Positions 1 to 35,364 of a DNA stretch of 35,364 bases are shown here, piece after piece. The notes under the pieces are model-generated. The model was not told the origin of the DNA and searched no databases. It saw only the letters and a list, made by a program, of their open reading frames with translations. Both the position numbers and the translations under genes were made by a program. The DNA is taken from the IMG/VR virus record IMGVR_UViG_3300042473_001001, positions 1 through 35,364 of that record, one strand, 5' to 3'. The DNA is from a virus. The first letter of the stretch is position 1. Every line of letters starts with the position of its first letter.

Positions 1-1
1 A

Positions 2-286
2 AAAGGTTGGCAAGATAGAGGCTATTTAGTTATTCCAGATGAAGCCCCTGAAGATTTAGAGTCAAAATGTTGGGTACCTTCTTGGAGACGTATGTGTAAG
101 GTTATTTTAAGAAATGACTATTGGTGCAAAGGATTAGGTCAAACACAACCATTTTCAGAAGCTTATGGCAAATTTAAAGAAATAAAGAAAAAAAGAATTA
201 TTGAAAAAGAAATGGATAAACAAAATGTTAAAGAAGTTGAAACAAAAATAAAAAAAACAATCATTACTCAATTAGAATTATTTTAA
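2..286 (+). CDS. DUF3440 PAPS-reductase-like protein, C-terminal end (partial)
   Basis: This reading frame is open from the first bases of the window, so only the last 94 codons are present. The segment reads GWQDRGYLVIPDEAP, then SWRRMCKVILRNDYWCKGLG, then a lysine-rich tail. That matches my memory of the C-terminal DUF3440 region that follows the PP-loop sulfotransferase-type domain in phage and IbrA-like proteins annotated as phosphoadenosine phosphosulfate reductase family. The ATP-binding PP-loop lies upstream and cannot be seen, so activity cannot be judged. The first ATG inside the window (92) is internal to the conserved block and is not a plausible start. The gene ends one base before the exonuclease start, which suggests co-transcription. 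Members of this family in phages are often guessed to modify nucleic acids, but this is unproven. Confidence 0.75.
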   Translation, partial: KGWQDRGYLVIPDEAPEDLESKCWVPSWRRMCKVILRNDYWCKGLGQTQPFSEAYGKFKEIKKKRIIEKEMDKQNVKEVETKIKKTIITQLELF

Positions 287-287
287 T

Positions 288-821
288 ATGAAAAAACCAA
301 GTGTAAGCAATTTAATTGCATTATTAGACAAGCCTGCTTTGTTAAAGTGGGCTAATAAAATAGGATTAGAGGGAACTCATATAGATGACTACAGAAAACA
401 AAGTCAATCGGATGGAATTTCACATCACAATCAAATAGAAAATTTTGTAAAATACAATATTGAATTTGAAGATAAAAATTTAGGATTAAGATGGAATCAT
501 TTTGTAAAAGACAAGGAAATTATAGGAATTGAGCAAAAAATAGAATCAGATTATTTTATTGGTAGGCTAGATTGTATTCTAAAATATAAAGATCAAATGT
601 ATATTTGTGATTTTAAAAGCACAAAATATGATAAAATATTTTTTGAGCAAAAATTACAATTAGTGGCTTACAAAATGTGCTATCCAAACCATAAAATAGC
701 AATTGTAAAACTACCTTATTTGGAGTTTTTTGAAGTAGATATTGATAGCGAGTTTGAATATTATAAAAATATTTTAATAGCTTTAAGTGTTATTTATGAA
801 AATAAATTAAAAATAAAATAA
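288..821 (+). CDS. PD-(D/E)XK exonuclease, RecB/Cas4-like
   Basis: This 177-residue protein shows the order of motifs expected of a RecB-type PD-(D/E)XK nuclease. There is a histidine-containing motif SHHNQIE near residues 45-51, a GRLD motif at 92-95 supplying the first catalytic Asp, DFKS at 108-111 supplying the D-x-K centre, and a QLQLVAY motif around 123-128 like the QxxxY element that follows the active site. The likely role is 5'-3' resection of double-stranded DNA ends. The natural partner is the annealing protein at 2762, which would make a Red-like recombination pair, here separated by several small genes. No Cys cluster typical of Fe-S Cas4 is seen. It starts one base after the DUF3440 stop. 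Confidence 0.75.
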   Translation: MKKPSVSNLIALLDKPALLKWANKIGLEGTHIDDYRKQSQSDGISHHNQIENFVKYNIEFEDKNLGLRWNHFVKDKEIIGIEQKIESDYFIGRLDCILKYKDQMYICDFKSTKYDKIFFEQKLQLVAYKMCYPNHKIAIVKLPYLEFFEVDIDSEFEYYKNILIALSVIYENKLKIK

Positions 822-830
822 CCAGAAAAG

Positions 831-844
831 CCTTACAAACATTG
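831..844 (+). repeat. Upstream motif CCTTACAAACATTG, copy 1
   Basis: This 14-base motif lies 52 bases upstream of the TTGAC box of the promoter at 883. A copy differing at one base is found at 15307-15320, 53 bases upstream of another promoter of the same type. Both are followed by AT-rich DNA. The purpose is not known; an activator site or a duplicated promoter region are possible. Confidence 0.5.
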
Positions 845-882
845 GTTTTATATAAAAAAGTAAAAAAAAATTAATAAAACTC

Positions 883-912
883 TTGACATTTGTAAAAAAG
901 GTATTATCTTTG
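883..912 (+). promoter_or_regulatory. Bacteroidota-type promoter (TTGACA/TATCTTTG)
   Basis: A TTGACATTTGTAAA block starting at 883 is followed, 19 bases after TTG, by TATCTTTG at 905-912, an exact match to the Bacteroidota -7 box TAnnTTTG. It precedes the small membrane protein gene at 943 and probably the following short genes. Confidence 0.8.
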
Positions 913-942
913 CAGAACAATTAACAACTAAAATATTAAAAA

Positions 943-1086
943 ATGAACGATTTTATAGAAGGATTAAAAGTAGGATTAGCAGGGTTCGCCTGTTTTATGC
1001 TTATTCCATTATCAGTAGCAATTTGGGTAATTATAGCCGTTGCACTGGACGACTTAAAACAATTTTTAAACAACAAAAACAAATAA
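943..1086 (+). CDS. Small single-span membrane protein
   Basis: This 47-codon frame begins 31 bases after a strong promoter and ends one base before the next start, which argues that it is real. The protein has a short polar N-terminus (MNDFIEGLK), one hydrophobic stretch of about 25 residues (VGLAGFACFMLIPLSVAIWV and on), and a charged C-terminal tail ending KQFLNNKNK. This is the profile of a one-span inner-membrane peptide. As the first gene after a strong promoter it could be a membrane-acting accessory factor, but I recognise no family. Confidence 0.6.
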   Translation: MNDFIEGLKVGLAGFACFMLIPLSVAIWVIIAVALDDLKQFLNNKNK

Positions 1087-1087
1087 A

Positions 1088-1414
1088 ATGAAAAAACAAA
1101 TTGAATTAATAGAGATATTTCAAGAAAAAAATATTGTAAAATTCCACATCGAGTGTGATTGTGGATTCACTCAAGATTATTACGCTAGAGAGGTATTGAA
1201 TTTCTTTAAAGACAACGATATTTTAAAATCTTATGATATTGGAGTCTTAGATGAAGAATATTATGGTGAAGTAGATTTGATCCATTGGTTTGACAAAGGA
1301 TTAGATACAGAAAAAAGAACTATCGAGGTTTTAAAACTGGATGAGTTTGTAGATGAAAATTATTCACTATTCGAGTGGTTTCTAGAGCAACGTTCACTTT
1401 CATTAAAAAATTAA
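1088..1414 (+). CDS. Hypothetical acidic protein
   Basis: This 108-residue protein was not recognised. It is acidic, with a CDCGF cysteine pair near residue 24 and a C-terminal half rich in aromatic and acidic residues (HWFDKGLD, FEWFLEQ). The start is one base after the stop of the small membrane protein, so both likely share the promoter at 883. It resembles the small acidic accessory proteins of phage early regions, but no role can be assigned. Confidence 0.6.
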   Translation: MKKQIELIEIFQEKNIVKFHIECDCGFTQDYYAREVLNFFKDNDILKSYDIGVLDEEYYGEVDLIHWFDKGLDTEKRTIEVLKLDEFVDENYSLFEWFLEQRSLSLKN

Positions 1415-1416
1415 TT

Positions 1417-1614
1417 ATGAATCAGCAGGAAATTAAAAGCCAAATATCGTATTTGGAAAAAAGAATTGAAAACTCAAAAGCAGATAGGAATATAGAGGGA
1501 TACACATTAAAATCTTATTATATCGCCAACGAATTGTATATCCAAATGCTCGAAAAAGCCCAAATGCAATTAATTAAAAACTTAAACCAATCGTTAATAA
1601 ATAAAAACAAATAA
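1417..1614 (+). CDS. Hypothetical small helical protein
   Basis: A 65-residue protein starting at the ATG two bases after the previous stop. A longer reading of the same frame begins at 1375 inside the upstream gene and is unlikely. The sequence is helical and charged (ISYLEKRIENSKADR and IQMLEKAQMQLIKNL), suggesting a short coiled coil. No family recognised. Confidence 0.55.
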   Translation: MNQQEIKSQISYLEKRIENSKADRNIEGYTLKSYYIANELYIQMLEKAQMQLIKNLNQSLINKNK

Positions 1615-1615
1615 A

Positions 1616-1807
1616 ATGGACAATTTAGAATTAGAAAAATTAAATACAATCGCTGCAAGAATTATATTATCAGCAGATATAGATCAAAAAATTGAAGTTC
1701 TGAAATGTGAAAATGGTAGTGCTTATATTCTACTAAAAGATGGCAGGAGCTTTAAAGTTTTGTACACGATGGAATTGTCAAGTATTATTCAAGATTTAAT
1801 AAAATAA
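1616..1807 (+). CDS. Hypothetical small protein
   Basis: A 63-residue protein starting one base after the upstream stop, so it is the fourth gene of the tight cluster that begins at 943. It opens with a helical stretch (MDNLELEKLNTIAARIIL) followed by alternating hydrophobic residues that look like a small beta sheet (AYILLKDGRSFKVLYTM). No family recognised. Confidence 0.5.
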   Translation: MDNLELEKLNTIAARIILSADIDQKIEVLKCENGSAYILLKDGRSFKVLYTMELSSIIQDLIK

Positions 1808-1810
1808 GGT

Positions 1811-1929
1811 ATAACGTTTTGCGTATTGGCGTTGTTGCCAACACGAATGTCAAATTGAAAAAATAAATTTAAAATATATGGAAAATTTTGAAGTAAAAGA
1901 ACAAGGCAATAACGCTAATACGCTGTTAT
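1811..1929. repeat. Inverted-repeat spacer element 1
   Basis: The left arm (1811-1839) begins ATAACGTTTTGCGTATTGGC and ends GTTGCC. The right arm (1905-1929) is its near-complement, GGCAATAACGCTAATACGC then TGTTAT. The ends follow the pattern TAACGTTTTGCG ... CGCTGTTA that recurs in element 2. The left arm also holds a small hairpin, TTGGC-N6-GCCAA. The start of the ORF at 1878 lies in the loop between the arms. Confidence 0.7.
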
Positions 1930-2081
1930 CGGCAGTTAAATTAGCTTATCGCCAATACAAATCTGATTTAGATTATGTAAAGAACAAAAGCAATATATGG
2001 GAAGGTAAACCTTATAGATGGGGGTTAACTCATTTAGCAATCGCTAAACATAGATTTTATTGGTTTGTGATTAAACGTTAA
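1878..2081 (+). CDS. Small cassette ORF starting inside a repeat element
   Basis: This 67-residue frame starts in the centre of the inverted-repeat element and reads out through its right arm, so residues around GNNANTLLSAV are repeat-encoded. The unique part is basic and aromatic (KPYRWGLTHLAIAKHRFYWF). The stop falls at the start of the right arm of the body repeat. It has an A-rich leader (TTTAAAATATATG) typical of Bacteroidota. Whether it is a functional protein is uncertain; the repeat-derived N-terminus would be shared by other copies of this element elsewhere. Confidence 0.45.
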   Translation: MENFEVKEQGNNANTLLSAVKLAYRQYKSDLDYVKNKSNIWEGKPYRWGLTHLAIAKHRFYWFVIKR

Positions 2082-2091
2082 TTGCCGATAA
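1926..2091. repeat. Inverted repeat bounding cassette body 1
   Basis: TTATCGGCAGTTA at 1926-1938 is the near-complement (12 of 13) of TAATTGCCGATAA at 2079-2091. These arms flank the unique part of the ORF at 1878 and lie just outside elements 1 and 2, so body and spacer elements alternate. Confidence 0.65.
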
Positions 2092-2215
2092 CGTTTTGCG
2101 TGTATAAGAAGTGGCGGATTATAACCCCAAAACTTTCAGTAAGCACAAAGCTTAATTAGAATTACAAAACTTTAAATTAACCGAGAACCCGCCATTTATT
2201 ATACACGCTGTTAGT
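2088..2215. repeat. Inverted-repeat spacer element 2
   Basis: The left arm (2088-2117) begins ATAACGTTTTGCGTGTATAA and ends GTGGCGG. The right arm (2189-2215) begins CCGCCATTTATTATACACGC and ends TGTTAGT. The arms are complementary apart from a few bulged bases. The terminal motifs are those of element 1 while the inner stem differs. No convincing ORF lies inside it. Confidence 0.75.
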
Positions 2216-2484
2216 GGCTGGGCTTTTCACAAACTTAAAAATATGAGCAAGTTACCTTCGTTTAAATACAAAAAAATGATTTTTAACAATGTAAAAGACA
2301 ACTTATTTCAAACAGATAGGTTTGGAGATAAATTAATTTACAAATTTGAAAATGGAAAATATCATTTAGTTAAAGATGAAAGATTATCTTCTGTAATACC
2401 TTTGTCAGAATGCACAAATAATCCACAGAGCTATGCAAATGATGATAATTGGTGGAAGTAGGTTTCTTTTAGCCTTGCCACTAA
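2211..2484. repeat. Inverted repeat bounding cassette body 2
   Basis: TTAGTGGCTGGGCTTTT at 2211-2227 is matched in reverse by TTTTAGCCTTGCCACTAA at 2467-2484; the outer eight bases (GCCACTAA) and an inner AGCC are complementary. The pair encloses exactly one short gene (2243-2461). Confidence 0.6.
2243..2461 (+). CDS. Hypothetical cassette protein
   Basis: A 72-residue protein that fills the body between two inverted-repeat arms. It is basic at the N-terminus (MSKLPSFKYKKMIF) and ends in an aromatic, acidic tail (YANDDNWWK). The start is preceded by AAACTTAAAAAT, an A-rich leader. No family recognised. Its position as the only gene inside a repeat-bounded unit suggests a recently gained accessory gene. 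Confidence 0.55.
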   Translation: MSKLPSFKYKKMIFNNVKDNLFQTDRFGDKLIYKFENGKYHLVKDERLSSVIPLSECTNNPQSYANDDNWWK

Positions 2485-2517
2485 CGTACAATTATATGAA
2501 CTTAATGTATTACAATT

Positions 2518-2697
2518 ATGCGAAAATACTCAAAAATAAAGGTAATTAGGATAACTGACTTACAGCACCAAACTCTTCAAAAAATGAAGTCAATGGGAAT
2601 AGACGTTGGTAGATTCATACGAGATTCAATAAATGAAAAAATTGAACGTGAAAAGCATATAATTTTGAAGCCCAAAAAAGAATATTGCCCTTTTTAA
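2518..2697 (+). CDS. Small ribbon-helix-helix-like protein
   Basis: This 59-codon frame encodes a basic protein starting MRKYSKIKVIRITDLQHQTL. A short strand (KVIRIT), a helix containing QTLQKMKSMG, a turn with GIDVG, and a second helix (RFIRDSINEKIERE) match the ribbon-helix-helix layout of small DNA-binding proteins. It lies directly upstream of the promoter at 2707 and could bind it or the repeats just upstream; that is inference. The alternative is a mobilisation-type accessory RHH protein. Confidence 0.55.
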   Translation: MRKYSKIKVIRITDLQHQTLQKMKSMGIDVGRFIRDSINEKIEREKHIILKPKKEYCPF

Positions 2698-2706
2698 AAA
2701 TAAAAC

Positions 2707-2736
2707 TTGACATTTGTAAAAAATACATTATCTTTG
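2707..2736 (+). promoter_or_regulatory. Bacteroidota-type promoter
   Basis: TTGACATTTGTAAA at 2707 and TATCTTTG at 2729-2736 with a 19-base gap after TTG. Nearly identical to the promoter at 883. It drives the annealing protein gene at 2762 and probably the operon behind it. Confidence 0.8.
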
Positions 2737-2761
2737 CACTTTAATAACTAAAATAAAAAAA

Positions 2762-3370
2762 ATGAAAAATTTAGAAATTTACAACAAGTTGAAATCAGTA
2801 CCTGTAGAATATCAAAAAAAGATTCAAGCTGGTAGACTAAAAGGAATGACCGATATTAAGCCACAATGGAGAATTATGGCTATTACAGAACAATTTGGAG
2901 CTTGCGGTTTCGGTTGGTACTATGACAATGTTAATTTTGAATATAAAGAAGGCGCAAATGGCGAAACAATATGCAATTGCAGGCTTAATTTGTACGTTAA
3001 AATCGAAAATGAATGGTCAAAACCTATTTTTGGGACTGGTGGCTCAAAATTGATTGCAAAAGAAAGTTCAGGAATGTACAATTCAGATGAAGCTGAAAAA
3101 ATGGCTATGACTGATGCACTTTCGGTAGCAATGAAAGCTATAGGAGTTGCTGCAGATATTTATTTAGGAATTGACAATACAAAGTATAGTAGTTCAACAA
3201 ATGATTCAAAAGAGCCTACAAAGCCTGCAAATGATTTGCCTTGGTTAAACAAGGATACGGAATCATTTAACAAAGTAAAATCAGCTTTATCAAATGGAAC
3301 AGCTACAATGGATGATGTGCGAAAAAAGTTCAAAGTAAGTAAAGAAGTTTTAGAATTATTAAATCAATAA
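2762..3370 (+). CDS. Single-strand annealing protein, Rad52/Sak-like
   Basis: This 202-residue protein opens with a helical segment and the stretch GRLKGMTDIKPQWRIMAITE, then ACGFGWYYD, a strand region ending SKPIFGTGGSKL, and a helix DEAEKMAMTDALSVAMKAIG followed by VAADIYLG. This order (GMTDINP/W, G(F/I)GWYY, GTGGS, A(L/M)TDAxSVAxKxLGV) is what I know from phage proteins annotated as Rad52/Sak-type recombinases. The C-terminal 60 residues are a linker and a small helical domain. It would anneal complementary single strands produced by the exonuclease at 288. It is first behind a strong promoter, ahead of NinG-like and SSB-like genes. Confidence 0.7.
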   Translation: MKNLEIYNKLKSVPVEYQKKIQAGRLKGMTDIKPQWRIMAITEQFGACGFGWYYDNVNFEYKEGANGETICNCRLNLYVKIENEWSKPIFGTGGSKLIAKESSGMYNSDEAEKMAMTDALSVAMKAIGVAADIYLGIDNTKYSSSTNDSKEPTKPANDLPWLNKDTESFNKVKSALSNGTATMDDVRKKFKVSKEVLELLNQ

Positions 3371-3373
3371 GCT

Positions 3374-3535
3374 ATGATGGAGTTATTTTTTATATTCCTT
3401 ATAATAGGAATTTTATACTTTTTCGGAGGTCAAATAATAGATTTAATTGCTAAAATATTAAAGCCTATTTCACCATATTTTGTGGAATGGATTATTATTT
3501 CGGTAGTTGTTTTAGTAATATTAATAAACTTATAA
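3374..3535 (+). CDS. Small two-span membrane protein
   Basis: A 53-codon frame between two tightly packed genes. Residues 3-20 (ELFFIFLIIGILYFFGG) and residues about 37-53 (VEWIIISVVVLVILINL) are hydrophobic, separated by a short amphipathic segment, so it should be a two-span membrane peptide. There are two ATG codons in tandem; either could serve. The size would fit a holin-like or other membrane peptide, but the location in a recombination operon gives no support for lysis. Confidence 0.5.
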   Translation: MMELFFIFLIIGILYFFGGQIIDLIAKILKPISPYFVEWIIISVVVLVILINL

Positions 3536-3538
3536 AAA

Positions 3539-3991
3539 ATGGAATCAATAAACATCAAATCAATTACAGAATCAAATAAAACCGATTTAGAAAATTTAGC
3601 GGGCTTATTATTTGAAAAATCAGAAGGGTACGAAATGGAACTTTATATATTTGCAAAAAAATTAGAGTTTCTATCAAAGGCTATTCAAGAAATAAGCAAT
3701 GAAACGGCTTTAAATGAAGCTGACAAGCTAAAAGGTAGTATTTTATATGGAAGTGAAATAAACGTGCGAGAAACAGGCGTTAAATACGACTACTCTAAAT
3801 GTGGATATTCTGCTTACAATAATTTATTTTTAAAGAAAAAAGAAGTTGAAAGCGAAATGAAAACAATGGAATCACTTTTGAAAGCAATAAGTAAACCAAT
3901 GGAGGTAGCAGACCCCGAAACGGGCGAAATAATGACGGTTAAACCTCCTTTAAGAACCGCCGGAACTTCAATCGTTTTAACAATTAAATAA
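3539..3991 (+). CDS. Hypothetical phage protein in recombination operon
   Basis: This 150-residue protein was not assigned to a named family. The N-terminal two thirds is helical with long charged heptad-like stretches (EMELYIFAKKLEFLSKAIQE; KKKEVESEMKTMESLLKAI), and the C-terminus is a strand-rich tail with DPETGEIMTVKPP and TSIVLTIK. It follows the annealing protein operon without a promoter gap. A structural or accessory role in recombination is possible but not shown. Confidence 0.55.
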   Translation: MESINIKSITESNKTDLENLAGLLFEKSEGYEMELYIFAKKLEFLSKAIQEISNETALNEADKLKGSILYGSEINVRETGVKYDYSKCGYSAYNNLFLKKKEVESEMKTMESLLKAISKPMEVADPETGEIMTVKPPLRTAGTSIVLTIK

Positions 3992-3996
3992 ATATA

Positions 3997-4284
3997 ATGG
4001 AGGAAAATATCAAAAAAATTAAAGCAGACCTAAAAGCCAAACTAGGTAGCGATTACGAAGTAATCATAAAGCAAAAATCTACTAAGAAAATTAGAGAAAA
4101 AACGCAAAACGAGATTAACGAAATCAAAGATAAAATCATATCTGAAAATATAGATATGCTCGACAAAAAAGCTAGAATTGAATTTTTAAAGGATTTGTAC
4201 AACGAGGGATTTAGCGTAATTGCTTTAAAGTCCGTATTTGGTTTTAAAAATCATTCAAATATTTATTATTATTTAAATAAGTAG
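3997..4284 (+). CDS. Hypothetical protein with C-terminal helix-turn-helix
   Basis: A 95-residue lysine-rich protein. The N-terminal half is a charged helix. The C-terminal part (FLKDLYNEGFSVIALKSVFG followed by FKNHSNIYYYLNK) has the pattern of a helix-turn-helix in which a first helix is followed by a turn and a recognition helix with Asn-His-Ser. It sits in the operon three bases ahead of another small gene. DNA binding is an inference from this pattern only. Confidence 0.5.
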   Translation: MEENIKKIKADLKAKLGSDYEVIIKQKSTKKIREKTQNEINEIKDKIISENIDMLDKKARIEFLKDLYNEGFSVIALKSVFGFKNHSNIYYYLNK

Positions 4285-4286
4285 TT

Positions 4287-4529
4287 ATGTTGGAGGAAAT
4301 CAAACAATTAGTACTTAAAAAGAAGCTAGGAATCGACATAGAAACTCCAGTAGATGCTTTATTATTCATTCCATTAAATAAGAGAAAAAAAGGTAGGGAA
4401 AGGGTCAATTACGAGCCAGTAAAAATACTTCGAGTAAATTTATCTAATGCAGAAGAAATATTGTATTTGATAGAAACAGAAAATGGCACTCGAAAATATG
4501 TAGAATCTCAAATGGTAAAAACTTTATGA
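4287..4529 (+). CDS. Hypothetical small protein
   Basis: An 80-residue protein, basic in the middle (LNKRKKGRERVNYEPVKILR) and strand-rich at the C-terminus, whose stop overlaps the NinG-like start by four bases (ATGA), implying translational coupling. No family recognised. Confidence 0.5.
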   Translation: MLEEIKQLVLKKKLGIDIETPVDALLFIPLNKRKKGRERVNYEPVKILRVNLSNAEEILYLIETENGTRKYVESQMVKTL

Positions 4530-5053
4530 AAAAAGAACCAAAGCCTAAAAAATGCGCTATTTGCGAAAGTGAATTTTATCCTAGAAACAGCCTTCAAAAA
4601 GTTTGTAAATGGGAATGTAGCACAAAGTACGCAAAAATAAAGCAAGCCCAAAAAGAAAAAGCTCAAAAAATAAAGGAACTATTAACGAATAAAGATTATA
4701 TCAAATTAGCTCAAAATGTAGTAAATGCTTATATTCGAGAAAGAGACAAAGGATTGAATTGCATATCGTGCGATAAACCAATAAACGGAGTCAAACACGC
4801 CTCACATTATATTGCAGCCTTTGCCCACGCTAATATTCGATTCCACGAGGATAATATTTGGGTGTCCTGCTACAAATGTAATGTAATGTTAAGCGGAAAT
4901 CAATTAGAATATCGAAAAAGATTGATTAAAAAGATTGGAGTTGATAGAGTGGAATGGCTTGAAAATAATGCACATATTCCAAAGAAATATTCAATTGAAG
5001 AGCTTAAAGAAATAATTGATATTTATAGAAAAAAAATTAAGGAATTAAAATAA
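4526..5053 (+). CDS. ninG: NinG/Rap-like recombination protein
   Basis: This 175-residue protein has an N-terminal four-cysteine zinc ribbon (C10, C13, C27, C31), a lysine-rich helix (KIKQAQKEKAQKIKELL), and a second Cys/His-rich region that includes LNCISCDKP, a HASHYIAA segment and SCYKCNVMLSGN. That is the architecture of the NinG (lambda Rap) family, which binds branched DNA and assists Red-type recombination. Length and order fit the family, which is about 200 residues in lambdoid phages. Its place behind the annealing protein gene supports the call. The start overlaps the upstream stop by four bases. Confidence 0.8.
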   Translation: MKKEPKPKKCAICESEFYPRNSLQKVCKWECSTKYAKIKQAQKEKAQKIKELLTNKDYIKLAQNVVNAYIRERDKGLNCISCDKPINGVKHASHYIAAFAHANIRFHEDNIWVSCYKCNVMLSGNQLEYRKRLIKKIGVDRVEWLENNAHIPKKYSIEELKEIIDIYRKKIKELK

Positions 5054-5058
5054 AAAAA

Positions 5059-5562
5059 ATGGGAAATATAGAAATTTGGATGGATATACAAGGGTACGAA
5101 GGACTTTATCAAGTGTCCAATATGGGAAATGTTAAAAGCTTAAATTACAGAAACACTAAAAAAGAAAAAATACTAAATTTAGGAAAAAGCACGAAGGGAT
5201 ACCCACAAGTGCAACTAAATAAAAACGGTTTTGCTAAAACATTTAGTGTACACCAATTAATAGCTATTGCTTTTTTATATCATAAACCTAATGGCACTCA
5301 AAAAATCGTAGTTGATCATATAAATAATATTAAAACTGACAACAGACTTGAAAATCTACAACTAATAAATAGCAGGGAAAACAATACAAAAGATCAAAAG
5401 GCTGGAATAAGTAAATATGTAGGCGTTACTTTTAATAAAGTTGTAAATAAATGGCATAGTAGAATAACAAACGAAAATAAAACAAAACATTTAGGATATT
5501 TTGATACTGAAATTGAAGCACACGAGGCATACCAAAGGGCATTAGCAGAAATAAATTGTTAA
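5059..5562 (+). CDS. NUMOD4-HNH-AP2 homing endonuclease
   Basis: Three modules are visible in 167 residues. The N-terminal NUMOD4 motif reads IWMDIQGYEGLYQVSNMGNV. The central HNH_3 nuclease reads SVHQLIAIAFL, then VVDHINNIKTDNRLENLQLI, with the catalytic His and Asn residues present. The C-terminal AP2-type DNA-binding part contains GISKYVGVTFNKVVNKWHS and a final helix EAHEAYQRAL. Such genes spread as free-standing homing endonucleases in phages. No intron or interrupted gene is seen around it. All expected motifs look intact, so it may be active. Confidence 0.9.
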   Translation: MGNIEIWMDIQGYEGLYQVSNMGNVKSLNYRNTKKEKILNLGKSTKGYPQVQLNKNGFAKTFSVHQLIAIAFLYHKPNGTQKIVVDHINNIKTDNRLENLQLINSRENNTKDQKAGISKYVGVTFNKVVNKWHSRITNENKTKHLGYFDTEIEAHEAYQRALAEINC

Positions 5563-5579
5563 AAAATAGTTAAAAAGCA

Positions 5580-5609
5580 TTGACTTTTAAATTATTGTGT
5601 GTATATTTG
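5580..5609 (+). promoter_or_regulatory. Bacteroidota-type promoter
   Basis: TTGAC at 5580-5584 and TATATTTG at 5602-5609, spaced by 19 bases, directly behind the homing endonuclease gene and 16 bases ahead of the next start. Unlike the promoters at 883 and 2707 it lacks the ATTTGTAAA extension. Confidence 0.7.
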
Positions 5610-5625
5610 CATAAAAATTAAGAAA

Positions 5626-5883
5626 ATGACGTTATCAAAAATAGCACAGGTTATACTTAGAAACCAAGGCAATCAAATAGATGAAAAAAATATGACCGAT
5701 GCGTATCATAAGTACAAATTGGCATTAAATGACCATGAGCGTATGGAGGCTATAACATTAATCGAAATTGAAATATCAAAAGTAAAGGACTGGATGGACT
5801 TGAAAGGGTATAGAAAATCCGATCAATTCGAGTCAAGGTACAATTACCTTAAAAGATTGGCAAAAGAATTAAAAATTATTTAA
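5626..5883 (+). CDS. Hypothetical small helical protein
   Basis: An 85-residue protein. The ATG at 5626 is chosen because it lies 16 bases behind the -7 box; a longer reading of the frame from 5599 would begin inside the promoter. The sequence is helical (AYHKYKLALNDHERMEAITL; SRYNYLKRLAKELKII). No family recognised. Confidence 0.55.
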   Translation: MTLSKIAQVILRNQGNQIDEKNMTDAYHKYKLALNDHERMEAITLIEIEISKVKDWMDLKGYRKSDQFESRYNYLKRLAKELKII

Positions 5884-5902
5884 AAATTAAAATTATAAAA
5901 AA

Positions 5903-6160
5903 ATGTTAATAAACTTGTACGTTAAGGAATTAAAGAAAAGCATCACAATTTCAGTAAATGAGAATGTAGATAATTATGGAAACAATGTAAGTGCTTGGGA
6001 AAGCCAAACAAAAGAACAAAGAGAAGCAAAAGCACCTAGAAATTATGTAGGTAATGGAACGGTAGTATTTTCAAAAGCAAAAGAATATCCTGTGGCACCG
6101 AAGAAAGAGTTTAATGCTCAAACTTCAAGCGAGGGGTTAAGCGACAATTTGCCATTTTAA
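5903..6160 (+). CDS. Small SSB-like protein with acidic DNLPF tail
   Basis: An 85-residue protein ending in SDNLPF. This resembles the acidic C-terminal tip (D-D-x-P-F) by which SSB proteins recruit repair and replication enzymes. The body has short strands (LINLYVKELKKSITISV), a conserved-looking stretch SQTKEQREAKAPRNYVGNGT and then VVFSKAKE. Similar short proteins occur in Bacteroidota phages near replication genes. It is shorter than a normal OB-fold SSB (about 110 residues or more before the tail), so an intact fold is uncertain. The position between recombination genes supports a single-strand-binding or adaptor role. Confidence 0.55.
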   Translation: MLINLYVKELKKSITISVNENVDNYGNNVSAWESQTKEQREAKAPRNYVGNGTVVFSKAKEYPVAPKKEFNAQTSSEGLSDNLPF

Positions 6161-6207
6161 AATAAAACAAACCTGTCAAGCCTCTTAGCAATGCTCAAAA
6201 GCGGATT

Positions 6208-6291
6208 GGTTATATAACTCTGACGAAGAAAATAAGCAGAGAACCCTCCAACCGAAACTATAGACGTATAGAGGTAGGTTGGAGTATTTTT
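6208..6291 (+). ncRNA. Structured RNA region A, before the DUF3310 gene
   Basis: Two helices can be drawn. Helix 1 pairs GGTT (6208-6211) and CTCTG (6218-6222) with the adjacent CAGAG and AACC (6237-6245). Helix 2 pairs CTCCAACC (6246-6253) with GGTTGGAG (6277-6284) and encloses an inner hairpin CTATA-GACG-TATAG (6258-6271). A U-rich run follows, so helix 2 could also end transcription just ahead of the start at 6306. It shares CTATAGACGT with region B at 6548. I could not match it to a known riboswitch or ribozyme. Confidence 0.5.
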
Positions 6292-6305
6292 AAAAAAAAT
6301 AGAAC

Positions 6306-6506
6306 ATGATACCTCAACATTATAAGAACGAAAAAGAGTACGATGTAATCGATATTGCAAATGATTATAAGCTAAATTTTAATCGTGGTTCGGCTGTAAA
6401 ATATGTATGCAGAGCAGGTAAAAAAGACGATGAGATTCAAGATTTGAAAAAGGCAGTTGACTTTCTACAAAGGGAAATTAAGTTTTTAGAATTAGAAAAA
6501 AAATAG
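6306..6506 (+). CDS. DUF3310 family protein
   Basis: This 66-residue protein contains IDIANDYKLNFNRGSAVKYVCRAG followed by KKDDEIQDLKKAVDFLQREI, the signature of DUF3310 (phage proteins sometimes labelled nucleotide kinase), a small all-alpha family widespread in phages and related in layout to MazG-like proteins. The length equals the usual minimal domain. The function is unproven; nucleotide handling is the common suggestion. It sits between two structured RNA regions, which suggests control by its leader. Confidence 0.8.
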   Translation: MIPQHYKNEKEYDVIDIANDYKLNFNRGSAVKYVCRAGKKDDEIQDLKKAVDFLQREIKFLELEKK

Positions 6507-6514
6507 TATATTTG
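6507..6514 (+). promoter_or_regulatory. -7 box for RNA region B
   Basis: TATATTTG directly behind the DUF3310 stop codon. Transcription from it would begin close to 6520, exactly at the 5' arm of the closing helix of RNA region B. No clear -33 TTG box was found. Confidence 0.55.
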
Positions 6515-6520
6515 CAAAAT

Positions 6521-6606
6521 AAAATCCCTAGCGTTTGATTCTTACGGCTATAGACGTTCTCCAAAAGAAACTTAACAAGATAGATAGGCTTGGCATAGGG
6601 ATTTTT
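6521..6606 (+). ncRNA. Structured RNA region B (closed by a 10-bp helix)
   Basis: AAAATCCCTA at 6521-6530 pairs perfectly over ten bases with TAGGGATTTT at 6596-6605, enclosing a loop of 65 bases. The end is followed by A-rich sequence and the start of the gene at 6621. The inner part contains CTATAGACGT (6548-6557), also present in region A, and a short CGT/ACG pair. It is not a tRNA: there is no T-arm or anticodon arm. It could be a small RNA or a leader regulating the 93-residue gene behind it. Confidence 0.55.
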
Positions 6607-6620
6607 AAAAATTAGATTAA

Positions 6621-6902
6621 ATGGAAAAGACACTTCAGGAGCGATTAGATAAAATTTTTGAGATTAACAAAAAGGATAGAAATATTCAATATCTTAAATC
6701 ATTAGACCTAGATAATATAATAAATTTTACCAATGAAGTGATAATGATTCACAATAAATTAAGTGAATTATCCGCAAAAAACAGAAACTTAATGAGTAGA
6801 ATATACATTAATCTTTATAGAACCGTCCAAGCCGAAAGGGAACGTCAAGATTTGGATAATGGAAGTGAGGGGTCAGAGGGAGTAATAATTAAAACAAAAT
6901 AA
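6621..6902 (+). CDS. Hypothetical helical protein
   Basis: A 93-residue protein of mostly helical composition (LQERLDKIFEINKKDRNIQY; ILNLYRTVQAERERQDL-like region near the C-terminus) with a Gly/Ser/Glu tail. It is preceded by RNA region B and its start has the A-rich leader TTTTTAAAAATTAGATTAA. The next gene overlaps its stop. No family recognised. Confidence 0.55.
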   Translation: MEKTLQERLDKIFEINKKDRNIQYLKSLDLDNIINFTNEVIMIHNKLSELSAKNRNLMSRIYINLYRTVQAERERQDLDNGSEGSEGVIIKTK

Positions 6903-7073
6903 ATGTTACACGTTATTCCTATAAACGATTTAAAAGATCATAGCGAAGATTCGATATGTGAATGTAATCCTAAAGCTGAAATATTAGAAAATGGGGATAT
7001 GTTAATTATACATAATTCGTATGACGGAAGAGAAATAGTGGAAAATATAATAGATGAAATATTTAATAATTAA
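6903..7073 (+). CDS. Conserved small phage protein
   Basis: A 56-residue protein whose ATG overlaps the stop of the gene before it. It reads MLHVIPINDLKDHSEDSICE, then CNPKAEILENGDMLIIHNSYDGRE. I recall very similar short proteins (VIPxNDLKxH, CxCNPxxE, NGxMLIxHNSxDGRE) in Bacteroidota and other phage genomes, all of unknown function. The CxC pair and a following Asp-Gly-Arg motif could bind metal. Confidence 0.6.
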   Translation: MLHVIPINDLKDHSEDSICECNPKAEILENGDMLIIHNSYDGREIVENIIDEIFNN

Positions 7074-7085
7074 AACAAAATAAAA

Positions 7086-7244
7086 ATGAAAATAGAAGCA
7101 TTATTAAATGAATTAGATGGTGAATGGTGGTTCGAGTTAGGAATATGCTATGAAACTATAGAATTTGAATACAAAAAAGTAATTTCAATATCATTTGTAT
7201 TTTTTACGATATATATTCGATTTGATAAAATTAAAAAGAAATAA
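7086..7244 (+). CDS. Hypothetical small protein
   Basis: A 52-residue frame between two genes with short gaps on both sides and an A-rich leader (AAACAAAATAAAA). It is acidic and aromatic at the N-terminus (ELDGEWWFELGICYETIEFE) and ends in a hydrophobic run with a basic tail (SISFVFFTIYIRFDKIKKK), so it may touch the membrane. No family recognised. Confidence 0.45.
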   Translation: MKIEALLNELDGEWWFELGICYETIEFEYKKVISISFVFFTIYIRFDKIKKK

Positions 7245-7246
7245 AA

Positions 7247-7570
7247 ATGGAAAAAGTATTAGAACCTTTATTAGAGATAAAAGAACTACAAAAGTTAGTA
7301 GTTCAATGGGCAGACCAAAAGGGATTGATTAAACCCGAAAACGCTTCAAAACAATTTATGAAAGTTGTTGAAGAATTGGGCGAACTTTCAAGTGCTATTA
7401 TCAAAGAAGATATTGATAAGGAAATTGACAGCTACGGAGACGTGCTAATCACTTTAATCATATTAGCTGAACAAAGGAATATCGACTTAAAATTAGCCTT
7501 AAATTTAGCTTACAATGAGATTAAGGATAGAAAGGGAACGTTAAAAGATGGTTCTTTTATAAAAGAGTAA
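7247..7570 (+). CDS. MazG-like nucleotide pyrophosphohydrolase
   Basis: A 107-residue protein with the MazG-like signature: a first helix, then FMKVVEELGELSSAIIKED (the EExxE metal-binding helix), then DSYGDVLITLIILAEQRNID (the second acidic motif ExxD-like), and an RKG(T/R) element in the last helix (NEIKDRKGTLKDG). Such enzymes hydrolyse NTPs or dNTPs to monophosphates, and phages use them to tune nucleotide pools or (p)ppGpp. The length fits the single-domain family. It closes the early gene block just before terminase. Confidence 0.85.
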   Translation: MEKVLEPLLEIKELQKLVVQWADQKGLIKPENASKQFMKVVEELGELSSAIIKEDIDKEIDSYGDVLITLIILAEQRNIDLKLALNLAYNEIKDRKGTLKDGSFIKE

Positions 7571-7605
7571 AAATGAGTGATTAACGACTTTTAAACGACT
7601 TGTAT

Positions 7606-7953
7606 ATGCCAAAAGGAAATCCAAATATTAAGAACGAAGGTAAAAAGTTTTCAAAAGACTATCAGCCAACTCCAGAAGCAAAAAGCGAGGGTAGGAAGCG
7701 TATAAATGGGTTTAAAGATGCTTTAGAGTTTTTCGGTACTCAATTAAAGGAAATGAAAACACTTGAAGATGGCACAGAAGTAGATTTGTCATTTGAGGCT
7801 AATATAGGTTATCAATTAATGAAAAAAGCCAATGAAGGCGATTTAAAAGCTATTGAGATAATGGCAAAACTAAACGGCTGGGAAGCACCTAAGAAAACAG
7901 AAACAACTATCACAACCGAAACCGATATAATAATAAAAGGAAACAAAAAATAA
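7606..7953 (+). CDS. Putative small terminase subunit
   Basis: This protein of 115 residues lies directly before the large terminase, with a one-base overlap of stop and start. It opens with MPKGNPNIKNEGKKFSKDYQ and a basic segment (EAKSEGRKRINGFKDALEFFG), typical of small terminase or terminase-associated DNA-binding proteins of the DUF5681 style, then a helical part. The ATG at 7606 is preferred over the upstream TTG at 7600. Two ACGACTT direct repeats lie just upstream (7585-7600). Position is the main evidence; the fold cannot be confirmed by eye. Confidence 0.6.
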   Translation: MPKGNPNIKNEGKKFSKDYQPTPEAKSEGRKRINGFKDALEFFGTQLKEMKTLEDGTEVDLSFEANIGYQLMKKANEGDLKAIEIMAKLNGWEAPKKTETTITTETDIIIKGNKK

Positions 7954-9272
7954 TGGCTATTATATTAGAAGAAAGTGCTTATAGTTCGCATTTTCTTGAA
8001 TTATTGAATACAGATAAAAGGTATGTAATAGCATACGGAGGGCGTGGCTCAGGGAAAACTTATCACATTGTATTAAAACTTCTATTAAAATCTTTTGAAA
8101 GTCAATATAATCATATTGTGTATGTGAATAAGGAAAAAGCACATATCAAATCTCAGCAATATGCTACGCTTAAACTAATAGCAAAGCAAATAGGATTGTA
8201 TGACCTTTTTAGGTGGTACGATGGCGATTATAGAATAATAAACAATGTAACGGGAACGGTATTCACTCCAATAGGAATGGATGACCCCGAAAAGACAAAG
8301 GGATTAGTAGATGCAACGATTATTTGGTGGGATGAAATCTCAAAAGGCACTCAGGATGACTTTACTACATTGAATGCCTTATTAAGAACTCCAAAAAACA
8401 AACATCAATTTATTGTAAGTTTTAACCCCGTATCTGAGAAGCATTGGTTACGTGGTTTTTTCTTTGGTGATAATCCCTATGAACTCAAAAAAGAATATTC
8501 TGAAAATACATACTTGAATCATAGTACCTACTTAAACAATGATTTTATAGATAAGCCCGATTATTATAATAACTTATTATTAAACGCAAATGGAAATCTA
8601 AATAAGATTGAAGTAGACGTAAAAGGATTGTGGGGTGTTATGGACGTTCAAAATGTAGCTATTCCAAACTTTAATGAACAAATCCACGTCAATAAAGTAG
8701 AATACAATCCTATTTATCCATTAATATTTAGTTGTGACTTTAACTCGAATCCATTAGTTACATTAGTTTGCCAGGAGTACAACGTTGGAGGCGTTCATTA
8801 TTTGAATATTATAGACGAGATTGTATTAGAAAATGCCAAAACTCAAAATTTAATAGAGTTTTTAAATAAGAATTATAGTCAAATAGAGCTATCCAAGGCA
8901 CGATTTACAGGAGACGCTACTGGACGTAAAGAAACAACAGCAGGGCTTGCAGATTGGAAACAATTGATACAAGCGTTTAGGTTAGGAAACCGATTAGATT
9001 TGCCTAATATTAACCCCAATGTAATAGCTTCAATCGAACTATGTAACTATGTATTTTATAGGCATAAAAACGTCAATATACATCCTAAATGTACTAAATT
9101 GATATATGAGTTACAATATACCGAAGCCGATGAAAAAGGATTAGTTAAAAAGAATAGAAAGAACGATGCTGAAAAAGCCGATGCTTTGGATTGTATGAGA
9201 TACTTCTTCAATACATATTGTTTAATTAAACGTGATATATTCAAGAATAAAATATATTTCAACCTATCTTAA
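7953..9272 (+). CDS. terL: Terminase large subunit (Terminase_3-like)
   Basis: At 439 residues this has full family length. The ATPase part shows Walker A GGRGSGKT at residues 29-36 and Walker B ATIIWWDE ending near 128. The C-terminal RNase H-like nuclease is marked by FSCDFNSNP around residue 262, GDATGR around 321, and a final DALDCMRYF near the C-terminus, which supply the acidic metal ligands. It packages phage DNA into preformed heads by ATP hydrolysis and cuts the concatemer. The start overlaps the previous stop by one base. The motif set is that of the PBSX/Terminase_3 group and appears complete. Confidence 0.95.
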   Translation: MAIILEESAYSSHFLELLNTDKRYVIAYGGRGSGKTYHIVLKLLLKSFESQYNHIVYVNKEKAHIKSQQYATLKLIAKQIGLYDLFRWYDGDYRIINNVTGTVFTPIGMDDPEKTKGLVDATIIWWDEISKGTQDDFTTLNALLRTPKNKHQFIVSFNPVSEKHWLRGFFFGDNPYELKKEYSENTYLNHSTYLNNDFIDKPDYYNNLLLNANGNLNKIEVDVKGLWGVMDVQNVAIPNFNEQIHVNKVEYNPIYPLIFSCDFNSNPLVTLVCQEYNVGGVHYLNIIDEIVLENAKTQNLIEFLNKNYSQIELSKARFTGDATGRKETTAGLADWKQLIQAFRLGNRLDLPNINPNVIASIELCNYVFYRHKNVNIHPKCTKLIYELQYTEADEKGLVKKNRKNDAEKADALDCMRYFFNTYCLIKRDIFKNKIYFNLS

Positions 9273-9279
9273 TTTTTTG

Positions 9280-9287
9280 TAAATTTG
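9280..9287 (+). promoter_or_regulatory. Possible promoter, -7 box TAAATTTG
   Basis: TAAATTTG lies 14 bases ahead of the start at 9302, behind the terminase stop. No convincing -33 box, so this is only a candidate. Confidence 0.4.
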
Positions 9288-9301
9288 CATAAAATATAAA
9301 T

Positions 9302-9778
9302 ATGATATTATTCAATTTAATAGAGATTTTTGCCTTATCCTTAATGGTAGCTTTTGCTATTAATTCGTTCAAGTTAGCTAGTCAGGATGGAATGATATTC
9401 GGAAAGTTTTATAATTGGATTTTATGTCATAGTACTTATTACTGGGTATATAGATACAGGGAACGATTGAAAAAAAATAAAAGCAAAGACTGCATAAAAA
9501 ACGATATGAAATATGGACCTTTTGAATTATCATTAACACAAGAATTTAAACAATTTTTGAATACTGAAATAGATATTATACACGCACCATTAGATTATAT
9601 TCAAAAAAGAAAAATCTACTATATTTTAAAACCTATATTGTTTTGTCCTACTTGCATGAGTAGCGTATGGAGTTTGCCGGTTCTATTTATTGAGCCTATC
9701 TATTATCCTTTTGTTGTGATTTGTACATCGGTTATTGCAACCTATATTTATGATAAACTTTTTCCAAGCTATGAGTAA
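9302..9778 (+). CDS. Membrane protein with CPTCMSS motif
   Basis: This 158-residue protein has hydrophobic segments near residues 3-25 (LFNLIEIFALSLMVAFAINS) and in the C-terminal third (VWSLPVLFIEPIYYPFVVI and beyond). Between them is a polar region and the motif FCPTCMSSVW just before the second membrane region. Short phage membrane proteins with a CPxCM-S-W motif belong to a DUF1360-like group, from memory. A role is not known. The stop overlaps the next gene by eight bases. Confidence 0.6.
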   Translation: MILFNLIEIFALSLMVAFAINSFKLASQDGMIFGKFYNWILCHSTYYWVYRYRERLKKNKSKDCIKNDMKYGPFELSLTQEFKQFLNTEIDIIHAPLDYIQKRKIYYILKPILFCPTCMSSVWSLPVLFIEPIYYPFVVICTSVIATYIYDKLFPSYE

Positions 9779-10118
9779 TTATTGTTTCCCGCTACTTGAA
9801 GCGTCAATCTGTGATACAAATCTTTTATTAGCGCACTCGCTGAACGATTGTGTGCTTAGATTTAAAAAGAAAGGGCAAAGTTGCTCAATTGATTTACCGA
9901 GCCAAGGGGGTGAAATATACCTTACCGATGTAGAGATACTGGAACATTTTGATAATGTAAACTTATTTCAACTTCAATTAACCGACACTGCAGGAACTAT
10001 CATCCCTATTGAATATATTAACTGCGATGGTAACTTTGATTCTGGAAATACTATTAAGCTACAATTCAATGATTGCGAAAACGAAAACGATGTATTATAT
10101 GAGGCTTGTGAGTTTTAG
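9771..10118 (+). CDS. Putative tail-region structural protein
   Basis: The start at 9771 (ATGAGTAA, overlapping the upstream stop) gives 115 residues; an extension to 9735 would lie inside the membrane protein gene. The protein begins MSNYCFPLLEASICDTN, is strand-rich, and has six or more cysteines. Its cysteine-bearing N-terminus resembles those of the tail tube, capsid and neck proteins of this phage. Position ahead of the chaperone and tape-measure genes suggests a tail component. No family recognised. Confidence 0.5.
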   Translation: MSNYCFPLLEASICDTNLLLAHSLNDCVLRFKKKGQSCSIDLPSQGGEIYLTDVEILEHFDNVNLFQLQLTDTAGTIIPIEYINCDGNFDSGNTIKLQFNDCENENDVLYEACEF

Positions 10119-10692
10119 TAACTTATTTGGCAAAAAAGTAAAAACGCCAAATGGAAATCAAAAAATGATATATGTATTTACTTCGATAGGTGGTTATAAA
10201 TACTATCGTTTTTCAGATACTATGAATCAAATTAACTTTGAGCGGTATCATGGTCAATATACCACACGATTAGTTGAAATGCAAAATAGGATTACAAACG
10301 CTTCTTTAAATGAGTGGATTGAAACAACAAGGGGATTCAATAGTATTAATCAATATCGCTCTGCTATTGAGGCATTGGATATTCGTAGACAGATAGCAAT
10401 GGATACTAATATGTTATACGAACTTATGGCGGTTCTTTATTTGCGAGAGGATGAAAAAAACGAACCTATATCAAATGAGTTCTTATTGGAAAAAGCAAAG
10501 GATATAAGAGACACAATGATTAAGTCCGAAGATAGCGAGGTTTTTTTTTGCGAACCAATCTTGAAGGACTTTTTAAAATCGCTCAATATGTCGGCATTGA
10601 ACTTGAATATCTTACAAATAAATTTGGAATCTCAAATGTCAGCGTTCCGTCAAGTGATGAATCAAATCCAATCGAAAATCCAGCCAAAATAG
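10099..10692 (+). CDS. Putative tail assembly chaperone, short product (gpG-like)
   Basis: The start at 10099 gives 198 residues and overlaps the previous stop by 20 bases. The protein is helical (NQYRSAIEALDIRRQIAMDT; LMAVLYLREDEKNEP; LLEKAKDIRDTMIKSE). After residue 148 the frame crosses a run of nine T (10541-10549). Beyond the run, the -1 frame (10548-10853) looks more protein-like than the last 48 codons of this frame. The position directly ahead of the tape measure, plus the slippery run, fits the gpG/gpGT tail-assembly-chaperone pair of siphophages. The identity rests on this architecture, not on residue similarity. Confidence 0.6.
   Translation: MRLVSFSNLFGKKVKTPNGNQKMIYVFTSIGGYKYYRFSDTMNQINFERYHGQYTTRLVEMQNRITNASLNEWIETTRGFNSINQYRSAIEALDIRRQIAMDTNMLYELMAVLYLREDEKNEPISNEFLLEKAKDIRDTMIKSEDSEVFFCEPILKDFLKSLNMSALNLNILQINLESQMSAFRQVMNQIQSKIQPK
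10542..10548 (+). promoter_or_regulatory. Slippery heptamer T TTT TTT for -1 frameshift
   Basis: In the frame of the gene at 10099 the codons read GTT TTT TTT TGC, so the heptamer fits the X XXY YYZ pattern exactly. A -1 slip leads into the frame at 10548, which stays open to 10853 and ends two bases before the tape measure start. Confidence 0.65.
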
Positions 10693-10853
10693 TATTTGAC
10701 TATTCAAGGAAAATAGAAAGTCAAGTTACCTACATATCTGAAAATTTAGAAGAGGAAAATCTTATTAGACGTAGTCCTATGTCGGTATATTTTTCTGCGT
10801 TGCGTAAATTTCAGGTTAAGATAAAACAAATCGAAAAACAAAATAAGAAGTAA
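10548..10853 (+). CDS. Frameshift extension of tail assembly chaperone (gpGT-like)
   Basis: This frame has no good start of its own: its first ORF codon is a TTG made by the end of the T run. Read by -1 slippage it adds 101 residues to the first 150 of the upstream frame, for a product of about 251. The added part is well formed (LFKIAQYVGIELEYLTNKFG; PAKIVFDYSRKIESQVTYIS) and ends in a lysine-rich tail. It stops one base before the tape-measure ATG. The other explanation is a one-base T deletion in the run, by mutation or assembly error, that split a single gene. Confidence 0.65.
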   Translation: MRTNLEGLFKIAQYVGIELEYLTNKFGISNVSVPSSDESNPIENPAKIVFDYSRKIESQVTYISENLEEENLIRRSPMSVYFSALRKFQVKIKQIEKQNKK

Positions 10854-10854
10854 T

Positions 10855-13800
10855 ATGGCAGACGAAATAATAGTAAAGTATAGAGCGGATATTAGCGCCT
10901 TACAAGCGGACTTTGATACTATAAAAAAGGAATCAAACAACTTAGTAAACAATATTAATGCGAACCAACCAAAGTTTGAAATTAAGAACGTAAACGAATT
11001 AAAAAAAGCATTAGTAGATATAGGCAAACAAAGTGGTGAGGTTTTAAATTTAGATGAATTTTCAAAGTCTATTGATAGTGCCGTTAAGGATTCAAAAAAA
11101 CTATCTCAGATAAAAGCCGAAATGGAAAAAGTGGCTTTAAGCGTTGACCAAACAACAAATGAATATAGACAACTACAAGCCGTTATAGGAGGCATTGATA
11201 ATGAATTAGCAAACTTATCCAAACAATCAAAACAAGCGTCTAGTGATATAAAAGGAGGCTTTAGTGAGGCGTTTGGTTCTTTAAAAGATGGGTTTGATTT
11301 ATTCAAGTCAGGGGATTTGGTAGGTTCTTTTAATGCAATCAAGGCGGGCATAGGAGGCATGACAAGTGCGTCTTTGGCTTTTATAGCGACTCCAGTTGGT
11401 GCGGCGATTGCAGCATTAGCAGCGATAGGTTTTGCAACTAAAGAATGGTTTGAATTTAATATGGAGGTTTCTAAGTTAAATGGCGAAGTTGAACAATTAA
11501 CAGGAACTACAGGCGAAATGGCCAACGAATTAAGAAAGAACGCAACTGCAATATCTAATACTTTTGGCAAAGAGTTTTCGGAGGCTATAATTGAGCAGGA
11601 CAACTTAATGAAAGAATTTGGATTGACTTCAAAAGAGGCTTTTGACGTTTATACCAAAGGATTAGCCAGAGGGGGTGCAAGAAATGGCGAGTTTGGCGAT
11701 TCGATTAGAGAGTATGGCGTGTTCTTTAAGAAAGCAGGTTTTAGTGCGGAGGAGTTCCTAAATGTTATTAATACTGGAATTGATTTACAAATTTATAGCG
11801 ATAAGCTACCCGATGCTATCAAAGAGTTTGGGCTAAGGATTTCAGAGGGTACAAAACCAGCAGAAGACGCTTTAATAAATGCCTTTGGAGCTAATTTTAC
11901 TCAAAAGATTTTAGGGGGTGTAAAAAGCGGAACTTTGAGCGTTAAAGAATCATTGACCGCCGTAGCCAAAGAAGCGCAAAGGGCAGGATTAAACACACAA
12001 CAACTTGCACAATTAACGGCTGATTTAGGTGGTGGTCCAGCGGAAGATTTGGGCGGTATTGAGGCATTATTCAAAGCGATTAACCAATCTCAAGAATTAG
12101 CTACAAAAGGATTAACTGACTATGAAAAAGCTATGGTTAGTTCCGCTCAAAGGGCAAAAGATTTGGAGGACGCAAAAGATAGAGCATTTAAGTCCGATAC
12201 TGCAATTGCTTTTATTAAGACATTAGAAACTCTTTGGGTAGATTTACAAATTACATTTTTTGAAACGATTGCAAAATTAAGACCTGTATTTGAATTTATT
12301 GCAAGTGCGCTTGAAACTGTATTTTTAAATATTAAGACTTCATTTAGTGTATTAACGAGCGTATTGAGTGGTGACTTCAAAAGTGCAATAGATACAATAA
12401 AAGGATATTTTACTTCATTGAATTTTATTTGGGATGGTGTTATAGATAAAATGGTATTGAAAATAACTCAAGGCTTATTATACATTGCTAAAAAAATAAA
12501 ACCTGTTTTTGATGTATTGGGAATAAGTACCGATAGCCTTATTAAATCTTTGGAGGCTTCAATAACTAGATCTACAAATAATATATCAAAGATACAAAAG
12601 CAAAAAGCGGATATATTAGCAAAAACAAAAGCCGAAAATAAAGCGGAAGAGGAAAAAGCTAAAAAGGCACAACAAAAACCAACGGCATCTAGTGGTGGTG
12701 GTGGTGCAAAAGGAGGCAAAAAAATAGACTATAAAAAAGAAGCTGAAAAAGCCGAAAAAGAATACAACGATGCTAAATTAAAAGAACGTGATGCAGCCTT
12801 AAAAAAAGTAAGTGACTTAGAAGTCCGCAAACAAAAAGAATTGATAGCAAAATTAGAGGCTACTGGTGCTAATAAGAATCAAATTGAAGAAGAAAAGATT
12901 AAATTACTTGAAGCGGAACAAAAGTATAATAATCAAATATTAGCCATTAGAGGCTCGTTTGCTAATCAATTAGCAGATAACTACACTGAAACAAAACAAA
13001 AGGAATTAGAGGCTGTTATAGAGGGAAATAAAAAGATTAGAGAGGAAGAAACTAAAATAGCAAACGAGCGTACTAAATTAGAAATCAATCAAGCTATTTC
13101 ACAACCAGACACGCAAACAGCTAATTTAGAAAAACTTAAAAAGCAACTTTCAGATGTAACCGGATTAACAGTTGAAGAAGCGAATAAAAGAAAAATTGAA
13201 CTTCTTAAAATAGACGAACAAATCCTTTTATCAAAGATGCAAAACAATGATAAAGAAATCCAAGCATTATTAATGGCTAGTGCTGATTATAATGGTCAAT
13301 TAGTTCAAGATAGGTTAAAAGCAAATGAGGACTTAAACCAAAAGCTAATAGACGCAAATAAGGCACGATTAAATGAAGAGGAAAAGCAGGAAAAAGAAGC
13401 TGCCGATAAAAGAAAGGCATTATTTAAATCCCAATTAGATGAATTATTTGCGTTCGCTTCAAGTGGAATATTACTTCAAATAGGAATAGACCCGCAAGCG
13501 TTGGCAAAGGTAAAAGGTGATATTGAGGGTGCTATTAAAACTTTCAATAATCCCGATGCTACAGATTGGCAAAAAGCGAGTGCGGTTGCTGGTGCTGCTA
13601 CTTCGACCGTATTGGCAGGCGTGGATATGTTAAGAGCAAGCGAACAAGCTGCAAGTGAGGAAAGGATAGCGCAACTTAATACCGAAATGGAAGCCGAACT
13701 ATTAGCTGCAGGCGAAAACGAGCAAAAGAAAGCATTGATAAAACAAAAGTACGATCAAAAGGTTAAGGCTGAAAAAAGAAAACAATTTGAAGCCGAAAAA

Positions 13801-14328
13801 AGAGCGTCTATATTAAGAGTAATTATGACAACAGCCGAAGCCGTTATAAAGGCGGTTGCTGCAAGTCCGACAACTGGAGGTTTGCCATTTTCTGCTATTG
13901 CAGCTGCTATAGGTGCTGCTCAAATAGCTATGATTAGTTCGCAACCCACTCCAAAATTTAAAGATGGGGTTGTAGGCTTTAATGGTATAGTTGGTGGCGT
14001 GGGTACAGGGCGTAGTGATAGTAACCTAGCGTGGCTTTCAAAAGGGGAGTCTGTAATCCCAGCCGAAGCTACAGGACGCAATTTAGGATTAGTAACTTCA
14101 TTAGTAAATGGCGACGTTGACAAATACCTTAAAAACCATTATATTTTGCCCGCTATTGAAGCCAAAGAGGCCGAAGTGATGCAAATATCACAAAAGAGAA
14201 TGGACGACATAGAAAGCAAAATAATCAATAGAACTATTGCAAAGACTTTGGATGCTATGCGAAAGGATAATAAAGTCAATACAAGCGAGATAGTGACTGC
14301 TATAAAAAAAGATAAATTTACTTTATAA
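10855..14328 (+). CDS. Tail tape measure protein
   Basis: A 1157-residue protein with the hallmarks of a tape measure. There is a coiled-coil N-terminus, an alanine/glycine-rich hydrophobic region near residues 165-200 (SLAFIATPVGAAIAALAAIG), and long charged coiled coils over roughly residues 615-860. A second hydrophobic segment near 985-1025 is followed by a C-terminal block with GRSDSNLAWLSKGESVIPAE, a pattern repeated in many tape measures. It sets tail length and passes into the host membrane during DNA entry. A length of this size implies a tail of very roughly 170 nm by the usual rule of about 1.5 Angstrom per residue. It directly follows the chaperone pair. Confidence 0.93.
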   Translation: MADEIIVKYRADISALQADFDTIKKESNNLVNNINANQPKFEIKNVNELKKALVDIGKQSGEVLNLDEFSKSIDSAVKDSKKLSQIKAEMEKVALSVDQTTNEYRQLQAVIGGIDNELANLSKQSKQASSDIKGGFSEAFGSLKDGFDLFKSGDLVGSFNAIKAGIGGMTSASLAFIATPVGAAIAALAAIGFATKEWFEFNMEVSKLNGEVEQLTGTTGEMANELRKNATAISNTFGKEFSEAIIEQDNLMKEFGLTSKEAFDVYTKGLARGGARNGEFGDSIREYGVFFKKAGFSAEEFLNVINTGIDLQIYSDKLPDAIKEFGLRISEGTKPAEDALINAFGANFTQKILGGVKSGTLSVKESLTAVAKEAQRAGLNTQQLAQLTADLGGGPAEDLGGIEALFKAINQSQELATKGLTDYEKAMVSSAQRAKDLEDAKDRAFKSDTAIAFIKTLETLWVDLQITFFETIAKLRPVFEFIASALETVFLNIKTSFSVLTSVLSGDFKSAIDTIKGYFTSLNFIWDGVIDKMVLKITQGLLYIAKKIKPVFDVLGISTDSLIKSLEASITRSTNNISKIQKQKADILAKTKAENKAEEEKAKKAQQKPTASSGGGGAKGGKKIDYKKEAEKAEKEYNDAKLKERDAALKKVSDLEVRKQKELIAKLEATGANKNQIEEEKIKLLEAEQKYNNQILAIRGSFANQLADNYTETKQKELEAVIEGNKKIREEETKIANERTKLEINQAISQPDTQTANLEKLKKQLSDVTGLTVEEANKRKIELLKIDEQILLSKMQNNDKEIQALLMASADYNGQLVQDRLKANEDLNQKLIDANKARLNEEEKQEKEAADKRKALFKSQLDELFAFASSGILLQIGIDPQALAKVKGDIEGAIKTFNNPDATDWQKASAVAGAATSTVLAGVDMLRASEQAASEERIAQLNTEMEAELLAAGENEQKKALIKQKYDQKVKAEKRKQFEAEKRASILRVIMTTAEAVIKAVAASPTTGGLPFSAIAAAIGAAQIAMISSQPTPKFKDGVVGFNGIVGGVGTGRSDSNLAWLSKGESVIPAEATGRNLGLVTSLVNGDVDKYLKNHYILPAIEAKEAEVMQISQKRMDDIESKIINRTIAKTLDAMRKDNKVNTSEIVTAIKKDKFTL

Positions 14329-14411
14329 TGAATGGTCTTATATTGAATTGTCTTGAAACAATTTTAAAAACTATCAAAAAAAAGGATTAAATTTGCATTC
14401 TTTTCATTTTT

Positions 14412-14446
14412 ACCCTCGTTTGTCTAAAAAATATTCGGGGGTTTTT
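14412..14446 (+). terminator. Intrinsic terminator after tape measure gene
   Basis: ACCCTCG (14412-14418) pairs with CGGGGGT (14436-14442), one G-T wobble, loop 17, followed by T-rich sequence. It would end the tail transcript before the tRNA gene. Confidence 0.65.
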
Positions 14447-14459
14447 ATTTTAAAATATT

Positions 14460-14467
14460 TATCTTTG
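14460..14467 (+). promoter_or_regulatory. -7 box of tRNA promoter
   Basis: TATCTTTG lies 14 bases before the tRNA, so transcription would begin a few bases ahead of the tRNA 5' end. The -33 region is only T-rich. Confidence 0.6.
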
Positions 14468-14481
14468 CGGATAATATAAAA

Positions 14482-14565
14482 GGCCATGTGGCGAAATTGG
14501 TATACGCAACAGATTTAGGATCTGTTTTCTTTATTGAAATGTGGGTTCGAGTCCCTCTATGGTCA
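14482..14565 (+). tRNA. tRNA-Leu (anticodon TAG)
   Basis: The acceptor arms GGCCATG and TATGGTC pair with two G-T wobbles. The anticodon stem ACAGA/TCTGT encloses the loop TTTAGGA, giving anticodon TAG, which reads CTA and CTN leucine codons. A long variable arm follows, as expected for class II tRNA-Leu. The T loop is TTCGAGT with stem GTGGG/CCCTC (one mismatch). No CCA is encoded in full. It has its own promoter and terminator, so it is a single-gene transcription unit in the accessory island. Confidence 0.9.
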
Positions 14566-14572
14566 CATTTTT

Positions 14573-14606
14573 ACCCGTAAATCCTAAAAAAGTTTACGGG
14601 TTTTTT
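14573..14606 (+). terminator. Intrinsic terminator after tRNA
   Basis: ACCCGTAAA (14573-14581) pairs perfectly with TTTACGGGT (14593-14601) across an 11-base loop, followed by a run of six T. A strong terminator. Confidence 0.85.
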
Positions 14607-14624
14607 ATTTTATTAAAAAAATAC

Positions 14625-14655
14625 TTGACAATTGTAAAAAAACATATTATCTTTG
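14625..14655 (+). promoter_or_regulatory. Bacteroidota-type promoter
   Basis: TTGACAATTGTAAA at 14625 and TATCTTTG at 14648-14655. Same family as the promoters at 883 and 2707. It contains ACAATTGT, a perfect 8-base palindrome. It drives the HNH gene at 14688. Confidence 0.8.
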
Positions 14656-14687
14656 CAAAATATTTATAACAATTAAACAAATAAAAA

Positions 14688-15284
14688 ATGGAAGATGTAA
14701 AAAATGAAAATTTGCCATATCTTAATTTATCATTAGTTAATTTACCTAATGAAGAGTGGCGTGATTGTATTGGTTACGATGGACAATATTCTGTTTCTAA
14801 TTATGGAAGGGTAAGGAGTGAAGAGAGATATTGTAGTGCAGGCCGTCTTATCAAAACTAAAATATTAAAGCAAAATATAGGGTCAAATGGTGAGCCAACA
14901 TTAAAATTTGCTAATGAGTATGGTAAAAAAACAAAAAGGGTTTTAGCATTAGTAGGAGAGGCTTTTTTAGGTGAAAAAAAAGAGGGACATCAATATTGTA
15001 GAAAAAATAAAAATAAAAAAGATAGTAGATTAGAAAACATAATAATTACAACAGTTTCTGAAAGTAGGAAAATAGGTGTTAAAATAGGAGTGAATTGGGA
15101 TTGGGGAATTGGAACATTATCAAGGGATATAAAAAGAAATAGATCTAAGGTATTTGACGTATTCGATGATGGACAATTAGTTAGAAGAATATGCAATAGA
15201 TGTTTTAAAGAATTAGATATTAATCAATTTTATTACAGAAGTGACAATAAAGAATATAGATGGGACTGTAAAAAATGTTTTTAA
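14688..15284 (+). CDS. NUMOD4-containing HNH endonuclease-like protein
   Basis: A 198-residue protein. It starts with a polar leader, then a NUMOD4 motif (NEEWRDCIGYDGQYSVSNYG followed by RVRS). The HNH-like region reads HQYCRKNKNKKDSRLENIII, where intact relatives have xDHINxxKxDNRxxNL; the usual DH is replaced by HQ, so activity is doubtful. The C-terminus is a four-cysteine zinc ribbon (CNRCFKELD ... DCKKCF). It has its own promoter and sits between a tRNA and two lipoprotein genes, a common landing place for mobile endonuclease genes. It is not closely similar to the endonuclease at 5059 outside NUMOD4. Confidence 0.75.
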   Translation: MEDVKNENLPYLNLSLVNLPNEEWRDCIGYDGQYSVSNYGRVRSEERYCSAGRLIKTKILKQNIGSNGEPTLKFANEYGKKTKRVLALVGEAFLGEKKEGHQYCRKNKNKKDSRLENIIITTVSESRKIGVKIGVNWDWGIGTLSRDIKRNRSKVFDVFDDGQLVRRICNRCFKELDINQFYYRSDNKEYRWDCKKCF

Positions 15285-15306
15285 AAAAATAATTTCACTC
15301 CGCAAT

Positions 15307-15320
15307 CCTTATAAACATTG
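15307..15320 (+). repeat. Upstream motif CCTTATAAACATTG, copy 2
   Basis: Differs at one base from the motif at 831-844 and lies at nearly the same distance (53 against 52 bases) ahead of the TTGAC box of its promoter. Confidence 0.5.
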
Positions 15321-15359
15321 AGTTTTTAAAAATAAATAAACTTTTATTAAAAAAAACTC

Positions 15360-15389
15360 TTGACAATTGTAAAATTTGCTTTATCTTTG
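15360..15389 (+). promoter_or_regulatory. Bacteroidota-type promoter for the lipoprotein pair
   Basis: TTGACAATTGTAAA at 15360 and TATCTTTG at 15382-15389, 19 bases after TTG. It lies 31 bases upstream of the first lipoprotein start. Confidence 0.8.
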
Positions 15390-15419
15390 CACTATTATTT
15401 AACAACTAAAAAAATTAAA

Positions 15420-15623
15420 ATGAAAAAAACATTATTATTGTCAGCATTAGCAATCGCATTATTGACAAGTTGCTCAAAAGAAGAAGTAGACTGCAATCAA
15501 GGATGGGCAGAGTACAACAAAGAAATTAACCATTACATTTCTACAGGTCAGTATAATAGCCAAAAAAACAATATTATACTTCAACAATATAACCAAAAAT
15601 ATCCAAATTGCGGTTTTAAATAA
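15420..15623 (+). CDS. Small predicted lipoprotein
   Basis: The start at 15420 gives 67 residues with a type II signal peptide: MKK, a hydrophobic core (TLLLSALAIALL), then the lipobox LTSC with Cys18. The residues behind the cysteine are SKEE, which resembles the K-(D/E)2 lipoprotein export signal described in Bacteroidota for transfer to the cell surface. The mature part has three more cysteines and is polar. A frame extension to 15360 would start inside the promoter and is rejected. A phage lipoprotein under its own promoter suggests a superinfection-exclusion or host-surface role, which is inference. Confidence 0.75.
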   Translation: MKKTLLLSALAIALLTSCSKEEVDCNQGWAEYNKEINHYISTGQYNSQKNNIILQQYNQKYPNCGFK

Positions 15624-15653
15624 CAAAATTATAAACAATTAAATTAAAAAATC

Positions 15654-16169
15654 ATGAAAAAATTATCAATTATTATTCTATCAATTACTTTATTAGTAAG
15701 TTGCTCAAAAGACCCAATATCAAACACTAATACAAACAACACAACGTCTTGTGAAATAGCTATTCCAAAACAAAATAGTATGAAGATAGGAAGTGATATA
15801 TTCGACAATGCTGGATTTTATAGAAACAATAGCATTAACGGTGAAAAATATATCTATTTTTATGCAAATCAGTTAAGTACAAACCTTAGAGCGGAGGGAG
15901 CTATTCAATTTGACCCAGCTACAAACCTTGTGCAAACTTTTTGGATAGAGGTAAAAGATGGTACTACATTTAAGTATTATGCCAATAGCCAAGAACAAAC
16001 CACAATAAACCCCAATTTTATTAAGGAATTAAAATTGACGCAAGTTTGTATTAATTCAAGTGTTGTCAAAGGAATTATTTACCATTTATCTGGAGAAACT
16101 TTTGGATATATAAATGGGGATAAAAGCAAAAAAATAAACGTTTCTTATAACTTTAAAACGACCAAATAA
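15654..16169 (+). CDS. Predicted lipoprotein, 171 residues
   Basis: The signal peptide is MKKLSIIILSITLLVSC, lipobox LVSC with Cys17, then SKDP. A low-complexity Asn/Thr linker (SNTNTNNTTS) leads to a strand-rich domain of about 140 residues (MKIGSDIFDNAGFY; KYIYFYANQLS; GIIYHLSGETFGYING). Such an anchor-linker-domain layout is typical of Bacteroidota surface lipoproteins. It shares the promoter at 15360 with the smaller lipoprotein, 30 bases upstream. No family recognised. It may alter receptors or block further infection. Confidence 0.75.
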   Translation: MKKLSIIILSITLLVSCSKDPISNTNTNNTTSCEIAIPKQNSMKIGSDIFDNAGFYRNNSINGEKYIYFYANQLSTNLRAEGAIQFDPATNLVQTFWIEVKDGTTFKYYANSQEQTTINPNFIKELKLTQVCINSSVVKGIIYHLSGETFGYINGDKSKKINVSYNFKTTK

Positions 16170-16172
16170 ATA

Positions 16173-16340
16173 ATGCGAGTTTGCCTCAAATGCGAAAATG
16201 AATTTATCCAAAATAATTACGCTGGTAGGGTTCGGAATATATGTAACGAGTGCCATGCAATTACGCAAAAGGAATATCGCAAAAAGAATAAAGAACGTAT
16301 CAAAGAGTATCAAATCGAATATCGAAAAAAAAATAATTGA
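16173..16340 (+). CDS. Small zinc-ribbon protein
   Basis: A 55-codon frame three bases behind the lipoprotein stop. It has a four-cysteine zinc ribbon (MRVCLKCENEF ... NICNECHA; Cys 4, 7, 24, 27) followed by a basic helix of repeats (YRKKNKERIKEYQIEYRKKNN). This is the domain often fused to phage HNH nucleases, and here stands alone, so it may be a nuclease remnant or a small nucleic-acid-binding protein. A longer frame at 16198-16509 overlaps it but runs through the structured leader and is judged a shadow. Confidence 0.65.
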   Translation: MRVCLKCENEFIQNNYAGRVRNICNECHAITQKEYRKKNKERIKEYQIEYRKKNN

Positions 16341-16364
16341 AATAAAAAAAAAGTTGTATCTTTG
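16337..16364 (+). promoter_or_regulatory. Promoter for the primase gene
   Basis: TTG at 16337-16339 and TATCTTTG at 16357-16364, gap 17. Transcription would begin near 16370, at the first helix of the folded leader. Confidence 0.7.
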
Positions 16365-16365
16365 C

Positions 16366-16450
16366 ATCGGACGAGAAGCCGTCGATAAAATACATTCCCG
16401 AGTTCCGCAGGAGTCATGCCCTGCGGTTTCGCTCTCGGTTAAAAAGCGAA
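16366..16450 (+). promoter_or_regulatory. Folded 5' leader with possible pseudoknot before primase
   Basis: Three pairings can be drawn. Helix 1: ATC-G-GACG (16366-16373) with CGTCGAT (16380-16386), one bulge. Helix 2, outer: CCGAG (16398-16402) with CTCGG (16434-16438). Helix 2, inner: CCGCAGG (16405-16411) with CCTGCGG (16420-16426). The bases TTCGCT (16428-16433), left between the inner and outer 3' strands, are complementary to AGCGAA (16445-16450), which would make a pseudoknot about 16 bases ahead of the ATG. GC content is far above the surroundings. I could not match it to a known riboswitch. Confidence 0.6.
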
Positions 16451-16466
16451 CTAAAAAAAGCGATAT

Positions 16467-17624
16467 ATGGTACAAGTTTACAAAAACATTACTTCCCCAC
16501 AAGTATTAGATCAAATACCAATTTTAGATTGGTTAAATGATATTCAAGTAGGTACATACAAAGACCAAATAGATTCTTTAAGAAAGCTACCTAAAAATTC
16601 AAAAGATTTTAATATTATAAAAAATAACTTGCCTTGTTGCACGTACAATTTTGTTTATAATAGATACAAAAAAGATTCAAATATTTTGGGCTCTACAGGC
16701 TTTTTATTTATTGATGTAGATAATCAATCAATTGATATAAAAGAATGCCTTAAATCAAAAGTATTTGCTATTTATAAATCAGTTTCTAATAATGGATATC
16801 ATATTATTGTGAAAGTTTCAAATATCCCTAGTGAAATAGATTCAATTTCTTTTAATGAGTTTTATAAATCAATTTGTAATGACCTAAATATAATTGACTA
16901 CATAGATTATAATGCTATTAGACGTTCACAATTTTCTATTGTATCTTACGACCCCGATTTATACTTTAATGAATGTTCATTTGTATATGAGTATAAAAAC
17001 ACCCCCACGACCTTTGCTAACTTAAATACTATTATAGAAGAATACATTAGACACTCAAAAGGGGGTGAAATTAGATTTAGTAATATTGATGAGATTGCAA
17101 ATGTAAGTAATGGATATAAAGTGAATAAAGAAGGCTGGCATTATGTAGAATGTAGAATAGCTGGAAAATCAAAAGATGGAAAAAGGGAAATATTTTTAAG
17201 TAGCTATTGCAATAATCTAATTTGGCTAAATATACACCTATCTCAAAAAGTAGTTTATAGTATTATGATAAATGTAAATAGGGTAGGGTGTGTAAATCCA
17301 ATGAGCGAAAAAGAAATTTACAATATAGTAGACTATAAATTCAGAAACAAGGAAAATATAAAACCGATTTATCAAAAGAAAACTAGGAAAGTAGTATTTG
17401 CAAAAAATGGGGACTATTCAATTAAAGAAAAAATACAAATTGTATCTAAGGTAGTTGGACAAATGAGAACTGAAAATAAATTAATGGAGTTGCAGTCAAT
17501 AATATATGATTGGGACTTTGAAAAATATGGCAAAATTAGTCAATCTAAAATATACAATAATTTTAAAATATCAAAAAACTTTGTAGAAAAACATTATTCA
17601 AAATTTATAAATAAAAAAAAATGA
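16467..17624 (+). CDS. AEP-type primase, BT4734/VirE N-terminal-like
   Basis: This 385-residue protein shows archaeo-eukaryotic primase motifs: GFLFIDVDNQ near residues 81-90 (hydrophobic-D-x-D metal site) and YKSVSNNGYHIIVKV around 105-119 (the S-x-x-G-x-H motif). This is the pattern of the BT4734-like and VirE N-terminal families common in Bacteroidota mobile elements, usually fused or linked to helicases. The C-terminal half holds a PriCT-like helical region ending with an HTH-like stretch (KISQSKIYNNFKISKNFVEK). It likely primes phage replication. It is unusual to find it between lipoproteins and tail genes; a folded leader lies in front. Its stop overlaps the next start. Confidence 0.75.
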   Translation: MVQVYKNITSPQVLDQIPILDWLNDIQVGTYKDQIDSLRKLPKNSKDFNIIKNNLPCCTYNFVYNRYKKDSNILGSTGFLFIDVDNQSIDIKECLKSKVFAIYKSVSNNGYHIIVKVSNIPSEIDSISFNEFYKSICNDLNIIDYIDYNAIRRSQFSIVSYDPDLYFNECSFVYEYKNTPTTFANLNTIIEEYIRHSKGGEIRFSNIDEIANVSNGYKVNKEGWHYVECRIAGKSKDGKREIFLSSYCNNLIWLNIHLSQKVVYSIMINVNRVGCVNPMSEKEIYNIVDYKFRNKENIKPIYQKKTRKVVFAKNGDYSIKEKIQIVSKVVGQMRTENKLMELQSIIYDWDFEKYGKISQSKIYNNFKISKNFVEKHYSKFINKKK

Positions 17625-17896
17625 AAAAAAATAAAATTAAATTTAGTTGCATCGACGTAACGTTTTCTATAAACGAAATATCGGAACTTTTAAACATTGA
17701 ATTATCTAGTGTTGAAAAAATGTTAATTGAAAATGAAATAATGGAAGTAGATAGTATGTTTAAATTAAAGCCTACATTGGAATATAAAGAATACTTCAAA
17801 CGAAAGTCTAAAAAAGTAAATAAATCGAATATGTGGATATTTAGCCATTATGAAATGAACGTAGATATAAAAGAATTTCTATCTTTGATAAAATAA
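17621..17896 (+). CDS. Hypothetical protein coupled to primase
   Basis: A 91-residue protein whose ATG overlaps the primase stop (ATGA), so it is probably translated with it. It contains SINEISELLNIELSSVEKML, a pattern like a helix-turn-helix, and a lysine-rich middle (KRKSKKVNKSN). A DNA-binding helper for the primase is possible. No family recognised. Confidence 0.55.
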   Translation: MKKNKIKFSCIDVTFSINEISELLNIELSSVEKMLIENEIMEVDSMFKLKPTLEYKEYFKRKSKKVNKSNMWIFSHYEMNVDIKEFLSLIK

Positions 17897-17918
17897 AAAA
17901 TCGTGTTTAATTTTTTTG

Positions 17919-17926
17919 TACTTTTG
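17919..17926 (+). promoter_or_regulatory. -7 box TACTTTTG immediately ahead of a start
   Basis: Matches TAnnTTTG and ends five bases before the ATG at 17932. With the usual distance to the start site, the transcript would have almost no leader. No clear -33 box. Confidence 0.5.
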
Positions 17927-17931
17927 TAGCT

Positions 17932-18237
17932 ATGATTGAATACAAAGGAATAGTTTATAATTTTGAAGTTTACCAAACTGGTGATATTGTGTGGGGTGAA
18001 ACTCAAACAATAGATGGAGGTATTGCTTTTCATATAAACCAAGATTCAATTATGGTTATATATGTAAGTACATTTGATCCTTTAGATGTAGAAAACACAC
18101 TTATAAGTGAAAGGCTAACTTATGAATGCTTTTCAATTGAGTGTGGTAGGCTTATACTTTCTGAAAAAGATTTAGGCTCGATAAAATTTTTAGATTCAAA
18201 ATATACAATAGATGGAGCTCAGCCAATTGGTAACTAA
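17932..18237 (+). CDS. Hypothetical tail-operon protein
   Basis: A 101-residue, acidic, strand-rich protein (MIEYKGIVYNFEVYQTGDIV; SIMVIYVSTFDPLDVENTL) that opens the second tail operon. Its end overlaps the next gene by 26 bases. The size and place between the tape measure and a large tail protein fit a small tail or baseplate part, but I recognise no family. Confidence 0.5.
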   Translation: MIEYKGIVYNFEVYQTGDIVWGETQTIDGGIAFHINQDSIMVIYVSTFDPLDVENTLISERLTYECFSIECGRLILSEKDLGSIKFLDSKYTIDGAQPIGN

Positions 18238-20473
18238 CGGTCAAACGTTGGATGTAAATATAGAAAATGATACGTATAAAGTAGAAAACGCAAATATACG
18301 CTATCAAAGAATCGATTACACGGGTTTTAATATCGAAATTGATGGTAGTATAGTATTCTATTGCGGAGCTGCAAAAGATGCCGTAGATGCGGAATATGAC
18401 GCTAATTTTATAGAGGGAACCGGAACTGCAAAACTATATGAATTGTGTGGATCTGAAAAATACTTTTTTGATTTCATATTAGACTACAAAACCTATGAAA
18501 AAAATGAAGACTTTACAAAAATAGGATTAAGATATAAAAGCCCATTAGACGAATATTTGAATAACGATACAAACAATGTAGAAATACCAAACGATTTAGA
18601 AAAAGATGTATGGCTTAAAAAATTAAAGTTAGGCTATGATTTTAAAATGGTTGATATTGAAATAGATGAAACTCCAGACCAGCAATTAGAAGTTGCAAAT
18701 AATTCAGTTTTTTTTCAAACAAATACGGGGGGCATTGGGTCTTCAGATTACAACACGTTTGGTATTTGGGTGTATCCAAATGGAACGGCAGTAGATGCGT
18801 CAATAATCGAAAGCAATAATTTGACGCAAAATTTTATGCTTGCATCAAAGGACACTGGCACAATTCCAGTAAATGGAACTGATCCATTTTTTGGAACGAC
18901 GTACCCACTCGATATTCCACAAATAGCGTCACAAGAGATAATAACAAACGAAGTAGGTTCTGACTTGCAATTAGATATTGATTTTACAAAAGTACCCACA
19001 ATTTTAAATATAAATTCTGCAAATCAAAATACCTATGCAAACCCATGTCTTTTAAGTTATTCATATCATATATCAATTGGGCCAAGTTATGACAAGCCAA
19101 GAAAGCTATATAGATATAAGCAGGATTTTACGCCTTATACGGTACAAATAAATCAAGGTGCAAATGCTATACCAATACCTACATCTACGGCTTTAAACTT
19201 AACAGAAACACTTAAAAAAAACGAAAAAGTATATATCTTTTATTATTTAGAGTTTCATGGCTACGCAAATAGTACTTTTAATCCTATTGGAATACCGCCC
19301 ATACCAAGGTGGTTTAATGAAAAAACAGATAGTTTAAAAGTTAACTCATTAAAATTTGATACGGGAACGGAATTAAATATTAAATCACTTTCAAATTATA
19401 GTGTTGTAGATCCAAACGCACCAGCCGATATTGACACGGATAATTCATTTTTAAGAAAGGCATTTTTTGGCTCAGATATTTATCCATTAATATTTAAGAT
19501 TACAAAAGATGAATATTCAAATGGATGCACGTCTGATTTACATTTTATAGACGGTCAAAGATTAAGAAATAAAACTGACAAAACGGAATACAAAGTAAAG
19601 CCAAAAGACTTTTTTAATAATTTGACAAAAATAATGCCTTGCGGGATTGGGTTGGATTATACAACAGGAGAGGACTCCGTACTCGCAGACTTTGACTATT
19701 TTTATGACAATACCTTTTATAAAACATTTGATGCATTAGAAACGATTACAATAAAGCCAGGTCAAAACTATTATAACGAGATTGATGTAGGTTATGCGGA
19801 TTTTTATGAAAACAAAAAAGAGATATTTTTAAAAACACTTTATAATATTAAAAACATTATAAAGAAAAGAATGGAGTTAATATCTGACTTTATAGCTTCT
19901 AGTTATTTGATAATGGATCAAGTAGTTAAGAATAGCGAACTTACAGATAATGAAAATGATTTTAAAACCTATATTTTGTCAATAAAAGAGGGTGGTGGTA
20001 AAAGTTTTGCCTATTATTCAAGTTTTCCAAATAACTTTACATTCGATGGAGTTTCTTATACTTTAGATAATGAATCAATAGAATTTTACAATAAGAGATA
20101 TGCAACTATTTATAACCTAAATAGAAACGTTATTAAATTTAGAAAGTCTTATTTTAAAGTAAATGAATTAGATACGCTAAGGAACTACCAAGGTATCGTT
20201 TCTGCAAGTAGTAATACGGGAGGCCCTTGCTATTTAATATCTGGTGACGCACCAACTGCAAAAGTAACGCCAAAGTCAATATTAAGAATTACAGATATAG
20301 AACCGATTGAAGCGGATGCTAAGGTTAATATGTCAATAAGTGAGTTCATAGAATTAAGAAAAAATTGGCATAAAAAAATAAGTGTTCAAAACGATGGTAT
20401 TTTATTTACTGGTCATATAGTTAGTGCGGACTTTTTAGATAATATAGTTAGTTTAAAATTAATAAAAAGATAA
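18212..20473 (+). CDS. Large putative tail/baseplate protein
   Basis: This 753-residue protein is rich in short strands and aromatic residues with few long helices, as in tail-tip, distal-tail or baseplate proteins. A short helical stretch lies near residues 540-575 (ETLYNIKNIIKKRMELISDF-like). The start overlaps the gene before it by 26 bases and the next gene starts one base after its stop, so the three are one unit. It comes after the tape measure in gene order (with an island between), the usual place for distal tail genes. No specific family or enzyme motif was recognised. Confidence 0.55.
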   Translation: MELSQLVTNGQTLDVNIENDTYKVENANIRYQRIDYTGFNIEIDGSIVFYCGAAKDAVDAEYDANFIEGTGTAKLYELCGSEKYFFDFILDYKTYEKNEDFTKIGLRYKSPLDEYLNNDTNNVEIPNDLEKDVWLKKLKLGYDFKMVDIEIDETPDQQLEVANNSVFFQTNTGGIGSSDYNTFGIWVYPNGTAVDASIIESNNLTQNFMLASKDTGTIPVNGTDPFFGTTYPLDIPQIASQEIITNEVGSDLQLDIDFTKVPTILNINSANQNTYANPCLLSYSYHISIGPSYDKPRKLYRYKQDFTPYTVQINQGANAIPIPTSTALNLTETLKKNEKVYIFYYLEFHGYANSTFNPIGIPPIPRWFNEKTDSLKVNSLKFDTGTELNIKSLSNYSVVDPNAPADIDTDNSFLRKAFFGSDIYPLIFKITKDEYSNGCTSDLHFIDGQRLRNKTDKTEYKVKPKDFFNNLTKIMPCGIGLDYTTGEDSVLADFDYFYDNTFYKTFDALETITIKPGQNYYNEIDVGYADFYENKKEIFLKTLYNIKNIIKKRMELISDFIASSYLIMDQVVKNSELTDNENDFKTYILSIKEGGGKSFAYYSSFPNNFTFDGVSYTLDNESIEFYNKRYATIYNLNRNVIKFRKSYFKVNELDTLRNYQGIVSASSNTGGPCYLISGDAPTAKVTPKSILRITDIEPIEADAKVNMSISEFIELRKNWHKKISVQNDGILFTGHIVSADFLDNIVSLKLIKR

Positions 20474-20474
20474 T

Positions 20475-21884
20475 ATGAGTGTAATAATTGGGGAAAATAC
20501 CTATACAAGCGGAGTTTCAAACGTAATAGATGACTTTATAGAAGTATCGCAAACAGCTAATTGCAATGGATACGATTTAACCGACTTTGAAAGTCAGTAT
20601 ATTCAAATAGATGAATTTGAATTTAAAGTGCCATACGTTACAAGTTTTGGGCGTAACGTAGCTACAATTGACTTTGACCTAGATTTAATAGTTGGCAAAG
20701 GATATAAAGTAGAAGTTACCGATATAGTTAGGGATACAGGAGGTTCATTAGTTCCTATTTCCGGTTACGTAGCTATATCAAAAGACAAATCATTTTGGGT
20801 TGAATCGGACGCATACGAATTTAAGTCAAATGCAACTATTGGAAATGTATTTATTGAAGATTCAACTACCGATGAAGAGCCTCCACTAGAATTAACCGCT
20901 AAAATAAAAGTATATAAGCTATCTCAATATCGAGTAGAATATACCGATTGTAATGGTGCCAAAGGAATAATAGAAATAGAAAACGAAATTGAAGAACAAA
21001 CACTTGACTTTGTAGATGCTCCAAACGGGTCACCAGCCACACCTTCGGCAAACTACTCAGATAAGATAGGATTGATATTAATAAGCCCAACTACAAGCCC
21101 ACAATGTACAAGTTCTAAATTAGTTCAATACACACCTCTTGAATCGACTTCTTATAATAGTGGTTTTGATTTTTATTATAATTGGGCAAATTTAGCCAGT
21201 ACAGCATTTTTAGATATTAAGATTGAAGGGATTGATGGATATTGCAAACTTGAAATATTTAATAATTCAGGGGCTTCTGTTGCATTATACAACGCCACCC
21301 CATCACCTCAAACAGGAACTGAACGCTTTCAATTTGCGGGTGCGGAAGGTTACTATAAAATAGTAGTAATTACAGCGGGGGCAAATTGTGACCCTTTGAC
21401 AACAACGCCAACTAAATTAGTAATGGATTTAATTAGTCAAAGTCCACAAAACACCGATGGATCAGTATTAGAATGCTGCCCTTGTAACGAAATTGACTTT
21501 TGTGGTTCGGACTTTGTTGAAATCGAGTTTATAAATAACTGCGGGGAAACGATTAAACTAGCTATTAAAGGCAAATTACAAGGCGGTCTATACAAAATAC
21601 AAGGTGATGCTTTTTCGACGTATGCAGGGCAAAGAATAAGACCTATAACGAATATAGAAGCTCAATACACTTTGATTATTTTTCAATATTCAGATGCTTT
21701 CTTTTTAGCTTTACAGGATATAATAGCTAATAACTTGACTATGAAAATAGGGGCTTTTGAGTATTATTTGGAAACGGCTGATATAGCTCCGACTTGGGAT
21801 AATTTAAGTGAATACGGTTTTGCATCGATTACACTAATTCGCAAAGATACAATAAAGAAGATTAAACGTAATTGTTGTAGTTGA
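20475..21884 (+). CDS. Putative tail structural protein with Ig-like segments
   Basis: This 469-residue strand-rich protein starts one base after the upstream stop. It has several segments that could be beta-sandwich domains (GKGYKVEVTDIVRDTGGSLV; TAKIKVYKLSQYRVEYTDC) and a cysteine-rich C-terminal region (LECCPCNEIDFCGSDFVEIE). The middle (residues about 185-320) resembles a carbohydrate-binding-like sandwich but this is only a visual impression. It probably belongs to the tail tip or side fibres. The stop lies just ahead of the late promoter module at 21881. Confidence 0.5.
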   Translation: MSVIIGENTYTSGVSNVIDDFIEVSQTANCNGYDLTDFESQYIQIDEFEFKVPYVTSFGRNVATIDFDLDLIVGKGYKVEVTDIVRDTGGSLVPISGYVAISKDKSFWVESDAYEFKSNATIGNVFIEDSTTDEEPPLELTAKIKVYKLSQYRVEYTDCNGAKGIIEIENEIEEQTLDFVDAPNGSPATPSANYSDKIGLILISPTTSPQCTSSKLVQYTPLESTSYNSGFDFYYNWANLASTAFLDIKIEGIDGYCKLEIFNNSGASVALYNATPSPQTGTERFQFAGAEGYYKIVVITAGANCDPLTTTPTKLVMDLISQSPQNTDGSVLECCPCNEIDFCGSDFVEIEFINNCGETIKLAIKGKLQGGLYKIQGDAFSTYAGQRIRPITNIEAQYTLIIFQYSDAFFLALQDIIANNLTMKIGAFEYYLETADIAPTWDNLSEYGFASITLIRKDTIKKIKRNCCS

Positions 21885-21924
21885 AAAAATTTTTTTTTGC
21901 ATTGTTTTTTGAATTATATTTGCA
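21881..21924 (+). promoter_or_regulatory. Late promoter module, copy 1
   Basis: The 44 bases read TTG-A6-T9-GCATT, then nine variable bases, then ATTATATTTGCA, which holds the -7 box TATATTTG (21915-21922). The same module with identical fixed parts and spacing occurs at 27217-27260 before the capsid gene. The A6-T9 tract may work as an UP-type element or bent DNA. Confidence 0.7.
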
Positions 21925-21979
21925 TATTAATATTTGGTAGTGAAGATCAAATCAAAAAGTAAAATAAAAATATAATAAC

Positions 21980-22528
21980 ATGGCTATATGTGTCAACTCA
22001 TGTAATGATAGTGTAATAGAACATATCATTAATGCTTGTAACGATTTTAAGTTGGGTGATAGCCCAGCATTAGGATTAATTTTTTGTGATGATGTCTATG
22101 ATAATTTAAAAGCGGATTTCGCTGATAATGCTTTATGGGTAACAGCTACAACCGACCCTAACGATGCTGTAATTATCCGTAACGTAACCGTTTCGAGAAC
22201 ATCAGAAATTTCTGAGCAGGAAAACCCCGTGGCAAACGGAGAAGAAAATTATTCAGATGGCATTACTTATACAATGACTATCACAGACCCGAACGTTTCA
22301 TGTGAAAATCACGATTTTTACAGAAGATTGAATGGACGTAAAGCATACATAGCGGTTGCTTACAATGACGGACGTATGGAAGTCTCTGAAACTCCGTTTA
22401 CAATTTATTCTAAGTTGCCTTCAATTGAAAAAGGTTCGACTCAATTGTATGAAATAACGGCATCAAGAAAATTCACAAAAGGTAAGTCTTGGTTATGCTT
22501 TGACGAGCAACCAGCAATTTTTTCGTAA
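21980..22528 (+). CDS. Probable major tail tube protein
   Basis: This 182-residue protein follows a dedicated strong promoter, as a high-copy virion protein would. It starts MAICVNSCNDS and is strand-rich with seven cysteines. The middle (NDAVIIRNVTVSRTSEISEQ; DGITYTMTITDPNVSCENHD) and the end (KGSTQLYEITASRKFTKGKS) fit a tail-tube fold. Length and position are right. The identity is inferred from context; I did not recognise a named family. The gene ends ATT TTT TCG TAA, where a +1 slip would join the next ORF. Confidence 0.6.
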   Translation: MAICVNSCNDSVIEHIINACNDFKLGDSPALGLIFCDDVYDNLKADFADNALWVTATTDPNDAVIIRNVTVSRTSEISEQENPVANGEENYSDGITYTMTITDPNVSCENHDFYRRLNGRKAYIAVAYNDGRMEVSETPFTIYSKLPSIEKGSTQLYEITASRKFTKGKSWLCFDEQPAIFS

Positions 22529-23117
22529 TAGCCCTGTAACGCCACCCGTTACTGGTAAAATCACTATAACGGGCGGAGTTGGAGCGGGGCTTTACAATAA
22601 CTTAGCGGACGCTATGGCTTATATTGGTCAATATACAAGTTCAACACCTACAGATTCCTCCTTAGTTGGCGACGTGTTTAAATTTACCGTTCCGGCAAAT
22701 AATGATTTTAGCGGATTGAATGACTTTTTGTCTGGTGTAAGTGCAAATATTCAAGATCCAGATGGGTTGATTACTAAATTTGGAAATAATGCATTTGGAG
22801 ATAATAGTGGAAATAACTTATTGGTAAATGTAGAGTTTGGGAATGATTCTTTTAGTGATGCAACCGGAACAAATACGATTAGCAATATTTTATTAAGTAA
22901 TTCAAATGATGTTTTTGCATTAGATTATAAAGGCACTATGAATATTTTAGGAAACATTGGAACTACTGAAGGGTCAGATTATCCTAATTTCTTTTCAAGT
23001 GGTGCAAGTGCTACAATCAATGCAAAAGTAGCTAAACAAACGAGTAATGCAGGGTCACCAGAAGGAGACTTGAATACGGCTGTAATTAATTTGGCAACGG
23101 TAAATTATACACTTTAA
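22500..23117 (+). CDS. C-terminal extension or separate tail decoration protein
   Basis: This frame overlaps the tail tube gene by 29 bases and has no ATG near its beginning; the only start is a TTG at 22500 without a leader. A +1 slip on TTTT at 22520-22523 would fuse 197 residues to the first 181 of the tail tube, starting RNSPVTPPVTG, a proline/threonine linker as seen before C-terminal domains of tail proteins. The domain is Asn/Gly/Ser-rich and repetitive (FGNNAFGDNSGNN; VEFGNDSFSD), suggesting a beta solenoid or Ig-like surface decoration. A separate protein from TTG, or a one-base indel, are the alternatives. Confidence 0.55.
   Translation: MTSNQQFFRNSPVTPPVTGKITITGGVGAGLYNNLADAMAYIGQYTSSTPTDSSLVGDVFKFTVPANNDFSGLNDFLSGVSANIQDPDGLITKFGNNAFGDNSGNNLLVNVEFGNDSFSDATGTNTISNILLSNSNDVFALDYKGTMNILGNIGTTEGSDYPNFFSSGASATINAKVAKQTSNAGSPEGDLNTAVINLATVNYTL
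22517..22526 (+). promoter_or_regulatory. Candidate +1 frameshift site at tail tube stop
   Basis: ATT TTT TCG TAA: the T run followed by a TCG and a stop codon would let the TTT tRNA move one base forward, giving TTT CGT AAT. It is only a candidate. Confidence 0.4.
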
Positions 23118-23126
23118 ATTGAAAGT

Positions 23127-23174
23127 ATGTGCAATTGTGGCAGTAAACCAAAAAGACCAAAACCAAAGAGATAA
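23127..23174 (+). CDS. Tiny CxC-containing ORF
   Basis: A 15-residue frame (MCNCGSKPKRPKPKR) between the tail extension and the portal gene, with its stop overlapping the portal ATG (TAATGG). Short cysteine/lysine/proline peptides ahead of portal genes are seen in my memory of Bacteroidota phages. The coupling to the portal start suggests it may be translated, but it could also serve as a leader. Confidence 0.35.
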   Translation: MCNCGSKPKRPKPKR

Positions 23175-24808
23175 TGGATATTAAAGAGGTTTTAAAATTA
23201 TTGAGAAGTACGGTAGTGGAGCAATCCACTGCCGATATTTCTATTTATTACAATGACAATTTTCCTGAAGATATTTATAAGGAAAAACATCCCAATTTAT
23301 CCGAAGAGGAATACGAATATCTAAAAAAGAATTACAGAAATCCCGTAAAACCTTTATTTGGAAAAGCATTAACAACTATTAAAAGAGTTTACAAAGATGG
23401 AAACTTTTTATTAGTAACAGAAGACAATGAACTACAAGAAGATTTTCAGGATTTAGATATAATATCTTGGTTTAAGCAAATCTATACAGATAGTACTATA
23501 ATCGATCCAAATGTAACTTTGACGTTCCACGTTAAAGAAAGCGAATTGGTAGTAAACAATCAAGGATTTATAGCAACAAATGAACGTTTGCCTATTTATC
23601 CATACGTTGTAAGTTTTGAAGACTTAATTTATAAAGACAAAAATTATTTAGCGTTTCATATAAAAGGAGATGCTAATTTTAATATAGTGTTAATGAGTTA
23701 CCAAAATGGTAGTTTATTATACGAGCAATACAATATAAGCAATCAAAGAGAAGACCAGCCCATAGTGCCTACTTTTTCGATTCCATTTAAAAATTTAGAG
23801 CAAACAAAATTTTGGCGTAATGGGGATGGAGTTAAAAAGATTGTAGATAATGAATTAGAAGTAGAATCATATTTTGCACAAGCCGTCCCAATTTTGGACG
23901 ATATTATTTTTAATTCGATTGATAGAAGTGCAATTGAAGCGCGGTTTAATTTCCCGACACGTTGGTATTATGCGGAGTCGTGTGATACTTGTAGCGGTCA
24001 AGGGACGGTACATGAATTTGACGAAGATTTGAAACCTTGTGAGGTGTCTTGTAAAAAGTGTCAAGGGTCTGGAAAAACAAACGACTTCGGTATATTTAGA
24101 GATTACAAGTTACCAATGCCTAGAACGGGTTTTGATGGTGAAAACACTTTACCGAATCCAGCCGTTGGATATGTAAGTCCACCACAAGAACCTCAAAGAT
24201 ATTTAACTGAAAGGATAAAAGAGGATAAAGATTTGGCATTTGATTGGTTAGGAATTAACTACTCAAATAGCGAAGTTAAAGGAACTGATACGGCACTTGG
24301 CAAAATGATTGATAGAGAGGAATTATATTCTGCTTTGGATTCATATTTAAGAGATTTCGGAATAACGATAGAATGGTTTATAAACATATTTAAGGACTTA
24401 AAATATCCTGAAAAGAATGTTGAATCGGTTATTAAATTATATGCTAATTTCAAAACTTCGAGCAGTGCTGAGATAAATGAAATGTTTACGGCATTAGTTG
24501 CTCAAAACGCACCTATGACCGTTTTAAGGCCTTTGCTTAAAGAGTACTATGATTCTATCCACGAACCCGAAAAGTTTGACGTAGTGGATAAGTATTTCAT
24601 GTACAAGTCAGACGATATGACACGTAACTTATATGCTGCGGGATTACGAACAGCCGAAATAGTAGTAATATCTCAAAATATTATGAAATGGGTGGATATG
24701 ATAGATTTGAATGGAGATGTAGATACTCAATTATTGGAATTAGCTTCTAAGGAATTAGGGCGTCCAATTTTATCATTTGAACAAGTAATTTCAACTCCTA
24801 TTGAATAA
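23174..24808 (+). CDS. Portal protein with a DnaJ-like zinc finger
   Basis: This 544-residue protein is followed by a minor head protein, scaffold and capsid, the standard place for the portal. Its C-terminal half is helical (DLAFDWLGINYSNSEVKGTD, then ALGKMIDREELYSALDSYLR and EINEMFTALVAQNAPMTVLR), as in the wing-stem-crown parts of portals. Near residues 270-300 two CxxCxGxG motifs (CDTCSGQG and CKKCQGSG, plus C289) form a DnaJ-type zinc finger, unusual in a portal. The protein would form the dodecameric DNA channel. The stop overlaps the next start by one base. Confidence 0.7.
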   Translation: MDIKEVLKLLRSTVVEQSTADISIYYNDNFPEDIYKEKHPNLSEEEYEYLKKNYRNPVKPLFGKALTTIKRVYKDGNFLLVTEDNELQEDFQDLDIISWFKQIYTDSTIIDPNVTLTFHVKESELVVNNQGFIATNERLPIYPYVVSFEDLIYKDKNYLAFHIKGDANFNIVLMSYQNGSLLYEQYNISNQREDQPIVPTFSIPFKNLEQTKFWRNGDGVKKIVDNELEVESYFAQAVPILDDIIFNSIDRSAIEARFNFPTRWYYAESCDTCSGQGTVHEFDEDLKPCEVSCKKCQGSGKTNDFGIFRDYKLPMPRTGFDGENTLPNPAVGYVSPPQEPQRYLTERIKEDKDLAFDWLGINYSNSEVKGTDTALGKMIDREELYSALDSYLRDFGITIEWFINIFKDLKYPEKNVESVIKLYANFKTSSSAEINEMFTALVAQNAPMTVLRPLLKEYYDSIHEPEKFDVVDKYFMYKSDDMTRNLYAAGLRTAEIVVISQNIMKWVDMIDLNGDVDTQLLELASKELGRPILSFEQVISTPIE

Positions 24809-25557
24809 TGGATTTTGAAAAAATACTCGATTTAATACTTAAAGAATTAAGCACATTTCAAGTAAATGGTAAATTTATTTTTGATGCTGAAAACATAAAT
24901 AATATAGATCAAGTAGACGCATTAATCCAAAAAGTACTCAAAGATAACGGGTACTTTGATTTGATTGGTAGCTATTCAAAAGAATTTGAAAAAGCATTAT
25001 CTGATTCGATTAAGAGTTATGCAAGTTTCGGGGCAAAGCCTAGCGATTTGCTAACTAAGTTCAATAAGGTAGTATTTTCCAATTTTCAAAACGAAATGAT
25101 ATTTGGGTTCACTGCTACTAATATAAAACAACCTATAAAAACGGCCCTTATTAATTATGTAGGTAGTCAAGGAAATTTCAAAGACTTCAAAACGGCTATT
25201 TTAGATTTGGTTTCTACAAATAAATTAGAAACTAATGTCGATTTGGTCGCTCGAGAATTGGTATTCCAATATAAAAGATCTCAGCAAGCGCAACTTGCGA
25301 CAAAGTTCAATGTACGTTTCTTTAGGTACGTTGGAGGTGAAATAGACACAACAAGGCCATTTTGCGACAAACGAGTAGGCAAAATATTTACAAAAGATTT
25401 TATTGAATCGTGGGCAAAGGATGACTGGAGTGGAAAAAAGAATGGCACTACTTCAAGTAATATTTTTATAAATTTGGGTGGTTACCGATGCAGGCATTCA
25501 TTAGTACCCGTTTCGGAGGCCGTTGCAAAAAGAGAGGGTTATAATAAATATAATTAG
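24808..25557 (+). CDS. Minor head protein, MuF-like C-terminus
   Basis: This 249-residue protein has a helical N-terminal part and ends with the pattern RPFCDKRVGKIFTKDFIESW, then WSGKKNGT, NIFINLGGYRCRHSLVPVS. This RPFC-G-x-x-(Y/F)T-x-W-x-G-GGY-CRH layout is the C-terminal signature of phage minor head (MuF/SPP1 gp7-like) proteins, which sit at the portal and take part in DNA delivery. The start overlaps the portal stop by one base. Confidence 0.8.
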   Translation: MDFEKILDLILKELSTFQVNGKFIFDAENINNIDQVDALIQKVLKDNGYFDLIGSYSKEFEKALSDSIKSYASFGAKPSDLLTKFNKVVFSNFQNEMIFGFTATNIKQPIKTALINYVGSQGNFKDFKTAILDLVSTNKLETNVDLVARELVFQYKRSQQAQLATKFNVRFFRYVGGEIDTTRPFCDKRVGKIFTKDFIESWAKDDWSGKKNGTTSSNIFINLGGYRCRHSLVPVSEAVAKREGYNKYN

Positions 25558-25570
25558 CATATTAAAAATA

Positions 25571-25798
25571 TTATGAATAACGCGTAGATAGCCAATTTTC
25601 AAAACCATTTTCTATGTCTTTTTTACTTGCGTATTTTTTAAAAATATTTTTTTCATAGTCTAACCATTTTTCTAATGAAGCTATATTTTGTATTTTAAGG
25701 CCCGTATCAAAAACATCCATAATACTATCAATATTATTATTGAAAAAATTAATATCATTAACATATTTATTGTAGCATTTTTTTATTATATCAGTCAT
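25571..25798 (-). CDS. Minus-strand hypothetical gene inside the head operon
   Basis: A 75-residue protein on the reverse strand, the only one in the window with real support there. It has its own promoter of the TTGACA(T/A)TTGTAAA type 21 bases upstream of its start. The protein is helical and acidic/basic mixed (MTDIIKKCYNKYVNDINFFN; LEKWLDYEKNIFKKYASKKD) and ends FENWLSTRYS. No family recognised. It is placed against the direction of all other genes and near a plus-strand promoter, like lysogenic conversion genes (morons). It could be expressed in the prophage state. Confidence 0.65.
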   Translation of the reverse strand: MTDIIKKCYNKYVNDINFFNNNIDSIMDVFDTGLKIQNIASLEKWLDYEKNIFKKYASKKDIENGFENWLSTRYS

Positions 25799-25818
25799 AT
25801 TTTTATATTAATATTTTG

Positions 25819-25848
25819 CAAAGATAAATACTTTTTTACAAATGTCAA
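25819..25848 (-). promoter_or_regulatory. Bacteroidota-type promoter on the minus strand
   Basis: Read on the minus strand: TTGACATTTGTAAA from 25848 and TATCTTTG at 25826-25819 with a 19-base gap. It is as good as the promoters at 883 and 2707. Confidence 0.8.
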
Positions 25849-25889
25849 TATTTTTTTTAAATTAATTTTCAACGTATTGTATTTTTGCT

Positions 25890-25897
25890 TATATTTG
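25890..25897 (+). promoter_or_regulatory. -7 box TATATTTG ahead of the head gene at 25916
   Basis: TATATTTG 19 bases before the ATG. It restarts plus-strand transcription behind the minus-strand gene. The -33 region is poorly defined. Confidence 0.55.
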
Positions 25898-25915
25898 TGC
25901 TTTAAATTATATAAT

Positions 25916-26320
25916 ATGAATAATAAATATTTGTCGTTGTATGGAAACAGGGCTGGACAATTTTTAACGTTTCAATCGCCTTCACCAACACAACTTTCTA
26001 TCTTTAAAGTTATACAAGTAACAGAAGAACAGCACGCTGAATACATTTCTGCAACTAAAGAGCAAAGAGAGATTTTATTAGAGCAATATCGTGCTAACAA
26101 CCCACAAATAACAGGTGAAAAAAAAAAGATAGTAGAGCGTTTGGGGGCGGTTGCTCCAGTTGTGGAAACAAAAAGCGAAAATGATGCTATTCAAGAAAAC
26201 ATTGAAACAATGGAGGCTATTGAGTCATTAGAAGACCAAATAGAAGAAGTTGTTGAAAAACTTGAAGCCATCGAGGCGAAAATGCCCGTTTTTAAAACAA
26301 GAAAACCAAGAAAAAAATAA
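25916..26320 (+). CDS. Hypothetical head-region protein with coiled coil
   Basis: The ATG at 25916 lies 19 bases behind a -7 box; a longer reading back to 25688 would cross the minus-strand gene and promoter and is rejected. The protein has 134 residues: an N-terminal globular part (NKYLSLYGNRAGQFLTFQSP), a helix with TEEQHAEYISATKEQREILL, and a C-terminal coiled coil (TMEAIESLEDQIEEVVEKLE) with a basic tail RKPRKK. The place between minor head protein and scaffold suggests a head-assembly part. Confidence 0.55.
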   Translation: MNNKYLSLYGNRAGQFLTFQSPSPTQLSIFKVIQVTEEQHAEYISATKEQREILLEQYRANNPQITGEKKKIVERLGAVAPVVETKSENDAIQENIETMEAIESLEDQIEEVVEKLEAIEAKMPVFKTRKPRKK

Positions 26321-26340
26321 TTTAACCAAAATTTATAAAT

Positions 26341-27117
26341 ATGTCAAAATTTTCAATACAGCCAGCGGAGGGCGTGTCAAAAGAAGAGGCAATGGAAGCC
26401 TTTAACCAAGAATTTGTAAAAACTGCAAATTTATCCAAAGATTTCAACAACCTACCCGAAGAAATCAAGTCCGCAATTGCAGGGCGTGTTTTAGGTAGCG
26501 TAAACACCAAGCTAAAAAAAGCATTAAAGGAGCTAGATTTAGATTTAATTGAAGGCGACACGGCAGGCTCAATCGAGGCCCTATCTGAAAAATTGGCCGA
26601 AGTAAAAAGCGAATATCAAAAAGAAATTGAAGACGCTCGAAAAGGAAATCCTGAAATCGATGAAAAATTAAAAGCATTTGAAAAGAAACTTGAAGAGCAA
26701 AAAGCCCTAAATAAAAAACTAAAAGAAGATTACGAGTTGGCTAAAAGCGAAAAAGAAAATTTATCAAAAGAATTTTCTGCAAAAGAAAAAGCCATTTTAT
26801 TGAATGAGTACAAACGAAATCAATTATCAAAATTAAGTTTAGTAGATGAAGAAATTTATAGACTAGCTTTTGATAAAAAAATGGAATCATTCAAAGTTGA
26901 ATTGGATGAGGAAAACAATCCACGTGTTTTAGATGCAAATGGAAGTCCGATAATTTCTAAAAAAGAAGCTGGAAAATTCGCTGATTATGCCGAAGTAGCC
27001 TTTGAGGTTGCGGAAAGTATAAAAGCTATCAAAAAAGCTCCAGAAAGCGGTCAATTCAACACCCCTTTAACACCTCAAAACGGCGGTGAAAGAAAAACAC
27101 CTAGAAAGGTAGGATAA
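26341..27117 (+). CDS. Scaffolding protein
   Basis: A 258-residue, charged, mainly coiled-coil protein (KKLEEQKALNKKLKEDYELA; EKENLSKEFSAKEKAILLN) directly before the major capsid gene, as scaffold genes are. The last 15 residues are Gly/Lys/Arg-rich (NGGERKTPRKVG), a basic tail that can bind capsid subunits. The protein should guide capsid assembly and leave the head before DNA is packaged. No protease motif was seen. A terminator follows. Confidence 0.75.
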   Translation: MSKFSIQPAEGVSKEEAMEAFNQEFVKTANLSKDFNNLPEEIKSAIAGRVLGSVNTKLKKALKELDLDLIEGDTAGSIEALSEKLAEVKSEYQKEIEDARKGNPEIDEKLKAFEKKLEEQKALNKKLKEDYELAKSEKENLSKEFSAKEKAILLNEYKRNQLSKLSLVDEEIYRLAFDKKMESFKVELDEENNPRVLDANGSPIISKKEAGKFADYAEVAFEVAESIKAIKKAPESGQFNTPLTPQNGGERKTPRKVG

Positions 27118-27140
27118 AAAAACATTGCTAATATAAAATC

Positions 27141-27170
27141 AAAAGCCACTTCAATCGAGGTGGCTTTTTT
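27141..27170 (+). terminator. Intrinsic terminator after scaffold gene
   Basis: AAAGCCAC pairs with GTGGCTTT (stem about 10 bp with one wobble, six-base loop), followed by a T run. It would separate the scaffold transcript from the capsid promoter behind it. Confidence 0.8.
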
Positions 27171-27216
27171 TATTACACAAATAAGGAATAATTAAAAATA
27201 TGCTTTAATTAAGGAA

Positions 27217-27260
27217 TTGAAAAAATTTTTTTTTGCATTAAAATAAGTATTATATTTGCA
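27217..27260 (+). promoter_or_regulatory. Late promoter module, copy 2 (major capsid)
   Basis: TTG-A6-T9-GCATT, nine other bases, then ATTATATTTGCA, identical in all fixed parts and spacing to 21881-21924. It lies 101 bases ahead of the capsid start, leaving a leader of about 95 bases. Confidence 0.75.
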
Positions 27261-27360
27261 ATATAATTTTAGAGTGGCTTTCTATCAACAAGCTGTTTTA
27301 TCCTTCGGATATAAAAAAGAATCAAAAAATTTTATTATTAACCCATTAAAAATATATAAA

Positions 27361-28518
27361 ATGGCGAATACACTATTAACTAGCTGCCCAGAGCATTTGT
27401 TGCTACAAGAGGCATATAGCTGTACCTTTTTAGAGGACTATACGGCACAACTACCTACAACTGGATTAATTCTTAATTCAGGAGCGGTGAACAAATCACT
27501 TAGAAACGCTATGCAGATGGCCGACGGAACTACAAAAGCCGTTGAGGTTGTTTGGAATCAAGAGTTTTGCGGAACTCCAGAAGATGGATGTTTAACAGAC
27601 GTTTGTAATGCTGACCCAATGGATTTGGTACAAGCTAAAACCACTATTTCTTACGACCCATGCGACGATGATAATTCAGGTCACATGAGTTTTAAAGTTA
27701 AGTACGATGAATTCAGAGGGTTTAACGAATTAATGAGCCGTGGCTCTGTAGGCGTTAGACAATTGCTTTCTGCAGGTTCTGGCACTTCAAATGATTCTAT
27801 TCAATTTAGATTGTATTCTGCAATCAAAAAATTGGAATTACAAGCTGAGGAAAAATTATCTGCTAAATTAGTAGATTTAATTGTAGACGCTACGGGTGGG
27901 TTCTCTAAATATGAAAGAGACAACGCTGCGGCATTGGGATTGACTTTTGCTACAAGTACTTTTGGTAAAGCAAAAGAGGTTAAAACTTTTGGACCAGTAG
28001 AAACTACAAACGCTACAAACTTCAACGATGCTTTGAGCGAAATTCAAGAGTCTGCATTACAAGCTCGTTTTTGTTCAAATCCTATTGTTATTGGTGGAAA
28101 ATCAATGCAACAATATATGAGTAGACTTGAAAGCGGTTGTTGTGCTTCAAATGGATTTGATATTGCTGACTATGCAAGTCAATTTAGCGCATCATTCTTA
28201 AGAAATAACTCAATTGAAAAATTGATTGGAAACGATCACTTTTTGACAGTTGAATTGGGTGCTATCCAATACCTTAACAAATTACAATATCAAGGCAAAT
28301 GGGGATGGTCAATGCCAACTTCTTATAGAGGTACTATCACTTCCCCTTGGACTGGTCGTGTTTTCGATATGACTTGGAGATTTGAAGAGTGTACAGGTGA
28401 CGTAATCTATACTTTGGCTTACAACGAAACACTTTTGGATATTCCACAACATTTTTGTGCGGGTGACCATAGAGAAGGTGTTAATGGTATTCAATACTTC
28501 AAAATTAAAAATTCTTAA
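27361..28518 (+). CDS. Major capsid protein
   Basis: The ATG at 27361 behind AAAAATATATAAA gives 385 residues; the longer frame from 27256 would start in the leader. It begins MANTLLTSCPEHLLLQEAYS. Length, position right behind the scaffold and a dedicated strong promoter with its own terminator upstream indicate the HK97-fold capsid protein. The sequence has long helices in the middle (AIKKLELQAEEKLSAKLVDL) and many strands. It has eleven cysteines, including CGTPEDGCLTDVC and a CC pair (SGCCASNG), high for a phage capsid. The HK97 fold was not tested. Confidence 0.75.
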   Translation: MANTLLTSCPEHLLLQEAYSCTFLEDYTAQLPTTGLILNSGAVNKSLRNAMQMADGTTKAVEVVWNQEFCGTPEDGCLTDVCNADPMDLVQAKTTISYDPCDDDNSGHMSFKVKYDEFRGFNELMSRGSVGVRQLLSAGSGTSNDSIQFRLYSAIKKLELQAEEKLSAKLVDLIVDATGGFSKYERDNAAALGLTFATSTFGKAKEVKTFGPVETTNATNFNDALSEIQESALQARFCSNPIVIGGKSMQQYMSRLESGCCASNGFDIADYASQFSASFLRNNSIEKLIGNDHFLTVELGAIQYLNKLQYQGKWGWSMPTSYRGTITSPWTGRVFDMTWRFEECTGDVIYTLAYNETLLDIPQHFCAGDHREGVNGIQYFKIKNS

Positions 28519-28522
28519 TAAA

Positions 28523-29326
28523 TTGAGTTGTATAAATTTCACTTTATTAAAATGTAAAAAGGAAGAGACCTCCGATGCTTATGTATTGGAGGACTTCTTT
28601 CCTTCTTTAAGTTCCAAAGACGTTTTCAGTTGGTTTGAAAACCCTTATAGAACTATTGCAAACGCTACTGATATGGCATACAATGAAATGGTAGTCAAAT
28701 TATTAGCTAAAAGCGGAAGAGAAAATAGAAAATTAAACGCTAGGATTGGTCAAAGGTTTAATAAATATTATTATTCAGTTGGTAGTTATGTAGAAATTGA
28801 AGCACCTAGAGATAGATTTTCAATGGTTACTATCAATAGTATAGTAGTAAATGTAGAATATACTGGTAAGATTAATATCGTATTCGAGAATGAACTTGCG
28901 GTAAAAGATATTGTAGAAGTGGACGTGGTTAATGGAGAGACCACCATAAAAACGATAAATAAAGCCTATAAGTATGTAAAAATATACTTTGAGGATAAAG
29001 ATATAAAAGGACGCGAAGTAATCGGCTGTAGTGCTTTAAATGGCATTATGATTGATTATTCAATGGGTTGTGATTTCCACGAGTTCATTTGCCAAAATAA
29101 AGATCTATTTGTAAATGCGATGGCTTATAAAGTAGCTTCGATTATAATTACAGAAGGTCAATTTAGTGGTGAATATAACCAACGAATGATGCAAGCGGAA
29201 GATTATGCCGAATTAAAAGCGGAATATGAAACCCAATTTAACTTGCAAATTAGAAGTTTAAGTTTGGTAGAAAGTGGATGTTTCAATTGCTGTAATAAGA
29301 TTAGTTTTCCTGTAAATTTACCATAA
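28523..29326 (+). CDS. Putative head-tail connector (neck) protein
   Basis: No ATG fits; the TTG at 28523, five bases behind the capsid stop, gives MSCINFTLLKC and 267 residues, and this cysteine-bearing start resembles those of other virion proteins here. The body is mixed, with a helical part (NATDMAYNEMVVKLLAKSGR) and strand-rich parts. It ends SGCFNCCNKISFPVNLP. The place directly after the capsid gene suggests a connector or head completion protein. No family recognised. Confidence 0.55.
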   Translation: MSCINFTLLKCKKEETSDAYVLEDFFPSLSSKDVFSWFENPYRTIANATDMAYNEMVVKLLAKSGRENRKLNARIGQRFNKYYYSVGSYVEIEAPRDRFSMVTINSIVVNVEYTGKINIVFENELAVKDIVEVDVVNGETTIKTINKAYKYVKIYFEDKDIKGREVIGCSALNGIMIDYSMGCDFHEFICQNKDLFVNAMAYKVASIIITEGQFSGEYNQRMMQAEDYAELKAEYETQFNLQIRSLSLVESGCFNCCNKISFPVNLP

Positions 29327-29778
29327 TGAGTACGATGGAAGAAATTTTAAGAAAGCGACTTGAAGAAATAGAAGAAAAATTCTATTTTGCCGTTATGGAT
29401 ACGCATGATGAAATGGTAAATAGAGTATTTGAAGAAAACAAAGACGCAAATGGAGCTGAACCGAAGCCGTATAGTACCGAACCGATGTGGGCTTCAAGAA
29501 GTACACTACCGAGAGAGGCTGGTCAAAAGTCAAAGAGTGGAAAAACAAGATACTTTGAGGGTGGTTACAAAGAGTTAAAAGCATCAATAGGACGTAAGCC
29601 ACTTGAATTGAAAGGATTTTTAAAACTTGACTTTACAAATGGAATAAGACAAGTAGGATTTTTGGATTTTCAAGTAGAAGTAAACAAAGAAAGTTTGGAT
29701 AAAATAAAAGGAAATTTCAAAACCTTTTTTAAATTGAATAGAAGTGAAAGGGAAAATTTATTAAAAAGATTACAATGA
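29326..29778 (+). CDS. Putative neck / tail-completion protein
   Basis: A 150-residue protein whose start overlaps the upstream stop by one base and whose stop overlaps the next gene by four. It has a helix (EILRKRLEEIEEKFYFAVMD), then RYFEGGYKELKASIGRKP and a strand. This resembles gp10/minor-tail-completion style proteins between capsid and tail genes. Only position and general pattern support this. Confidence 0.5.
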   Translation: MSTMEEILRKRLEEIEEKFYFAVMDTHDEMVNRVFEENKDANGAEPKPYSTEPMWASRSTLPREAGQKSKSGKTRYFEGGYKELKASIGRKPLELKGFLKLDFTNGIRQVGFLDFQVEVNKESLDKIKGNFKTFFKLNRSERENLLKRLQ

Positions 29779-30209
29779 TTAACGAACTAATTTCGGACTT
29801 AATAAAAATAGAAATAGCGCACGTATTCCAATATGAAAGGAATGGAGAAGTAGTTATGTTTCATTTTGATTCTGATTCAATATTCGATACTAAAAACTTT
29901 GGTGGGTATGTAAGGCAAATTAAAAGTACTCGAATAGAAGATAAAAATGTGACTAATTATTTTAGAACTGATTATAAATTAGTTTTATTTTTCGATTCTA
30001 AAAGATGCTTTGAAGATATTAAGAATATATTAGCGAATGTAGAAAGTGGAAAAAGAATAGGTGATATATTGGGCGTGAAAGTAAAAACATTTTATCTAGA
30101 TAGCGTTTTAAATGCGAAACAAGAAAAATTAAAAGGATTTAATAAAAAGGTTATTATTGCAGATATTGAGGTTACTGAAATTATTTGTAAAACACCAATT
30201 AATTGTTAA
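29775..30209 (+). CDS. Putative tail terminator-like protein
   Basis: A 144-residue protein starting inside the previous stop (ATGA overlap). It has a helix, a strand block (ERNGEVVMFHFDSDSIF), central strands (TDYKLVLFFDSK), and KVIIADIEVTEIICK at the end. Size and place fit a tail terminator or neck protein, but this is inference from order. Confidence 0.45.
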   Translation: MINELISDLIKIEIAHVFQYERNGEVVMFHFDSDSIFDTKNFGGYVRQIKSTRIEDKNVTNYFRTDYKLVLFFDSKRCFEDIKNILANVESGKRIGDILGVKVKTFYLDSVLNAKQEKLKGFNKKVIIADIEVTEIICKTPINC

Positions 30210-30225
30210 TTTAAAAAATAAAGAT

Positions 30226-30567
30226 ATGGCAAAACAAGGATGCTGCGGATTTGGGAACTCATATTCATTTGTGGCTACACCCACACCACCCCCACCACCG
30301 ACACCAATAACGGCTGGAGATACTGAACTAATTGTGTTAAACGAAGTTGTAGCTGGTAGCGTACCCGCTGGGGCGTTTAGAGTTGAAATTAGTAATGTAG
30401 GCTTCGGAAATGGAGTTGTAAATGGTTCTGTTTTACCTTCGGGTAAAAATAGTTATTTTGAGTATTCTCATTTTGACCATTTAGAAAACAAACAATATTA
30501 CTTACCTGAAATCACTTTTGATGCGACAGGAACGGAGTTCTTTATTACAATTTATAAACCGCTTTAA
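30226..30567 (+). CDS. Small cysteine- and proline-rich virion protein
   Basis: The ATG at 30226 gives 113 residues; an upstream reading to 30157 is overlapped by the gene before. It starts MAKQGCCGFGNSYSFVATPT followed by a polyproline linker (PPPPP), then a strand-rich domain of about 85 residues (TELIVLNEVVAGSVPAGAFR; TEFFITIYKPL). The N-terminus might anchor in the virion or bind metal, with a small beta domain displayed. It is followed one base later by the large fibre gene. Confidence 0.5.
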   Translation: MAKQGCCGFGNSYSFVATPTPPPPPTPITAGDTELIVLNEVVAGSVPAGAFRVEISNVGFGNGVVNGSVLPSGKNSYFEYSHFDHLENKQYYLPEITFDATGTEFFITIYKPL

Positions 30568-30568
30568 T

Positions 30569-33500
30569 ATGAAAAAAATATTATTTATACTTTTATTAAT
30601 CACTTCTTTTGCGAACGCTCAAAGTTCGTTTAAGGATGCAGAACATGAATTTGTACCCGCTTGTAATAATGGCAAATCCATTATTTTGGGTCGTTTTTGG
30701 TTTCACATAAACGCAGTCGATACGGTTTGGAGAACATACTATTTTGATTCGACTGGAAAATCGTACACACCTACGGGATCTGTAACTTTGGGATTTTGTT
30801 ATAAAGCTGATACGGCTTTGATTAACGGCTTCAAAAGGATTACAGATAGTTTGCACGCTATTAATATGAATATGGTCGTAAACAACCTCCAAAACGACAC
30901 TATTATAAACAAATTGGATAGTTCTAATTATTACTTAAAGGATATTGCATCAAAAAGCGTTGTAGATACTTCAATGAAAGCGACTATTTCTTTATTTCAA
31001 GTTAAGGATTGCGCTGGTGCAAATGTAGGGTCACCCGAAGTAGTGCAAAAAACGATTGTTTTAAACAAAATCAATGCGAGTATATGTAATGCAGGTGACT
31101 TCAAAGATACGTCCGCAAACGCTATTTTAAGAGCTATTAAAACGAACTTAGCAGATTCTTTAAGAACATACGATTATTCTTATCAAATCCAAAACAATAA
31201 ACAAAACGATTCCTTAATTAAAAGAATGGATAGTTTATTAGCGAATAGTGGTGGGGATACTTCAATTAATCCAACTTTAAGATTATTGCAAAAAAATGTA
31301 TATGATAGTTTAAGAACTTTTAATTATTCTTATTTAGACACTACAAATGCGAGATTACTTCAAATGGTAGGTAAAACTTATTTTGATTCAAGTTGGTATG
31401 TACATTTAAGAGGGATTCAAAAAAATATAGCAGATAGCTTAAGAACGTATAACTATAAGTACGATTCAATCAATATAGTAAGGAATGATTCGATTTTAGC
31501 TTTAATGAAAGGCGACACTGCTAATTTAGATGACTATGGATCTAGTTTTCAAGTTCAAGATTGTGCGGGTGCAAACGTTGGCACGCCACAAAATGTATTA
31601 AAAACGGTTGTGCTTAATAAAGTGATAGCGAGTATATGTAATACGGCGGACTTTAAAGGGGACACTTCAATTAATTCCGTACTTAGAGCGATGCAAAAGA
31701 ATTTAGCTGACTCGTTAAGAATTTTTCGGTTTCAATACAGTTACTTCGATAGCTTACAAGCTACAGCCGATGCACTTTTGGCAAAAACAACGTTTGATAG
31801 TTCGTGGTATTCGGTTCTCAGAGATATACGTACCAACGTTAAAGATTCGTTACGAACTTTCAAATATTCATATATCGATACTACTAACGCCCGACTTGCT
31901 GAATTATTACTTAAACAATTTGCAGATACGAGTATCAATTCGGTTATTAGATTACTTCAAAAGAATGTAGCAGATAGTTTAAGATTAAATACAATGTTAA
32001 TTTTAGAATATGATAGAACGTATTGTGGAACGTCAAATGGAGTTTCTAAAGAATATAAAATAAGACAATTTAGCGAGTTTAACCAAGTGAGTAAGATTAA
32101 AACATTAAAACCTATTGAATACTCTACAGATGGTATGAATTGGGTAACAACTATAACAGATAGCACTACTTTTGTTTTGGGAACTTGTCCAATAGTAGAA
32201 CCTGAGCCGTATTGTATTGAAAATGTAAGTTATCATTTAACTGGAAATAGAGGGATAGTTCTTGAAAAATCAAAAATATTTGAGTACAAATCATTGGTTT
32301 ATGCAGGATCTACTATTTATACAGAAAAAAACAAAGTCTTAAAAGGCGATGCAGGCTGGGAATGGGGCAATGGAGACGTTGTTTTGAGAGAATTATTAAA
32401 AAATGACGTAATTATAACTAATACAACGTCTACAACCGATACTAGAATTTCTGTAATGCAAATATGTGGATATGAACCTATACAAGCGGACGCTATTGAT
32501 GGAGGCTTGGTTCTTTTAGCAAGCGCCGTTCCAAACGCTACAAATGATTCAATTTTGGTTAAATTTAATGACGTTCCAGCGGCTACAGGATATAGAGTAT
32601 TTAGATATGTAAAAGGAGCAAATCCAAATACCAAAATTCAATTAACAGATTGGACGGAGGGAACTGCTAATTCCAATATAGTAAATAACGGAGACGGGAC
32701 TTATACCTATAAAGATGGAACGGCGGTTTTGGGAACTGATTATATGTATTATTATGAGGCTTACAACTCCGTTTCTCAGGGCTTTTCAAACACAACTGAA
32801 GCTAGTTTATTACCTACTTCTTTTGAGCCCGTAATGCGAACTACAGCAGCTAATGAATTAGTAACACTACCTATGACCGTTTCAAGCCCTGTGACAATTG
32901 ATTGGGGTGATGGCACAACTACAACTCAAGGCGCACCATTTACAAAAGTTTACGCAACTCCTGGCGATTATCATATCAAAGTAAAAATAACGGCTTCAAA
33001 AGAGGTTAGTAATTTTATGTTTAATTTGACAGGAGACCGTTTAAAACTAATTGATATAAAAAATTGGGGATGGGTAAAATTAGGGCCAGCAGGAAGAAAC
33101 TTTTATGGTTGTGATAATTTGGTTACAATTACAGCTAAAGACGTTCCTACAGGTTTAACAAATATGAATTATATGTTTGCGAATTGTTCTAAATTAAGTA
33201 CAATTGATAAATTAGCAGATTGGAATACTTCAAATGTAACTAATATGGCTTTTACATTTTATAACTGCTCAGTATTTAATCAATCTATAAGTAATTTTAA
33301 TACAGCAAATGTAACTGACTTTACATATATGTTTGGAAATGCACGGTTATTTAACCAATCTGTAAGTAACTTTAATACTGCAAAAGCTACAAGTTTTGCT
33401 GGTATGTTTTTAGGAGCTTGGGTATTTAACCAGTCTGTTTCTAATTTTAACACAGCGTTAGTAACAAGAATGGATGGAATGTTTGGAGAAGCATATAAGT

Positions 33501-34021
33501 TTAATCAATCTGTAAGTAATTTTAATACAGCTAATGTAACTAATATGTTTTCAATGTTTAGAAATGCTTGGGCGTTTAACCAGTCTGTTTCAAATTTTGT
33601 AACAGATAAGGTGACTACGATGGGTCAAATGTTTAGTTTAGCAAAAGTATTTAATCAATCTGTATCAAATTTTAATACAGCAAATGTAACTGATTTTGGC
33701 GGAATGTTTACCAATGCTGCTTTATTTAACCAACCAGTTCCTTTTAATACGGTAAAAGCTACAAATATGGGGGCTATGTTTGCAAGAGCTACAGCGTTTA
33801 ACCAAGCTATTAATTTTAGCATTCCTTTAGTTAGTAATATGTTTGATTTTATAGGATTAAGCGGAATGAACACTACAAATGTTGATAATATGCTAATTAA
33901 TTTTGCAGGTCAAACAACTAAAAGCAATATTAACTTGAATCTTTTTAGACCTAGAACTACTGTTTCGGATGCAGCAAAAGCTACATTGGTAAGTAGAGGT
34001 TGGAGTGCAAGTGGCTGGTAA
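30569..34021 (+). CDS. Very large fibre/adhesin with Sec signal and BspA-type repeats
   Basis: The ATG at 30569 gives 1150 residues. The N-terminus is a clear Sec signal peptide (MKKILFILLLITSFANAQ, ANA-Q cleavage). Next are repeated shaft segments: CAGANVG blocks near residues 148 and 332, and several LQKN(V/A)-DSLR units with YSYxDTTNARL. A segment near 650-760 resembles a fibronectin type III domain, one near 775-810 is PKD-like (TIDWGDGTTT), and residues 855-1085 are DUF285/BspA-type repeats (FNQSVSNFNTANVT, MF). A signal peptide on a tail fibre is unusual. It may be a host-like adhesin captured as a receptor-binding protein. Confidence 0.7.
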   Translation: MKKILFILLLITSFANAQSSFKDAEHEFVPACNNGKSIILGRFWFHINAVDTVWRTYYFDSTGKSYTPTGSVTLGFCYKADTALINGFKRITDSLHAINMNMVVNNLQNDTIINKLDSSNYYLKDIASKSVVDTSMKATISLFQVKDCAGANVGSPEVVQKTIVLNKINASICNAGDFKDTSANAILRAIKTNLADSLRTYDYSYQIQNNKQNDSLIKRMDSLLANSGGDTSINPTLRLLQKNVYDSLRTFNYSYLDTTNARLLQMVGKTYFDSSWYVHLRGIQKNIADSLRTYNYKYDSINIVRNDSILALMKGDTANLDDYGSSFQVQDCAGANVGTPQNVLKTVVLNKVIASICNTADFKGDTSINSVLRAMQKNLADSLRIFRFQYSYFDSLQATADALLAKTTFDSSWYSVLRDIRTNVKDSLRTFKYSYIDTTNARLAELLLKQFADTSINSVIRLLQKNVADSLRLNTMLILEYDRTYCGTSNGVSKEYKIRQFSEFNQVSKIKTLKPIEYSTDGMNWVTTITDSTTFVLGTCPIVEPEPYCIENVSYHLTGNRGIVLEKSKIFEYKSLVYAGSTIYTEKNKVLKGDAGWEWGNGDVVLRELLKNDVIITNTTSTTDTRISVMQICGYEPIQADAIDGGLVLLASAVPNATNDSILVKFNDVPAATGYRVFRYVKGANPNTKIQLTDWTEGTANSNIVNNGDGTYTYKDGTAVLGTDYMYYYEAYNSVSQGFSNTTEASLLPTSFEPVMRTTAANELVTLPMTVSSPVTIDWGDGTTTTQGAPFTKVYATPGDYHIKVKITASKEVSNFMFNLTGDRLKLIDIKNWGWVKLGPAGRNFYGCDNLVTITAKDVPTGLTNMNYMFANCSKLSTIDKLADWNTSNVTNMAFTFYNCSVFNQSISNFNTANVTDFTYMFGNARLFNQSVSNFNTAKATSFAGMFLGAWVFNQSVSNFNTALVTRMDGMFGEAYKFNQSVSNFNTANVTNMFSMFRNAWAFNQSVSNFVTDKVTTMGQMFSLAKVFNQSVSNFNTANVTDFGGMFTNAALFNQPVPFNTVKATNMGAMFARATAFNQAINFSIPLVSNMFDFIGLSGMNTTNVDNMLINFAGQTTKSNINLNLFRPRTTVSDAAKATLVSRGWSASGW
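33275..33823 (+). repeat. 75-bp repeats encoding BspA/DUF285-type units
   Basis: Seven units begin at 33275, 33350, 33425, 33500, 33575, 33650 and 33725; six are 75 bp and the seventh is 72 bp, followed by a partial unit from 33797. Each codes FNQSVSNFNT, a variable centre with VT, and MF near the end. Only the framework is conserved, so these are old, diverged units. Confidence 0.85.
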
Positions 34022-34041
34022 TAAATAAATAAATTCAATAT

Positions 34042-35364
34042 ATGAAAAAAATAATATTAATATTAATGCTTTTTTCGGGTTTGCTACAAGCGCAGACCCA
34101 TCAAAGTTACCGACCTATAATCAATGTAGCAAAATACAGTGAAAAAGTCGATTCTGTTTATGTTAAAAACGACACTTTATTTATAGTAGATTCTTTTTCA
34201 AGGATAACAAAATTTCCTTTAGCAAAAGAAAGTAAAAAATATGATAATAAAGTAGATAGCACGTTTTTAAATACTACGGGAGATTCTATTATAGTAGTAG
34301 ACAACGGAGTTCGTAGTGCAATACCAATTGGTAAAACATTTGCAGAAAAAAATCGTTTCCACACAGATCCAAACGGAAATGATAATAATATAGGTAGCGA
34401 TGAAAGCCCCGTTTTAACGGTTGCAAAAGGGCTTACTTTATTAGGACAAGGCGATATACTATTAGTAGGGGAGGGAGTTTATAATGAAACTTTAACTATG
34501 AGCCTCCAAAACACGTCTCTAAGTGGTGAAAGTTCCAATTATGGTAGTTTGTCACAAATAGGCACTTTAAACGTCACTACGGCTTCGGGAACGTCCAATA
34601 GGGTCAGCGATATAACAATAGCAACCTTGAATCATACGGGCGGTGCGCCTTTATACCTTACAAATAGTTCTATTTCGGGAGCTTTAACCAAAAACAATAG
34701 TTCTTATATCGAAATTAGAAATTCAAGTCTTCAAGGTGCTACAAATAATTTTACGGGCGGTTCGGGATTAATTCAAAATTCATTAATAGGAAACACAATA
34801 ATCAATAGCGGTGGGTATGTTATTAAAGACGTAACTATTGACCCAAATGATAGCTTAGTAATTAAATCGGGCGTGGTTTATAATATTCAAAACGTAACTG
34901 GAAAGGTAGTAATTGAGGCTGGAGCTATTCCAATGAGTACGGCTTTACAAGGCGCTGGCTTAAGTGCTGAGTATTCAAAGGCATACGAAACAGATTATGC
35001 TAATAAACTAGCGATGCTTGTTCCCGATTCAGTAGCTACTTCGGCAATTGTAGTCGTTTGGAATAGAACGACAAAACGATTGGAATATACAAAATATCCT
35101 ACATTTGACACTACAAGCCTATCAAATCGAATTAATCAAAAAGTAAGCTATACAGATACTGCTGCAATGCTTTTGCCTTATTTGCGAAAAAATGATACTA
35201 TTTCATTAAGCAATAGAATAGATAAAAAAGTAGATAGTGTTTGGTATAAGTCTGATACAATGTTTGTAAAAACAAAAACCGGAACAACGGCATATCCACA
35301 AACTAAATATGTAGATTCGATTTATCAAAATACTGCAAAAGATAGTTTATTTTGGAATAAAAAC
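34042..35364 (+). CDS. Tail-spike-like protein with beta-helix, Sec signal (partial)
   Basis: Frame starts at 34042 and runs without a stop to the window edge (441 codons). Signal peptide MKKIILILMLFSGLLQA, cleaved before Q18. The part near residues 110-150 reads FHTDPNGNDNNIGSDESP, VLTVAKGL, GDILLVGEGVYNETLTM. This matches the start of right-handed beta-helix (DUF1565/NosD-like) domains in spike proteins. Turn-rich strands follow to about residue 310. The last 100 residues have heptad-like segments (KVDSVWYKSD; YVDSIYQNTAKDS) as in fibre stems. A second fibre with a Sec signal, adjacent to the first. Confidence 0.7.
   Translation, partial: MKKIILILMLFSGLLQAQTHQSYRPIINVAKYSEKVDSVYVKNDTLFIVDSFSRITKFPLAKESKKYDNKVDSTFLNTTGDSIIVVDNGVRSAIPIGKTFAEKNRFHTDPNGNDNNIGSDESPVLTVAKGLTLLGQGDILLVGEGVYNETLTMSLQNTSLSGESSNYGSLSQIGTLNVTTASGTSNRVSDITIATLNHTGGAPLYLTNSSISGALTKNNSSYIEIRNSSLQGATNNFTGGSGLIQNSLIGNTIINSGGYVIKDVTIDPNDSLVIKSGVVYNIQNVTGKVVIEAGAIPMSTALQGAGLSAEYSKAYETDYANKLAMLVPDSVATSAIVVVWNRTTKRLEYTKYPTFDTTSLSNRINQKVSYTDTAAMLLPYLRKNDTISLSNRIDKKVDSVWYKSDTMFVKTKTGTTAYPQTKYVDSIYQNTAKDSLFWNKN

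Follow-up and report, generated by a model that had tools for sequence, protein, structure and literature searches.

Hairpin-separated gene cassettes in a viral genome record point to an integron-like gene-capture system of Bacteroidota and their phages

The DNA analysed here, referred to as the window, is a virus record of 35,364 nt that encodes terminase, exonuclease and recombination genes; among the cultured-phage records searched, those resembling its first 6 kb, mainly Flavobacterium and Polaribacter phages, did so over short stretches only. It contains an array of two cassettes without a recombinase gene (Table 1). A first-pass annotation had described two spacer elements with matching ends and differing inner stems, together with outer inverted repeats around each gene body, all of which was borne out: the direct repeats ATAACGTTTTGCGT (1811–1824 and 2088–2101) and ACGCTGTTA (from 1920 and from 2205) are exact, the inner arms measure 19 nt in hairpin 1 and 23 nt in hairpin 2, and the bodies are enclosed by GTTATCGGCAGTTAA/TTAATTGCCGATAAC (1925–1939/2078–2092) and GTTAGTGGC/GCCACTAAC (from 2210 and from 2477). 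The proposed limits of the spacer elements (1811–1929 and 2088–2215) required correction to those listed in Table 1, while the ORF reported to start within a spacer does begin inside hairpin 1. Folded as single-stranded DNA, hairpins 1 and 2 both surpassed 200 of 200 shuffled sequences (z of −3.5 and −3.7, respectively), and no hairpin was predicted at the terminal half-site at 2482. Body 2 is enclosed by the four-base barcodes GTGG and CCAC, and in L008 and other phage contigs its gene is preceded by a different gene. A PHROG search returned no match for the product of either cassette gene. The terminal half-site occupies the place of attI in recombinase-bearing phage arrays; in the window no recombinase follows it, and comparison of the window ORFs with the recombinase family described below identified no homologue. 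Elsewhere in the window, ORFs at 4526–5562 and 14688–15284 resemble homing endonucleases of the HNH/NUMOD type, the former overlapping a stretch similar to HNH genes of Polaribacter phages.

Table 1. Features of the two-cassette array in the window (R1, covariance model of the site family)
Feature	Position	Strand	Remarks
Upstream half-site, left array boundary	1808–1816	+	Barcode GGTA (1808–1811) and TAACG core
Cassette site (attC-like hairpin) 1	1812–1928	+	TAACG and TTTT spacer, arms 1821–1839/1905–1923, T and GTTA; R1 match 83.3 bits, E 5e-16
Putative mobile unit 1 (hairpin and gene body)	1812–2088	+	By analogy with exact indel units of cultured phages
Cassette gene 1, 67 aa	1878–2081	+	Hairpin 1 encodes the start codon and N-terminal leader MENFEVKEQGNNANTLL
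Barcode TCGG, start of body 1	1929–1932	+	Pairs with CCGA at 2085–2088
Barcode CCGA, end of body 1	2085–2088	+	
Cassette site (attC-like hairpin) 2	2089–2213	+	Arms 2098–2120/2186–2208; R1 match 132.8 bits, the site being itself a member of the R1 model
Putative mobile unit 2	2089–2481	+	Similarity to L008 and other phage contigs begins at TAACG and stops at CACTAACG
Cassette gene 2, 72 aa	2243–2461	+	Translation identical in L008
Terminal half-site	2478–2486	+	Barcode CCAC and TAACG (2482–2486), no hairpin, then TACAATTATATG

The search for paired ends that the annotation had proposed recovered 74 stretches from IMG/VR, whose contigs may include misassigned bacterial DNA (the cultured Unahavirus genomes considered below are independent of that), and at least 120 from bacterial genomes, with lengths packed at 124–130 nt. 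The chance expectation for the viral set is approximately 3 by a uniform-base estimate, and the pattern is not due to chance; among the genome matches listed, most were from Bacteroidota or Ignavibacteria/Chlorobi lineages. The sites of this family, of approximately 126 nt, are built like an attC, i.e. as an imperfect palindrome with outer and inner boxes and an unpaired central spacer, in which structure is conserved over sequence. In an alignment of 52 diverse sites, 97.1% of cells were paired as against 67.1% after shuffling, doubly changed cells numbered 333 as against 91, and compensatory changes were present in 19 of 25 pairs, a covariation signal that disappeared when one arm was slid by a single column. 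TAAC and GTTA are constant, these being the search anchors of the site set, while a G.T pair in the stem (columns 38/136) is invariant though not an anchor, and 96% of sites keep a T at the seventh base ahead of TAAC. Five bases, often GTTTT, is the usual length of the 5′ spacer, and the 3′ spacer is mostly a single T; in a search for extrahelical bases, which set strand choice in integrons, this constant 5/1-nt asymmetry and the invariant G.T pairs were the only features found. The annotation's view that attC core boxes are absent did not survive, as the TAAC/GTTA core is in place and a free 4-nt barcode takes over only the RRRY positions of GTTRRRY; the complete R-box consensus (GTTRRRY/RYYYAAC) occurs in 15 of 360 sites (4%).

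The R1 covariance model derived from this family was used for later site searches. It matched at least 63 of 117 randomly drawn Bacteroidota species (E ≤ 1e-6), or at least 64 of 118 if the species used as centre is included, figures from one genome per species which are lower bounds, as 25 candidates were scored per genome. Shuffle comparisons on loci chosen by pattern were replaced by neighbourhood, random-sample and permutation tests.

Exact gain and loss of single units was observed in cultured Flavobacterium psychrophilum phages (Unahavirus), whose backbones are almost the same and in which the regions examined hold 35 R1 sites. Phage 2A contains an 895-bp unit (L269:4959–5853, a hairpin and gp48) that is absent from FPSV-F7, and the flanks of the two phages at the joint are 100% identical over 1200 bp on the left and 360 bp on the right. 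At the same TAACG that bears the 2A unit, FPSV-D15 possesses two extra units (931 bp). Neither of the window's two cassettes is present in its relatives, one of which (L263) has a cassette lying between the homologues of two genes that are direct neighbours in the window. Neighbouring copies have different genes between them, and near-identical phages differ by the exact presence or absence of single units, the two properties on which the annotation had made its cassette idea depend. These findings support the integron-like cassette format that it had suspected in flavobacteria and their phages; as in integrons, an array strings together single genes, most of them different, and these are gained and lost precisely.

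The boundaries of the bodies obey a simple rule. In nine arrays, the four bases that follow GTTA are fully complementary to the four that precede the next TAAC in 88 of 90 bodies, where permutation predicts 6.1, while the two flanks of a single hairpin match in only 4 of 84 cases. Barcodes that match across the body and not across the hairpin would follow if a single cassette owns both R″ and R′ and these separate on its insertion, as they do in integrons, where the R″ and R′ of one site derive from one cassette and its ends pair across the body.

The annotation saw no recombinase, which is true of the window; in related platforms of genomes and phages a recombinase adjoins the array. A true IntI scored above the family cut-off in one of 29 cassette-bearing genomes, with none of these sites beside it, and IntI was accordingly rejected as the driver. 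In nearly all of the other genomes the best match was a tyrosine recombinase of approximately 345–580 residues that aligns to the IntI model (TIGR02249) in two blocks, below cut-off. As these blocks lie 19 residues apart rather than 61 as in IntI4 (2a3v), the IntI-specific insert, the additional domain of integron integrases, is absent. A 347-residue member, modelled at a pLDDT of 79, has XerA (Z 22.6) and IntI4 (Z 21.3) as its closest folds; a PDB match of the N-terminal region to the designed propeller Tako8 was ignored, as it did not pass on its own. In a tree with SH-aLRT support values only, in which the branching order of IntI and recombinase clades carries no firm support, the platform recombinases group with IntI (one subclade with a support of 100) and apart from XerC/D-type enzymes (SH-aLRT 100), and thus do not cluster with the chromosome-dimer recombinases XerC and XerD.

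These recombinases are closely associated with the sites, 49 of which were found around platform recombinases and none around 13 other tyrosine recombinases. The random Bacteroidota sample yielded 27 strong recombinase loci, of which 24 were counted (one lies at a contig end and two fall outside the count), and in all 24 side and strand agree, the array lying 3′ of the recombinase gene with the sites pointing toward it; arrays reach up to 43 cassettes, as beside the recombinase of Flavobacterium sp. AS60 (43 sites in about 31 kb). A shorter recombinase form (approximately 265–280 residues), present in chromosomes and phage contigs, instead has its array 5′ of the gene on the same strand, as seen in nine of nine chromosomal loci with sites; in five of the 14 short-type chromosomal loci (L294, L295 and L298–L300) no cassette site was placed. 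Phage contigs with the short form and an array are L009 (9 sites), L010, L021 (about 20), L022, L028, L030 and L057; complete phage platforms consist of recombinase, attI and up to 20 cassettes. Near the recombinase gene lies a hairpin-less half-site in which the final barcode of the array reappears as its full complement. In chromosomes this attI-like half-site (TAACTTGTATATA or TAACTTACTTATA) mostly lies 82–109 nt after the gene, and in phages (TAACTATTATATA/TAACTATTATATATNC) 55–56 nt before its start in six of seven cases and 47 nt before it in the seventh. Arrays thus start at an attI beside the recombinase gene, as those of integrons do.

The position of the hairpin relative to the gene differs between chromosomes and phages. 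It is 3′ of the gene in 44 of 47 barcode-verified chromosomal bodies and 5′ in 107 of 110 such bodies of phages, which implies that the chromosomal layout is the classical one (gene, then attC) and that phage genes are inverted within the body. An earlier definition of the unit as a hairpin with its downstream gene, cut on the opposite side from integrons, was revised on this basis, as the canonical orientation gives body plus attC. Additionally, 37 of 103 different phage cassette genes start inside the hairpin, typically 45–63 nt before the body. Phage cassette hairpins (window 1878–1928; L010, L040, L056, L021 and others) often encode a start codon and 15–20 leader residues in frame with different bodies; the leader of window gene 1 (MEN...NNANTLLSAV) is common to L010, where it is fused to another protein. 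Recombination between such sites would be predicted to swap leader peptides as well. The cargo is mostly unrecognised, with Shedu, AIPR, DndB, DNA methylases and GajB-like helicases identified in chromosomes and a methylase, an RNA ligase and YopX in phages.

The family extends to a clinically relevant cassette. The attC of blaVEB scores 50 bits against R1 in class 1 integrons and reaches 58 bits on an Aliarcobacter plasmid (best E 4e-11), on the strand predicted from the chromosomal cassettes, while the attCs of aadB and arr-2 beside it in class 1 integrons gave no R1 match. The cassette ends (G|TTAgcgg ... CCCAAACCG|TTA) are identical in class 1 integrons and the Aliarcobacter plasmid, where the cassette borders on TAACTAGTTTATATGTATGAC, a sequence almost the same as the attI of Flavobacterium denitrificans. 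On plasmids of Klebsiella and Aeromonas, blaVEB-3 is positioned 110 bp behind a 5′-truncated recombinase that is 53% identical to a Flavobacteriaceae one (blaVEB loci: L277:6142–7763, L285:2440–3560, L281, L283 and L284). The blaVEB cassette resembles platform cassettes in the fit of its attC to R1 on the predicted strand and in its location at a platform attI (Aliarcobacter) or behind a truncated recombinase (Klebsiella), yet, unlike them, it has mostly been reported from class 1 integrons, in which its attC performs inefficiently (PMC3518468). The veb1 attC (133 bp) is unusually long and weak with one extrahelical base, and IntI1 recombines it with attI1 only poorly (PMC3518468); these properties are as expected of a foreign site. 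It seems likely from these sequences that blaVEB comes from a Bacteroidota cassette system, a direction of transfer that we infer.

Taken together, the feature in the window is very probably an array of two cassettes belonging to an integron-like system by which Bacteroidota and their phages capture genes. In the mechanism that we propose, the hairpin of approximately 126 nt, folded from single-stranded DNA, would present the TAAC/GTTA core boxes (R-like) and the inner stem (L-like) around the unpaired spacer, and the IntI-related tyrosine recombinase without the IntI-specific domain would cut at the TAAC/GTTA core. It may thereby excise or insert one body with one hairpin, presumably through a circular intermediate, at another hairpin or at the attI-like half-site beside its own gene. 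The barcode at both body ends would represent the mobile portion of the R box, which moves with the cassette and hence finds its match across the body rather than across the integrated hairpin. On chromosomes, the genes point away from the recombinase and are followed by their hairpin, as in the classical layout, and in phages the gene is inverted in the body, placing the hairpin 5′, where it would often supply the start codon and leader peptide. The window array was presumably filled in trans by a host or phage recombinase.

Points that count against an integron-like reading are the missing IntI domain, the rarity of GTTRRRY, the want of a recombinase in the window and the weak recombination by IntI1 of the veb1 attC, the putative family member that has been studied best, such that the two enzymes may not be equivalent. 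It was considered whether such arrays are ordinary integron debris (CALINs, at least two attC sites without an integrase), i.e. normal attCs moved by a classical IntI from elsewhere with the adjacent recombinases as bystanders. The topology of the sites is that of an attC, integrase-less attC clusters are known in phages, including a Polaribacter phage (PMC9892861), and the blaVEB attC is recombined by IntI1 (PMC3518468); the window fits in layout, but its sites fail GTTRRRY, as do 96 in 100 of the family. We regard this explanation as improbable, given that the one true IntI among the cassette-bearing genomes has no such sites at its locus, that position, strand and attI are constant beside the IntI-like recombinase, that the canonical attCs of the same class 1 integrons do not match R1, and that standard searches with IntegronFinder gave only In0 and one complete integron in Bacteroidetes (PMC9024848).

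General homologous recombination between the conserved ends could likewise shuffle phage cassettes with no dedicated enzyme for arrays such as that of the window, which would agree with the want of a family recombinase in the window and with none being evident in the annotated Unahavirus regions examined. However, the indels are exact at five to six shared bases while the hairpins differ, the barcode rule would not be expected, and other phages carry both enzyme and attI, making this slightly less probable still. That the elements are non-mobile hairpins (terminators, REP/BIME-like repeats or MITE/IS200-IS605-type ends) is scarcely credible: they are indeed AT-rich stable hairpins between genes, but no transposase partner accompanies them, their length is fixed, their stems covary around invariant mismatches, and the barcode rule, the arrays of different genes and the exact gene-plus-hairpin indels contradict such an interpretation.

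The integron-like system preferred here shares with integrons (IntI/attI/attC; class 1 and sedentary chromosomal) the single-gene cassettes, the hairpin sites, the split of R″ and R′ between cassette ends, the predicted cut at G|TTA, the attI beside the recombinase gene, the large arrays and an interchangeable blaVEB cassette. It differs in that IntI has a specific insert of approximately 42 residues which the platform recombinase lacks, in carrying GTTA and a free 4-nt barcode in place of the GTTRRRY box, in the length, 5/1-nt spacer and invariant G.T pair of its sites, in the location of attI 3′ of the chromosomal recombinase gene, and in the inverted gene of phage cassettes. The system works like an integron yet fails two defining tests (the IntI-specific domain and GTTRRRY), and it is therefore not a member by the present definition. 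Xer and XerA enzymes (NF040815, 4a8e, 5hxy) are the best sequence and fold neighbours of the catalytic part of the platform recombinase, but the platform enzymes are linked to cassette arrays rather than dif, fall on the IntI side of the tree and, in the chromosomal form, have an extra N-terminal domain. An 'integron-like' subgroup of simple tyrosine recombinases has been described (Smyshlyaev et al. 2021, PMC8138268), in the description of which we found no insert-less member linked to cassette arrays. The 17 CALINs found among 10,705 phages with IntI-attC models (Qi et al. 2023, PMC9892861) are similar in being attC clusters in phage genomes, with methyltransferase cargo and in virulent phages without an integrase; phages of the present system also bear recombinase and attI. 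As far as R1 indicates, those clusters do not contain the present type of site: the sites described in that study for Polaribacter phage P12002L were considered as a further example and rejected, as their best R1 score (23 bits, E 0.013) is not significant.

We consider it likely, with somewhat less confidence than the assignment of the window array, that these platforms constitute a second, Bacteroidota-centred class of integron, run by relatives of IntI that lack the domain regarded as essential for integron activity, occurring in about half of the species of Bacteroidota and complete in phages, with inverted phage cassettes whose hairpins provide a start codon and swappable leader, and feeding cassettes such as blaVEB into clinical class 1 integrons. 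In the open literature searched, no description of these platforms was found, and the system is apparently undescribed though widespread. Surveys describe integrons as rare in Bacteroidetes, yet the present data suggest a large cassette pool there, unseen because IntI is defined and detected by its extra domain (PMC9668308), such that detectors requiring it would miss these recombinases. Phages that carry a complete platform would serve as cassette vehicles, and anti-phage defence genes are among the contents of chromosomal arrays. Furthermore, recombinases that fall on the IntI side of the tree but lack the insert make the evolution of single-stranded hairpin recombination testable, and the system offers a source hypothesis for blaVEB and its oddly inefficient attC.

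Several further loci are of note. One plasmid of Chryseobacterium (L276:11974–22108) has a recombinase with five cassette sites behind it, representing a plasmid-borne platform. On a Chryseobacterium plasmid, too, a short tyrosine recombinase lies beside an IS91 transposase and is present twice (L275:15138–15917). At G141:C1:754324–757928 the platform recombinase is interrupted by an insertion-like stretch of about 2.8 kb and has cassette sites 3′ of it. An Ignavibacteria MAG encodes a true IntI above cut-off (L197/L217) and has the present sites elsewhere in the same genome (L081), none of them beside the IntI. Finally, one phage contig (L028:242–5122) contains two divergent cassette arrays, one of which ends at a recombinase.
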